48,311 nt of DNA from an uncultured Eubacteriales bacterium (GTDB lineage Bacteria > Bacillota > Clostridia > Christensenellales > Aristaeellaceae): contig CADCJO010000007.1 in assembly GCA_902801765.1 (NCBI GenBank), positions 1 to 48,311 of the forward strand, read 5' to 3'. The position numbers and the translations under genes were made by a program. Of the stretch, positions 1-48,311 are shown one piece after another (within the stretch, counting starts at the first letter, position 1; every line of letters begins with the position of its first letter). The notes below the pieces were generated by a model. It searched no databases. It was given only the letters and a program-made list of their open reading frames with translations, and had not been told where the DNA came from.

Positions 1-180
1 CGCCGGGCCAGAAGCACAATGGCGTCAGGTCAGACTTCCGTGTTCCTTTCTGCTACAGTGGGAACCAACTTGATTCGTTCATTCAAGCAGTATCCACTAT
101 ATGGGTCCAGGGGGCGAAGTCCCCTGGTGCGGGGGTTCGGGGGCCGCACAGGCCCCTGCTTCGTTTCCCTTAGTGAATTA
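1..180 (+). repeat. Hairpin-array repeat family A, copy 1 (cut by window edge)
   Basis: Non-coding repeat that shares its order of motifs with the copy at about 3213-3375: GGGCCAGAAGCAC, a GGGAACCAA segment, TTCGTT, GCARTATCC, GGTCCAGG, then two hairpins 10 nt apart. Hairpin 1 (107-127) is 8 bp with the loop CGAAG, and hairpin 2 (138-158) is 8 bp with the loop GCACA. Both stems differ in sequence from the other copies but keep pairing. The left end lies outside the window. Function unknown; it may be a structured RNA or a small non-autonomous repeat. The stretch 181-350 holds nothing I can identify. Confidence 0.75.
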
Positions 181-350
181 AAGTGTCCTTTACCACCGCC
201 GTGACAGAAAAGACGCATAATACCTCAGCTGCTTCCTCCTATGCAATAAATTCTCTGGAATCGTCGCAGGATATTTCGTGCATTTTATATAAATTTTTGC
301 AGCCATTTTCTATTGAACGTTTCAATTCCTTTTGTTTCCCAATTTTCCTA

Positions 351-379
351 TTGGCGAATAACAAATTCTATGATATAAT
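351..379 (+). promoter_or_regulatory. SigA-type promoter of glgP
   Basis: TTGGCG (351-356), 17-nt spacer, TATAAT (374-379) with TG one base upstream (extended -10). Predicted start of transcription is near 386, giving a leader of about 45 nt. The ribosome site AGGAGG at 413-418 precedes the ATG at 430. Confidence 0.8.
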
Positions 380-429
380 AAATTGTTCGTGCAACGATTC
401 ACCACGAAAAGCAGGAGGGAAAAGACGCA

Positions 430-2856
430 ATGCCTACCACGCAATTTGATAAAGAATCGATCAAACAATCCATTATCGGCAAATTACAGCGCTACAACGG
501 CCGCACCCTGGCCGACGCCACACCCCAGCAGATTTATTACGCTCTGGCCTCTACCGTGAAGGACCAGATCATGCAGAAATGGGTGCAGTATCGGGAAAAG
601 GATAAGCACGCCACCGGCAAGCGGCTCTATTATCTTTCCGTCGAATTTTTGACGGGCCGCAGCCTGCACTGCAACGTGCTCAACCTGTGCTCCAACGACG
701 CGTACCGTCAGGCCCTGCAGGAGTTGGGCGTGGACCTGCGCACCGTGCTGCAGGAAGAACCCGAACCCGGTCTGGGCAACGGCGGCCTGGGCCGTCTGGC
801 CGCCTGCTTCCTGGACAGCCTGTCCGCCCTCAGCCTGCCCGCCATGGGCTGCACCATCCGTTATGAATATGGCCTGTTCCGCCAGCGCATCATCGACGGC
901 CAGCAGGTGGAAGCGCCTGACGATTGGCTGGTCAACGGCAACGTGTGGGAAGTGCCCGCCATGGAGGACGTGTGCGAGATCCGCTTCGGCGGCCATGTGG
1001 AAGAAACCACCGTCGACGACCGGGCCTGCTATCTCCTCAAGGATTATTATACCGTCGAAGCCGTGCCCTACGATATGCCCGTGGTCGGCTATGACAACGA
1101 AACCGTGAACACCCTGCGCATGTGGCGCGCCCGCTCCTCCAAGAGCATCGACCTGAACAGCTTCAACAGCGGCAACTACACCAAGGCACTGCAGGAGCAG
1201 GAGCTGGCCGCCGTGATCAGCAAGGTGCTGTATCCTGAGGACAACCACTACGAAGGCAAGGAACTGCGCCTGAAGCAGCACTATTTCTTCACCAGCGCGA
1301 CCCTGCAGTACGCCATCAAGGACTTCAAGCGCCGTTTCGGCCGCAATTTCCGCCTGCTGCCCGATAAGATGACCATCCACATCAACGACACGCATCCCGG
1401 CTTGGCCATTCCCGAGCTGATGCGCATCCTGATGGACGAGGAAGGCCTTGGCTGGGACGAAGCCAGCTGGATCGTGCAGCACACCGTGGCTTACACCAAC
1501 CACACCGTCATGAGCGAAGCGTTGGAAAAATGGCCCGAAAAGATGATGCAGAGCCTGCTGCCCCGCATCTACATGATCCTGTGCGAAATCAACCGCCGCG
1601 TCTGCGCCCGTCTGGCCGACCACTACAATAACGGTTCCGACCCGCGCATCGCCAAGATGGCCATCACCGCCTACGACCAGGTACACATGGCGAATCTGTG
1701 CGTGGCTATGAGCTATTCCGTCAACGGCGTCAGCCAGCTCCATGGCGAAATCCTCAAGCACGATACCTTCCGCGATTATTATGAATTCATGCCCAAAAAG
1801 TTCTCCGCCATCACCAACGGCATCACCCACCGCCGCTGGCTGATGAGCTGCAATGAAGGGCTGACCAACCTGCTTTACAACACCATTGGCGATGCCTGGG
1901 TGCGCGAACCCGAAAAGCTGCACGACCTGCTGGCTTACCGCGACGACAAGGCGTTCCAGGCTGAGTTTGAAAAGGTGAAGCGCGAAAACAAAGTGATCTT
2001 CTCAAACTTCCTCCAGCGCCAGCAGGGCGACACCATCGACCCTGATTTCCTGCTGGACGTGCAGGCCAAGCGCCTCCACGAATACAAGCGCCAGCTGCTC
2101 AACGCCCTGCATATCCTGGTGCTCTACAACCGCATCATGGACGACCCGAACTACACCATGACCCCCCGCGTGTTCGTCTTTGGCGCGAAGGCCAGCCCCG
2201 GATACCACATGGCCAAGCAGATCATCCGCCTGATTATCGCCATCAGCAAGCTGATCGAAAAGAGCTCCCGGGCGAAAAAGTTCCTGCGGGTCATCTTCCT
2301 GGAGAACTATTGCGTCTCCGCCGCCGAACGCCTCATTCCCGCCGCTGACCTGAGCGAGCAGCTTTCCACCGCCGGCAAGGAAGCCAGCGGCACCGGCAAC
2401 ATGAAGTTCATGATGAACGGCGCGGTCACCATCGGCACCATGGACGGCGCGAACGTGGAAATCCACGACCAGGTGGGCCTGGACAATATCTACATTTTCG
2501 GCATGCGCGCCGATACTGTGGCCGAGCTGTATCGGGAAGGCAACTACTCCCCCATGCAGCGCTACGAGGACAACGCCGAGCTGCGCCGCGCCTTGACCCA
2601 AATCATCGACGGCACCCTGTTCCCGGAGAATCCCGCCACCGTGCAGGATATTTATCACAATCTGCTGTTCTCCGATCCTTACTTCGTGCTCAAGGACTTC
2701 GGCTCCTACTCCATGGCCCAGCGCCGCGTGGACGCCGACTACCAGAACCGGGAAAAGTGGCTGCGCATGGCGATCACCAACACCGCCTGCTCCGGCATCT
2801 TCTCCTCCGACCGCACCATCAGGGAATACAATGATTTGATCTGGCACTTGAAATAA
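430..2856 (+). CDS. glgP: Glycogen/alpha-glucan phosphorylase
   Basis: Phosphorolyses alpha-1,4 glucan from non-reducing ends to glucose-1-phosphate; PLP-dependent GT35 family, cytosolic. The 808-residue length is normal. Visible motifs are GNGGLGRLAACFLDS near residue 116, HINDTHPGLAIPELMR near 317, NGITHRRW near 463, QAKRLHEYKRQLLN near 537 and the PLP-lysine region EASGTGNMKFMMNG near 653. No glycogen synthase or branching gene is next to it, so it is monocistronic here, with its own promoter and a terminator at 2872-2913. The start is set by AGGAGG upstream of ATG 430. A long open frame on the opposite strand is a codon-bias shadow. Confidence 0.97.
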   Translation: MPTTQFDKESIKQSIIGKLQRYNGRTLADATPQQIYYALASTVKDQIMQKWVQYREKDKHATGKRLYYLSVEFLTGRSLHCNVLNLCSNDAYRQALQELGVDLRTVLQEEPEPGLGNGGLGRLAACFLDSLSALSLPAMGCTIRYEYGLFRQRIIDGQQVEAPDDWLVNGNVWEVPAMEDVCEIRFGGHVEETTVDDRACYLLKDYYTVEAVPYDMPVVGYDNETVNTLRMWRARSSKSIDLNSFNSGNYTKALQEQELAAVISKVLYPEDNHYEGKELRLKQHYFFTSATLQYAIKDFKRRFGRNFRLLPDKMTIHINDTHPGLAIPELMRILMDEEGLGWDEASWIVQHTVAYTNHTVMSEALEKWPEKMMQSLLPRIYMILCEINRRVCARLADHYNNGSDPRIAKMAITAYDQVHMANLCVAMSYSVNGVSQLHGEILKHDTFRDYYEFMPKKFSAITNGITHRRWLMSCNEGLTNLLYNTIGDAWVREPEKLHDLLAYRDDKAFQAEFEKVKRENKVIFSNFLQRQQGDTIDPDFLLDVQAKRLHEYKRQLLNALHILVLYNRIMDDPNYTMTPRVFVFGAKASPGYHMAKQIIRLIIAISKLIEKSSRAKKFLRVIFLENYCVSAAERLIPAADLSEQLSTAGKEASGTGNMKFMMNGAVTIGTMDGANVEIHDQVGLDNIYIFGMRADTVAELYREGNYSPMQRYEDNAELRRALTQIIDGTLFPENPATVQDIYHNLLFSDPYFVLKDFGSYSMAQRRVDADYQNREKWLRMAITNTACSGIFSSDRTIREYNDLIWHLK

Positions 2857-2871
2857 TCCCGATAAAAACAC

Positions 2872-2913
2872 CAGCAGCGCTCCGGCCAATCACCGGGGCG
2901 CTGCTGTTTCACT
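2872..2913 (+). terminator. Intrinsic terminator of glgP
   Basis: CAGCAGCGC pairs with GCGCTGCTG, with inner CCGG/CCGG and a 7-nt loop, followed by TTTCACTGTT. It lies 15 nt after the glgP stop. The T-tract is interrupted, so strength is uncertain. Confidence 0.7.
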
Positions 2914-2945
2914 GTTCTATTCTATTAACAGCCATGTTCTCAAGG

Positions 2946-3125
2946 ACAAAGTTCAAGAGCAACCTGGAAGATACGCTGGGGGCTGCGCGCCCCCAGACCT
3001 GCGCCAGGGCGGTGACCGCCCTGGACCCGCAACTGGCGATATTGCTTTGTTGGAATAAGCGGACAAGCTTCACCTGCCGCGCTGGGGTTACGAAAGATTT
3101 GAAGGCTTCTGGCCCAAGAAAGCAC
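2946..3125 (-). repeat. Hairpin-array repeat family A, copy 2 (inverted)
   Basis: Read on the minus strand this holds the same order as copies 1 and 3: GGGCCAGAAG, GCAATATC, GGGTCCAGG, then two hairpins. Hairpin 1 (3004-3024) is CCAGGGCG/CGCCCTGG with a 5-nt loop; hairpin 2 (2976-2996) is CTGGGGGC/GCCCCCAG with a 5-nt loop. It forms a large imperfect palindrome with copy 3, the two separated by about 90 bp. Located in the convergent gap between glgP and the gene at 3412-4899. Confidence 0.75.
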
Positions 3126-3130
3126 GGGAA

Positions 3131-3216
3131 CATCCGCAGGGAAAGTGAACTTTCCCTGCGGATGATTCCCAGGCTTTCCCCGGATGCAAAGCATCCGGGT
3201 TGGCGGCTTTGCTGCC
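3131..3216. repeat. Three tandem hairpins at the centre of the repeat palindrome
   Basis: Three perfect or near-perfect hairpins lie back to back: 3131-3164 (15-bp stem, loop TGAA), 3179-3199 (CCCGGATG/CATCCGGG, loop CAAAG) and 3202-3216 (GGCGGC/GCTGCC, loop TTT). The middle one has the same 8+5+8 geometry as the family A hairpins. No T-tract follows on either strand, so these are not ordinary terminators. Confidence 0.75.
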
Positions 3217-3375
3217 GGGCCAGAAGCACGACGACATCAAGTCAGTTTTCCGCGTTCCTTCAAGCACCAGCGGGAACCAAGCTAATTCGTTTTTCGAGCA
3301 ATATCCGCTATTGAGGTCCAGGAGATGAAATCTCCTGGTTCAGGGGTACAGGGGGCTGAATAAGCCCCCTGCCTC
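3213..3375 (+). repeat. Hairpin-array repeat family A, copy 3
   Basis: Colinear with copy 1 over its length. Hairpin 1 (3318-3338) is CCAGGAGA/TCTCCTGG with loop TGAAA; hairpin 2 (3349-3371) is CAGGGGGCT/AGCCCCCTG with loop GAATA. The two hairpins are 10 nt apart, exactly as in copy 1. The stems differ between copies by paired substitutions. Confidence 0.75.
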
Positions 3376-3411
3376 GTCTTTGTTTAACATGACTGTTAGA
3401 AAAGGGAAATG

Positions 3412-4899
3412 TTATTTGTTGTTATCGTTGCTGTTCTGCTGTGTGGTGGCGGAGGTATTGGCGTCGGGCTGGTTGTTCGGGTCAAACATTTCCATCGGGC
3501 CCATGGGCGGTGCGGGGGGAGTGCTCTGGTCAAACGGTCCATTTTGGGGAGGCTGCTGGCCGGGCTGGAATTGCTGGCCGTTCTGGTCACCCTGCCGGAA
3601 CTGTTTGTCCTGTCCGTTCCTGTCCCATCCGCCGTGCCTGTTTAAATCGTCTTTGCCGCCAGGGCCCCCGCCCATACCGCCGCCATCCGGCCCGGACACG
3701 CCGTAGGGATTGTTCAGGGTCACGGCATCGGCCACATAATACGCGCCGTCATAGTCGATGCCTGCTTCGCCGCCGAAGGAAGCGCTGCCCGCAATAGTGA
3801 TGACGCCGCCCAGCAGGTTGATGTTGCCGTTGCAATCCAGGCCGTCGGTGCGGCTGTTAATGGTCACGGTGCCGCCGGTAATGTTCAGAGAGGGGGTAAG
3901 CGAATCGTCTATCTGCGTGCCGTTGATGCCGTCATCCGTCACAGACAACTGCACGTCGCCGCCGAAAATGTTCACCACGGTCGCTTCCAGCCCTTCGGTG
4001 CCGTTCACGGTGAGGACAGGCCCGGACGCGGTGTCCCGGTCGCCTACGGTCAGGATGCGGTCGGCGTGGATGGCGTCGTCGTTCGCGGTGATGTTGACTG
4101 TGCCGGACAGCAGGGTCAGGTCAGCGCCCGCGTTGATACCGTCGTTGGCGGCGGTAATATTCAGGGTCAGGGCTTCCCCGTCCACCACAAAGGAGGAATC
4201 CTGTCCGGCCGCCTTGATGCCGTTCTTCGCCGCGCCGTAAATGTTCAGCGTACCGTCGCCGGTCAGAACCACCTGCGTGCCCGCTTTGGCCTTGATTGCC
4301 GCGCCGTCGTAGGCGTCAGCGGTTTCGGTGTCGGCGCTGGTTTCATCGGCGGGGTTTTCGCTGTCGGTCAGGGTCACGCTGCCGCTGACGATCATTTTGA
4401 CCTGGGCTTCCTTGTTGATGCTGATCGCCGCGCCTTCGCTGCTGGTTAAATCCAGATTGTCCAGCACCAGCACAACGCCATTCGTGCCTTTCTTAACGGT
4501 GATGCTGCCGTCGGCGCATTCGCCGGTGATAACGTAAGTGCCGGGTTCATCGATTTTGATTTTGCTGTCAGTGTCGCTCATCTGGATGCGGATGGCGTTT
4601 TCCATGTCGGCGGTCAGGCTGAGGGCGGCGTTCTCCACGCTGCTGGTCACGATTTCGGAAGGGCTTTCGGCCATCACCACTTCACCGTTCATGTTCATCA
4701 TCCTGCCGCCCATGAATCCGCCGCGGCCAAAGCCGCCATTCATTTGTCCGCCGCGGCCCGCGGCCAGGCCGGAAGATATGGAAGCCGCGAGCAGCGAAAC
4801 GCTGAGGGCGGAAAAAAACATGATTTTTTTCCAGTGCCTGAGAAACCGACTGCCGGTATGCTTGCAATAATATGTTCGATTCTGTTTGCGATGCTTCAT
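3412..4899 (-). CDS. Secreted carbohydrate-binding domain protein (Cthe_2159/DUF4353 family)
   Basis: A 495-residue extracytoplasmic protein. A hydrophobic signal segment lies near residues 25-48 (MFFSALSVSLLAASI), then a Gly/Arg/Met-rich stretch. Residues about 85-415 are short repeated beta-strand units with motifs such as DGAAIKAKAG, NDGINAGADL, NDDAIHADRI, TDDGINGTQI and DGLDCNGNI, as in the right-handed beta-helix of Cthe_2159, a cellulose/pectin-binding protein. The C-terminal 80 residues are Gly/Gln/Pro-rich low complexity. The start was moved inward to ATG 4899, which has AGGAGG 6 nt upstream; an upstream in-frame ATG at 4959 has no such site. It is monocistronic. The family is often found near VTC and DUF4956 genes, which lie 10 kb away here. 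Confidence 0.85.
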   Translation of the reverse strand: MKHRKQNRTYYCKHTGSRFLRHWKKIMFFSALSVSLLAASISSGLAAGRGGQMNGGFGRGGFMGGRMMNMNGEVVMAESPSEIVTSSVENAALSLTADMENAIRIQMSDTDSKIKIDEPGTYVITGECADGSITVKKGTNGVVLVLDNLDLTSSEGAAISINKEAQVKMIVSGSVTLTDSENPADETSADTETADAYDGAAIKAKAGTQVVLTGDGTLNIYGAAKNGIKAAGQDSSFVVDGEALTLNITAANDGINAGADLTLLSGTVNITANDDAIHADRILTVGDRDTASGPVLTVNGTEGLEATVVNIFGGDVQLSVTDDGINGTQIDDSLTPSLNITGGTVTINSRTDGLDCNGNINLLGGVITIAGSASFGGEAGIDYDGAYYVADAVTLNNPYGVSGPDGGGMGGGPGGKDDLNRHGGWDRNGQDKQFRQGDQNGQQFQPGQQPPQNGPFDQSTPPAPPMGPMEMFDPNNQPDANTSATTQQNSNDNNK

Positions 4900-4991
4900 G
4901 ATTGCCTCCTGCTTTCGGTTTGCCGGGTCAATCCCCGGATCATCATCGTTTGCTTTCATGCCGCAGGGCTTTGTTCCCTTAGACGATACAT

Positions 4992-5022
4992 ATTATATCA
5001 GGAAATCTTTAATAAATCTTAA
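4992..5022 (-). promoter_or_regulatory. Promoter of the Cthe_2159-like gene with OmpR-type direct repeats
   Basis: On the minus strand an extended -10 TGATATAAT (TATAAT = 4997-4992) is preceded by two near-identical 9-mers, TTAAGATTT and TAAAGATTT, 11 bp apart (5014-5022 and 5003-5011). They replace a recognisable -35. An 11-bp direct repeat next to a -10 is typical of sites for OmpR/PhoB-family response regulators. The regulator is not in this window. Confidence 0.55.
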
Positions 5023-5135
5023 AGAAACATAGAAACGGAATGCAACTGTTCAGCGGCTATGGAACCCTGGAATGCGGGAGAACCTGCGAAGACGGTCATG
5101 GCTTTTTATTCCTGTCCGGGAAGAACAAAGTTTAC

Positions 5136-5165
5136 TTGATTTCTGCTCCCCTTCCTGTGTATAAT
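5136..5165 (+). promoter_or_regulatory. SigA-type promoter of the CxxC/ferredoxin-thioredoxin pair
   Basis: TTGATT (5136-5141), 18-nt spacer, TATAAT (5160-5165). The leader would be under 20 nt, with GGAGGG just before ATG 5191. Confidence 0.75.
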
Positions 5166-5190
5166 ACCTATATAGACAGGAGGGATTTCA

Positions 5191-5655
5191 ATGACAAGAA
5201 GACGGGCGTTCCTGATTGTGCAGTCCGTTTTGTGCGCATTGGCGGCGGGGCTTCTGGCCGCCGCCGCGCTCAGCCTGTATTTTGACGGGGCCGCGAAGCA
5301 GGCGGAGGGAGAGATATTCTATGCCATGTATACCCGGGAAAAGGTGGAGGAGAAGCTCCGGCCGATTCTTCCCCTGCTGCTTGGAAGCCTGGGGATGACC
5401 TGCGGCGGGCTGATCCTGGGCGTCAGGGACGAAAACCTGGACAAACCCGCCCGGGATGACAGGCTGCTGCGGGACCTGGGCAGTATCCGGGATCGGGCGG
5501 TTCACCAGACGGCAGCCCCCAAAGAGCTTACCCTGCGGGCGGCAATCCTTTCGCTGGCGGCGGTGCTGATCATCGCCGGAATCCTGAACGGCGGGCTGGA
5601 AGAAGTATTGGCCAAAGGCGCGGCCATCTGTATGGAGTGTGTTGGACTTGGATAA
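5191..5655 (+). CDS. CD1871A-family CxxC-motif membrane protein
   Basis: A 154-residue protein with transmembrane segments near residues 8-28, 60-78 and 115-135. The C-terminal end (GILNGGLEEVLAKG followed by AAICMECVGLG) matches the short CD1871A-type domain, whose CMEC pair is its signature; stand-alone members are only about 40 residues, so this one has an extra N-terminal part of about 110 residues. The start follows GGAGGG at a 7-nt spacing. It overlaps the next gene by 17 nt, so the two are translationally linked. Inference: a small thiol carrier or partner of the ferredoxin-thioredoxin fusion downstream. Confidence 0.75.
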   Translation: MTRRRAFLIVQSVLCALAAGLLAAAALSLYFDGAAKQAEGEIFYAMYTREKVEEKLRPILPLLLGSLGMTCGGLILGVRDENLDKPARDDRLLRDLGSIRDRAVHQTAAPKELTLRAAILSLAAVLIIAGILNGGLEEVLAKGAAICMECVGLG

Positions 5656-7531
5656 AACGGAACACAATCGGGCAGCCGGACAAGAGAAATTCAGGAAGCC
5701 CGCCTCCCGCGGGCTGGTGCAGCTGTATGCCGCTCTGCTGTATAACGCGAATCTGAAAGGGTTCATAGACGGACATATCTATGCTGGAGATTTGAAAGCC
5801 GTCTGCGTTCCTGGCCTTAACTGCTATTCCTGCCCCGGCGCCGTGGCCAGCTGTCCCCTTGGCGCGCTGCAGAATGCCCTGAACGCGGCGGGCCATACAG
5901 CCCCTTGGTATGTGCTGGGCATGCTGGCCCTGTTCGGCGTGATCCTGGGCAGAACCATCTGCGGCTGGATTTGCCCGCTGGGATTCATCCAGGAGATACT
6001 GCATAAAATTCCTACGCCCAAGATTAGGAAAAGCGGCGGGACCCGGAAACTGTCGTATCTGAAATATGGGGTTCTGGCCGTGTTTGTGATTGCCCTGCCG
6101 CTGATTTACGGCGTGGGAAAAGGCATCATCCTGCCGGGGTTTTGCAAGTATATCTGCCCGGCCGGCACCTTGGAGGGAGCGGTCGGCATCCTCCAGAATC
6201 CCGTGAACAGCTCCTCTTTTTTTCAGCTGAAAGCGCTGTTTACCAGCAAATGGGTCATCATGCTCATGATCGGGCTGGCCTGCGTTTTTTGCTACCGGTC
6301 CTTCTGCCGGTTTATTTGCCCGCTGGGAGCGATCTACGGCTTCTTCAACCGTTTTGCCCTGGCAGGCGTCAAGGTGAATCCGGATCGCTGCAACAGCTGC
6401 GGCCAGTGCGTGATGAAATGCCCGATGGATGTCAGACACGTGGGCGATCACGAATGCATCTCCTGCGGCAAGTGCATCAGCGCCTGCGCCCAGGGCGCCA
6501 TCGCGTTCAAATGCGGGAAGATTACCCTGCAAGGGCCGGAAATCGGCCGGAACGCCGATCCGCCATCGACGATCCAAAAGCGGAAAAAGAACGGAAGAAT
6601 TGCCTGGAGTATTGCCATCGCGGTATTGGTTTTCGCCGTCGGATGGTTTAACGTGATTGAACCGGTTGTCAGCAAAGCCAATTCATCTGCCGCCGCCATG
6701 CCGATGGAAGCAGAAACCGCCAACGCTTTGGGCCTCGCTGTCGGCACGGAAATCGGCAGCCTGGCGCCGGACTTTTCCACAGAGCTGCTCAGCGGAGAAA
6801 CCTTCCGCCTGTCGGAACACCGGGGCCAGGTGGTGATCATCAACTTCTGGGCTGTCACCTGCGCCCCTTGCATTCAGGAGCTTCCTTATTACGAACAGCT
6901 GAAGACGGCTTACCCGGATGTGGAAATTCTGGCTGTGCATCACAAAGCGGGCGCAAAGAACGCCAAAGCGTTTCTTGCCGACAAGGGCTGGGATCATCTG
7001 GATTTTGCCCTGGACAGCAAGGAAAAGGGCATCCTTCCCCTGCTGAACGCATCGGACGCCATGCCCCAAACCATCATTTTGAACAAGCAGGGCGCAGTGA
7101 CCTACAATGCCCAGGCGCCGCTTTCCTACAATCAATTGGAGGAGCTGTACAAGGCTGCTCTGACGGACAAGACCGGCGCGCCGACAGCGGAAAAGGAAAG
7201 CATCATTCCGAAGCCCACTGCCGAAACGGCGGCAAAGCCCTTCGCCTTGGCGGGAATAGGGCTCCCCTCCAACAAAGCAGTCTATTCGGTTACGGTCGTG
7301 GATCAGAACGCCCATCCGGTGGCGGGGGTGATGCTGGCCTTCTGTACCGATACAGCCTGCAGAAACAGCGATTACTCCGATGAAAACGGAAAAATCACGA
7401 TGATGCTGGAACCGGATCAGTACCATGTGCAGGTGGTCGATCTGCCGGATGGATTCGACGGGGCAGAGGAACCGGAGCTGTACATGGGCCCGGAATCCGG
7501 GGAAGCGACCCTGACGGTCACCCGAAAATAG
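5639..7531 (+). CDS. NapH/FixG-like 4Fe-4S membrane protein fused to a TlpA-type thioredoxin
   Basis: A 630-residue redox fusion. Residues about 20-240 form a NapH/FixG-like membrane domain with cysteine clusters CYSCPG, CGWICPLG (108-115), CKYICPAG and CRFICPLG. Residues 251-285 hold two ferredoxin-type 4Fe-4S sites (CNSCGQCVMKCP and CISCGKCISACA). A transmembrane helix near 319-338 is followed by an extracytoplasmic TlpA/ResA-like domain with active site CAPC at 408-411, and a C-terminal Ig-like carboxypeptidase-regulatory fold (about 545-628). Inference: electrons pass from the cytosolic ferredoxin sites across the membrane to an outside dithiol. The GTG at 5639 sits only 1 nt after GGAG, so TTG 5642 or 5648 could be the true start. 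Confidence 0.88.
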   Translation: MLDLDKTEHNRAAGQEKFRKPASRGLVQLYAALLYNANLKGFIDGHIYAGDLKAVCVPGLNCYSCPGAVASCPLGALQNALNAAGHTAPWYVLGMLALFGVILGRTICGWICPLGFIQEILHKIPTPKIRKSGGTRKLSYLKYGVLAVFVIALPLIYGVGKGIILPGFCKYICPAGTLEGAVGILQNPVNSSSFFQLKALFTSKWVIMLMIGLACVFCYRSFCRFICPLGAIYGFFNRFALAGVKVNPDRCNSCGQCVMKCPMDVRHVGDHECISCGKCISACAQGAIAFKCGKITLQGPEIGRNADPPSTIQKRKKNGRIAWSIAIAVLVFAVGWFNVIEPVVSKANSSAAAMPMEAETANALGLAVGTEIGSLAPDFSTELLSGETFRLSEHRGQVVIINFWAVTCAPCIQELPYYEQLKTAYPDVEILAVHHKAGAKNAKAFLADKGWDHLDFALDSKEKGILPLLNASDAMPQTIILNKQGAVTYNAQAPLSYNQLEELYKAALTDKTGAPTAEKESIIPKPTAETAAKPFALAGIGLPSNKAVYSVTVVDQNAHPVAGVMLAFCTDTACRNSDYSDENGKITMMLEPDQYHVQVVDLPDGFDGAEEPELYMGPESGEATLTVTRK

Positions 7532-7635
7532 GGGAGAAAGAAACCGAATACGCCGCTGCGGGCGAAAAGAATCCGCAGGGAATCCCTGAACGGAAGCGAT
7601 GAAAACAGTTTTTCGGGATGGCCCATTTGAAAATA

Positions 7636-7664
7636 TTGACAAAAAGCCTTCTTCATGATACCAT
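7636..7664 (+). promoter_or_regulatory. SigA-type promoter of the 5'-nucleotidase C-domain gene
   Basis: TTGACA (7636-7641), 17-nt spacer, TACCAT (7659-7664). Transcription would start near 7671, leaving a leader of about 160 nt. The sequence between 7532 and 7635 shows nothing I recognise. Confidence 0.7.
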
Positions 7665-7684
7665 ACCTTTCGTCAGCATAAGCT

Positions 7685-7800
7685 GTCTTTGAGCCTGCAC
7701 AAGCAGGCGTTGTGATTGAAGGCTCCACCGCATTCCGGTATCACGAAGGTGCCGAAGGCCATTCCAAGATGGTTTTTTGGAGCCTTCTTTTTTGATACCC
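7685..7800 (+). promoter_or_regulatory. Structured leader with terminator-like fold (possible attenuator)
   Basis: Downstream of the promoter: hairpin GCCTGC-ACAA-GCAGGC (7692-7707), then GAAGGCTCCA (7717-7726), which pairs perfectly with TGGAGCCTTC (7784-7793) followed by CTTTTTT. The 3' arm can instead form a local hairpin with AAGGC/TCCAA at 7757-7768, so two exclusive folds use the same bases. A small hairpin GGTATC-ACGAA-GGTGCC lies inside. This is the layout of a transcription attenuator, but I do not recognise a known riboswitch class. Confidence 0.5.
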
Positions 7801-7833
7801 GATCGAACCATCCAAAATGACAGGAGGACAACC

Positions 7834-8703
7834 ATGAAGATGCTTCAAAAAACGCTTTCCGTGATTCTGGCCCTGTGCCTGTGCTGTGGCCTGACGGTGC
7901 CCGCATTCGCCGCGACCTTTACCGACGCCCACGGCAACGTGATCGAATTGGACGATGCCCTGGAAGCCTATACCGGGGCGGTGCTTTCCGGCGCGGAGGA
8001 CGCCGCCCGCAAGGGCGAAACCAACCTGGGCGATCTGTGGACGGACGCGCTGCGCTGGTTCGCTGTTTCCGGGACCATCAACGAATACTTTGAGGAAGAC
8101 GACGTGACCGCGGGCAATACCAGCATCGCTGTGGATGCCGATCACATCGTGGCCCTGTGGAACGGCGGCAACCTGCGGGCGGACGTGGCGGAAGGCAAAT
8201 TCGGCGCGGAACAGCTGGCCGAGGTGCTGCCATATCCCAACAAGGTGGCGGTGGTCTACATGACCGGCGCGCAGCTGCTGGAAGCGCTGGAAGCCGCGTC
8301 CCAGGGCCTGCCTTACACGGAAGATACCGCCGCTTTGTGCGCTTCCTTCATGCAGGTATCCGGCCTCAAATACACCGTGGATACCGCCAGGGAGTTTGAC
8401 AAGGGCGAAGCCTACGGCGACAAGGGCTGGTTCAGGGCCGCGTCTCTGGGCCGCGTGACCATCGAAGAAGTGAACGGCCAGCCCTTTGACGCGGAAGCCA
8501 TCTATGCTGTGATCACCAGCAACGCCAACTTCAACGGCATGGATTCTTCCTACGTCTTTACCGCCGCTGCCGAAGCCAACGAAAAGAGCACCATCACCAC
8601 CGCGGTGGTACGGGACGTGGTGTGGCTGTACATCGCGGGCGAGCTGAATAACCAGATCAGCGAAGCTTACGCCGCGCCCCAGGGCCGCATTGCCGTAAAA
8701 TAA
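7834..8703 (+). CDS. Secreted stand-alone 5'-nucleotidase C-terminal-domain protein
   Basis: A 289-residue protein with a clear signal peptide (cleavage likely after VPAFA). The rest matches the 5'-nucleotidase C-terminal (substrate-recognition) domain: ETNLGDLWTDALRW near residue 62, NGGNLRADV near 110, MTGAQLLEALE near 143. The metallophosphoesterase domain that carries the metal site in UshA-type enzymes is absent, so hydrolysis by the usual mechanism is not expected. Possibly a nucleoside-binding protein. Start at ATG 7834 after AGGAGG, not the upstream in-frame ATG 7777, which lies inside the attenuator hairpin. Confidence 0.85.
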   Translation: MKMLQKTLSVILALCLCCGLTVPAFAATFTDAHGNVIELDDALEAYTGAVLSGAEDAARKGETNLGDLWTDALRWFAVSGTINEYFEEDDVTAGNTSIAVDADHIVALWNGGNLRADVAEGKFGAEQLAEVLPYPNKVAVVYMTGAQLLEALEAASQGLPYTEDTAALCASFMQVSGLKYTVDTAREFDKGEAYGDKGWFRAASLGRVTIEEVNGQPFDAEAIYAVITSNANFNGMDSSYVFTAAAEANEKSTITTAVVRDVVWLYIAGELNNQISEAYAAPQGRIAVK

Positions 8704-8794
8704 CCCCCAGATATACACGTTTTCTTTGATTCATCTTTCTCAGAAAGAAGTCTGGGGGAAACCATGCTTTGGGCGTCCAAGCGTGGTTTCCCCC
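8704..8794 (+). repeat. Leader element family B, copy 1 (upstream of moxR)
   Basis: Shared with 36229-36314. A 41-nt hairpin (8754-8794) has stem GGGGGAAACCATGCTT against AAGCGTGGTTTCCCCC with one G-T pair. Upstream, CCCCCAGA (8704-8711) can pair with TCTGGGGG (8751-8758), enclosing a small hairpin CTTTC-TCA-GAAAG. The bases TCTGGGGG are used by both pairings, so the folds compete. It ends 34 nt before the moxR ATG. No T-tract follows. Confidence 0.75.
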
Positions 8795-8828
8795 AAAATT
8801 CTATGGTATTCGCAGCCAGGAGGATCTT

Positions 8829-9776
8829 ATGCGTCCGGAAATGGAGAAGGTACTCGCCGAAATTGAAAAGGTCATCGCAGGCAAGCGGGACGTGATCGTT
8901 AAGATTCTGACGGCCCTGCTGGCGGACGGTCATGTGCTGCTGGACGATGTGCCGGGGGTGGGCAAAACCACCCTGGCCGTGGCGATCAGCCGGGCGGTGG
9001 ACCTCAACTATAAACGCGTGCAGTTCACCCCGGACGTGCTTCCCTCCGATCTGGTGGGTTTTTCCATGTACGATCAGCGCAGCGGCGGCTTTTCCTACCA
9101 TCCTGGCGCGCTGAACGATGCCAATCTGCTGCTGGGCGACGAAATCAACCGGGCCAGCAGCAAGACCCAGTCCGCCCTGCTGGAAGCCATGGAGGAACGC
9201 CAGGTGACGGTGGACGGCGAGACCTATCCGCTGCAAAAGCCCTTTCTGGCAATTGCCACCCAGAACAGCGTCGGCGCGGCGGGCACCCAGTTTTTGCCCT
9301 ATGCTCAGGTGGATCGGTTCCTGGTGCGTTTGTCTCTGGGTTATCCCGATTACGCGGCGCAGATGGAAATGCTGAAAAACCGCCAGGGAATCAATCCCAT
9401 CGACCAGGTGCGGTGTGTGATGACGAAGGAAGCTTTGCTTGCCGCCCAGGAGGAAGCGCGGCAGGTGGTTTCCAGGGACGCGATTCTGGATTACATCACC
9501 CGCCTGACCATGGCCTCCCGGGAGCACGCGGCGGTGGACGTTGGCATCAGCCCCCGGGGCGCGCTGTTTTTGGACAGGATGGCCAAAGCGCACGCCTGGG
9601 TGGAGGGCCGGGACTTCGCCACCGGCCATGATGTGCAGGTGGTATTCCGGGACGTATGCGCCCATCGGGTGCTGCTCAAAGAGAATTCGGAGAATAACGT
9701 GGACGATGTGCTGAATGATCTGCTGAAAACCGTGGAGAATCCGGACCGTCACAGCCGTGGAATGCTGAAACAATGA
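8829..9776 (+). CDS. MoxR-family AAA+ ATPase
   Basis: A 315-residue MoxR ATPase, normal length. Walker A DVPGVGKTTLA (near residue 40), Walker B LLLGDEINR (near 101), and the family segment ATQNSVGAAGTQFLPYAQ with sensor residues; the C-terminal lid is GISPRGALFLDRMAKAHA. These ATPases usually act as chaperones for DUF58/VWA partners encoded next door, as here. Start ATG 8829 follows AGGAGG; an upstream ATG at 8769 falls in the repeat hairpin. The stop overlaps the next start (ATGA). Confidence 0.93.
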   Translation: MRPEMEKVLAEIEKVIAGKRDVIVKILTALLADGHVLLDDVPGVGKTTLAVAISRAVDLNYKRVQFTPDVLPSDLVGFSMYDQRSGGFSYHPGALNDANLLLGDEINRASSKTQSALLEAMEERQVTVDGETYPLQKPFLAIATQNSVGAAGTQFLPYAQVDRFLVRLSLGYPDYAAQMEMLKNRQGINPIDQVRCVMTKEALLAAQEEARQVVSRDAILDYITRLTMASREHAAVDVGISPRGALFLDRMAKAHAWVEGRDFATGHDVQVVFRDVCAHRVLLKENSENNVDDVLNDLLKTVENPDRHSRGMLKQ

Positions 9777-11269
9777 AGAAGCGGATCATCGGTTACGCGG
9801 TATGGCTGATTCTGGCCTGCCTGCTCTATTTTTTCGAGAATAACACCGGCACCCGCATCGTGCTGGCCTGTTCCTTGCTGCCGCCCTTTGTTCCGATCAT
9901 CCGTCGCGGCTTTTTTGGACGGGATGAATTGATCTGGTGGCCCCGGGAATTGACTCAGACTGTACAAACCTTTGCCGACCGCGCGGCGGACGATCCCGGG
10001 GACGTGCGGGCGTACCAGCCCGGCGATCCTGTGAACCGCATTCATTGGAAGCTGAGCGCCAAGCGGGATGAACTGCTGGTGCGGGAGCAGGCGAAGGACA
10101 GAACGGCAGAAGAAGCGGAGACAAAGGCTGTGACCGAAACCAAACAGCCTGCCGAAAGCAGCGCGAAGAAGCGCGTTTTCCTGATGGGGCTTTCGATCCT
10201 GCTTTTTTCCCTGCTCCTGCTGTTCGTGCTCCCATCGGCCAATCAGGGAATGAAGGCTTTGCTGAACCGGCTGTTCGAAGCCAGCGAAAAAGTGAACGCC
10301 TATGCCTATGACCGGTTTGACGTTCCGGCCAACACGCCCGTGGGATGGGCCGTTTTGCTGTTGGCAGTCATGGCGCTTTCTCTGCTGAGCATCACGCTGC
10401 TCTCCGGCAGCCGCCTGCCTGCGCTGGGTATCCTGGCGGGATGCGTCCTGTTCCAGGTTTATTTTGGTCTTGCGTTTCCGGGCTGGATCATGGTGCCGCT
10501 TTTTTCGCTGTTTGCCCTTTGGATGCTGAAACGCCCCTGGAACAGGAAAGCTGTTATCTGCGTTTTGAGCGGCGTTGCAGCCCTTTCCCTGACTGTGCTG
10601 CTGATTTGGCCTGGGGTGGATGCCGCCACGGAAGCGGCTTCCGAAACCGTCCGGGACCGGCTGAGTCAAATGGCGCAATCCTTGGACGGAACCACCCAGG
10701 AGGCGCCGGCGGGTGAAAACGAAACCCGCCGCGTGCATACCCTGTCTCTGACGGCGGGCGATCAGGAAGCCCGGCCCGACAGGGAATACCGGCTGGTGAC
10801 CGTGGAGGAAGAGCAGGTTTCCATGCCCCATTGGGTTAATTATCTGCGGATCATCCTGCTGCTGCTTTTGACGGCGGCGCTGGTGGTTCTGCCTTTTCTG
10901 CCCTTCGTTTGGCTGAACCGCCAGCGGAAACGGGCGCTGGAGGCCCGGGCGGTGTTCCAATCCGAAAACGTCAGCGAGGCTGTCTTTGCCATCTTCCAGC
11001 ATATGATTGCCTGGCTGGAAGCCACTGGAAACGGCAATGGGAACGCCCCTTACGCAGCATGGCGCGTGGACATCGCTCCGGATTATGCGCAGCGCTTCGC
11101 GGCGTGTGAAAAGCTGTTTGAGGAAGCCGCGTACAGCACCCACGAAATGCGGGAGGAGCAGCGGCAGCAGGCAATGGCCTTATTGACTGAGACGGAACAG
11201 ATTTTGCAGCGGCAAGCCGACTGGAAGCAGCGCCTGCGCCTTAAGTACAAGGAGTGTTTGTGGGTATGA
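9773..11269 (+). CDS. Shortened DUF58 fused to a TgpA/DUF4129-like membrane protein
   Basis: A 498-residue protein. Two transmembrane helices (about 5-45) lead directly into the DUF58 signature DVRAYQPGDPVNRIHWKLS (about 82-100); the roughly 150 residues that usually lie between, and the region after it, are missing. Residues about 140-290 hold five or six further helices, then a Pro/Glu-rich loop, a last helix (about 360-380) and a DUF4129-like cytosolic tail with EAVFAIFQHMIAWLE and HEMREEQRQQAMALL. In the common moxR-DUF58-transglutaminase operon, DUF4129 ends the transglutaminase; here no transglutaminase core is present. Looks like an in-frame merger of two neighbouring genes. Four-nt ATGA overlaps on both sides show tight translational coupling. 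Confidence 0.65.
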   Translation: MKKRIIGYAVWLILACLLYFFENNTGTRIVLACSLLPPFVPIIRRGFFGRDELIWWPRELTQTVQTFADRAADDPGDVRAYQPGDPVNRIHWKLSAKRDELLVREQAKDRTAEEAETKAVTETKQPAESSAKKRVFLMGLSILLFSLLLLFVLPSANQGMKALLNRLFEASEKVNAYAYDRFDVPANTPVGWAVLLLAVMALSLLSITLLSGSRLPALGILAGCVLFQVYFGLAFPGWIMVPLFSLFALWMLKRPWNRKAVICVLSGVAALSLTVLLIWPGVDAATEAASETVRDRLSQMAQSLDGTTQEAPAGENETRRVHTLSLTAGDQEARPDREYRLVTVEEEQVSMPHWVNYLRIILLLLLTAALVVLPFLPFVWLNRQRKRALEARAVFQSENVSEAVFAIFQHMIAWLEATGNGNGNAPYAAWRVDIAPDYAQRFAACEKLFEEAAYSTHEMREEQRQQAMALLTETEQILQRQADWKQRLRLKYKECLWV

Positions 11270-12276
11270 AATGTAAAAAAACCTTGCTTCCGGCGCTGTT
11301 GCTGTGCCTGGCGCTGCTGCTGTGCGGCTGCCGCACGCGCACGCATGGCGGCGGGCAGAGCGGCGGTTTTTTCAGCGGCACGGGAGGCCAAACGGATGAA
11401 ACGCAGCAGGGGGAAAACGTTTCCGCCGATTCCGCCCGCATGATGCCGGGAGAAAACGAAAATGCCCCCGAAGAAATCGGAGAACCGGCAAATCAGACAA
11501 AGGAAAATCCCGAAGCATCCCGAAAAGAATATAATGAAAACGCCCCCGCCGAGATCGCGGCGGGAACAGCGCGTTTCCTACACGAACCGGGGGAAGGAGA
11601 CGGCGCGTCGGCGGCGGAGGAAGATGCGGAAACAAGTGCGGACAGGGTGAATGAACAGGCGGAGGAAACCGCCGTTCAAACTGTTGCCGCCGAGAGCGCG
11701 GATCAGATGGGCGTATCGGACGACGCTGATGCGGCGGATTCAGCCATGACCTATTTCACCGTTCTGCTCCAGGACAGAGTGGGATCGCTGTTTGAGTGCC
11801 AGCGGCTGAACGCGTACTGGGAAACGGCCCAGGATCATGTGACCATCCACAAATCCTCCCCCGAACACACGCTGATTCTGAACGCCGGATGCTACGATGT
11901 GTCCGCCCGCCTGCTGCCTGAAAACCTGCTGGTGGACGATGGCTGGGTTATGCGAAAAAACCCAGGGGTGATCGTGAAAATCGTGGAAGACAGCGTGCTG
12001 AACGGCGGAAGCGCAAAAGCGGTTTACGACAGCCTTGTGAACCGGGAGGGCTGGGCGGCCATCGACGCGGTGAAAAACGGCCGCGTTCTGCTGCTTTCCC
12101 AGGAAATGCTGAAAGCGCCGTATCTGCAAACAGCGGCGATGGTGATCATCGCCCGGACGGCCAACCCCGCTTTGTTTTCGGACGTGAACCCGGACGAAAT
12201 GCTGCAAATGCTGATGGAGGAAGCAACGGGGACGCTTCCCATGGGAAGCTGCTATTACAAGGAGGATGGACCATGA
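11266..12276 (+). CDS. Lipoprotein with C-terminal half of a periplasmic-binding-protein fold
   Basis: 336 residues from ATG 11266 (GTG 11260 is an alternative). A signal peptide with lipobox LLLCGC places the mature protein on the membrane outer face. Residues about 25-155 are Glu/Ala/Gly-rich and disordered. Residues about 170-330 resemble a BtuF/FepB-type substrate-binding protein, mainly the second lobe: NPGVIVKIVEDS, REGWAAIDAVKNGRVLLLS, TANPALFSDVNPDEMLQML. The first lobe appears short or absent, and no ABC transporter is adjacent, so a transport role is doubtful. Fourth-from-last gene pair of the MoxR operon, overlapping both neighbours by 4 nt. Confidence 0.65.
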   Translation: MKCKKTLLPALLLCLALLLCGCRTRTHGGGQSGGFFSGTGGQTDETQQGENVSADSARMMPGENENAPEEIGEPANQTKENPEASRKEYNENAPAEIAAGTARFLHEPGEGDGASAAEEDAETSADRVNEQAEETAVQTVAAESADQMGVSDDADAADSAMTYFTVLLQDRVGSLFECQRLNAYWETAQDHVTIHKSSPEHTLILNAGCYDVSARLLPENLLVDDGWVMRKNPGVIVKIVEDSVLNGGSAKAVYDSLVNREGWAAIDAVKNGRVLLLSQEMLKAPYLQTAAMVIIARTANPALFSDVNPDEMLQMLMEEATGTLPMGSCYYKEDGP

Positions 12277-12689
12277 ATATTCTTGTCATCGACGGCCAGG
12301 GCGGTAGGCTTGGCCGGAAGCTGGTGGAGAGCATCCGTAAAACCTGCCCGGAAGCCACCATTATCGCGGTCGGCACCAACAGCATGGCCACTGAAAATAT
12401 GCTGAACAGCAATTGCGCCGACCAGCTGGCTACCGGCGAGAACGCGGTGATCGTGGCCTGCCGTTCGGCGCAGATCATCGTGGGGCCCTTTGGCATTGCG
12501 ACTGCCGACGCCATGCTGGGGGAAATCTCTCCCGCCATGGCCAATGCCGTGGCGTCCAGTCCCGCCTATCGGGTGCTGATCCCCATGAACCTGTGCAGCA
12601 CTTATGTAGCGGGCGTCACGAAAGGGTCGGCTGCTATTTTGGAGGACGCTGTGAACCATATCCGGGAACTGGTGGAAAAAAAGGCGTAA
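12273..12689 (+). CDS. DUF3842 family protein
   Basis: 138 residues, the usual family length. Typical features are the N-terminal dinucleotide-binding-like IDGQGGRLGRKLVE, AVGTNSMATENML, the central TGENAVIVACRSAQIIVGP, and MLGEISPAMANAV. Function is unknown in the family. It ends the MoxR operon, joined to the lipoprotein gene by an ATGA overlap. Confidence 0.9.
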   Translation: MNILVIDGQGGRLGRKLVESIRKTCPEATIIAVGTNSMATENMLNSNCADQLATGENAVIVACRSAQIIVGPFGIATADAMLGEISPAMANAVASSPAYRVLIPMNLCSTYVAGVTKGSAAILEDAVNHIRELVEKKA

Positions 12690-12739
12690 TAAAATTGTCT
12701 GCGTTAGCATCGCCGTGACGCGATGGCCTATCAAGAAAA

Positions 12740-12827
12740 GCAAAAAAACACTGCCGCCCCGAGCGAAAGCGCGTGCATCAGCATCCGCTGAAAACAGGCT
12801 TCGCTCGGGATGACAGTGTTTTTTTGC
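12740..12827. terminator. Bidirectional terminator between converging operons
   Basis: Outer arms GCAAAAAAACACTG and CAGTGTTTTTTTGC are perfect complements, and inside them CCCGAGCGAA (12758-12767) pairs with TTCGCTCGGG (12800-12809). Poly-A on one side and poly-T on the other allow termination in both directions, serving DUF3842 (+) and the TPM gene (-). Confidence 0.8.
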
Positions 12828-12872
12828 TTGCCGCTCAAAGCAGCATAACAAATCAAATAGGGCTGGGCCTTC

Positions 12873-13646
12873 TTACATCTTGTAACTGCTGCTGGTGTGA
12901 TGGGTGCCGGACCCGCCGGTGAAGCTGCCATGGCTGCCGCCGCCGCTTCCGCGGCCACTGTCCATTTCGATCCTGCGGCGGACGGTGGTGGTATACAGGT
13001 AAATGTCCTGCTGGCGGGAAAGATGGAAGGAACCGTCGCGCACATAGGACATGGCGCCGGATTTGCGCCGGACGGTCTTCATCTGGCTCTTGAAGGCCAG
13101 CGCCACCATCACGCCGATCAGCAGGCCCACAAGCAGGAAAATGGGCAGCATCCTGTTCGCCCGGTTCATGGGCTGATGGGCGCCCAGACGGCTTTCCACT
13201 TCCAGCACATAGGTGGCAAACGCGCCGCCGTAATTCTTCTGGCGCATGTAGGGGCGAATCTGATCGGCGATCTCGTCGTCCACGTCGGGGGTAAAGATGC
13301 GCTCGCCTGAGCCGGTTTTGACGAAAAACACGGTGTTTTCGTTCCGGTCGCCTTCGCGGACGTAGAAGAAGCATGCGCCATCGTGGTTGGGACCTTCGCC
13401 GTAGCCGTTATTGTCAAAGTAGTCGGCGGCATAGTAATCGCCCTGGCGGTCGCCGATGGAATCCATGGTCAGGATCAGCACGTCGAACTTGTATTTTTCC
13501 CGGATACCGGCAATATACTCACTGAGCTTTTGCTCTTCTTCGGCGGTCAGCACGTCAGCCTGATCCACCACCCGGCTGTTTTCAGCCAGCGCGGGGGAGA
13601 CCAGCAGCAGGAGCAGCAGCAGAACCGCAAGCGCTTTTTTCATCAT
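12873..13646 (-). CDS. TPM-domain protein, membrane anchored
   Basis: 257 residues: signal peptide (1-21, LLLLLLLVSPALA), TPM domain at about 22-155 (VVDQADVLTAEEEQKL near 27, KFDVLILTMDS, YYAADYFDNNGYG), one transmembrane helix at about 166-186 and a basic, Ser/Gly/His-rich tail (GSGGGSHGSFTGGSGTHH). TPM domains have acid-phosphatase-like or assembly roles in other proteins; the job here is unknown. It follows the zinc-ribbon gene by 1 nt and is last in the DUF4956 operon. Confidence 0.88.
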   Translation of the reverse strand: MMKKALAVLLLLLLLVSPALAENSRVVDQADVLTAEEEQKLSEYIAGIREKYKFDVLILTMDSIGDRQGDYYAADYFDNNGYGEGPNHDGACFFYVREGDRNENTVFFVKTGSGERIFTPDVDDEIADQIRPYMRQKNYGGAFATYVLEVESRLGAHQPMNRANRMLPIFLLVGLLIGVMVALAFKSQMKTVRRKSGAMSYVRDGSFHLSRQQDIYLYTTTVRRRIEMDSGRGSGGGSHGSFTGGSGTHHTSSSYKM

Positions 13647-13647
13647 C

Positions 13648-14748
13648 TCACAGCACCCCCATGTTGAACAGCAGGTACGCGATGCCGTACAGTCCCGCGC
13701 CGATGCCCAGGCCGATGCCCAGCAGGTACTTCCAGAACTTGCCGTTGTCGGTGGGCAGGTCGCCCACGAACCGGCCGGTCTGGCCGTTCATGGCGAAGGT
13801 GTAGGTCTTGCCCTGCCAGCGGGTGTTGAGCAGCCATACCGGCATGAGCACCTGGCGCACCTGGCCTTGCTGCAGCTGCACCTGGGTATTGACCGGGGTG
13901 ACGGTGGAATAGCCGATCACCGTATCCCGCAGCACGGACAGCACGCTTTGCCGGATGCGCTCGTTGGCGCGGGGCTGGCAGTCCGCGGCCTCCACATCGT
14001 GGCGCTGGGCCTGGTAGCCGCTCAGATAACCCACGTTGAAGCCCTCGGATTTGTCGCTGTCGTAGGGCTCGATGGACTCCATCAGGGTGTCGTCCATCTT
14101 GGTGGAGCCGTCCACGGGCACCTGCTTGAAGCTCAGCCCGCCGCCGCGCCGCACCAGGAAATGGGCGGTGTTGATGACCTCGTACTGGCCCTGCCGGTGG
14201 GCGGTCACGCGGGTGCAGTTGAAGGTGCAGTCGGCCTCGGCGTCCGCCTGGAACAGCCAGAATGGCTCGTAGACGCCGGTGATTTTTTCAATCTGGTTTT
14301 CGTTGATAAAAGCGTTGGGCAGCAGCTTTTTTCCCTTGCAGTGATTGCGCAGGGCGTCCATGGCTTCCTTCTTGCTTTTCTGGAAGGGAATCACCGCGTC
14401 GGGCCGATACGCGCCGGACAGCACGCCCGGCAGGATGGAGGGGCTGCCGCAGTAAACGCATTCGGTGGCGGCGGTGGTTTCATCCGCCACGATTTCGGAG
14501 CCGCAGTTCTGGCAGCGGTAGGTTCTCAGATGACTGACTTCCGCCTCGTCAAAGTCGGAATGGCTGGCAAAGAACCACTGCATCTGCTCGTCCGTAGTAT
14601 TCTCCACATCCATTTCGGCAACCTGCTGGATAGCGTCCAGCGGGAAGGAATTGCCGCAGCTGGCGCAGTCCAATTGCTGGCTTTGGCTGCCAAAGGTGAG
14701 CGCCGCGCCGCAGCAGGGGCACTTGTAATGGGCGGCGGCTTGGGTCAT
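13648..14748 (-). CDS. TFIIB-type zinc-ribbon membrane protein
   Basis: 366 residues. Two zinc ribbons: CPCCG with CASCG (residues 10-32) and CQNCG with CVYCG (about 79-100). A middle beta-rich domain (YEPFWLFQADAEADC, MPVWLLNTRWQGKTYTFAMNG) and one or two C-terminal helices (about 338-364) follow. This pairing of a double zinc ribbon with a TPM-domain gene is common in Clostridia. Function unknown. AAGGAGG lies 8 nt before the ATG. Confidence 0.85.
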   Translation of the reverse strand: MTQAAAHYKCPCCGAALTFGSQSQQLDCASCGNSFPLDAIQQVAEMDVENTTDEQMQWFFASHSDFDEAEVSHLRTYRCQNCGSEIVADETTAATECVYCGSPSILPGVLSGAYRPDAVIPFQKSKKEAMDALRNHCKGKKLLPNAFINENQIEKITGVYEPFWLFQADAEADCTFNCTRVTAHRQGQYEVINTAHFLVRRGGGLSFKQVPVDGSTKMDDTLMESIEPYDSDKSEGFNVGYLSGYQAQRHDVEAADCQPRANERIRQSVLSVLRDTVIGYSTVTPVNTQVQLQQGQVRQVLMPVWLLNTRWQGKTYTFAMNGQTGRFVGDLPTDNGKFWKYLLGIGLGIGAGLYGIAYLLFNMGVL

Positions 14749-14780
14749 GGCGGGAGCCTCCTTTCAAATCGGGTTCCTGA

Positions 14781-15485
14781 TCAATACTCTTTTTCTTCAT
14801 ACTTCCTGCAAAGCGTGTATTTGCTTACGGCGCTCTGCACGGCTTCGGGGCAGGCCCAGGACAGCATGTCCCGGATATAGGGGGGCAAAACGCGGTTATA
14901 CTTGACTTCCAGAATGGTTTCATCATGGTCCAGCACCGGCACGGTGGGCACGTGGGGATTGAACAGGTCGATGCTGTTTAATCCGCTGCGCACGCGCATG
15001 TCGAACGTGATGCGCACTTCCTCCGCGGTGTGGATATAGGCTTCGCGCTCGTAGTCCACGATCACCACGGGATGCAAAAGCTTTGTGCGCATTTCCCGGT
15101 ACACGTCCCGGAGCAGCCCGCTCTGGGTGTATTCCAATCCCGTCGGGTCGGCGGCGATCAGCTGGTCGGCCAGGTCGCGGCTGATTTTCGCGGAACGCTT
15201 GGAAATCAGGCTGCCCACCTTGGTTTTGCACTCCATGTGGATGATTTTATCCGACAGGTTATAGATGCGGATGCGGTATTTGTCGCGGTCCTTGACGCCG
15301 GCGATCTTGTCGTACAGCGCGTCGTCGAATACCGTGTCAAAGTACAGAGAGCGGATGTGATAGCTCCGGGTTTCCTTGTCGGCGTTGGGGTCCAGGGTCA
15401 GTACCTTCCCGATGGTGTGGCGCAGCACCTCCAGTTGGGTCCGCGTGATGGGAAACTTCAATTCATGGCGAAGCGGGAGGGCCAT
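14781..15485 (-). CDS. Polyphosphate polymerase (VTC) domain protein
   Basis: 234 residues, a stand-alone VTC domain of the triphosphate-tunnel fold. Tunnel residues are visible: RHELKF (6-11), YHIRSLYFDT, KYRIRIYN, MECKTK, SKRSAKI, VDYERE and the late EVKYN. In yeast Vtc4 this domain makes polyphosphate from ATP; bacterial members next to DUF4956 and CotH genes are uncharacterised, and whether this one polymerises phosphate is open. It starts 3 nt after DUF4956, so the two are very probably partners. Confidence 0.9.
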   Translation of the reverse strand: MALPLRHELKFPITRTQLEVLRHTIGKVLTLDPNADKETRSYHIRSLYFDTVFDDALYDKIAGVKDRDKYRIRIYNLSDKIIHMECKTKVGSLISKRSAKISRDLADQLIAADPTGLEYTQSGLLRDVYREMRTKLLHPVVIVDYEREAYIHTAEEVRITFDMRVRSGLNSIDLFNPHVPTVPVLDHDETILEVKYNRVLPPYIRDMLSWACPEAVQSAVSKYTLCRKYEEKEY

Positions 15486-15488
15486 AGC

Positions 15489-16184
15489 TTACGCCCCCGC
15501 TTCGGTTTGGCAGGCCACCAGCGTGGCGTCGTATACGCCCGGCACATCCAGCATTTCGGACACGATATTGCCCTGCCGGTCAAGCCGTACTTCCACCGTC
15601 ATTTCAGCGCCCTGGCGGGAGATGGTCTTGGAGCGCAGGCGGTAGGTCCTTACCCGCTGCTTGAGGCGGTTGTCGATTTCGATCTGCGCGTCTTCGTCAT
15701 AATGCAGTACCAGCAGATAGCTGTTGGGGGCACGCAGGCGGAAGAAGGAGATGGCCAGCAATATGCCGCCGATGCCCAGCAGCGCCACGATGGCAATCAC
15801 ATAGGCGTTGGAGCCCACCAGAATGCCCATGGTGATGGCCCAGAACATATAAGCGGTATCCAATGGGTCCTTGACCGCGGTGCGGAAACGCACGATGGAC
15901 AGCGCGCCCACCATGCCCATGGACAGCGCCACGTTGCTGCCAATGGCCATAACCACGGGGGTGGTGACCAGGCAAAGCAGGATCAGCGTCAGGGTAAAGG
16001 AAGGAGAATACAGCACGCCACGATAGGTGGCCTTGTAGACGGCGGCGATAATCAGCCCCGCCGCCAGGGCGACCAGCAGCGCGATGACCACGTTAAAGGG
16101 GGTAAAATTGGAAAGCTGATCGGCAAACCAATCCGCAAAGGTGGAGCCGTGGGCGATGTCGCTAAAGGTTAAGTTTCCGTTCAT
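15489..16184 (-). CDS. DUF4956 integral membrane protein
   Basis: 231 residues from ATG 16184, which has AGGAGG upstream; the longer in-frame reading to 16343 runs through the promoter and terminator. Four transmembrane segments at about 30-50, 60-82, 88-106 and 115-140 (VVIALLVALAAGLI; GSNVALSMGMVGALSIVRFRT is the family signature), then a cytosolic tail of about 90 residues. Function unknown; it consistently neighbours VTC-domain genes, which suggests a membrane partner or pore for a VTC product. First gene of its operon. Confidence 0.9.
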   Translation of the reverse strand: MNGNLTFSDIAHGSTFADWFADQLSNFTPFNVVIALLVALAAGLIIAAVYKATYRGVLYSPSFTLTLILLCLVTTPVVMAIGSNVALSMGMVGALSIVRFRTAVKDPLDTAYMFWAITMGILVGSNAYVIAIVALLGIGGILLAISFFRLRAPNSYLLVLHYDEDAQIEIDNRLKQRVRTYRLRSKTISRQGAEMTVEVRLDRQGNIVSEMLDVPGVYDATLVACQTEAGA

Positions 16185-16214
16185 TTCGGTGCAACCTCCT
16201 GTTTTACTGTGTAT

Positions 16215-16244
16215 ATAGTACCACCTTTTGAGGGGTTCCGTCAA
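16215..16244 (-). promoter_or_regulatory. Promoter of the DUF4956-VTC-ZnR-TPM operon
   Basis: On the minus strand TTGACG (16244-16239), 18-nt spacer, TACTAT (16220-16215). The leader is about 25 nt long. Confidence 0.75.
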
Positions 16245-16334
16245 TCGGTTCCTAAGCCTTGGCCCAGGTTTTTTACATGAAACGGCGCCGTTATACCATT
16301 CGGAATTCAGCAAATGGATAATATCATATATCAA

Positions 16335-16375
16335 AAAAGCCACGATGAGGCGGAAACGCTCATCGTGGCTTTGGG
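16335..16375 (-). terminator. Terminator of the FecR/CHASE2 operon
   Basis: Perfect 11-bp stem GCCACGATGAG/CTCATCGTGGC with an 8-nt loop, followed on the minus strand by TTTTTT, directly after the stop codon at 16382. Confidence 0.85.
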
Positions 16376-16381
16376 TGTCCG

Positions 16382-18283
16382 TTAATTCGCCGGGCCGTTA
16401 TACTGCACGCACAGCATGGTCAAATCGTCAAACTGAGGCGCTGCGCCGACAAATTGCTGCACAGCCTGATTGATGCCCAGGATGATGTCCTTGGGTGCGC
16501 CGTCCTCGCAGCTTTGCAGGGCAGAGATCATGCGGTCCATCCCCATCAGTTCTTCGCTGGCGTTGGTGGCTTCGGTCAGGCCGTCGGTATAGACGAACAG
16601 CTTGGAGCCCGGCTCCAATTGCAGCTCATATTCCCGATACCGCATCCCATCCATACCGCCGATGACGAAACCATGCTTGTCCTTGAACACTTCAAAGCGG
16701 CCCTCCGCCTTCTTCAGGGCGGGATATTCATGGCCTGCGTTGGCGGCGGTCAGCTTGCCGGTGGAGATTTCCAGAACGCCCAGCCACACGGTCACGAACA
16801 TCTCCTCCGGGTTCCGGGCGCAGATCTGGGCGTTCACGGTTTGCAGGGCTTTGGCGGGGCCGATGCCGGTCATAGCAGCGTTGCGAAGCAGCGACGTGGC
16901 CACCATCATGAACAGGGAAGCGGGCACGCCTTTGCCGGATACGTCGCCGATGACGAGACCCAAGTGATCCTCGTCGATCAGAAAGAAATCGTACAGATCG
17001 CCGCCCACCTCCTTGGCAGGGTCCATGGAAGCGTAAATGTCAAACTCCGTGCGTTCCGGGAAAGGCGGAAATACCTTGGGCAGGGAATTGGCCTGGATAC
17101 GGGTGGCCAGAGCCAGCTCGGCGCTGATCCGTTCTTTTTCCAGAGCCAGGGCCTGGCGCTCCCTGGCGGCGCGGATATAATGATCCGCCAGGGCCAGGAT
17201 GTAGAGAATCAGGGCGCTCACCGGCAGCCACAGCACATGCGTCACATAGCCCAACCGGTACAGCAGCCACGGCGCGCCGACGCCCAGCAGCACCAGCCCC
17301 AGGCAGACGCAGCCGCCGGGCAGCAGCTTGAACCGCAGGAACAGGAAACCCGCCACAGCGCTCATCAGGAACAGGACGATCAGTTGGGGCAGGTCGTCCG
17401 CTTCGGTTTTGAAGTTTCCTTCCAGCATGCTTTGGATCACATTGGCCTGAAACTCCACGCCGTACATGGGCGTTCCCTTGTCGATGGGGGTGAAATAGCT
17501 GTCCTGGAGCGCCGCGGCGTAAGGCCCGATCAAAACGATCTTGTCTTTCCAATAGCCCGGCGGGATCTTGCCCGCCACAAGCCAGGCGATGGAAACGCCG
17601 TCGGAATAGTCGCCGGGCCGTCCGGTAAAGGGCACATACAGGTGGGGAACATCCGGCAGGGTGAGGGTTTTTCCATGACGCTCCAAATAGAGCCGGGCCA
17701 CCTGGCTGGCCATGGAATACACCCGCTCGCCTTCTGGCGTCACATACAGCAGGGCATGGCGCAACACGCCGTCATTATCATTCATGGCGTTGATGTGGCC
17801 CTGTACGGTGCAGCTTTTCAGCGCGTCAAAGGGCTGCTCATAATCTACCACGGCGGATGCGTTCATGGCCGTGGCCCGCCCGTTTTCCCAGGTGATGCTG
17901 CTGCCGTACACGGCCATGGTGGCCGTGACCATATTGCCCAGCTTTTTGGCCGCGTTGGCCAGGCGTTCATCCGACGCGGCAGAGGTATTTCCCGCATAGA
18001 GCACGTCCACGGCGACCACGGCAGGCAGATTGTCCGGGTCGGCGGCCAGGGCTTCCAGAGCGGCGGCCATCACGCTTCTGTCCCAGGTGTTGTAAGGACC
18101 CAGCAGATCCAGCGCGTCCTCGTCGATGCCGATGATGAGGATATTGGTGTCTGTCACGCCGGGCTGCTGAAACAGCTGATCCTGGGCCAGCTTGTCCAGG
18201 CGGTGCAGCGGGCCCAGGGCAATCAGCGCGGTAATCACCAGCGCCGCGGCGAAAGCAGCCAGATATTGTTTGGCTTTATTCAT
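16382..18283 (-). CDS. CHASE2-domain SpoIIE-type PP2C phosphatase
   Basis: 633 residues. An N-terminal helix (about 6-26) leads to an extracytoplasmic CHASE2 sensor (about 30-300; ILIIGIDEDALDLLGPY, KDKIVLIGPYAAALQDSY), three helices (about 308-385), a short coiled linker (RERQALALEKERISAEL) and a PP2C phosphatase (about 410-630). Metal-binding motifs are intact: EVGGDLYDFF, GDVSGKGVPASLFM, YTDGLTEATN, QFDDLTMLC. Such enzymes dephosphorylate anti-sigma-factor antagonists or similar partners; none is encoded nearby. It lies 9 nt after the FecR-domain gene; FecR and CHASE2 genes are often neighbours, so the FecR protein may feed the CHASE2 input. Confidence 0.93.
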   Translation of the reverse strand: MNKAKQYLAAFAAALVITALIALGPLHRLDKLAQDQLFQQPGVTDTNILIIGIDEDALDLLGPYNTWDRSVMAAALEALAADPDNLPAVVAVDVLYAGNTSAASDERLANAAKKLGNMVTATMAVYGSSITWENGRATAMNASAVVDYEQPFDALKSCTVQGHINAMNDNDGVLRHALLYVTPEGERVYSMASQVARLYLERHGKTLTLPDVPHLYVPFTGRPGDYSDGVSIAWLVAGKIPPGYWKDKIVLIGPYAAALQDSYFTPIDKGTPMYGVEFQANVIQSMLEGNFKTEADDLPQLIVLFLMSAVAGFLFLRFKLLPGGCVCLGLVLLGVGAPWLLYRLGYVTHVLWLPVSALILYILALADHYIRAARERQALALEKERISAELALATRIQANSLPKVFPPFPERTEFDIYASMDPAKEVGGDLYDFFLIDEDHLGLVIGDVSGKGVPASLFMMVATSLLRNAAMTGIGPAKALQTVNAQICARNPEEMFVTVWLGVLEISTGKLTAANAGHEYPALKKAEGRFEVFKDKHGFVIGGMDGMRYREYELQLEPGSKLFVYTDGLTEATNASEELMGMDRMISALQSCEDGAPKDIILGINQAVQQFVGAAPQFDDLTMLCVQYNGPAN

Positions 18284-18292
18284 CGTGTTTCC

Positions 18293-21097
18293 TCAGTAGC
18301 CTGGGTAACCGCTTGGGGGATCATCCTCCACATAGGGTTCCCAATACTCGTCGCCGCAGTATTCACACCTATATATGAAGCATAACATCTGCTGATAGAT
18401 TCCGTTCTCTTCATCTATCAGAACGGGTTTGTTATCGGTATCATGTAATTCATAATTGTGCTCCGTGCCAGTGGAAGGAACTTCGGTGCCTGCTTCAAGC
18501 ACAGTTCCACATTCTGTACAGAAGACACGGCCACTATAACCGGATTCTATACAGGTGGGCGCCTTATCGGTCGGATCACCGGGCGTATGCCCGGCGGGAA
18601 TCGTTTCCGTCACAGTTGCTCCGCAGCGCTGGCAGGTATACTTTACCTCACCGTCTTCCGTGCAGGTGGGGTCCTTCACGTATTCCACCCCGCCTTCCCA
18701 GTCGTAGTAGTGGCCGAGGGGTGAGCCGGTTTCACGGGGCTGGGTGCTCATCACTCCGCCGCAGACGGAACAATACGTTACTTCGTCCCAACTGTAGGGT
18801 GTGGTACAGGTTGCCTCCTTCTCGTTTTCGGTGGTCATATCGCCCGCCACATGCGGACTGATGGCGTCGATTTCTTCTTCTTCCGTGGCTCCACAGCCTG
18901 CACGCTGACAGGTGCGCCGTTTTAATCCTTTAGCACAGGTGGGTTCCTTAACGGTTACAAATGCGCCCCAATCATGGCCCAGGGCAGGAATTTCGGTCTG
19001 AAGGGGTTCCAGCACTTCTTCGCAAACGTCGCAGTAGATGTGGTCCGTCCAGCCGGATTCGGTGCAGGTGGCAGGGGAACCCGGGTCTGTAATGGGCGTA
19101 TGACCGTTGGCGGCAATGGTTTCCTGTTCGGTTTCACCGCAGCGCTGGCAGGTACGCTGGCGGAGACCGGTTTTCGTGCATTCGGGTGCACTCAAGGTTT
19201 GCCACTCGCCAAAATTATGGTCCAGAGCGGAGATTTCGGCCTCGGGCTCCAGCACTTCATTGCATATACTGCAAACAGTATAATCCGTCCAGCCCGATAC
19301 GGTGCAGGTGGCGGGAGTGCCGGATACCGTTTTGGGGACATGCCCTTTGGCGGCAATGGTTTCTTGTTCGGTCTCACCGCAGCGCTGGCAGGTACGCTGG
19401 CGGAGACCGGTTTTCGTGCAATCGGGTTCATTCACGGTTTGCCACTCGCCAAAATTATGGTCCAGAGCGGAGATTTCGGCTCCGGGCTCCAGCACTTCAT
19501 TGCATATACTGCAAACAGTATAATCCGTCCAGCCGGATTCGGTGCAGGTGGCGGGATTGCCGGATACCGTTTTGGGGACATGCCCTTTGGCGGCAATGCT
19601 TTCCTGTTCGGTTTCACCGCAGCGCTGGCAGGTACGTTGGCGCAGACCTGTTTTCGTGCAATCGGGTTCATTCACGGTTTGCCACTCGCCATAATTATGG
19701 CCCAAGGCGGAAACAGTTTCCACCGTTCGGCTGATTTCTTCTCCGCAGGTTTCACAGTAAACGACCGCTTCCTTGCTGCCGTTTCCTGTGCAGGTGGGGG
19801 GATCGTCATTCTCGTAAACAGGGTCTTTGGGCGTGTGCACGTGCGGTGTGGGGGAGGGTACGGGCGTATCCGTGGGTACGGGGGTAGGTACCTCCGTGGG
19901 CACTGGTGTAGGCGCTTCCGTTGGGACAGGCGTGGGTATTATTGTAGGAATCGGCGTTTCCGTGGGAATGGGGGTAGGCGTGGGATTCAGCTTGGGAATG
20001 CCCCTGGACTGAACTTCGCCACACCGGGTGCATTGGCAGATTTCAGCGCCCTCCTGTTCGGTGGTCGCGGCCCTTACAACGCCCCAAGGCCCCCATTCGT
20101 GGCCCAAAGCGCTGCCGCCGCTTACACTGAACGATTCGCCGCAGGCGCAGACGTAAATGATTTCACCATCCGCTGTGCAAGTGGGCGGGATAAAGGTAGG
20201 TGAAAAGTCATGCACATGTTCGGGGGGGATATCATCAGGAACAATCGGTTCTTTTTTCTCCGGCTCATTTTCCTCAGAGATGCCTGTTTCAGTTTCCTGC
20301 TTGTTGGTATCGGCATTCAGAATGTCGCTGGCTTCTTCAACTTTTTCGGTGAGGACAGGATCGTTTTTGATGAATTCTACCATATCCGAGCCCAGGTCAT
20401 GATTCATGGCCTGGGTTACGGCGGAATCTTCCCGCCGATCGTCCACCACCGTGATTTTTTCCCCGGCGTGTACTTCTACGGATCGGGCTTGCCTGTTCGT
20501 ATCCTGGTAGGTCGCCACGGCGGTCCCCTCCAGCACGACCAGCTGGGAGAAGTTGCCGGAATAACCATTCGGCAGCGTACGGTTCAGCAGCTCCCGGAAG
20601 CTCGCGTTGGATTCGAGCAGGGCTTTGTTGATTTCTTCCTCGGAGCCGTCAAAGGATGACAGGAGTATCGTCGTGCCCCGGATACCCACGGTCATGGTGG
20701 AGGTCTGGATATCGAAGGTTTCGTTTTCGTCCAGCTTCGCCTGCACGTCCAGCAGCAGCCGTCCGGAGGAAAGCGACAGGGTCATGTGATTATTTGCTTT
20801 TACAAATGTCACCTGGGTCATGGAATCCAGGGTGAGGATTTTCGTCGCGTCCAGGCTCACCGACGCCATGGCCTTCGCGCCGGTGGACAGGCTTTCGCCG
20901 CTGTTGAAGCGGACGTTTTCCATCAGAAAGCGGGCGTTGCCGTCCGCGTCCAGGATATACACTTCGCCCTCATAATTCAGCAGCCGCATCACACTGGCGG
21001 AATAGCTTTCCGCAAAAGCGGCGGTACCGATGTTCAGCGTCAGCATGAAAATCATCAGCATGGCGAAACAACGGCGGAAAAAAACATTCTTTTTCAT
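18293..21097 (-). CDS. FecR-domain surface protein with CxxC repeat array
   Basis: 934 residues from ATG 21097 (7 nt after GGAG; ATG 21103 is too close to it). Signal peptide 1-28; FecR domain at about 38-225 (RFNSGESLSTGAKAMASV, GIRGTTILLSS, HAGEKITVVDD). A linker with Pro/Thr repeats lies near 360-410, flanked by cysteine modules. Residues about 410-900 are repeated modules of two CxxC pairs each (TGLRQRTCQRCGETEQ, DYTVCSICNEVLEP), including 80-residue copies that are nearly identical. Such modules occur in Clostridial surface proteins and probably bind zinc or form stacked hairpins. The C-terminus has no sortase motif. Predicted exported; first gene of an operon with the CHASE2 phosphatase. 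Confidence 0.85.
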   Translation of the reverse strand: MKKNVFFRRCFAMLMIFMLTLNIGTAAFAESYSASVMRLLNYEGEVYILDADGNARFLMENVRFNSGESLSTGAKAMASVSLDATKILTLDSMTQVTFVKANNHMTLSLSSGRLLLDVQAKLDENETFDIQTSTMTVGIRGTTILLSSFDGSEEEINKALLESNASFRELLNRTLPNGYSGNFSQLVVLEGTAVATYQDTNRQARSVEVHAGEKITVVDDRREDSAVTQAMNHDLGSDMVEFIKNDPVLTEKVEEASDILNADTNKQETETGISEENEPEKKEPIVPDDIPPEHVHDFSPTFIPPTCTADGEIIYVCACGESFSVSGGSALGHEWGPWGVVRAATTEQEGAEICQCTRCGEVQSRGIPKLNPTPTPIPTETPIPTIIPTPVPTEAPTPVPTEVPTPVPTDTPVPSPTPHVHTPKDPVYENDDPPTCTGNGSKEAVVYCETCGEEISRTVETVSALGHNYGEWQTVNEPDCTKTGLRQRTCQRCGETEQESIAAKGHVPKTVSGNPATCTESGWTDYTVCSICNEVLEPGAEISALDHNFGEWQTVNEPDCTKTGLRQRTCQRCGETEQETIAAKGHVPKTVSGTPATCTVSGWTDYTVCSICNEVLEPEAEISALDHNFGEWQTLSAPECTKTGLRQRTCQRCGETEQETIAANGHTPITDPGSPATCTESGWTDHIYCDVCEEVLEPLQTEIPALGHDWGAFVTVKEPTCAKGLKRRTCQRAGCGATEEEEIDAISPHVAGDMTTENEKEATCTTPYSWDEVTYCSVCGGVMSTQPRETGSPLGHYYDWEGGVEYVKDPTCTEDGEVKYTCQRCGATVTETIPAGHTPGDPTDKAPTCIESGYSGRVFCTECGTVLEAGTEVPSTGTEHNYELHDTDNKPVLIDEENGIYQQMLCFIYRCEYCGDEYWEPYVEDDPPSGYPGY
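18952..19735 (-). repeat. 240-bp tandem coding repeat in the FecR-domain gene
   Basis: The sequence TTTGCCACTCGCC followed by AATTATGG recurs at about 19198, 19438 and 19678, giving a 240-bp (80-codon) period with high identity between at least the units 19192-19431 and 19432-19671, weaker outside. The near-identity at silent positions points to recent duplication or gene conversion. Confidence 0.85.
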
Positions 21098-21154
21098 ATA
21101 CATTCTCCGTTCTTTTTGTGTGGGGAAAAATCATAGGCATACTTTCATAACATA

Positions 21155-21182
21155 ATTATATCACAGAAATCGGGAAAAGAAA
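21155..21182 (-). promoter_or_regulatory. Extended -10 promoter of the FecR/CHASE2 operon
   Basis: Minus-strand TGATATAAT (TATAAT = 21160-21155) preceded at 16 nt by a poor -35, TTTCTT. The string TGTGATATAAT is identical in the cotH-like promoter at 24692-24720. Confidence 0.5.
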
Positions 21183-21214
21183 TAGCTAAATTGGTAAAAA
21201 AATTTCATTCATAA

Positions 21215-21391
21215 TCAGACCGGAGTGTCCGGAACCTGCAAATCAATGCGCTGTTCGCTGTGTTTATGGGCTATATCATGCGGTATCCAGCGCATATGGA
21301 AAAACTGGCAGAGCAGGCGCTTTCGGCCCAGGAAGGAAACGGAGCCTCCTCCAGGGATTCGCTGGCTCAGCCTGCCAGCAAACACAAATGA
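21215..21391 (+). pseudogene. Possible gene remnant, 58 codons without a start
   Basis: An open frame from just after a TAA at 21212 to a TGA at 21389. It reads like a protein end: LQINALFAVFMGYIMRYP, then HMEKLAEQALSAQEG, then a polar tail. It has no ATG at its beginning and no ribosome site, so it may be the 3' end of a decayed gene. I do not recognise the family. The rest of 21098-21459 holds the FecR promoter and a terminator. Confidence 0.3.
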
Positions 21392-21394
21392 AAA

Positions 21395-21436
21395 TGCCCC
21401 TGAAAGACAGCTTTTCAAAATTGTCATCCAGAGGCA
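21395..21436 (-). terminator. Probable terminator of the CotH-family gene
   Basis: TGCCCCTG (21395-21402) pairs with CAGAGGCA (21429-21436) with one mismatch, and inner GACA/TGTC extends it. On the minus strand it is followed by a T-rich tract (ATTTTCATTT). Confidence 0.5.
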
Positions 21437-21459
21437 CTTAAAAAACCAAAGTTGATCCG

Positions 21460-24400
21460 TTATTTTTGATCGGGATTCACGGGCTTGGCGCCGAAGTATT
21501 CGGTCATCTGCCGGTCGGTCAGCTTGAACTGTTCCTGCACCATGCCCCAGAGGCGGTAGGGACGGTAGACCATAACCGTGTTGCGCAGACGGTCCACGCG
21601 CTGATGCCAGTAGCGGATGGAGCCGGAGGCGGTGGTGGGGGAGTCCATGTTCATGATTTTGGTGTCCGGGTCGCCCGCCCATTTCTGGTAGTGCTTGTTG
21701 AGCTCCGGTTCGATCATGGCGGTCATTTCGTCCAGCTCGGCCTGCATCCGTTCGGTGGTCAGCTCCTGGAACACAAAGCCAAGCCTGCGCAGGAATTTGT
21801 CCCGCAATTCGTCCGACTCGATGATCTTTTTGAAAATCGTGTTGTTGATGTTCTGCTGGCCCATGCCCTTGTCCTTGAGGTAAGAACGCGGGCTGTTGAA
21901 GCTGGAATCGAACAGGCCGTAGTCCGTGTCGAACAGCAGGCACTTCCATTTCGCCCCTTCCGTGGGCAGCTTGTAGAACATGATGTTGCCGGGGTCGGAA
22001 TCGCCGAAGAACATTTTCACGGCGAACCAGTCGATGTAGCTGTCCACGTCCACGTTGTCCTTCAGGTATTGCAGATGCTCGGGGTTGGTGTTGGTGTTCA
22101 TGGTTTTGAGCGTGGAAATCATGGCGTTGTATTCCTTGCTGCTGCCCTGCACCACGCTGTTGTTGCCCTTGAGGATGGTGATGTTCTCCAGAATTTCCTT
22201 GTCCTTCTCCAGGTCGAGGCCCTCAAACTGGCCGATGGAGAAGCGGTCCTTGCGTTCGCGCAGGTTGTAGTGGCCCCAGTATTCGCCGTTCAGGTACACC
22301 ACCACGGGTTTCCAAGCCAGGGTGGGCATGTTGGGATGGATGTATTTATCCACCAGCCGGGTCTGCACGCCGTCGGCCACGCGGGTCCACACCGCGTCGT
22401 TGCCGGAATTTCTGAGGGTCAGGGATTTATAGAAGGTGTAGTCCCGTTCCTCAAAGAAGGGATAGTTGAAGAATTTTTCCCCCAGCGCGGCCTGGGCCCG
22501 CAGCTTGAAGGATTTCTGGGGCATGTCCAGAGAATACGCGCCCAGCAAGTCCATCTTGATGCCCTGGGACAGAATGACCTGACCGGTCGTATGGTCGAAA
22601 TACTCAAAGTATCCCTGCCGGTCATCCTTGCCATAGGTGCGGTATACGGGAGTGCGGAAGGGCAGGATGCGTTCGCCCTTCTCGTTGTACTTCTGCACCT
22701 CCGCGGCTTCGGGATTTTTCCTGTTGCGGGAGGAATGGTCCTGCTCCCGGCTCAGCAGGCCGGTGGCGGGGTCCCACAGCTCCTGCGGATCGCACACCAG
22801 GGAGATCACGTCCAGGGTGTGGTACAGCTCCATGAAATAGCTGGCCGTAGCGGTCTCCGAGGGCTGACGGCCCTCCTGGAAGCACCGGGCGCGGATGACC
22901 TTCGTGCCGAAGATTTCGATGGGCTCGGTATACACCTGGCTGTTTTCCGGCGTGGGGATGGAGCCGTCGGTGGTATAGCGGATCGTCACGCCGGGGGCGG
23001 CGGAGAGGGCGACCTTGAGTTCGCCGTAATATATCCCGCTGGGATGGTCGAACACCGGACGGGCGGCGAAGCCGGTAAAGCCCATGCTGTTCGCCGCGCC
23101 GGGGGTCGGCGTGTCATAATAAAAAAAGCCGTTGCTCCCCAGCGTCCTGCCATAGGATTTATCCGTGGGGATTTCCGGCAGGTACAGCCTGTCCAGCACC
23201 CGGCCGTCGGCATCGGCCAGGGTGAGCATTTCGCCGCCCATGCGGGAGAGCTTGAAGGAGGTTTTCAGCCGCCCGCTGAGGCTGGCATCGGTGCCGTCCA
23301 GCATGATGATCTTGTATTCCCCTGGGAAAATGGACGTCCCCTGGGGGAACGTCCATTTGCGGGGCCAGCTGATGCTGTCGCTCAGTCCCCAGCCGCTCAT
23401 GTCCCAGGTCTGGCTGGAGGCGTTATACAGCTCCACAAAGTCGCTGGAGGAGGCGTCGGGAAAGGGTTTGACCAGATTGGCGGAGCTCACCACCTCGGAA
23501 ATGTATACGCCCGTTGGGTTCAGGGCGCGGATATACTGGTCGGCCCGGCCAGCGCCGTATTCGTTGTTGGGCGCGCCGGGGGTGGGCAGGGTGAACACCT
23601 TCCAATTGCCGCCGTCATCGCGGCCATAGCTCATGTCCTTGCCGACGTTTGTCACCACCACCCGGTCCACCAGCTCGCCCAGCAGGGTGGAGAGAACGAT
23701 GGTGTCCTGCTCGTTGTTGATTTTAAAGTTGGCGTGCGGATAGCGTGTATCCTGCTCAACCTTGTCTTTCCCGGAGCAGAACACGATGTAGTAGCCGCCC
23801 GCGGGGATCACCGCGTCCTTGGGGAAGGGCCATTTGACGGGCTTGGTTTCATCGTCGGACAGGGCATAATTTCCTAACTTGATGTCCTTGCTGCCCGCGT
23901 TGTACAGCTCCACCCAGTCGCTCAATTCACCGTCCTCGTCCCGCAGACCGCTGCGGGGGGTGGGCACCACTTCGTTGATCATCAGCTCGCCGGGATGTAC
24001 CGTGTAGGCGGCCAGATAGGCTTCATAGCCCTCCTGGGTATTGGGATAACCGGGGGAATAAGCGCCGGTCTTTTCCCAGTTGCCATTTTCGTCCCGGGCG
24101 TAACTTTCGTCGGCGTTCAGGGTGGGTACCTTCACATTATCAATGGCGGTGCCGTTGGCGTCGAACAGATATACGTAATCGCCCAGGGAGCTGAGCTTGA
24201 ATTTGGCGTGGAATTCGCCGTGGGGGTCGTCCTTGTTGACGCTGTCGCAGAACACCACCACCCGGCCGTGGGCGTTCAGCGTCACGTCCGGGAACAGGAA
24301 CTTGATCCGGTCGGACCGGTCGGACAGGCCCACGCCCTTGATATTGATGGGCGTATCCAGCGTGTTTTCGATTTCCACCCAGTCGCCGAACTTGCCGCCT

Positions 24401-24627
24401 TCATCCGGCAGGGCGGAGGCGTTGTCGCTCATCACTTCGCTGATGCGCAAGCCCGCGTGGGTGCTCACCGTACCGTCAGCGGTGGCGTTCATCGCCTTGG
24501 CAATGGGGTTCTTGGGCATCACCAGCACAAAGAACACCAGCACGGCCGCCAAAACAAATAACAGCAGCCCGCGGTGATCCCGTCTGTTTCCTCTGCGGCG
24601 TCCGGTTTTACGCCGGGAATTTGCCAT
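21460..24627 (-). CDS. CotH kinase-family protein with lamin-tail domains
   Basis: 1055 residues from ATG 24627 (AAGGAGG upstream). A basic N-terminus and one helix (about 19-38) anchor it, with the bulk outside. Three lamin-tail (LTD) domains follow at about 60-190, 210-340 and 375-510 (GDWVEIENTLDTPI, LSDWVELYNAGSKDI, SDFVELYNASSQTWD), then a chitobiase-like C-terminal beta module (VTIRYTTDGSIPTPENSQ) near 545-600, and a CotH kinase fold at about 620-1000 with YLNGEYWGHYNLRERKD, GDSDPGNIMFYK and LLFDTDYGLFD. CotH kinases phosphorylate spore-coat or envelope proteins; this one lacks nearby spore-coat genes. Its own promoter and terminator make it monocistronic. Confidence 0.92.
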   Translation of the reverse strand: MANSRRKTGRRRGNRRDHRGLLLFVLAAVLVFFVLVMPKNPIAKAMNATADGTVSTHAGLRISEVMSDNASALPDEGGKFGDWVEIENTLDTPINIKGVGLSDRSDRIKFLFPDVTLNAHGRVVVFCDSVNKDDPHGEFHAKFKLSSLGDYVYLFDANGTAIDNVKVPTLNADESYARDENGNWEKTGAYSPGYPNTQEGYEAYLAAYTVHPGELMINEVVPTPRSGLRDEDGELSDWVELYNAGSKDIKLGNYALSDDETKPVKWPFPKDAVIPAGGYYIVFCSGKDKVEQDTRYPHANFKINNEQDTIVLSTLLGELVDRVVVTNVGKDMSYGRDDGGNWKVFTLPTPGAPNNEYGAGRADQYIRALNPTGVYISEVVSSANLVKPFPDASSSDFVELYNASSQTWDMSGWGLSDSISWPRKWTFPQGTSIFPGEYKIIMLDGTDASLSGRLKTSFKLSRMGGEMLTLADADGRVLDRLYLPEIPTDKSYGRTLGSNGFFYYDTPTPGAANSMGFTGFAARPVFDHPSGIYYGELKVALSAAPGVTIRYTTDGSIPTPENSQVYTEPIEIFGTKVIRARCFQEGRQPSETATASYFMELYHTLDVISLVCDPQELWDPATGLLSREQDHSSRNRKNPEAAEVQKYNEKGERILPFRTPVYRTYGKDDRQGYFEYFDHTTGQVILSQGIKMDLLGAYSLDMPQKSFKLRAQAALGEKFFNYPFFEERDYTFYKSLTLRNSGNDAVWTRVADGVQTRLVDKYIHPNMPTLAWKPVVVYLNGEYWGHYNLRERKDRFSIGQFEGLDLEKDKEILENITILKGNNSVVQGSSKEYNAMISTLKTMNTNTNPEHLQYLKDNVDVDSYIDWFAVKMFFGDSDPGNIMFYKLPTEGAKWKCLLFDTDYGLFDSSFNSPRSYLKDKGMGQQNINNTIFKKIIESDELRDKFLRRLGFVFQELTTERMQAELDEMTAMIEPELNKHYQKWAGDPDTKIMNMDSPTTASGSIRYWHQRVDRLRNTVMVYRPYRLWGMVQEQFKLTDRQMTEYFGAKPVNPDQK

Positions 24628-24653
24628 AAAGCGTATCCTCCTTGAGCGTGCGG

Positions 24654-24720
24654 ACATCGGCAAAACGCTTCGCCGATGTGCGCTGGATATTATTATATCA
24701 CATCTTTTCCTGATAGAAAA
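24654..24720 (-). promoter_or_regulatory. Extended -10 promoter and 5' hairpin of the CotH-family gene
   Basis: Minus-strand TGTGATATAAT (TATAAT = 24697-24692) with a weak -35 (TTTTCT, 24720-24715). The RNA would begin near 24685 and at once form an 8-bp hairpin, ACATCGGC/GCCGATGT (24654-24679), which could protect the 5' end. Confidence 0.5.
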
Positions 24721-24732
24721 GACAAAATTTTG

Positions 24733-25404
24733 TTACCAGATGAAGGGAATCACGCGGTATCTGACCTTCTGCATATATTCCTCATATCCCTTCAGGCCCT
24801 GCCTGAGCACTTCCTCCTCGTTCTTCATGCGCTTGCTGATGATGGGAAGATAGAGCAGCATGACCAGGAAGGAGACCGGGGAGGCCAGTACAACGGGCAT
24901 GGACAGGAACAGCAGCAGCGTGGCGGCGTACATGGGATGGCGCACGATGCCGTACAGCCCGGTGTCGATCACCTTCTGCTCCTCCTGCACTTCAACCGTG
25001 CGGGACAGATAAGTGTTTTCCCGCAGCACTTCCGCATACAGCGCATAGGAAATCAGAAATACAGCAGCCCCCAGCCATACCGCCCAGTCCGGCATAACGA
25101 ACCAGCGGAAGCGGAAGTTCAGCCCCGCCAGCACGAACGCCGCGAAGAACATGAGTCCGCTGAACAGAATCACCAGCTTCTGCTCCTTTTCTTCTTCCCT
25201 GGCGTTCAGGCGTTTCTTCAGCAGGTCAGGGTTTTTCTTCATCAGGATCAGCCCCGCGATGAACATGGGGATAAACAGAATCCCCATCAGCAGCCAGCCC
25301 TGCCAGTAGCTCAGCGTTCCGGCTGGCAGGAAAAGCAGCAGGCCCAGGAGCACCACGCCGCCAAAGAATTTCACCATGGCCTGGGCGAATAATTCCTTTG
25401 TCAT
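24733..25404 (-). CDS. ICMT/PEMT-like membrane methyltransferase
   Basis: 223 residues with five or six transmembrane helices. The isoprenylcysteine methyltransferase-type signature, VIDTGLYGIVRHPMYAA, is at about 147-163, with NEEEVLRQGLKGYEEYM at the end of the SAM-binding tail. The bacterial substrate is unknown; lipids or isoprenoids are possible. AAGGAGG lies 9 nt before the ATG. It sits 15 nt after the gene at 25420-25983, so it is probably the last gene of that operon. Confidence 0.88.
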   Translation of the reverse strand: MTKELFAQAMVKFFGGVVLLGLLLFLPAGTLSYWQGWLLMGILFIPMFIAGLILMKKNPDLLKKRLNAREEEKEQKLVILFSGLMFFAAFVLAGLNFRFRWFVMPDWAVWLGAAVFLISYALYAEVLRENTYLSRTVEVQEEQKVIDTGLYGIVRHPMYAATLLLFLSMPVVLASPVSFLVMLLYLPIISKRMKNEEEVLRQGLKGYEEYMQKVRYRVIPFIW

Positions 25405-25419
25405 GTCAAAACGCCTCCT

Positions 25420-25983
25420 TCAATTCGACCATTGCAGCCTGTCCAGCAGGGACAGGAAATTTTCTTCTCCCGCCTGCGGCGCGTACACAGCATAGGCCGC
25501 GTCGGCGCCGGAAAAATACGCGCACCGGCTGTCTCCCTTGGCAGCCAGCACCACGGGCAGGCTCAGACAGACGACGCCGCTTTGCAGGCTTACGGACAAA
25601 TCCTCGCGCAGCAGCAGCGGCGCGGCGGCTGCGGGGCGAACGGCAGAGAGGATGAACCCGGGGTATTGCAGCGTGACGATGCGGGCGTTGGCGCCCTCAT
25701 AATTGACATTGTCTCCCTGGCCGTTCATAGCGTAGCCCGGCAGACAGGGCAGCGGCGCGCCGAACAGCTGGGCCAGGGCGGAAGCGTCGTTCATGGCGGC
25801 AGGCTGCATCCGCGAAACAGGTTCGGATTTTTCCGCTGCCGCATGGCTGCCTGTTTCGTCTTCCGGGATTTGCAGCAGGATCGCGGACACATACACCACT
25901 GCCATCAGCAGCAGCGTGCCCAGCACGATCAATGCCCTGATGGCGAATCCGCGCTTTTTACCGTTTCTGATTTCTTCCGCCAT
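25420..25983 (-). CDS. Membrane-anchored protein of unknown function
   Basis: 187 residues from ATG 25983 with GGAGG upstream; the longer frame to 26196 is an Arg/Cys-rich artefact. One helix at about 14-34 (ALIVLGTLLLMAVVYVSAIL), then an exported region with AAMNDASALAQLFGAPLP and a beta-rich end. I do not recognise a family. It overlaps the upstream membrane protein gene by 26 nt. Confidence 0.65.
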   Translation of the reverse strand: MAEEIRNGKKRGFAIRALIVLGTLLLMAVVYVSAILLQIPEDETGSHAAAEKSEPVSRMQPAAMNDASALAQLFGAPLPCLPGYAMNGQGDNVNYEGANARIVTLQYPGFILSAVRPAAAAPLLLREDLSVSLQSGVVCLSLPVVLAAKGDSRCAYFSGADAAYAVYAPQAGEENFLSLLDRLQWSN

Positions 25984-26332
25984 GATGGCCTCCGGATGAT
26001 TGTTTTCGTTTCGTCCATTCCTGCCCCGCTGCCGCAGCGACAGTGGACAGCACCGTGCACGCCCCGCACAGCCAGGCCGGCGCGGACGAGCAGAGGAGCG
26101 CGGCCCCGCCGATGGGAAGGCAGGCCGCGATGGGCGGCACCCCGCCCAGACCCGCCCACAGCGGCAGCAGCACGGACGCAAGCGGCAGCAGAACATACAG
26201 GTATGCGATCAGCAACGCCGCGCCTCCGTCGCCCTCCGCCCGCAGGCAAAGCCGGAACAGGAGCTGCAAAAGCCCCGCTGCCGCCGCGAGCACCAGAAAC
26301 CGCCCCACAGGACGGGAAAAACTGAGCTTCAT
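25958..26332 (-). CDS. Small integral membrane protein, unknown
   Basis: 124 residues from ATG 26332 (GAGG 8 nt upstream). Three hydrophobic helices near 10-28, 40-60 and 68-100, rich in Ala, Leu and Gly, then a basic tail (WTKRKQSSGGHHGG). First gene of a three-gene operon with the unknown anchored protein and the methyltransferase. The ribosome site of the next gene lies inside its last codons. Confidence 0.6.
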   Translation of the reverse strand: MKLSFSRPVGRFLVLAAAAGLLQLLFRLCLRAEGDGGAALLIAYLYVLLPLASVLLPLWAGLGGVPPIAACLPIGGAALLCSSAPAWLCGACTVLSTVAAAAGQEWTKRKQSSGGHHGGRNQKR

Positions 26333-26423
26333 CACATTCGCCTCAGCCAAACAGAAAAATCACTACACGCTGCAATCCATGTATCAGACCGCGCAGCTGT
26401 ATGCTGGCCACGTATACGCCGGT

Positions 26424-26453
26424 AGTATATCATAATCCCACCTTCCGGAACAA
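26424..26453 (-). promoter_or_regulatory. Promoter of the 26332-24733 operon
   Basis: Minus-strand TTGTTC (26453-26448), 18-nt spacer, TATACT (26429-26424). It is divergent from the promoter at 26495-26523. Confidence 0.6.
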
Positions 26454-26494
26454 CCCGGGCCTTGAAATTGTTACAATTTCTTTTCAATTTGATG

Positions 26495-26523
26495 TGGAAA
26501 ATAAGAGGTCGGTATGCTATAAT
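26495..26523 (+). promoter_or_regulatory. Promoter of the CNNM/CorC-type gene
   Basis: TGGAAA (26495-26500), 17-nt spacer, TATAAT (26518-26523) with an upstream TG (extended -10). It places the RNA start near 26530, only 16 nt from ATG 26546, which favours the later start at 26588. Confidence 0.7.
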
Positions 26524-26587
26524 CAACCCGTAAACTCAAGACGGTTTGCATGCGATACGCGCAATTTTGAAACGGAGTGATACTTGT

Positions 26588-27958
26588 TTGGATACCCCCA
26601 TCGGCGGCCTATTGCTGATCCAGGTGATTCTGATCGCGGTGAACGCGTTCTTTGCGGCGGCGGAAATCGCGGTGGTGTCCCTCAGCGAAACCAAGCTGCG
26701 CCACAAGGCTGAGGAAGGCGATAAAAAATCCCAGAAGTTGCTGACCATGATGCTGGAGCCCTCGGGCTTTCTGTCCACGATTCAGATCGCCATCACGCTG
26801 GCGGGCTTCCTGGGCAGCGCCTTCGCGGCGGACAACTTCGCTTCTCCGCTGGCGAGCCTGATCCGGGATACCTGGGGCTTTACCCTGATTTCCAAAGGCA
26901 CCCTGAACACCCTGTGCGTGGTGTTCATCACCCTGATTCTTTCCTATTTTACGCTGGTGTTCGGCGAGCTGGTGCCCAAGCGGGTGGCTATGAAGGAGCC
27001 GGAGAAAGTCGCCCGGGCCGTGGCGGGCATCATTGACAGCGTGGCGAAGGTGACAAAGCCCGTCGTGTGGCTGCTCACCAAGTCCGTCAATGGCGTGCTG
27101 CGGCTGTTTGGCATCGACCCCGCCGCCAATGAGGAGGAAGTCACCGAGGATGAAATCCGCATGATGGTGGACATGGGCGAGGAAAAAGGGGCCATCGAGG
27201 GCAACGAGCGCGACATGATCGAGAACATTTTCGAGTTCAACAACATGACCGCCGCCGACTGCATGACCCACCGCACCGATGTGACCGCGCTCCAGGTGGA
27301 CGCTGGCAATAAGGAAATCATGAAAACCATCCTGGAAAGCGGCCTCTCCCGTTTCCCGGTGTACGGCGAAGATTTGGACGACGTGCTGGGCACCTTCACC
27401 ACCCGGGACTATCTGCTGGCTCTGTCCACCGGCGGCAAGAAAACCCTGCGGGAAATTTTGCGGCCCGCCTATTTTGTGCCGGAATCCGTGCGCACGGATG
27501 TGCTGTTTCGGGACATGCAGAAAAACAAAACCCACATCGCCATCGTGGTGGACGAGTACGGCGGCACCAGCGGCCTGATCACCATGGAGGACTTGCTGGA
27601 AGAAATCGTGGGCAACATCTACGACGAGTACGACAAGCCCCTGCCCCAGGAAATCCAGAAGATCGGCGAAAACCAGTACCGCATCGCGGGCGGCGCCTTA
27701 ATTGAAGTCATCAACGACGCGCTGGATCTGAACCTGCCCACCGGCGCGGGCTTTGAATCCCTGGGCGGGCTGATTTTCAGCCGCATGATGACCATTCCCA
27801 AGGACGGCACCCATCCGGTGGTGGAGTGCTACGGCTTGCGCATCCGGGCGGAGGAAATCGTGGACCGGCGGGTGGAATGGGCCACTGTGACCATTCTGAA
27901 CCAGCCCAAGGAAAACGAGCAGCCTACCGGCGCGAACCCGGATTTGGAAGAAGCTTGA
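26588..27958 (+). CDS. CNNM/CorC-type (hemolysin C family) transport protein
   Basis: 456 residues from TTG 26588, which has GGAG 10 nt upstream and removes a non-hydrophobic N-terminus; ATG 26546 is the alternative. Domains: CNNM/DUF21 membrane domain (about 1-185, FFAAAEIAVVSLSETKL, GELVPKRVAMKEPEKVA), two CBS domains (about 205-325, MTHRTDVTALQVDA, VVDEYGGTSGLITMEDLLEE) and a CorC_HlyC domain at the end. Relatives export magnesium or divalent cations or resist cobalt. The older hemolysin label is not supported functionally. Confidence 0.93.
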   Translation: MDTPIGGLLLIQVILIAVNAFFAAAEIAVVSLSETKLRHKAEEGDKKSQKLLTMMLEPSGFLSTIQIAITLAGFLGSAFAADNFASPLASLIRDTWGFTLISKGTLNTLCVVFITLILSYFTLVFGELVPKRVAMKEPEKVARAVAGIIDSVAKVTKPVVWLLTKSVNGVLRLFGIDPAANEEEVTEDEIRMMVDMGEEKGAIEGNERDMIENIFEFNNMTAADCMTHRTDVTALQVDAGNKEIMKTILESGLSRFPVYGEDLDDVLGTFTTRDYLLALSTGGKKTLREILRPAYFVPESVRTDVLFRDMQKNKTHIAIVVDEYGGTSGLITMEDLLEEIVGNIYDEYDKPLPQEIQKIGENQYRIAGGALIEVINDALDLNLPTGAGFESLGGLIFSRMMTIPKDGTHPVVECYGLRIRAEEIVDRRVEWATVTILNQPKENEQPTGANPDLEEA

Positions 27959-28004
27959 AAAAACATGAGTTGATAGGAACTCTTGCGAAAAAGGAGGAAT
28001 CCCG

Positions 28005-29102
28005 ATGAACGTGAAAAAAATGCTTTCCCTGCTGCTTGCCCTCTGCATGCTGCTGACGGCGGTGCCCGCTCTGGCCGCGCCGACCCGTGACGAAAGAGCC
28101 ATGGACGTGACGGTGGATGAAAAACTGACGTCCCTGACGGAGCTGATCGTGAACGCGGCGATCCTGCAAGGCGCACCCGCGGCTCCGAGCCTGGAAAAGG
28201 ATGAAACGCCCTCCGACCTGATGGTCTTCAGCGCGCTGGCCTGGGGTATCAAGGCGGGCCTGCTTCCCTACGACGGCGAGATCAGCGAGCAGGACATCGT
28301 CGCCCTTACCGCGGAGCAGGCGCGGGATATGTATGATCAGGTGTTCACCAATACCACTTACGCTTTCCCCGAACTGACGGAGGAGCAGGCTGAGGCGGTC
28401 AAGGCCGCCAATGATAACCGCGTCTGGTATGCGGCGGGCGAATTGAACGCCGCTCCCGCGAGCCAGTGCAGCTACGGTGCGCATATTTACTCCGTGGAAT
28501 TTGACGGAACAGACGCGGAAATCCAGTGCGACATCTTCACCGCAAAGGAAACGGAAGTGCGGCTGAGCGCCGATGAAATTCCCGAAGACGCCCTTGTCTG
28601 GCAGTGCAACGCCCGTGTTTCCCTTCGCAGCGCGCCGGATGCGCCTTTCGGATATACCGTGAACGCCGTTTCCGTTTCTCCCTTCTATCAGGCCGGCGAC
28701 CTGACCCAATGGAAAGAGTTTGAAAACCAGGAAATGGAATACTCCGTGAACCTGCCGGCGATTCTGAATGAAACGGACAAAACCGCCGCTTTCCGCGTGT
28801 GGCAGACCGCCGATGGCAAAGCTACCCTGACCATCTCAGCGGTCGAAGAAAAAACCTCTCTTGCTGATGCAGCCGCTGATTACCAAACCGCGTATCCCGA
28901 TGCAAAAATCATTCAGGAACCGGAATTCGACCGGTTCAGCGTGACGCGGGAGGGCAGCTATGTCCTCGTTACCACCTCCGCAGAAGCGCAGCGGCTGTAT
29001 ATGGTCACATTCAATTTCCCCGCGGAATACCAGGCGGAATATGAATTCTACGCCGAAATCATCCGCAATTCCCTGAGCGTGTGGAGTCTTTCCAATGGTT
29101 AA
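28005..29102 (+). CDS. Secreted protein of unknown function
   Basis: 365 residues with a clean signal peptide (LLLALCMLLTAVPALA, cleaved near 25). The mature part has an alpha-helical first half (EQARDMYDQVFTNTTYAF near 105) and a beta-rich second half resembling lipoprotein-type domains that read photosystem-PsbP-like (FENQEMEYSVNLPAILNE, RLYMVTFNFPAEYQAEYEF); the similarity is weak. AAGGAGG lies before the ATG. Its stop overlaps the next start by 8 nt, so the two secreted proteins form a pair. Confidence 0.75.
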   Translation: MNVKKMLSLLLALCMLLTAVPALAAPTRDERAMDVTVDEKLTSLTELIVNAAILQGAPAAPSLEKDETPSDLMVFSALAWGIKAGLLPYDGEISEQDIVALTAEQARDMYDQVFTNTTYAFPELTEEQAEAVKAANDNRVWYAAGELNAAPASQCSYGAHIYSVEFDGTDAEIQCDIFTAKETEVRLSADEIPEDALVWQCNARVSLRSAPDAPFGYTVNAVSVSPFYQAGDLTQWKEFENQEMEYSVNLPAILNETDKTAAFRVWQTADGKATLTISAVEEKTSLADAAADYQTAYPDAKIIQEPEFDRFSVTREGSYVLVTTSAEAQRLYMVTFNFPAEYQAEYEFYAEIIRNSLSVWSLSNG

Positions 29103-29913
29103 AAAGTTTTTCTCGATTTCCTTGGCGGCGCTGGCGCTTTGGCTGTGCGCCGCCTCCGCTTTTGCGGAGCTGACCGTGGAGCGGAACGAAGGGGAAATGT
29201 TTTTCCCGGACGAAAAAAACTGGGTCTACCATTTCACCTATGCGTATCCCATAATCATCGGCGATGACTACACCGCCGCGCTGATCAACGATACCTACCA
29301 GATGGCTCTGGATGAAATGACCAATCTGGTGCTGCCCATGTTTGCCAACACGCCGGACATGCGCTTTGACGGCAAGAACGAAGTGAACCACGATTTTGCC
29401 GTAACCTGCAGCAATGACAAGCTGCTGTCCATCGTGCAGTTCCGCTCCCAGAGCATGGGGGAGGAGACGGTCTATTCACTGGAGCCGCTGACATTTGACG
29501 TGAGCGGCATGTACGCGGGGGAGACGCTTACCCTGCGCGGGGTGATCCTGATTCAGGCGGGCGTGGACCCGGAACAGCTGGAGGATGTGCGCGCGGAGGA
29601 CTATCCGGACATCGCGCGCATCATCCGGGGTTCCTCCGACTCCATCTCGAAAGCGCTGCTGCCGGCGCTGTACGCCATGTTTCAGGAGCATCCGCAATTG
29701 ATGGAAGCGGAGAAACCTTCCTTGGAGGATTTTGAAATCGAGTTTTCTCCCGCCCGGGATTTCGCCGCGTGTCCGGATGGATGTTCCATCGCTTTCTATT
29801 ATCCGCCCATGCTGGCCTCGGAAGGCCATTGGGAAAACACGACGGTTCTTCTGACGCCGACGGAAATCGAAGCCATTCTGGCCGCCTCCGTCGCGCAGAG
29901 CGAAGCGGAATAG
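29095..29913 (+). CDS. Secreted protein, possibly DUF3298/RsiV-like
   Basis: 272 residues with a signal peptide (LAALALWLCAASAFA). The mature part has the look of a DUF3298-type domain (VNHDFAVTCSNDKLLSIVQF, TFDVSGMYAGETLTLRG, FYYPPMLASEGHWEN), as seen in RsiV/PdaC-like proteins, but without the anti-sigma N-terminus. Assignment is tentative. Second gene of the pair, followed by a terminator. Confidence 0.7.
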   Translation: MVKKFFSISLAALALWLCAASAFAELTVERNEGEMFFPDEKNWVYHFTYAYPIIIGDDYTAALINDTYQMALDEMTNLVLPMFANTPDMRFDGKNEVNHDFAVTCSNDKLLSIVQFRSQSMGEETVYSLEPLTFDVSGMYAGETLTLRGVILIQAGVDPEQLEDVRAEDYPDIARIIRGSSDSISKALLPALYAMFQEHPQLMEAEKPSLEDFEIEFSPARDFAACPDGCSIAFYYPPMLASEGHWENTTVLLTPTEIEAILAASVAQSEAE

Positions 29914-29979
29914 ACCATTTGTTCTGCGCATTGGTTATTGACCGATGAGCTGTCTTTTTCCAGTCAGTGAAACGCAAAA

Positions 29980-30020
29980 AGCGAGGCAAGGGATTGTTCG
30001 CTCCCTGCCTCGCTGTATTT
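29980..30020 (+). terminator. Terminator after the secreted pair
   Basis: GCGAGGCA-A-GGGA (29981-29993) pairs with TCCC-TGCCTCGC (30002-30013) with one bulged A, followed by TGTATTTTTCTC. Confidence 0.8.
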
Positions 30021-30081
30021 TTCTCACCCTTCCTTTTTCCTCCGCATACGATGAAACCGGATGGAGGAAGGAGGCATGAAA

Positions 30082-30399
30082 ATGAACCGGGAAAAAACAG
30101 AACTTCAATCGCCCTTCGCGGCGCTCACCTGGCAGGAACAGCAGGATCGGTGGCTGGCCTGGCGCTCACGCCAGCTGGACTATCAGCCCGCCCAGACCGA
30201 TTCTTCCCCGGATACGGCCCGGACGCCCATGGCCTATCCCGAAGCACAGCGCGGTCAGACGGAGGCCCTCCCGCGGATGCGATTGCCCAATATGCGCATT
30301 GCCGCGCCGATCCGTCATCAGGAATTGGATCAGGTGATCAGCCGCCATCGTCAGGCTTTGAAAAAAGCATCGGCGTTTCAAACGGCGCCCATCGATTGA
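30082..30399 (+). CDS. Small hydrophilic protein, unknown
   Basis: 105 residues from ATG 30082, 8 nt after GAAGGAGG (ATG 30076 is too close to it). Rich in Gln, Arg and Pro, with LTWQEQQDRWLAWRSRQ near the start and a short helical end (HQELDQVISRHRQALKKA). No signal, helix or known domain. The strong ribosome site supports it as a real gene. Its last 22 nt overlap the convergent TraX gene. Confidence 0.55.
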   Translation: MNREKTELQSPFAALTWQEQQDRWLAWRSRQLDYQPAQTDSSPDTARTPMAYPEAQRGQTEALPRMRLPNMRIAAPIRHQELDQVISRHRQALKKASAFQTAPID

Positions 30400-31181
30400 A
30401 AAAAAGCGATGATCTCGTCCCAATGCCGGATGACGCCGATGATCGCAAGGTGGACAGGGTAGAAGGTGTATCCCACCCACGTGGGCAGATGGGGCTTGTC
30501 CTTGCGGGTGCGCATTGGCAGCAGAATAATGGGCAGCGACAGGATGGCCCAGAACTGAATCTGAGCGATATGCGAAAACAGCTTTTTTCCCTGCGGCAGG
30601 AAGGACACCTCATCAAGCAGCGGCAGGCCGAACACCGTTTTGAGCGACAGCGTGCCAAAGCCCCAATACAGGCAGTACGCGATCATCAGGCTTGCGATGG
30701 AAGCCCGCGTCTGCCGCGCGCCATACAGCAGCATCACGAGCAGCACGCCCTGGAAGCCGTAATCCACCACGATCGTACAGGCGGCCAGCACCGCCAGCAC
30801 CGGCCCCCAGTACCGGCTGCCGAAGCGGTTCTCCTTGATGGCTGCGATGCCCAGCAGTCCCAGCAGCAGCGTGGCAAACACATTGAGCTGGTGCCAGGAA
30901 TGGTTCATGCCGTACACATAGCAGGGCTGTGAGAGGATTCCGACAAGCAGCACCCGCAGGGCATACTTCCAGATGTTCCGGGTGTACACCGCGCCGGTCA
31001 CCATTCCCCACGCAAAGAGAGGAAACGCGATGCGGCCCAGGATGCGCAGTTCATACACCCCGGGAAAAAACGCCGCGCCGATGTGGTCGATGATCATAAA
31101 CACGAAAGCGACGAGCTTGATAAAGTCTTTGTTTTCATTGCCGCCGGTGCGTGGCAGGGCTGCGGAAGTGGATTCAGCCAT
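30378..31181 (-). CDS. TraX family membrane protein
   Basis: 267 residues with about seven or eight transmembrane helices. TraX signature near the start: FIKLVAFVFMIIDHIGAAF, and RILGRIAFPLFAWGMVTG. TraX acetylates F-pilin in conjugative plasmids; chromosomal Bacillota members without any transfer genes, as here, have an unknown acyltransferase role. No other conjugation gene is present. Confidence 0.9.
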   Translation of the reverse strand: MAESTSAALPRTGGNENKDFIKLVAFVFMIIDHIGAAFFPGVYELRILGRIAFPLFAWGMVTGAVYTRNIWKYALRVLLVGILSQPCYVYGMNHSWHQLNVFATLLLGLLGIAAIKENRFGSRYWGPVLAVLAACTIVVDYGFQGVLLVMLLYGARQTRASIASLMIAYCLYWGFGTLSLKTVFGLPLLDEVSFLPQGKKLFSHIAQIQFWAILSLPIILLPMRTRKDKPHLPTWVGYTFYPVHLAIIGVIRHWDEIIAFFQSMGAV

Positions 31182-31408
31182 AGCGTTTCCTTTCTTTGCC
31201 TATGAAAAATGTGGCATGTTCGGCCGTTTCCCGGCATAGAATGAACATGGGGGTCTCCTGCATCACTGTCCCGTCGTTTGGCCGCTGAAAAGGCGCGGCG
31301 CTGCGGCGGGACAGACGACGTTTTGGAACGGCGGGAGGCTTACGGCACTTGAATCCGCCCCTGCGCCTGTGGTATAGTAATGAAACAAACCATACGGGAG
31401 GCGGGACG

Positions 31409-31864
31409 ATGATGCAGGCGGAAGCCTTCATGCGCGAAGCGCTGCGGGAAGCGGAGAAGGATGAAAGCGAAGTGCCGGTTGGCGCGGTGGTGGTGCGGAA
31501 CGGCCAGGTCATCGCCCGCGCCCACAATGAGCGGGAAGGAGGCAGCCCCTTCGCGCACGCGGAAATGCTGGCCATGGAACGCGCGTGCCGGGCAATCGGC
31601 AGCCGTCGGCTGCGGGGCTGCACCCTGTACGTTACCCTAGAGCCCTGTCCCATGTGCGCCGGCGGGCTGATGATGGCGGAAATCGACGCATGCGTGTTCG
31701 GGGCGTACGACCCTCGTCAGGGCTGTTGCGGAAGCGTATATACTCTGCCCCAGGACCCCGCGTTTTTCCATCATGTTTCCTGCGCGGGCGGCGTGCTGGA
31801 GGAAGAATGCCGCGCGCTGCTTCGCCGCTTTTTTGCGGACCGGCGGTCCGCTCCCACAGTATAG
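31409..31864 (+). CDS. tadA: tRNA-specific adenosine deaminase
   Basis: 151 residues from ATG 31409 with GGGAGG upstream. Converts A34 to inosine in tRNA-Arg(ACG). Zinc and catalytic motifs: HAEML (His/Glu) near residue 51 and PCPMCAGG near 81. Normal TadA length. A standalone gene transcribed divergently from TraX. Confidence 0.95.
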   Translation: MMQAEAFMREALREAEKDESEVPVGAVVVRNGQVIARAHNEREGGSPFAHAEMLAMERACRAIGSRRLRGCTLYVTLEPCPMCAGGLMMAEIDACVFGAYDPRQGCCGSVYTLPQDPAFFHHVSCAGGVLEEECRALLRRFFADRRSAPTV

Positions 31865-31958
31865 CACGGTCAGCCGCTTTTCTGCAAGCGAATGGGCATT
31901 GATTATGTCAAAAAGAATGAACAAGATGTAACATTCCTGTTTTATTTTCGAAAAATAC

Positions 31959-31987
31959 TTGCGAAGAATCCGAACCTGTGCCATAAT
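31959..31987 (+). promoter_or_regulatory. Promoter of the parvulin-type foldase gene
   Basis: TTGCGA (31959-31964), 17-nt spacer, CATAAT (31982-31987). A short hairpin TTCCCG/CGGGAA lies in the leader, and the ribosome-site-like GAGAGG sits 14 nt from the ATG, an unusually long spacing. Confidence 0.65.
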
Positions 31988-32046
31988 AAAATTCACGATT
32001 ACTTCCCGATGCACCGGGAAAGAAAAGAGAGGTTAGTTTTATTCAT

Positions 32047-33411
32047 ATGACGAAAAAGATTGGCATCATTTGCGCGGTCGCGGTGGTTCTGGCGGCGGTG
32101 TTCTGCCTGTATCAGTTCACGGATGTTTTCGGCGCGAAGCAAAACGTGGCCTCGGCGGCCGTAGCAACCGCGTTTGCCGAAGTCCCCGCCGCGGATGAAG
32201 CGCCCGCGGAAGAAGCTTCTGCCGAACCCGCTGCCGACGAAAACCTCGTGCTGGCGACCGTTGATGGAAATGAAATCACCCTGGGCGATACCAAAGCCAT
32301 GCTGAGTACCCTGGTTTCCGGCGGCTATATCAACGACGCAAACGACTATAAGACCGCGCTGGATTACATGATTCAGACCCGCATCCTCTCCGACAAAATC
32401 ACTGAGCTGGGCTTTGACCAGTTCACCGATGAAGAAAAAGCCGAGTTTGCCGTGAAGGCGCAGGCCGAATGGGAAGAAGCCATTCAGCAGTATGTGAACT
32501 ATTTCGGCGGCGGGGACGACGCCAACGTGGAGCAGACCCGTCAGGAGGCCGTGGAGTATTATAACACCCACGGCATCACGCTGGAAACTGTTGCCAGGCA
32601 ATATGAAAATCAGGCTGCCCAGGAAAAACTGGAAGCCTACATGCTCGACGGCAAGGACGTGACTGTGCCCGAAGCGGATATTCAAGCGCTGTTTGACGAA
32701 GCAGCCGAACAGGATATCGCCGCTTTCGACGGCAACATCGGCACCTACGAGCTTTATCAGGCGTACTATGGCCAGCAGTTCTTCTTTGTTCCCGAGGGCT
32801 ACCGCGGCATTATCCACATTCTGCTGGACGTGGACGAAGCGCTGATGGACGCCTACGACAAAGCCCAGGCCGCCTATGAGGAAAGCAAAACCGAGGAAGC
32901 GCCCGATGGCGACGAAGCTTTAAAAACCGCGATGGAAAGAGCGCGGCAGACCATCCTGGACAGTAAAAAAGAAGTCATCGACGATATTTACGCCCGTCTG
33001 GAAAAAGGCGAAAAATTCACCAACCTCATCAAGAAATACGGCGAAGACCCCGGCATGAAGGAAAAGGCCCAGCTGGTGGACGGCTACCATGTGCACAAGG
33101 AAAGCCTGATCTGGGATCCTGTGTTCACGGAAGCCGCGTTCAGCGAAAAGATGATCAAGCCCGGCGACGTTTCCGATCCCGTGGTTGGCAAGAACGGTAT
33201 CCACATCCTGTATTACCTGCGCGATATTCCCAGCGGCAAGATCAAAATGACCGACGAAATCCGCGAGGAAATCAAGACATATCTGGAAAACGTCAATATG
33301 AACCAGATTTTCACCGATGCCCTGGCCAATTGGCAGAGCGAGCATGAGGTGGTCTACAATCAGGAGGCCATTTACGCCCTGACGAATTCCGCAGAATCTC
33401 CTGCAAATTAA
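32047..33411 (+). CDS. Parvulin-type peptidyl-prolyl isomerase (SurA/PrsA-like)
   Basis: 454 residues. Signal anchor at 4-24, then an Ala/Glu linker, a SurA-N-like helical domain (about 60-250; LVLATVDGNEITLGDTKAML, YMIQTRILSDKITELGF) and a parvulin PPIase domain (about 250-400; YRGIIHILLDVDEA, LEKGEKFTNLIKKYGEDPG, DPVFTEAAFSEKMIKPGDVS, GKNGIHILYYLRD). The PPIase has a helical insert of about 45 residues after its first strand. Expected to help fold exported proteins outside the membrane. It has its own promoter and terminator. Confidence 0.9.
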   Translation: MTKKIGIICAVAVVLAAVFCLYQFTDVFGAKQNVASAAVATAFAEVPAADEAPAEEASAEPAADENLVLATVDGNEITLGDTKAMLSTLVSGGYINDANDYKTALDYMIQTRILSDKITELGFDQFTDEEKAEFAVKAQAEWEEAIQQYVNYFGGGDDANVEQTRQEAVEYYNTHGITLETVARQYENQAAQEKLEAYMLDGKDVTVPEADIQALFDEAAEQDIAAFDGNIGTYELYQAYYGQQFFFVPEGYRGIIHILLDVDEALMDAYDKAQAAYEESKTEEAPDGDEALKTAMERARQTILDSKKEVIDDIYARLEKGEKFTNLIKKYGEDPGMKEKAQLVDGYHVHKESLIWDPVFTEAAFSEKMIKPGDVSDPVVGKNGIHILYYLRDIPSGKIKMTDEIREEIKTYLENVNMNQIFTDALANWQSEHEVVYNQEAIYALTNSAESPAN

Positions 33412-33430
33412 ATACTCCGCTGCTGTTTAT

Positions 33431-33475
33431 CTCCGCCCGCGTTCATTTTTTGCGCGGGCGGGGTATTATTTTATG
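33431..33475 (+). terminator. Terminator of the foldase gene
   Basis: CCCCGCCCGCG-type stem (CTCCGCCCGCG, 33431-33441) pairs with CGCGGGCGGGG (33453-33463), followed by TATTATTTTAT. Confidence 0.8.
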
Positions 33476-33531
33476 CAGCATTTTTTGCTGTACATTCGTC
33501 ATATGGGTGAGAGAACAAAGGAGGGACGAGC

Positions 33532-35442
33532 ATGAAGCGATTATCTGCTATGGTGATGGTGATTTCCCTGCTTCTGTCGGCGGTGCTTTCCGCCCGGGCG
33601 GAGTGGTTTGCGGAATACGGCGGGGACGCGGACACCGATGGCTATCTGGCGGTGGTGGCGAACCCGAATCTGTCCGACCGGCTGAACCTGCGGGAAAAGC
33701 CGGACGCGGGCTCCAAATCCCTGGGCCGGTTTTACAGCGGCACGCCGGTGTATGTGACCAGTCGGGAAACAGCGCGGGACAAGGAGGGCCGGGAATGGCT
33801 TCCCGTGGACCTGCTGGGCAATTTCGAAGCGGGCGTCAGTTTGGTGGGCTACATGCTCAAGGAATACCTGATGCCGATGAACGCGAACTTTGAAGCGCCA
33901 CAGCTGTTTCACCGGGCGTCCGTTCCGTCCCAGACCAATCTGCTCTACGAGCCCCGGAACGGCGCGGAGATCGTGACTACGGCGGGCAGCGGGGAACTCT
34001 ATCTGCTGGGCGATATCGGCGACGACTGGCGGCTGGCGGCGAACCAGGCGGGCGAGGTGGGCTATGTCCGCGCGGCCCGCATCCGGGATACCCGCATCCG
34101 CGTGGATCAGGCATACCTGTTCCCGGCGGACGGCGGCGGGTATACGGCGGTGTATGCGGACAAGGAACTGAAACAAGTTCAGGCCAGGCTGTATCCCGGC
34201 GCGTCGGTGCGCATCGTGGATTTCTCCAGAAGCGGCGGCTGGGCCACGGTGGAGAGCTTCGGCGTGCCCCCTGAGGTGAAGAACGAATGGGTCTGGCAGG
34301 CGAGTATCGTCGGCTATGTGCATTTGGAGGACGTGACCGTGTTCATTCAGCCCTGGCAGGCGAAGGTGAACCTGCGCACGGGCATGGCGAAAACGGACAT
34401 TGCCACTGAAGCAGAGGATGTAACCATTCCCGCGGGCGCGTCCGTGACCGTGGTGGGGGAGATGAAGGATCAGTATCAGATCGTGTACGGCGACCCGGGC
34501 AGCGGTTGGTATACGGAGAAAATGGTGCCCACAGCCCAAATCGAGATGACAGACCGCCCGGCAAACGACCATGGTCCTACGGCCCTGGGCTTTGCTCTGC
34601 TGCCCAATGATGAAATCGATCCGCAGGGAAACCAGTTTATGATGGCGCCCATAGAGAAAAACCCCGGCGATCCTTGGCAGGAAGGCAATGATTATTCAGA
34701 AATCCGCCTGGCGGAAATCATCGGGGAAGTGGAGAAGAACGGCGTGGGCTACTGGCAGCTGCGCAACCACAGCAGCGGCAACTTCTACATGGAAAAGGAC
34801 AAATGCAAGGCCATTCTGTACGCGGACATGGAGAACAGCCGGGCTGTGGTTCGGAACGTGAACGGCACCTGGACGGCTACGAAAGCCGAGCAGGGCTTGT
34901 GGTATTTCTCCCTCGCTCCCGGCCAGGAAGGGCTTTTAACCCTGGAAAAGCCCGACGGTACGACGGTGGAATATGAGGTCTATGAAGAAACGAACAGCGA
35001 AACGACTTATTCTTTCTATCTGCAAGCCGGAACGCAGGTGACCGTTCAGGGGGAAGGCGAAGTTCGTCCGCTGATCAAAGGCGCGGGGCAGCACCTGCTG
35101 CCACAGTATCCCGGTGATTTGGAGGAGTACGAAAAAATCTTCGAAGGATCGGGACGCTTCTTCTGCGACTGGCAGTTCCCCGACTATATCAATTATTTTA
35201 CCCTGCTGATCCGGCCAATGCCGGGCAGCGCAAACAGTTATGCAGCGGTTTCAAGTATTTTCGGCAATACGGACGAAACCGAACTCATTAACTTCTTTCC
35301 GGTATCCGAATACGGCTGGGAGCATGAAGGCGTCGTGTGTGAACATGAAGATGCCTGGGGGGCATACGTCTGCATGATCTATCCGGGTATGTTCCTGGAG
35401 GTGCACAACTGTACGGTGTCGGTATTCTTCGGCAATGGGTGA
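33532..35442 (+). CDS. Secreted protein with bacterial SH3-type domains
   Basis: 636 residues with a signal peptide (VMVISLLLSAVLSARA). SH3-type segments: DRLNLREKPDAGSKSLGRF (about 44-110, followed by WLPVDLLG and VGYMLKEYL) and a more divergent one, VNLRTGMAKTDIATEAEDV (about 275-330), with other beta modules between. The C-terminal 250 residues, including GNFYMEKDKCKA and a beta-rich end, match nothing I know. Bacterial SH3 domains often bind cell-wall peptide. No enzymatic domain is visible. AAAGGAGG lies before the ATG. Confidence 0.8.
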   Translation: MKRLSAMVMVISLLLSAVLSARAEWFAEYGGDADTDGYLAVVANPNLSDRLNLREKPDAGSKSLGRFYSGTPVYVTSRETARDKEGREWLPVDLLGNFEAGVSLVGYMLKEYLMPMNANFEAPQLFHRASVPSQTNLLYEPRNGAEIVTTAGSGELYLLGDIGDDWRLAANQAGEVGYVRAARIRDTRIRVDQAYLFPADGGGYTAVYADKELKQVQARLYPGASVRIVDFSRSGGWATVESFGVPPEVKNEWVWQASIVGYVHLEDVTVFIQPWQAKVNLRTGMAKTDIATEAEDVTIPAGASVTVVGEMKDQYQIVYGDPGSGWYTEKMVPTAQIEMTDRPANDHGPTALGFALLPNDEIDPQGNQFMMAPIEKNPGDPWQEGNDYSEIRLAEIIGEVEKNGVGYWQLRNHSSGNFYMEKDKCKAILYADMENSRAVVRNVNGTWTATKAEQGLWYFSLAPGQEGLLTLEKPDGTTVEYEVYEETNSETTYSFYLQAGTQVTVQGEGEVRPLIKGAGQHLLPQYPGDLEEYEKIFEGSGRFFCDWQFPDYINYFTLLIRPMPGSANSYAAVSSIFGNTDETELINFFPVSEYGWEHEGVVCEHEDAWGAYVCMIYPGMFLEVHNCTVSVFFGNG

Positions 35443-35538
35443 CAAAATGCGGCGTCCAACTTTTTGGGAATTTCTGTAAGCTAAAAAATTATAACATTTT
35501 TACAAAATTGTTTCGTGCAGATGAAAAAGACTGTACTT

Positions 35539-35576
35539 GCGCCCCTTGATTATGTTATAATAAGGGGCGCGTTTTT
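35539..35576 (+). terminator. Terminator whose loop contains a -10-like TATAAT
   Basis: GCGCCCCTT (35539-35547) pairs perfectly with AAGGGGCGC (35562-35570) and is followed by GTTTTTC, so it can end the SH3 gene transcript. The loop holds TATAAT (35556-35561), a possible -10 for maf with a poor -35 (TGTACT or TACTTG) at about 16-17 nt. Confidence 0.65.
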
Positions 35577-35634
35577 CGTGTACCAAAAAACGGAACGGAA
35601 AAAAGACGAAAGACGCGAAGAAGGAAGAAAAAGC

Positions 35635-36204
35635 ATGAAGCAACCGTTGATATTGGCGTCCGCGTCGCCCCGGCGGCGGGAGCTGATGGCATATACCGGA
35701 CTGCCGTTTGAGGTGATCTGCGCCGACGCGGAGGAAATCAAAGCCGGCGAACCGGACGTGCTGGTGATGGAAAACGCCCGGCGCAAGGCCCGGGCTGTGG
35801 CGAAGCTGCATCCGGGCCGGATGGTGCTGGCCGCGGACACGGTCGTGTACCAGGACGGCCGCGTGCTGGGCAAGCCCAGGGACGAACAGGACGCCCGGGA
35901 CATGCTGCGCCGTTTGTCCGGAAACAGCCATACGGTGTATACCGGTGTCTGCGTGATCGGAGAGGACGGCGGCGAACGCGTCAGCGTCGACGCCTCCCGG
36001 GTGGAGTTCATCTCCCTCACCGAAGAAGCCATTTCCTGGTATATCGCCACCGGCGAACCCATGGACAAGGCGGGAGCTTATGCCGTGCAGGGCCGGGCGG
36101 GCATGTTCGTGCGAAGGATCGAGGGCAGCTATTCCAATGTGATCGGCCTGCCCATGGCACTGGTGCGAGATATGCTGAAAGCGGCGGGAGCGGATATTCC
36201 GTAA
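35635..36204 (+). CDS. maf: Maf-type nucleoside triphosphate pyrophosphatase
   Basis: 189 residues from ATG 35635 (AAGGAAG upstream); the longer frame starts inside the terminator loop. Motifs ASASPRRRELM (near 8), AADTVVYQDG, LGKPRDEQDA, DKAGAYAVQGRAG and GSYSNVIGLP are intact. Maf enzymes hydrolyse non-canonical or normal NTPs and often precede the mre genes in Bacillota, as here. Confidence 0.95.
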   Translation: MKQPLILASASPRRRELMAYTGLPFEVICADAEEIKAGEPDVLVMENARRKARAVAKLHPGRMVLAADTVVYQDGRVLGKPRDEQDARDMLRRLSGNSHTVYTGVCVIGEDGGERVSVDASRVEFISLTEEAISWYIATGEPMDKAGAYAVQGRAGMFVRRIEGSYSNVIGLPMALVRDMLKAAGADIP

Positions 36205-36228
36205 GGTATAACATCGTCTATTATGAGG

Positions 36229-36314
36229 CCAGAGATACACTTCATCCCTTATGCCTTTCTCGGAAGGGGGTCTGGGGGAAACCGCTCTTTGGTCTCCAAA
36301 GAGCGGTTTCCCCC
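36229..36314 (+). repeat. Leader element family B, copy 2 (upstream of mreB)
   Basis: Colinear with 8704-8794: CCAGAGATACAC, a CTTTCTCGGAAG mini-hairpin, then TCTGGGGGAAACC and a 41-nt hairpin (36274-36314). The stem GGGGGAAACC plus GCTCTTTGG pairs perfectly with its complement ending GGTTTCCCCC. The upper stem differs from copy 1 yet stays paired. CCAGA (36229-36233) can pair with TCTGG (36271-36275). It ends 37 nt before the mreB ATG. Confidence 0.75.
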
Positions 36315-36351
36315 GGAAAATACAAATACAGAAATGGACGGATGATGATAG

Positions 36352-37395
36352 ATGGCCATTGTCGCGCCTGATGTTGGAATTGATCTGGGAACAGCGAACA
36401 CACAGATTTATGTGAAAAAGAAGGGCATCGTGATCAACGAGCCGTCGCTGCTGGTGGCGGATCGGGAGGGACGGCACACGGTGCGCGCCATCGGCGAGGA
36501 AGCGCGGGTGATGCTTGGCCGTACCTCCGCGGACGTGACGGCGGTGTGGCCGCTGTCGGACGGTATGATCCGGGATTTTGAAATGACCCAGGCCATGCTG
36601 CAGTTTTTTATGCGCAAGGCCATCGGCGTGTCACGGCTGGTGAAGCCCCGGGCGATCATGACGATCCCCTGCCGCGTGTCGCCGATCGAGCGGCGGGCTG
36701 TGCGGAAGGCGGCCGCGTACGCCGGTATCCGCGAAAATCAGCTGCATTTGGTGGAAAAACCCTTCGCTTCCGCGGTAGGCTGCGGTCTGCCGGTGTTTGA
36801 GCCGGTGGGTTCTATGGTGGTGGATATCGGCGGCGGAACGACCGAAGCTGCGGTCATCAGCCTGGGCGGCATCGTGGTGAGCCGTTCCATCCGCATGGGC
36901 GGAGTGAAAATGGACGAAGCCATCATCACATATGTCAAGCGGGAATTCAACATGCTCATCGGAGAAAGAACCGCCGAGGACGTGAAGATGGCGCTGGGTT
37001 CGGCGCTGCCCATGAAGGAGGAGCGCCGCGTGCTGGTGCGCGGGCGGGATATGATCACGAACCTGCCTCAGACCGCCGAAATCTCCTCCACCCAGGTGTA
37101 TGAGGCGCTCAGCGCGCCATGCGAGGCCATTCTGGCCGCGATCCAGCATGTGCTGGAGCGTACGCCGCCGGAGCTGGCTGGGGACGTGCTCAAATCCGGC
37201 ATCCATCTGACGGGCGGAGGCGCGCAGCTGTTCGCGCTGGACCAGTATATCGCCTCTGAATTGGATATGCCTGTGCTGCTGGCTCGCGACCCCATGAGCT
37301 GCGCGGCGATCGGCGCGGGGCATCTGGCGGATCAGTTCGAGCTGCTGCACCGTATCGGCAAATCCAGCTTCCTGCGGGAAGAGGGAGAAGAATGA
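36352..37395 (+). CDS. mreB: Rod shape-determining protein MreB
   Basis: 347 residues. Bacterial actin that forms membrane filaments guiding lateral wall synthesis. Nucleotide-site motifs: DLGTANTQIYV (phosphate 1), DIGGGTTEAAV (phosphate 2) and GGGAQL (adenosine). First gene of the mreBCD-pbp2 series; the ribosome site is weak (GGATGATG) and lies close after the family B hairpin. Confidence 0.97.
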   Translation: MAIVAPDVGIDLGTANTQIYVKKKGIVINEPSLLVADREGRHTVRAIGEEARVMLGRTSADVTAVWPLSDGMIRDFEMTQAMLQFFMRKAIGVSRLVKPRAIMTIPCRVSPIERRAVRKAAAYAGIRENQLHLVEKPFASAVGCGLPVFEPVGSMVVDIGGGTTEAAVISLGGIVVSRSIRMGGVKMDEAIITYVKREFNMLIGERTAEDVKMALGSALPMKEERRVLVRGRDMITNLPQTAEISSTQVYEALSAPCEAILAAIQHVLERTPPELAGDVLKSGIHLTGGGAQLFALDQYIASELDMPVLLARDPMSCAAIGAGHLADQFELLHRIGKSSFLREEGEE

Positions 37396-37424
37396 TTTCT
37401 ACTTGATCAGGAGTTTCAATCAGC

Positions 37425-39191
37425 ATGGCAAGAAATCGGAACCATGAATTTTCCGAGGGCACTGGCCTGAATCCCATGGATTTGGGTACCTATGCCCACG
37501 ACGCGGAAGAACGCCGCCCGATCTGGGCGCAGCGGAGCGAGGGGGAGGAACTGTCCGCCTGGAAACGCCCTGCGTCAGAAGAAAAAAGCGGCGGGACAGA
37601 GGCTGAAGTTCCTTTGCCGGAACCTCAAACGGATGCGCCGGACGCGCCAGCACCTGACGAACCGCTTGAGCAGGAAACCCAGGAAAGCAAGCGGGAACCG
37701 GCCGAACAGGAAACGCCTTCCAAGCCGGAGGAAACAGCGGAAACGAAAGGAAAAGCCGAAGACACGCGGGAACGCATCGTGCAGACCCGGGCGGAAAAAG
37801 AACCGGAGGACGAGGCGCGCGAAGCGGTCAGGGTGGAAAGCGGCGCGTTCAGCCGCAGAAACAGCCCCTCTGCATCTGTCAAGCAAACCGACGACGCGGG
37901 CGGAAAAGGCGGTAAGCCCGGCAAAAAAACGCCTAAAAAAGGGAAAAAAGGAAAGAAAAGCAAAAAGAAAAAGACGGCGGAGGAGGAACGGCAGAGCTTC
38001 CTGCGGGCGATGATGATCATCCTGCTGTGCGGCGGGCTGTTCCTGATGGCGGCGGCGATGGTGGCATCCAATTTTGTGCAGCTGCCCATCCTTTCCGTCC
38101 CCCGGAAGATTGTTACATCCATTGTATCGCCCGTCCAGAGCTTTTTTTCCACGGTTACGGGCAATGTGGCGGATTATCTGCGGATGCTGAAGATCCGCGG
38201 GAACATCGAATTTGAATACGAACAGCTGCGCGCCAAGCTGGACGACTACGCCACGGACGTGGCCATGATGGAGGAGCTGCGGCGCGAGATCGAAGCGCTC
38301 AACAACCAGCTCTACGAGCAGTCGCAGCCCAGCCATGCCGCCATGGATCCCATCGCGGCGACGGTGATTGGCACGGTGGGCAACAACTACTTTTCCACGC
38401 TGACCCTGAACGTGGGCAGCGACAACGGCGTGGCGGAGTATATGGCCGTCGTGTCCGCGGGCGGCCTGGTGGGGGTCACGTACAATGTAATGCCCCATCA
38501 GTGCGACGTTCGCTGCATCATCGACAGCGACTGCACCGTGGCCGGGCTGGTGCAGTCCAGCCGTGACCAGGGCAGCGTAAAGGGCACCCTGGGCACCAAT
38601 GGCGAGCCTATGTGCCGCATGTACTATCTGCCGGACAATTCCCTGCCCCGTCCCGGCGACGTGGTGGTCACCTCCGGCGTGGGGCTGGAGTTTCCCAAGG
38701 GCATTCCTATCGGGTACATCCGGGAAAGCACCCGCGGTATGGATGAAAACAAATCCTACGTGGTGCTGGAGCCGGTGGTGGATTTCCAGCATCTGGAATA
38801 CGTGACGGTGTACCGTTACCGTCCTTCCTACGCTGAAAACGCGCAGGAACGCGTGAGCACGTCCCAGAATATCCGCCTGGAGCCGCTGACAACGGCGCGG
38901 CCCGTGCCCTCCTTCCAGATGGAAGGGCTGAGCGATTTCATGTACGCGGCGACGGGCGCGCCTGGCAGCGCGACCGAGGCACCGGAAGCCAATGCAACGC
39001 CGTCGCCCACGCCCAGGATGACGGCCACGCCCGATCCGAACGCCACGGCGCTGCCGCCCAATCTGGAATACGTGGCGCCCATCGCGTTCGGCGAAACGCC
39101 TTCGCCCTCGCCGCGGCCCACGTTTACGCCCACGCCGACTCCGGTACCGATCCCGGACCCCGGCGCGATGACAGTGGAGGATGACGAGTGA
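37425..39191 (+). CDS. mreC: Rod shape-determining protein MreC with long disordered arms
   Basis: 588 residues, about twice the usual 280-300. Residues 1-185 are a disordered, Glu/Lys/Pro-rich cytosolic arm that ends in a Lys-rich run (KKTPKKGKKGKKSKKKK). One helix (about 194-214) and a coiled coil (about 255-295, FEYEQLRAKLDDYATDVA) lead to the MreC beta-domain (about 310-470; NVGSDNGVAEYMAVVS, GDVVVTSGVGLEFPKGIP). The last 90 residues are a Ser/Thr/Pro-rich tail. Start follows AGGAG. Confidence 0.94.
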   Translation: MARNRNHEFSEGTGLNPMDLGTYAHDAEERRPIWAQRSEGEELSAWKRPASEEKSGGTEAEVPLPEPQTDAPDAPAPDEPLEQETQESKREPAEQETPSKPEETAETKGKAEDTRERIVQTRAEKEPEDEAREAVRVESGAFSRRNSPSASVKQTDDAGGKGGKPGKKTPKKGKKGKKSKKKKTAEEERQSFLRAMMIILLCGGLFLMAAAMVASNFVQLPILSVPRKIVTSIVSPVQSFFSTVTGNVADYLRMLKIRGNIEFEYEQLRAKLDDYATDVAMMEELRREIEALNNQLYEQSQPSHAAMDPIAATVIGTVGNNYFSTLTLNVGSDNGVAEYMAVVSAGGLVGVTYNVMPHQCDVRCIIDSDCTVAGLVQSSRDQGSVKGTLGTNGEPMCRMYYLPDNSLPRPGDVVVTSGVGLEFPKGIPIGYIRESTRGMDENKSYVVLEPVVDFQHLEYVTVYRYRPSYAENAQERVSTSQNIRLEPLTTARPVPSFQMEGLSDFMYAATGAPGSATEAPEANATPSPTPRMTATPDPNATALPPNLEYVAPIAFGETPSPSPRPTFTPTPTPVPIPDPGAMTVEDDE

Positions 39192-39838
39192 AGCCTTTGA
39201 AACGGGCGCTGAAGGTGCTGCTGCTGACAATGGCGGCGTACCTGGTGCAGGTATGCGTGATGCGGTATTTCACGGTGCGAAGCGTGGTGGGCAGCGTGGT
39301 TTTTGCGGTGCTGGCCATCATTGTGGTTTCCTGCGGAAAAAAATACGCCTTCTGCGCCTCCTGCATCATTGGCATGGCCATGGAGAGCATGGCGTCCAAT
39401 TCCAACGTGCCATCGCTGTATGTGATTGCGTATCCCGCGATCACCATGCTCTGCGCCCAAACGTTTGCCGATATGACCGACCGACAGCTGGAGCAGCGGC
39501 GTCTGGCTTACGAGCGGCGGCAGGTGCGCATCAGTCAGGGCCAGGGAAAGAAGCATTGGTGGTATTCCTTCGAACTGCGGTATCGGGACACGGATCTGCC
39601 CCCGGTGATCCGTATTCCCCTGTGCGCGGGAGAAATGGATCTTTTTTTCAACCTGGCGCTGGTCGCCTATATGTATTTGATCGGCGAAGAGCTTTCGCTG
39701 ATTCATGTCTATCGCCTGGCGGGCTCCGTGGCGTACACGATGGGGCTGGCGGTGGCGCTGATGCTGCCGTGCCGCAAATTGCTGGGCATGTATCCCCGCG
39801 TCAGGCGGGCCAAAGAGGAGGTGAAGGAGCGTGAGTGA
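39188..39838 (+). CDS. mreD: MreD-like integral membrane protein
   Basis: 216 residues, starting at GTG 39188, which overlaps the mreC stop by 4 nt; GGAGGATG lies upstream. Five or six helices (LLLTMAAYLVQVCVM, VFAVLAIIVVSCG, GSVAYTMGLAVALML) with a hydrophilic loop at about 90-135. Sequence is divergent from MreD but position and topology support the call. A parallel +1 frame over the same region is rejected: it has no hydrophobic segments. Confidence 0.82.
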   Translation: MKPLKRALKVLLLTMAAYLVQVCVMRYFTVRSVVGSVVFAVLAIIVVSCGKKYAFCASCIIGMAMESMASNSNVPSLYVIAYPAITMLCAQTFADMTDRQLEQRRLAYERRQVRISQGQGKKHWWYSFELRYRDTDLPPVIRIPLCAGEMDLFFNLALVAYMYLIGEELSLIHVYRLAGSVAYTMGLAVALMLPCRKLLGMYPRVRRAKEEVKERE

Positions 39839-42515
39839 GGAATTCCGCAAAAGCCGCAAGGATCGCGGCAAGGACGCCAAGACGAATATTCGGTTTATTG
39901 TATTTCTGACCGGCGTGGCGGCAATGTTCGGCGTGCTGTTTTTCGGGCTGTTCCAGCTGCAAATTGAAAACGGCGAGCAGTACGCCCAGGCCACATCCAG
40001 CCAAAGCATCAAGAAAATTGCCGTCAAGGGCAGCCGCGGCATGATTACCGACATAAACTCCGTGGTGCTGGCCAAGAGCGAAAAGGCTTACAACGTGACT
40101 TTTTACCGTGAAAACGAGGACTGGGACTATCCTACCAAGCAGCTGCTGGAGGCCATTCAGATTGTGGAAAAATACGGCGGCACGGTGTCGGTCACTTCGC
40201 CCCTGATCCGCAATGAGGAAAGCGGCGCGTGGGAATTCAACTTTGGCTCCGGCATCTCCGAAACAGCCTGGGAAACCCGGCGCAATTACTTTTATTCCAA
40301 CAATTATCTGGGCAGCCGCCAGTCCACCCCCGCCGACTGCTTCAATAAGCTGCGCGAGCGCTTTGGCTTTACCGCGCTCTGCGACGGCACTTACCTGCTG
40401 GCGCTGGACAAAAACGGCAATTCCGTTGTGATGGCGACGGACGACCTGATCGTGCCCGGCTCCAAGGAACCCGGCAATCCCGGCATTCTGGATCTGGCCC
40501 GCATCGACCTGGACCGGGTGGCGGAATACATTCGGGTGAGCGAGGAGGACGTGCTCAAGGTCATCGCGATTAACGCCACCATGCAGGACAACGCGTTCCT
40601 TTCGCTGCCCGTGCCGTTCGCCGAGGACGTGAGCTATGAAACGGTCAGTGAAATTGAGGGCCGCAGCATGTCCATGCCCTGGGTGGGCATCACCATGGGC
40701 GACAAGCGCGTGTACCCCAACGGTTCCCTGGCCGCGACCGTCATCGGCTATACCGGCAAGATTCAGGATGCCGAATATTACTTCAACGAGCTCAAGCCCG
40801 CGGGCTATGCCATGAACGATTATATCGGCCAGGCGGGTATTGAGAACAGCATGGAAAACTGGCTCACCGCCAATATCACCGACCGCCAGGGCGCCCGCAT
40901 CGTGGAGGTGGACCCCCAGGGCAAGGTGACCCGCGAGCTGGATTACATTCCGCCCCAGGACGGCAACACCGTCAAGCTCACCATCAACGCCCAGTACCAG
41001 GCCGCGGCGGAGCGCTTTATCCGGGACAACGTGAACGCCTCCCGCGATATTCAGGAAGAGAGGATGCGCGAATCCAGCTGGCTGGAAACCTATAAGGACA
41101 AGATCGCCGTGCGCGACTGGGAAGAATTCCCCATCCGCCTGGCCACCACCGGCGTGCTGATCGTCATGGACGTACACACCGGCAACATCCTGGCCCTGGC
41201 CCAGTATCCCAACTACGACCTGAACGCCATGGCCCGCGGCGGCGAAGCGGCCATGGAAATCGTGCAGGACGAGCGGGGCCTGCTGATGAATTACGCCATC
41301 CAGACCCGCGCCGAGCCCGGCTCCATTTTCAAAATGTGCACCGGCCTGGCGGGGCTGACCAATAAAGTCATCACCCCCGACACCCTCATCAGCGACGGCG
41401 GCGGCTTTGACCGCTACACCAAGGTGAAGGCCGACATGCCCCGCTGCTGGACCAACCACCCCGAGGATCACCATGATCTGAACATCGCGGGCGGACTGAC
41501 CAAATCCTGCAACTTCTTTTTCTACACCGTAGCCTCCCGCCTGTTTGACAGTTATCCCGGCCAAGAGCTTTTGTACAAGTACGCCGCCCAGATGGGCCTG
41601 ACCAGCAAGACCGGCATCGACCTGCCTGGCGAGCTGCGTCCCATCGTGGGCAACCAGACCAACCTGTACGATCCCACCGTCAGCCTGGAGGAGCAGATGA
41701 CCTCCACGCCCATCCTGGTGGCGGCGTCGCTGAAAAAGCACATCAACAACTATGCCGCCAGCTACGGCATCAGCTATGACGAAGCCCGTCTGAACAAGTG
41801 CATCAAGAAGCTGATGGACATGGCCATCAATACACCGCAGGATCAGTGGGTATCCGCTGCCCGCCCCATCTTCATGACCGAGCTGGGCATGACCCGCACG
41901 ATGGTCATGCAGCAGGCCCTGATGGGCGACATGTGGAACTACCTGAACACCATTAAATGGGGCGGCGGCCAGGAAATTCAGATGGGCGTGGGCCAGTCCA
42001 TCACGCTGCTGACGCCCATCTCCGTGGTGCGTTACGCCGGCGCGCTGAGCAATTCCCTCACGGTCTGGAACCCCAACATCGTGGACTCCATCATCTCTCC
42101 CGAGGGCGAAATCCTCTCCCAGCGCCATGCCACCGTGTTCAATAAGCTGGATAGCGCCCGGGAGTACCTGCCCTACATCCTGGACGGACTAAAGGGCGTG
42201 GTGGACGAAGCCGGTACCGCCGTGCGCCGTTTCCGGAACTGGAAATACAAGGCTGAGGATGTGATGGTCGGAAAGACCGGAACCTCCCAGATGACCATCG
42301 GCAAGGTGCGTATCGACCTGGAAAACAACGGCTGGTTTATTTCCCTCTGCCCCAAGGACGACCCTGAAATCGCCGTCGTTTCCTTTATACCCAACGGCTT
42401 CTCCGGCAGCTATACCGTAGACGCGAACCGTGATTTCATTGGGTATTACCTGGATGAGAAGGAGAAAAAGGACGTCGTTATCGCCCTGCCCGGCGGAAAT
42501 CAGCTGGCGCCGTGA
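39831..42515 (+). CDS. mrdA: Class B penicillin-binding protein 2 (elongation transpeptidase)
   Basis: 894 residues (class B enzymes are commonly 600-720). One helix near 22-44, an N-terminal dimerisation region and a transpeptidase domain with SIFK (Ser498, Lys501), SCN (559-561) and KTG (815-817). The SxN-to-KTG distance of about 256 residues is roughly 100 more than in E. coli PBP2; the extra lies around 625-705 (SLKKHINNYAASYGIS). It starts at GTG 39831, overlapping mreD by 8 nt, after GGAGGTGAAGGAG. Partner of RodA downstream. Confidence 0.95.
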   Translation: MSEEFRKSRKDRGKDAKTNIRFIVFLTGVAAMFGVLFFGLFQLQIENGEQYAQATSSQSIKKIAVKGSRGMITDINSVVLAKSEKAYNVTFYRENEDWDYPTKQLLEAIQIVEKYGGTVSVTSPLIRNEESGAWEFNFGSGISETAWETRRNYFYSNNYLGSRQSTPADCFNKLRERFGFTALCDGTYLLALDKNGNSVVMATDDLIVPGSKEPGNPGILDLARIDLDRVAEYIRVSEEDVLKVIAINATMQDNAFLSLPVPFAEDVSYETVSEIEGRSMSMPWVGITMGDKRVYPNGSLAATVIGYTGKIQDAEYYFNELKPAGYAMNDYIGQAGIENSMENWLTANITDRQGARIVEVDPQGKVTRELDYIPPQDGNTVKLTINAQYQAAAERFIRDNVNASRDIQEERMRESSWLETYKDKIAVRDWEEFPIRLATTGVLIVMDVHTGNILALAQYPNYDLNAMARGGEAAMEIVQDERGLLMNYAIQTRAEPGSIFKMCTGLAGLTNKVITPDTLISDGGGFDRYTKVKADMPRCWTNHPEDHHDLNIAGGLTKSCNFFFYTVASRLFDSYPGQELLYKYAAQMGLTSKTGIDLPGELRPIVGNQTNLYDPTVSLEEQMTSTPILVAASLKKHINNYAASYGISYDEARLNKCIKKLMDMAINTPQDQWVSAARPIFMTELGMTRTMVMQQALMGDMWNYLNTIKWGGGQEIQMGVGQSITLLTPISVVRYAGALSNSLTVWNPNIVDSIISPEGEILSQRHATVFNKLDSAREYLPYILDGLKGVVDEAGTAVRRFRNWKYKAEDVMVGKTGTSQMTIGKVRIDLENNGWFISLCPKDDPEIAVVSFIPNGFSGSYTVDANRDFIGYYLDEKEKKDVVIALPGGNQLAP

Positions 42516-42527
42516 TTTTTCAGAGAG

Positions 42528-42620
42528 CAGAGTTCAGAGCACAGAGTTCAGATTGATTGGCGGACCAACTGTATGAATCGACAAAAAGGGGCATCTGTAT
42601 CAACTGTACTCTGAACTCTC
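42528..42620. repeat. AGAGTTCAG direct and inverted repeats between pbp2 and minD
   Basis: AGAGTTCAG occurs at 42529-42537 and 42543-42551, and its complement CTGAACTCT at 42611-42619. The two outer copies could form a long-loop hairpin. TCTCCTTTCATTTTT follows, so it may end pbp2 transcripts. This 144-bp gap contrasts with the overlaps elsewhere in the cluster. Confidence 0.45.
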
Positions 42621-42659
42621 CTTTCATTTTTCCCTGTTCAACTGAGTGAGGTGAGAAGG

Positions 42660-43448
42660 ATGGGCCGCATCTTTTCGATCATGTCCGGCAAGGGCGGCGT
42701 GGGGAAAAGCACGCTGTCCACGTCGCTGGCGGTCTATTATGCCCGGATGGGAAAGCAGGTAACGCTGCTGGACGGCGATATCGGCCAGCGCTGCGCCGAC
42801 CTGATGCTGAATGTACAGGACCGGGTGGTGTATGACCTGGGGGACGTGGCGGACAAGAGCTGCGAGCTGAAAGAGGCGCTGCTGCCTCACCCTGCGCTGC
42901 CCAATCTGACCCTGCTGGCCGCGCCGCAGATGCTGGCCCCCTCAGATGTGAAACGCAAGGCCATGGACAGAATCATCACCAATCTGGCCGAAGCGTCGGA
43001 CATTCTGCTGCTGGACGCTCCCGCGGGGATCGGGAAGGGGCTGAAAAACCTGCTGGGCGAAACGGCGGAGCCCGTCATTATCGCCACGCCGGACGATGTG
43101 TGCATCCGTGACGCGGAGCGCCTGGCCGCCCTGCTTTCGCAGCGGGAGGAGCCGCGGCCTTCGCTGGTGCTCAACCGCGTGCGGCCCCTGTGGGTGCGCC
43201 GCGGGCTGGTCGCCCCGCCCGATCAAATCGCGTTAACCCTGGATATGCCGCTGATGGGCGTGATTCCCGAAAGCGCGAAGATTTACAAGGCGCTTTTGCG
43301 CCATGAAACGGCGCTGGACTGCGGCGATAAAAAGGTCGCCGCCGCGGTCGAAGTGATCGCCGCCCGGCTGCTGGGGGCGGACGCCCCGCTGCCGGAATAC
43401 GCGCCCAGCCCCATGCTGCGCTTTTTTAACCGTGGAGGTGAAGCTTGA
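42660..43448 (+). CDS. minD: MinD-like septum-site ATPase
   Basis: 262 residues from ATG 42660. Deviant Walker A GKGGVGKSTL (near 9), VTLLDGDIGQRCADLML and DAPAGIGKGL are MinD-type; the C-terminus APSPMLRFFNRGG could be a short membrane-targeting helix. MinD places the division site with MinC and MinE. In many Clostridia minCDE lies at this point between pbp2 and rodA, but here no minC or minE is present. Confidence 0.9.
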   Translation: MGRIFSIMSGKGGVGKSTLSTSLAVYYARMGKQVTLLDGDIGQRCADLMLNVQDRVVYDLGDVADKSCELKEALLPHPALPNLTLLAAPQMLAPSDVKRKAMDRIITNLAEASDILLLDAPAGIGKGLKNLLGETAEPVIIATPDDVCIRDAERLAALLSQREEPRPSLVLNRVRPLWVRRGLVAPPDQIALTLDMPLMGVIPESAKIYKALLRHETALDCGDKKVAAAVEVIAARLLGADAPLPEYAPSPMLRFFNRGGEA

Positions 43449-43449
43449 A

Positions 43450-44643
43450 ATGATGATGGAAACCCGGGGCACCCGGGAGGGCCGGTTCGACTGGCCGCTG
43501 GTGATTGCCGTGTATGGGCTGAGCCTGTTCGGCCTGCTGTGCATCGCCATGGCGCGTTACGTGCCGTCCCAGAGCGAAGGGCTGCCGCTGCTCAATAAAA
43601 TCCTGAACAACCGCTCCAGCATGTGGCAGTCCATCTTTATTCTGGTGTCGCCCATCATTGTCGGCGTGATTGTGGCCATTCCCACAGAATTCATCAAAGC
43701 CCGTGTGCGGCTGGTGTATTACGGCGTGCTGGCGCTGCTGCTGGTCACGCTGGTGCTGGGTCAGGTGAGCAACGGACTGAGAGGCTGGCTGCGTTCTGAT
43801 ATTCTGGGCCGCTCCATTCAGGTGAGCGAGTTTTCCAAGCTGTCCATTCTGCTGATGCTGGCGCGGCAGCTGGCCCGGTCGGAAAAGCCCATGAGCAAGT
43901 TCAAGGACTTCATGAGCATCATGATCATCGTAGGTCTGCCGTCGCTGACGGTGCTGGCCCAGGGCGAAACGGGCACGGTCATCGTCATCGCGTTCATGTT
44001 CATGATCATGATTTATTTTGCCGGGGTGGACATGCGCATCATCCTAACGTTCGGTCTGCTCGCGGTGATTGGCGTAGGCGCGCTGGTGGCTTACGGCATG
44101 CTGTCCGAAACGACGGACTACCGTATCCTCCGCCTGCTGGCCTTCCTGGACCCGCAGAAGTATGAGCAGTCCGGCGGCTACCAGATTCTTATGTCTCAGA
44201 AGGCCATCGGCGCGGGGCAGCTAACCGGCCAGGGCACCTTCCTGCCCGGCTCCTGGACCACGCTGGGCTACGTGCCCGAAAGCTCCACGGACGCGATATT
44301 CACCGTGGTGGGGGAGAGCTTTGGCTTTGTGGGCTGCGCCGCGCTGCTGCTGACCTATATGTTCATCATTCTGCGCATGACTTGGATCGCCCGGTTCACG
44401 CGGGACAAGTTCTGCCAGCTGGTCATCATTGGCGTTGTGTCGATGCTTCTGTTCCACGTGTTCCAGAACGTGGCCATGTGCATGGGCATCATGCCCATCA
44501 CCGGCATTCCGCTGCCGTTCCTGAGCTATGGCGGCTCCAACTTTATTTCCAATATCGCCGCTGTCGCGCTTGTGTTGAATATCGCCCGCGGAGGCAACAT
44601 GATTGCTGCCAGCGCGACGCCCGTGGCGAAGCTGAATTTCTGA
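43450..44643 (+). CDS. rodA: RodA/FtsW/SpoVE-family peptidoglycan polymerase
   Basis: 397 residues from ATG 43450 after GGAGG, 1 nt beyond the minD stop. About ten transmembrane helices; family motifs GQVSNGLRGWLRSDILG, QGETGTVIVIAFMF, FLPGSWTTLGYVPES and the signature PLPFLSYGGSNF near the end. SEDS glycosyltransferase; as it follows pbp2 and mre genes it is probably the elongation enzyme RodA. Confidence 0.95.
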   Translation: MMMETRGTREGRFDWPLVIAVYGLSLFGLLCIAMARYVPSQSEGLPLLNKILNNRSSMWQSIFILVSPIIVGVIVAIPTEFIKARVRLVYYGVLALLLVTLVLGQVSNGLRGWLRSDILGRSIQVSEFSKLSILLMLARQLARSEKPMSKFKDFMSIMIIVGLPSLTVLAQGETGTVIVIAFMFMIMIYFAGVDMRIILTFGLLAVIGVGALVAYGMLSETTDYRILRLLAFLDPQKYEQSGGYQILMSQKAIGAGQLTGQGTFLPGSWTTLGYVPESSTDAIFTVVGESFGFVGCAALLLTYMFIILRMTWIARFTRDKFCQLVIIGVVSMLLFHVFQNVAMCMGIMPITGIPLPFLSYGGSNFISNIAAVALVLNIARGGNMIAASATPVAKLNF

Positions 44644-44664
44644 TGCGCAAAGGCTGAACGCTTT

Positions 44665-44702
44665 CGCCGGAGCCAATCAACAGCGCGGCTCCGGCGTTTT
44701 AT
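44665..44702 (+). terminator. Terminator of the cell-shape operon
   Basis: CGCCGGAGCC (44665-44674) pairs perfectly with GGCTCCGGCG (44687-44696), followed by TTTTAT, 22 nt after the rodA stop. The remaining sequence to 44909 shows nothing I can support. Confidence 0.85.
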
Positions 44703-44909
44703 CCCGTTGGTTTCTTTGGCCCTCCTGAAAAGCGGGAGGATCGTATTTTCATAGCGGCTTTGCTTTTCGATAGAACCAAGGATTCACGCGCCTGCTTAAG
44801 ATGCGCCCGCGGGAGGCGGTAAGCTGCAGTCCATTCATTTGAAAATTCGGTCATGCCAACGGTGTTATTTGTCTGCATAGAATCGTTCGACACAGGAGCA
44901 ACATCGACA

Positions 44910-45341
44910 ATGTATACAATTCAAAGCGAACGTTTGACCGCGGCTGAGTATATTGATTTTTTAAAACGGACGGATTTAGGGTCCCAGTATCCCCTGGAAC
45001 GTTTTCACGAGCGTATCCCCAAACTGCTGAAAAACGCTTCTGTCAGCCTGGTAGCCCGGAACGAAAAACAAAGCGTTGTCGGTGTTCTGTTGGGTGTGAC
45101 GGATTTTGCGTACTGGCTGTTCGTGACAGATTTGGGCGTTGACAGAAGCTGTGTGCGTCAGGGAATCGGGCGAAGTCTGATGAAAACCGCGCTTGAACTG
45201 GCGGGCGGTGAACGGGACATCGCGGTGTATCTCATCGCGCATGAGGACGCCGTGCCGTTCTACGAAAAGCTCGGAATGAAAAGGGCTGACGAAGTGATGA
45301 AATTCAATCATATCGAATGGACGCAGTTTACAGTGGAATAA
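44910..45341 (+). CDS. GNAT family N-acetyltransferase
   Basis: 143 residues from ATG 44910 with AGGAG upstream. The acetyl-CoA site reads VDRSCVRQGIGRSLMKTAL (about 83-101), and the end has DAVPFYEKLGMKR. The length is normal for a single GNAT domain. Substrate unknown. Closed by the shared terminator at 45358-45384. Confidence 0.88.
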   Translation: MYTIQSERLTAAEYIDFLKRTDLGSQYPLERFHERIPKLLKNASVSLVARNEKQSVVGVLLGVTDFAYWLFVTDLGVDRSCVRQGIGRSLMKTALELAGGERDIAVYLIAHEDAVPFYEKLGMKRADEVMKFNHIEWTQFTVE

Positions 45342-45357
45342 GAAAAGCCATGAAAAA

Positions 45358-45384
45358 CGGAGAAGCGTATTGTACGCTTCTCCG
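45358..45384. terminator. Bidirectional terminator between the GNAT and rho-like genes
   Basis: CGGAGAAGCGTA and TACGCTTCTCCG are perfect 12-bp complements with a TTG loop. On the minus strand a TTTTT tract follows, so it mainly ends the rho-like transcript. Confidence 0.8.
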
Positions 45385-45411
45385 ATTTATCATACTGTCA
45401 GCATCAAAAAA

Positions 45412-47295
45412 TCATGTATTCAGCAGGCTTTCAAGCGCGTCGTTGGTTTCGGCCTGAGCGAACAGGGACAGCACGGTGTTCATGGCCTCGGCGGCGGACA
45501 GATCCTTGATCATCTCACGAAGCTTTTGCGCCATAGCCTGTTCCTTGTCCGACAGGAGCCATTCATCATGGACAGTGACGCATTTTTCAAGCTGCATCAG
45601 GATGGGCTGGTTCGCGCCTTGCTGGCGCAGGACGCAGATCATGTTGCCATTGCCCTCGAAGCTCTGGCAGATGGCGGCGTCCAGATCGCTGCCGGTATCG
45701 GTGAGCATGGTGGCGATGATGGTCAGGCTGCCGCCTTCACGGGTATTGCGCGCCGCGCCGAAGAAACGCTTGGGCTTGTTCAGTGCGCCTGCAGCCAGGC
45801 CGTTGTTCAGGGTACGGGCATTGGCGGGAGCCACAGCGTTACAGGCGCTGGCCAGCCGGGTCAGGCTGTCCACCAGCAGCACCACGTCCTTTTTCTGTTC
45901 TGTCAAGCGCATGGCGCGCTCCAGCGCCAGCTCCGCCGCACGCACCTGGTTTTCAGGCGATTCGTCAAAGTTGGCGTATGCCATGTCGCATTCCACGCTG
46001 TCTGCCAGCTCGGTCACGTCCTCGGGCCGCTGATCCAGAAGCAGCATCATCAGATGGGCTTTTCCATGGTTTTTGCTGATGTGGGCAGCCAGCTTTTTGA
46101 TCAGGGCCAGCCGGTCCAGCCGCGAGGAACAGCACAGCATGGCGCGCTGGCCAAAGCCGATGGGGGATAGCAGGTCGATCAGCCGCAGGACGGGATCGTT
46201 TTCTTTCTTGCCGCTCAGCGTCATCCGCTTCTTGGGATAGATGGGGGTCAATTCGTCAAAACGTGCGCGGTCGGGCATCTCGTCAGGCAGAGCCCCGTTG
46301 ATTTCCGTGATGTACAGCATGGCGCTGTACCGGTCGGATTCGCGCTGCGGACGAACCTTACCGACGATATAATCGCCTGTGCGAAGAGAAAAACGGCGAA
46401 TTTGGGCGTTGGAGATATATACATCCTGCTTGCCGGACAGATAATGGTTCGTCCTCAGGAAGCCATAGCCATCCGGATGAACCTCCAGAACGCCTTCCCC
46501 GTCAAAGCAGTCGCCGGCCGCCAGAATTTCGGACAGGCCGGGATTGGCCGGCTGCTCCCGATGGGCGGGATAGCTCGGCTGAGCATAACCGTAGCCGCCC
46601 TGGCCGTTATAACCCGAGTTGGCCGGGACGCCGGTGTAATCCTGCTGAGTGGGCGCGCCGTAAGGACGGTAAGGCTCCGTTTCCTGCTGGGGCTGCTCGG
46701 GGCCGAAGCGGTTCACATAGGTCGGCTGTTGGGGACGCTGCTGCATCCGGGGATCGGAACGGGTATAACCGCGCTGATCCTGCGGACCGGGCTGGGCAGG
46801 CCGCTGCCAGGAGTTGGCCGCGGGCCGCTGATAGCCGGGCGTTTGCGCCTGATAGGTGCGTGGATTGTGCCAGGCGCGGGAACCTTCCATCGTGAAGGCA
46901 GGCGCTTTGGCGGAAATTGTATTGAGAGAGGAGCCAGGGGCAGGCGCGGGGTTCGCGGCCGGCACCGGGCGGGGCGTCACCCGTGCGGAAGAAGAACGCA
47001 GGGATGGATTGGCCGTGAGGACGGGCACGTCGTCATCTTCATCTATTTCTTCATCGTCGGTAATGATCGCGGCACTGCGGATCGGTCGGGAAACAGGCTC
47101 CTGTTCCTGCGGCGCGGATTCGGCCGGAGCAATTGCCGGGGTTTCGTCCTCAGGCCCTGGGGCAGCGGCCGTCGCGGCTTCCTTCAATTTTTCCACAATA
47201 CCTTGCTTGTTGATGCCCGCGCCGAGCTTTACGCCCATTTCCTTGGCTTTCTGACGCAGCTCGATCACGGACATTTTTTCAAAAGATTCGCTCAT
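45412..47295 (-). CDS. rho: Rho-like protein with degenerate ATPase site
   Basis: 627 residues (E. coli Rho 419). N-terminal Rho_N helices (1-42), a low-complexity insert (about 43-255; Pro, Gln, Gly, Tyr and Arg rich), a cold-shock-like primary RNA-binding domain (about 260-345; HPDGYGFLRTNHYLSG, DVYISNAQIRRFSLRTGD) and the RecA-type core. The core keeps PIGFGQRAM, VVLLVDSLTRL (D476), NKPKRFFGAARN and GGSLTIIAT. The Walker A PPKAGKT is SSRLDRL (390-396), catalytic Glu211 is Gln422, the Arg353 position is Pro, the Arg366 finger is His, and R-loop Lys326 is Asp. ATP hydrolysis looks impossible by the known mechanism. AAGGAGG precedes the ATG. Confidence 0.88.
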   Translation of the reverse strand: MSESFEKMSVIELRQKAKEMGVKLGAGINKQGIVEKLKEAATAAAPGPEDETPAIAPAESAPQEQEPVSRPIRSAAIITDDEEIDEDDDVPVLTANPSLRSSSARVTPRPVPAANPAPAPGSSLNTISAKAPAFTMEGSRAWHNPRTYQAQTPGYQRPAANSWQRPAQPGPQDQRGYTRSDPRMQQRPQQPTYVNRFGPEQPQQETEPYRPYGAPTQQDYTGVPANSGYNGQGGYGYAQPSYPAHREQPANPGLSEILAAGDCFDGEGVLEVHPDGYGFLRTNHYLSGKQDVYISNAQIRRFSLRTGDYIVGKVRPQRESDRYSAMLYITEINGALPDEMPDRARFDELTPIYPKKRMTLSGKKENDPVLRLIDLLSPIGFGQRAMLCCSSRLDRLALIKKLAAHISKNHGKAHLMMLLLDQRPEDVTELADSVECDMAYANFDESPENQVRAAELALERAMRLTEQKKDVVLLVDSLTRLASACNAVAPANARTLNNGLAAGALNKPKRFFGAARNTREGGSLTIIATMLTDTGSDLDAAICQSFEGNGNMICVLRQQGANQPILMQLEKCVTVHDEWLLSDKEQAMAQKLREMIKDLSAAEAMNTVLSLFAQAETNDALESLLNT

Positions 47296-47344
47296 CCATA
47301 TCCTCCTTGAAATGATGAAAAAAGAAATGGCAAACAGAACGATT

Positions 47345-47362
47345 CCGTTCGAGATCGAACGG
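47345..47362 (-). promoter_or_regulatory. Hairpin in the rho-like leader
   Basis: Perfect 7-bp stem CCGTTCG/CGAACGG with a 4-nt loop, about 50 nt upstream of the start codon in a leader of about 175 nt. Rho genes are often controlled in the leader; no function is shown here. Confidence 0.4.
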
Positions 47363-47479
47363 ACGGTGGGGCAGAAGCTTATCCATTTTGATGAAAAAAC
47401 CGAATGACAGAGACTCTCATTGCATACTTCTTTCCTGCGAAATTGAACGGCGCGTGAAAACTTTTATGCCGCTGGAGTA

Positions 47480-47508
47480 ATTATATCAAAACCGGATTGA
47501 AATTTCAA
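47480..47508 (-). promoter_or_regulatory. SigA-type promoter of the rho-like gene
   Basis: Minus-strand TTGAAA (47508-47503), 17-nt spacer, TATAAT (47485-47480) with an upstream TG (extended -10). A strong match. Confidence 0.8.
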
Positions 47509-47545
47509 CCGAATCAGTGAAATTATTTTTCAATCAATGAAAAAA

Positions 47546-47572
47546 CCGACCCTGTGGAAAAACACAGGGCCG
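47546..47572 (-). terminator. Terminator of the second GNAT gene
   Basis: CCCTGTG/CACAGGG stem with an A-rich loop, extended by outer CG pairs, followed on the minus strand by TTTTTT. It separates the GNAT gene from the rho-like promoter. Confidence 0.8.
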
Positions 47573-47596
47573 ATTTAAAAAAGATGGATGAAAGGA

Positions 47597-48163
47597 TTAT
47601 TTTGTGAGGACATAAGTGCACTCATCGCCGTTTTTTTCACCGAGCCGTTTGGCTGGGCGGGCTTCCGGTTCAATCCCACGAAGCGTCATGCCCAAGCGTT
47701 CCATCACGTTTCGGGAGGGCCGGTTCCGGCTGTCGCAGTGGGCGATGACGGTGTCCGCTCCCATGATCTCAAACGCCGCCCGCATCAGCTCCCGCCCCGC
47801 TTCGGTGGCGAAGCCTTTGCCCCGATATTCGGGCAGCAAAATCCAGCCGATTTCCGCCGTGCCGGGTTCGCTCTCCACCCATTCCACGCTGCCGTCGCCG
47901 ATGGCTTCGCCGGTGTCTTTCAGCACCAGGCAGAATTCCCGGGCGCGGATGGGAGACTTTTTCCAGTTCTTGACCGCGTAATCCAGGAATCGCCTGGCAT
48001 CAGATTCCGGAGTGGTTCCGATGCGGCCCCAGTAGTACAAGTATTCCGTGGTCTGGGGATCGGAGGAAATGCGCAGGATCAAAGGATAATCCGCTTCCGT
48101 GAAGGGGCGCAGGGTGAGCCGCTCCGTTTCCAGATGGTCAAATTCTTCGTATGCTTTTGACAT
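47597..48163 (-). CDS. RimJ/RimL-type GNAT acetyltransferase
   Basis: 188 residues from ATG 48163; the longer frame to 48208 lacks a ribosome site. Motifs: LETERLTLRPFTEADYPLI at the start, AEIGWILLPEYRGKGFATEA (acetyl-CoA site) near 102-121, and CDSRNRPSRNVMERLGM near 142. Similar enzymes acetylate ribosomal protein N-termini or small molecules; substrate unknown. The sequence 48164-48311 holds no gene I can support. Confidence 0.9.
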   Translation of the reverse strand: MSKAYEEFDHLETERLTLRPFTEADYPLILRISSDPQTTEYLYYWGRIGTTPESDARRFLDYAVKNWKKSPIRAREFCLVLKDTGEAIGDGSVEWVESEPGTAEIGWILLPEYRGKGFATEAGRELMRAAFEIMGADTVIAHCDSRNRPSRNVMERLGMTLRGIEPEARPAKRLGEKNGDECTYVLTK

Positions 48164-48311
48164 ATAAACCCCACTTATGTGATCCAATGAACGCAGCGCG
48201 CAAAACAATCTAATACTATTTCTCGTCTAAACCATTGAATCTTCGGGCGTCTTTTCCGTCCTGGCTGTGCTTCATTCCGGTCAACGTAGCGCTGCTTTGC
48301 CGCAGCCTCAA

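What the first reader, a model, noticed from the sequence alone, without database searches (positions are those of the whole stretch)
45412..47295. Rho homologue that keeps RNA binding but has lost its ATPase motor
Seen: against E. coli Rho numbering the Walker A PPKAGKT is replaced by SSRLDRL (residues 390-396), Glu211 becomes Gln422 at the exact 30-residue spacing, Arg353 becomes Pro, the Arg366 finger region becomes VTVHDEW, and R-loop Lys326 becomes Asp. Walker B Asp265 (D476) is at its exact spacing, and the primary RNA-binding domain is intact. The reading frame is clean, with a strong promoter, ribosome site and terminator, so it is an expressed, selected gene and not a decaying one. 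Known: Walker A lysines, Glu211 and Arg366 are needed for Rho ATP hydrolysis and translocation. Inference: an RNA-binding ring, antagonist or scaffold derived from Rho, perhaps replacing or regulating true Rho.
Basis: partly seen in the sequence, partly recalled or inferred. Interest (0 to 1): 0.82.

Follow-up and report, generated by a model that had tools for sequence, protein, structure and literature searches.

The report
Termination factor Rho without its motor
In a group of uncultured Clostridia the gene-ending motor protein Rho has lost its fuel-burning site but is kept as an intact RNA-binding protein, which suggests that Rho may be worth keeping for something other than its motor.

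Summary
Confirmed. The 627-aa protein at 45412-47295(-) is Rho by sequence and predicted fold, with the ATP site destroyed as described; it keeps 2 of 9 scored motor positions. It is the only Rho found in its genome. It is not a one-off: 64 degenerate Rhos from 16 genera of the family (28 from its genus) keep 1-8 of the nine positions, none all; 28 of 29 canonical relatives keep all nine (the other is cut by a contig end). The tree gives two onsets (one not rejected) and about ten changes of the Walker A state. Six more cases lie in other families of the order. Frames are open, promoter and ribosome site conserved, close relatives under purifying selection. RNA-binding-domain variability matches canonical Rho; motor variability is greatly raised. 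Best reading: a motor-dead Rho kept as an RNA-binding protein with a disordered arm. It has no 'true Rho' to regulate, as none was found. Chief rival: relaxed decay of a dispensable gene. A composition test for lost Rho termination was inconclusive. Seven literature searches found no natural motor-dead Rho, but the two main Rho surveys could not be read. New variant of a known kind; function needs biochemistry.

The parts
45412..47295 (-). Rho-like protein, 627 aa, sole Rho found in the genome
46522..47130 (-). N-terminal arm of biased composition, taken as disordered (about residues 56-258): 14% Q+N, 15% P, 0% K
   Evidence: composition only; no disorder program was run; boundaries by alignment
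46285..46497 (-). primary RNA-binding domain (residues 267-337), intact
   Evidence: PF07497 E 4e-30
46108..46128 (-). destroyed Walker A: SSRLDRL (390-396) in place of PPKAGKT
46030..46032 (-). catalytic Glu211 -> Gln422
45868..45870 (-). Walker B Asp265 -> Asp476, kept
45679..45702 (-). R-loop TDTGSDLD, Lys326 -> Asp537
45559..45624 (-). Arg347/Arg353/Arg366 (finger) region, all three replaced (Q558, P564, V575)
47480..47508 (-). sigma-A type promoter; TATAAT kept in 11 of 12 genus members aligned, window included
47296..47479 (-). 5' leader with AAGGAGGA ribosome site just before the start
45358..45384 (-). terminator-like hairpin with T run

Best explanation
A motor-dead Rho. Shown by sequence: it descends from Rho and keeps the predicted Rho fold and the primary RNA-binding site, but lacks the residues that bind and split ATP, sense it across the subunit interface (Arg finger) and couple it to RNA movement (R-loop Lys, here turned acidic). 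Inferred: it cannot translocate on RNA or pull transcripts off RNA polymerase by the known mechanism. Inferred: it is kept because binding single-stranded RNA, probably as an oligomer whose flexible arms help it gather on RNA, is useful by itself, for instance as an RNA-coating, pausing or silencing factor. In this family the motor was dismantled stepwise, with different motor residues lost in different genera, while the RNA-binding domain stayed as constrained as in canonical Rho in most of them.
For: Nine motor positions (K/R181, G183, K184, T/S185, E211, D265, K/R326, R353, R366): all kept in 28 of 29 canonical rows (the other is cut by a contig end), in 0 of 64 degenerate rows from 16 genera; R353 in 2 of 64, R366 in 21 of 64, GK[TS] in 19 of 64. 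Site entropy, canonical / clade I / clade II: RNA-binding domain 1.11 / 1.22 / 1.15 bits; Walker A 0.31 / 1.41 / 2.35; R-loop 0.34 / 1.26 / 2.38. Primary-site pattern kept in 28 of 29, 20 of 21 and 30 of 43 rows (24 of 28 in the genus). dN/dS, window species against G019: RNA-binding domain 0.046, ATPase domain 0.110, Walker A stretch 0.066. Of 28 genus genes 24 are complete, 4 cut by contig ends, none with an internal stop; an unconstrained copy should have gained about 15 stops since the G019 split. In the window's own supported clade of 14 rows new states are fixed or nearly so: R184 14 of 14, D183 13, Q239 14, W370 14, acidic 326 14 (8 E, 6 D). Promoter and RBS conserved. Predicted fold pLDDT 92.9, TM 0.93 to E. 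coli Rho. In genus g23, the most eroded, the RNA-binding model still matches at 45-56 bits in 3 of 3 proteins while the ATPase model is not found at E 0.01.
Against: No biochemistry: ATPase, RNA binding, oligomer state and expression are all unmeasured. Over within-group pairs with estimated dS of 0.05-1 (45 of 210, 312 of 903, 126 of 405 pairs for clade I, clade II, canonical) the ATPase-domain median dN/dS is 0.54 and 0.56 in the degenerate clades against 0.28 in canonical Rhos (RNA-binding domain 0.39, 0.35, 0.34): relaxed constraint (dS is underestimated for distant pairs). Some degenerate pairs show dN/dS of 0.49-0.54 around Walker A. 13 of 43 clade II rows depart from the strict primary-site pattern (one because it is cut), strongly so in g23 (3 of 3) and in one g28 row. 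Purine bias of genes, which should fall when Rho termination stops, does not differ significantly from canonical-Rho relatives. Related groups have no detectable Rho at all, so loss is tolerated.
Confidence: 0.62

Rival explanations
1. Relaxed decay: Rho became dispensable in these hosts, the motor erodes first and the gene is on its way to being lost; the remaining activity is residual and of no particular use.
For: ATPase-domain dN/dS is about twice that of canonical Rhos; graded erosion (1-8 of nine positions kept) ending in genus g23, where the primary RNA site is damaged too; 8 of 151 genomes of the order have no Rho match; purine bias is low in the whole family, canonical members included (0.032, against 0.090 in 6 genomes of other families of the order), as if termination by Rho already mattered little.
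Against: Open frames over large distances, ATPase-domain dN/dS of 0.04-0.34 in the 11 degenerate pairs chosen, conserved promoter and RBS, new conserved residues, unchanged variability of the RNA-binding domain. Outside the order, 140 genomes of the class gave 119 Rhos over the cut-off, 20 genomes without a Rho (no RNA-binding domain found in 20 of 20) and one gene cut by a contig end; no eroded intermediates, so erosion does not look like the usual road to loss.
Confidence: 0.24
2. RNA-polymerase-bound pausing or antitermination factor: it still docks on polymerase and nascent RNA as Rho does in pre-termination complexes, but cannot finish the job, so it stalls or protects transcription.
For: RNA-binding domain and fold kept; NusG over its cut-off in 24 of 31 degenerate-Rho and 12 of 14 canonical-Rho genomes searched, with its KOW domain in the 30 aligned; solved Rho-polymerase complexes exist (titles listed).
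Confidence: 0.15
3. It still hydrolyses nucleotides through a rebuilt site and terminates transcription.
For: Walker B Asp and R212 are kept in 14 of 14 rows of the window's clade, E211 in 11 of 14, and R184 and D183 are conserved there; clade I members often keep GK[TS] (11 of 21) and R/K326 (19 of 21).
Against: K184, T185, E211, K326, R353 and R366 are all gone in the window; Arg is not a known substitute for the Walker A Lys (own knowledge); R366 and K/R326 are gone in 14 of 14 rows of its clade.
Confidence: 0.07

Closest known systems
Transcription termination factor Rho (TIGR00767 / PRK09376; E. coli, M. tuberculosis)
   Same: Homologous over the RNA-binding and ATPase domains, 40% identical to E. 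coli Rho in the structural alignment, same predicted fold, same primary RNA site, over the PRK09376 cut-off (401.1 against 315).
   Different: Motor residues destroyed; below the TIGR00767 equivalog cut-off (384.8 against 509.45). A paper on M. tuberculosis Rho calls these residues highly conserved in divergent Rhos (PMC8828861, passages read).
Rho with disordered arm or prion-like domain (Bacteroides thetaiotaomicron, Clostridium botulinum)
   Same: Long insert of biased composition between N-terminal bundle and RNA-binding domain; in B. thetaiotaomicron it is reported to drive phase separation (PMC10284900, a commentary, whole text; C. botulinum: PMC4703818, search listing with abstract start).
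   Different: In B. thetaiotaomicron phase separation is reported to raise Rho activity, so that motor works; here the motor is gone. The arm is present in canonical members of the family too, so it is not tied to motor loss.
Rho2 short-form paralog (NCBIfam NF041509)
   Same: Matches the model as a homologue (304.4 bits).
   Different: Far below its cut-off of 628; no other Rho was found in the window's genome, so this is not an extra copy.

Membership tests
Rho termination factor (homology) | Rho RNA-binding (CSD-like) domain | tested here: met
   PF07497, residues 267-337, E 4e-30
Rho termination factor (homology) | RecA/F1-type C-terminal fold like Rho | tested here: met
   AlphaFold model pLDDT 92.9; TM 0.93 to E. 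coli Rho 8q3q
Rho termination factor (homology) | branches with canonical Rhos of its own family | tested here: met
   trees
Rho as ATP-dependent helicase/translocase | Walker A GK[TS] | tested here: not met
   SSRLDRL
Rho as ATP-dependent helicase/translocase | catalytic Glu211, Arg353, Arg finger 366, R-loop Lys/Arg326 | tested here: not met
   Q, P, V, D
Rho as ATP-dependent helicase/translocase | Walker B Asp265 | tested here: met
   D476
Rho equivalog TIGR00767 | score over curated cut-off | tested here: not met
   384.8 against 509.45
Rho equivalog PRK09376 | score over curated cut-off | tested here: met
   401.1 against 315
Rho termination factor (function) | RNA-dependent ATPase and termination activity | not testable with these tools
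   needs purified protein
Rho termination factor (function) | hexameric ring | not testable with these tools
   only single chains can be modelled here
Rho2 short form NF041509 | score over cut-off 628 | tested here: not met
   304.4

The most novel reading that the evidence does not exclude
In one order of Clostridia Rho has repeatedly been turned from a termination motor into a non-motor RNA-binding scaffold, so Rho has an ATP-independent job valuable enough to keep the gene, and its promoter, for the time of a genus radiation and longer; the family offers a natural series from full motor to none.
Probability: 0.45. Interest if true: 0.86.

Novelty: new variant of a known kind. Interest (0 to 1): 0.72.

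Why it matters
Rho is treated as a motor whose catalytic residues are highly conserved (PMC8828861, passages). A large natural group that keeps Rho but not its motor would separate the RNA-binding role of Rho from its ATP-driven role and ask whether Rho does something useful without translocating. The species series (canonical, partly eroded, fully eroded) makes that testable with purified proteins and with B. subtilis rho-null reporter strains of the kind used in PMC13323073. It also warns annotation pipelines: PRK09376 would name this protein 'transcription termination factor Rho' although it should not terminate by the known mechanism.

Tried and rejected
Assembly error or single-genome decay: rejected, same loss in relatives. 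Second, intact Rho elsewhere: none in G000 nor over the cut-off in 29 of 29 genus genomes; G010 has a second gene (C306) that is near-identical to a g43 gene (end branch 0.004), taken as contamination; it is counted in clade I, not in the genus. Paralogue rather than orthologue: clade I genes share neighbour genes with canonical family Rhos, so they look like the original gene changed in place; genus members of the window have other neighbours, so there orthology rests on the tree.

Purine bias (the prediction of PMC13323073 that genes lose purine excess once Rho is gone; abstract, section 8 and passages read): 18 clade I genomes 0.023, 32 clade II genomes 0.024, 25 canonical family genomes 0.032, Mann-Whitney p 0.18 and 0.12 (fourfold-site purines p 0.55 and 0.07); 6 genomes of other families 0.090. 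Inconclusive: the whole family is low. Gene calls there follow a simple ribosome-site and length rule on 3.3-20 kb per genome (48 kb for the window), with 1-17 genes per genome (30 for the window); two of the six other-family genomes gave only 3 genes each.

NusG loss as a marker of Rho loss: over the cut-off in 24 of 31 degenerate and 12 of 14 canonical genomes, no clear difference. Phage-borne source: 9 of 9 viral-contig Rhos that cover Walker A have it intact. Rfam hit near the gene: none. All-pairs dN/dS is affected by saturated synonymous sites and was used only to compare groups; among the four canonical pairs the ATPase domain gave 0.14-0.36. Single origin of the degenerate Rhos: the tree gives two (quick search), but one clade is not rejected (AU p 0.153); 17 of 94 rows, long-branched, near-duplicate, foreign or cut, were left out of that tree. 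My first hand-picked 'DR' set was not a clade (it held G012 and G044, chosen for their motif); the counts given here are from the supported clade of 14 rows. A low TIGR00767 score alone is not proof of motor loss: of 14 regions fetched from other families of the order, 7 hold Rhos with all nine positions intact (G204, G185, G037, G221, G143, G142, G217), 1 is an unrelated ATPase (G191), 6 are eroded. The Rho survey of Moreira 2024 could not be opened (its abstract only recalled) and D'Heygere 2013 was not looked up (known from citations), so novelty against them is not tested.

Full report
WHAT IS THERE. The minus-strand frame 45412-47295 encodes 627 aa. It matches the Rho RNA-binding domain (PF07497, residues 267-337, E 4e-30) and, less strongly, the F1/Rho ATPase domain (PF00006, 55.6 bits), and is over the PRK09376 Rho cut-off but under that of TIGR00767. 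R347 is also lost (Q558); R212 is kept. A long arm of biased composition (about residues 56-258; 14% Q+N, 15% P, no Lys) lies before the RNA-binding domain; I take it to be disordered. An AlphaFold model of residues 259-627 has pLDDT 92.9 and matches E. coli Rho at TM 0.93, rmsd 2.0.

SIGNS OF EXPRESSION AND CONSTRAINT. A promoter-like site (11 of 12 matches, with TG before the -10) lies at 47508-47480(-) and a terminator-like hairpin at 45384-45358(-) (consensus matches only). Of 12 genus members aligned, window included, 11 keep TATAAT and 11 keep AAGGAGGA, while most of the leader has diverged. dN/dS for the window species and G019 is 0.046 in the RNA-binding domain, 0.110 in the ATPase domain and 0.066 around the former Walker A; the other ten degenerate pairs I chose gave 0.03-0.19 and 0.04-0.34 for the two domains, with up to 0.54 around Walker A. 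About 3% of single substitutions in this gene make a stop, so about 15 stops would be expected in an unconstrained copy since the G019 split (neutral distance 0.26); there is none. Of 28 genus genes, 24 are complete, 4 are cut by contig ends, none has an internal stop. Of the 35 degenerate genes of other genera, none has an internal stop and one is cut.

IT IS THE ONLY RHO FOUND. In G000 (2.40 Mb, 81% complete) PF00006 finds two ATP-synthase-like genes, one weak hit and this gene. In 29 held genomes of the genus, none has a Rho over the TIGR00767 cut-off; 28 have this kind of gene, and G009 has a contig-edge fragment of it. G010 has an additional copy near-identical to a gene of genus g43, taken as contamination.

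IT IS A FAMILY-WIDE PATTERN. In 100 genomes of the family, 56 have a Rho over the cut-off. I fetched the 38 sub-cutoff Rho genes listed there outside the genus and 22 genes from the 56 genomes over the cut-off, and aligned 58 of the 60 (two short fragments, L104 and L108, were dropped) with 28 genus rows, the extra G010 row, 6 Rhos of other families of the order and E. coli (94 rows). One sub-cutoff row (G122, C7) is a canonical Rho cut by a contig end and counts as canonical. Nine positions were scored: K/R181, G183, K184, T/S185, E211, D265, K/R326, R353, R366. All nine are kept in 28 of 29 canonical rows (the other is the cut one) and in 0 of 64 degenerate rows, which keep 1 to 8; the window keeps 2 (R181 by the K/R rule, and D265). 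The degenerate rows come from 16 genera in two clades: clade I (21 rows) keeps GK[TS] in 11, E211 in 9, R366 in 4, R353 in none; clade II (43 rows, the window's) keeps GK[TS] in 8, E211 in 32, R366 in 17, R353 in 2. The groups were named by genus after the alignment was seen. On a tree without the motif columns the two clades have different canonical sisters (g24; g46 and g36): two changes from canonical to degenerate, ten changes of the GK[TS] state, nine of E211, seven of R366. A single origin is not rejected (AU p 0.153). Clade I genes share neighbours with canonical family Rhos, so they look like the ancestral gene altered in place.

WHAT ERODES AND WHAT STAYS. Mean site entropy (canonical, clade I, clade II) is 1.11, 1.22, 1.15 bits in the RNA-binding domain, but 0.31, 1.41, 2.35 at Walker A, 0.34, 1.26, 2.38 at the R-loop and 0.68, 1.73, 2.53 at 351-367. 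In clade II, G53, G61, G94, D95, G99, N120, G171, R173, P213, E214, R252, E255, R305 and G311 stay at 100% of rows with a letter (N120 and the others as listed). The window's supported clade (14 rows) has new states: R184 14 of 14, D183 13, Q239 14, W370 14, and an acidic residue at 326 in 14 (8 E, 6 D); E211 is kept in 11, D265 and R212 in 14, R366 in none. In g23, the most eroded genus, the RNA-binding model still scores 45-56 bits in 3 of 3 proteins while PF00006 is not found at E 0.01; the G123 chain is still predicted with fair confidence (pLDDT 85.6; its fold was not searched). Against this, 13 of 43 clade II rows depart from the strict primary-site pattern (one because it is cut): mildly in most, strongly in g23 and one g28 row. 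And over within-group pairs with estimated dS of 0.05-1 the ATPase-domain median dN/dS is 0.54-0.56 against 0.28 in canonical Rhos, while the RNA-binding domain is alike (0.39, 0.35, 0.34). So constraint on the motor half is relaxed, not absent.

HOW WIDE. In 151 genomes of the order, 96 have a Rho over the cut-off and 8 have no match; the rest were examined only in part. Of 14 regions fetched from other families, six hold motor-eroded Rhos: G212 (f28), G261 (f14), G155 (f32), G213 (f29), G031 (f8), and in G230 (f31) a second gene beside a canonical-score Rho; seven hold Rhos with all nine positions intact, one is an unrelated ATPase. In the class outside this order, 140 genomes gave 119 Rhos over the cut-off, one gene cut by a contig end, and 20 genomes with no match or only weak ones; in those 20 the Rho RNA-binding domain was not found in any, while it was found in both Rho-bearing genomes searched with them. 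So no eroded intermediate was seen outside the order; within the samples searched, erosion looks like a habit of this order.

HOW IT PROBABLY WORKS. Shown: predicted fold, RNA site, loss of the ATP site. From established knowledge of Rho (K184, E211, R366 and the R-loop Lys are needed for hydrolysis and translocation; recalled, and in line with the passages of PMC8828861 read): it should not translocate. Inferred: the retained function is RNA binding, with the arm perhaps gathering molecules on RNA, as reported for the working Rho of B. thetaiotaomicron (PMC10284900, a commentary, whole text). The low purine excess of genes in the whole family (0.032 in 25 canonical and 0.023-0.024 in 50 degenerate genomes, against 0.090 in 6 genomes of other families) hints that Rho termination already had little weight before the motor was lost, which would have allowed the change; it does not separate dead from live motors, and the gene samples are small. 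PMC13323073 (abstract, section 8, passages) is the source of that test.

NOVELTY. Seven searches of the paper library listed no report of a natural motor-dead Rho. The two Rho surveys most likely to mention one (Moreira 2024; D'Heygere 2013) were not read. By homology it is Rho; by its motor residues it fails the definition of the ATP-driven termination factor. I file it as a new variant of a known kind.

WHERE IT COMES FROM. The nearest named records are assemblies titled uncultured Clostridiales bacterium, RUG563 (85%) and RUG13860 (79%); that RUG stands for rumen assemblies is recalled, not from a call. The genus and family codes are those of the tool; names were not available.

On recounting I changed 'eight' motor residues to nine positions, replaced a hand-picked motif set by the supported clade, and tested the 20 genomes called Rho-less. 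None of these moved the odds.

Noticed in passing
window 47411-47452 (-), rho leader: A block GCCGTTCA..TTT...GAAAGAAG(C/T)ATGCAA.TGA is shared by six genus members (G000, G019, G007, G013, G004, G020) in an otherwise divergent leader; in five of them it reads as a purine stretch and a two-codon frame ATG CAA TGA.
   Followed up: no
L211-L240 (NusG loci): NusG has one extra residue in the KOW domain (MFLGRE against MF-GRE) in 19 of 20 degenerate-Rho genomes aligned (not G052) and in 2 of 10 canonical ones (G073 of g46, G130 of g36).
   Followed up: no
L253 (G230, family f31): A motor-eroded Rho copy (AAADRA at Walker A) in a genome that also has a 603-bit Rho: a possible real partner or antagonist, unlike the window.
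   Followed up: no
L097 and L099 (G091, genus g64): Two different degenerate Rho genes in one genome.
   Followed up: no
family-wide: Genes of the whole family have weak purine excess (about 0.02-0.03) compared with six genomes of other families of the order (0.09), even where Rho is canonical; small gene samples.
   Followed up: partly
G151, G174, G194, G229, G243 (family f28, genus g77): Five small genomes (0.8-0.9 Mb) with no Rho match, while another genus of that family, g116 (G212), has an eroded Rho.
   Followed up: no
window 21460-24627 (-): 1055-aa protein with lamin-tail domains (three stretches) and a CotH kinase domain.
   Followed up: no
window 37425-44643 (+): Cell-shape gene run: MreC, then genes that look by eye like MreD, a penicillin-binding protein, MinD and RodA/FtsW.
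   Followed up: no
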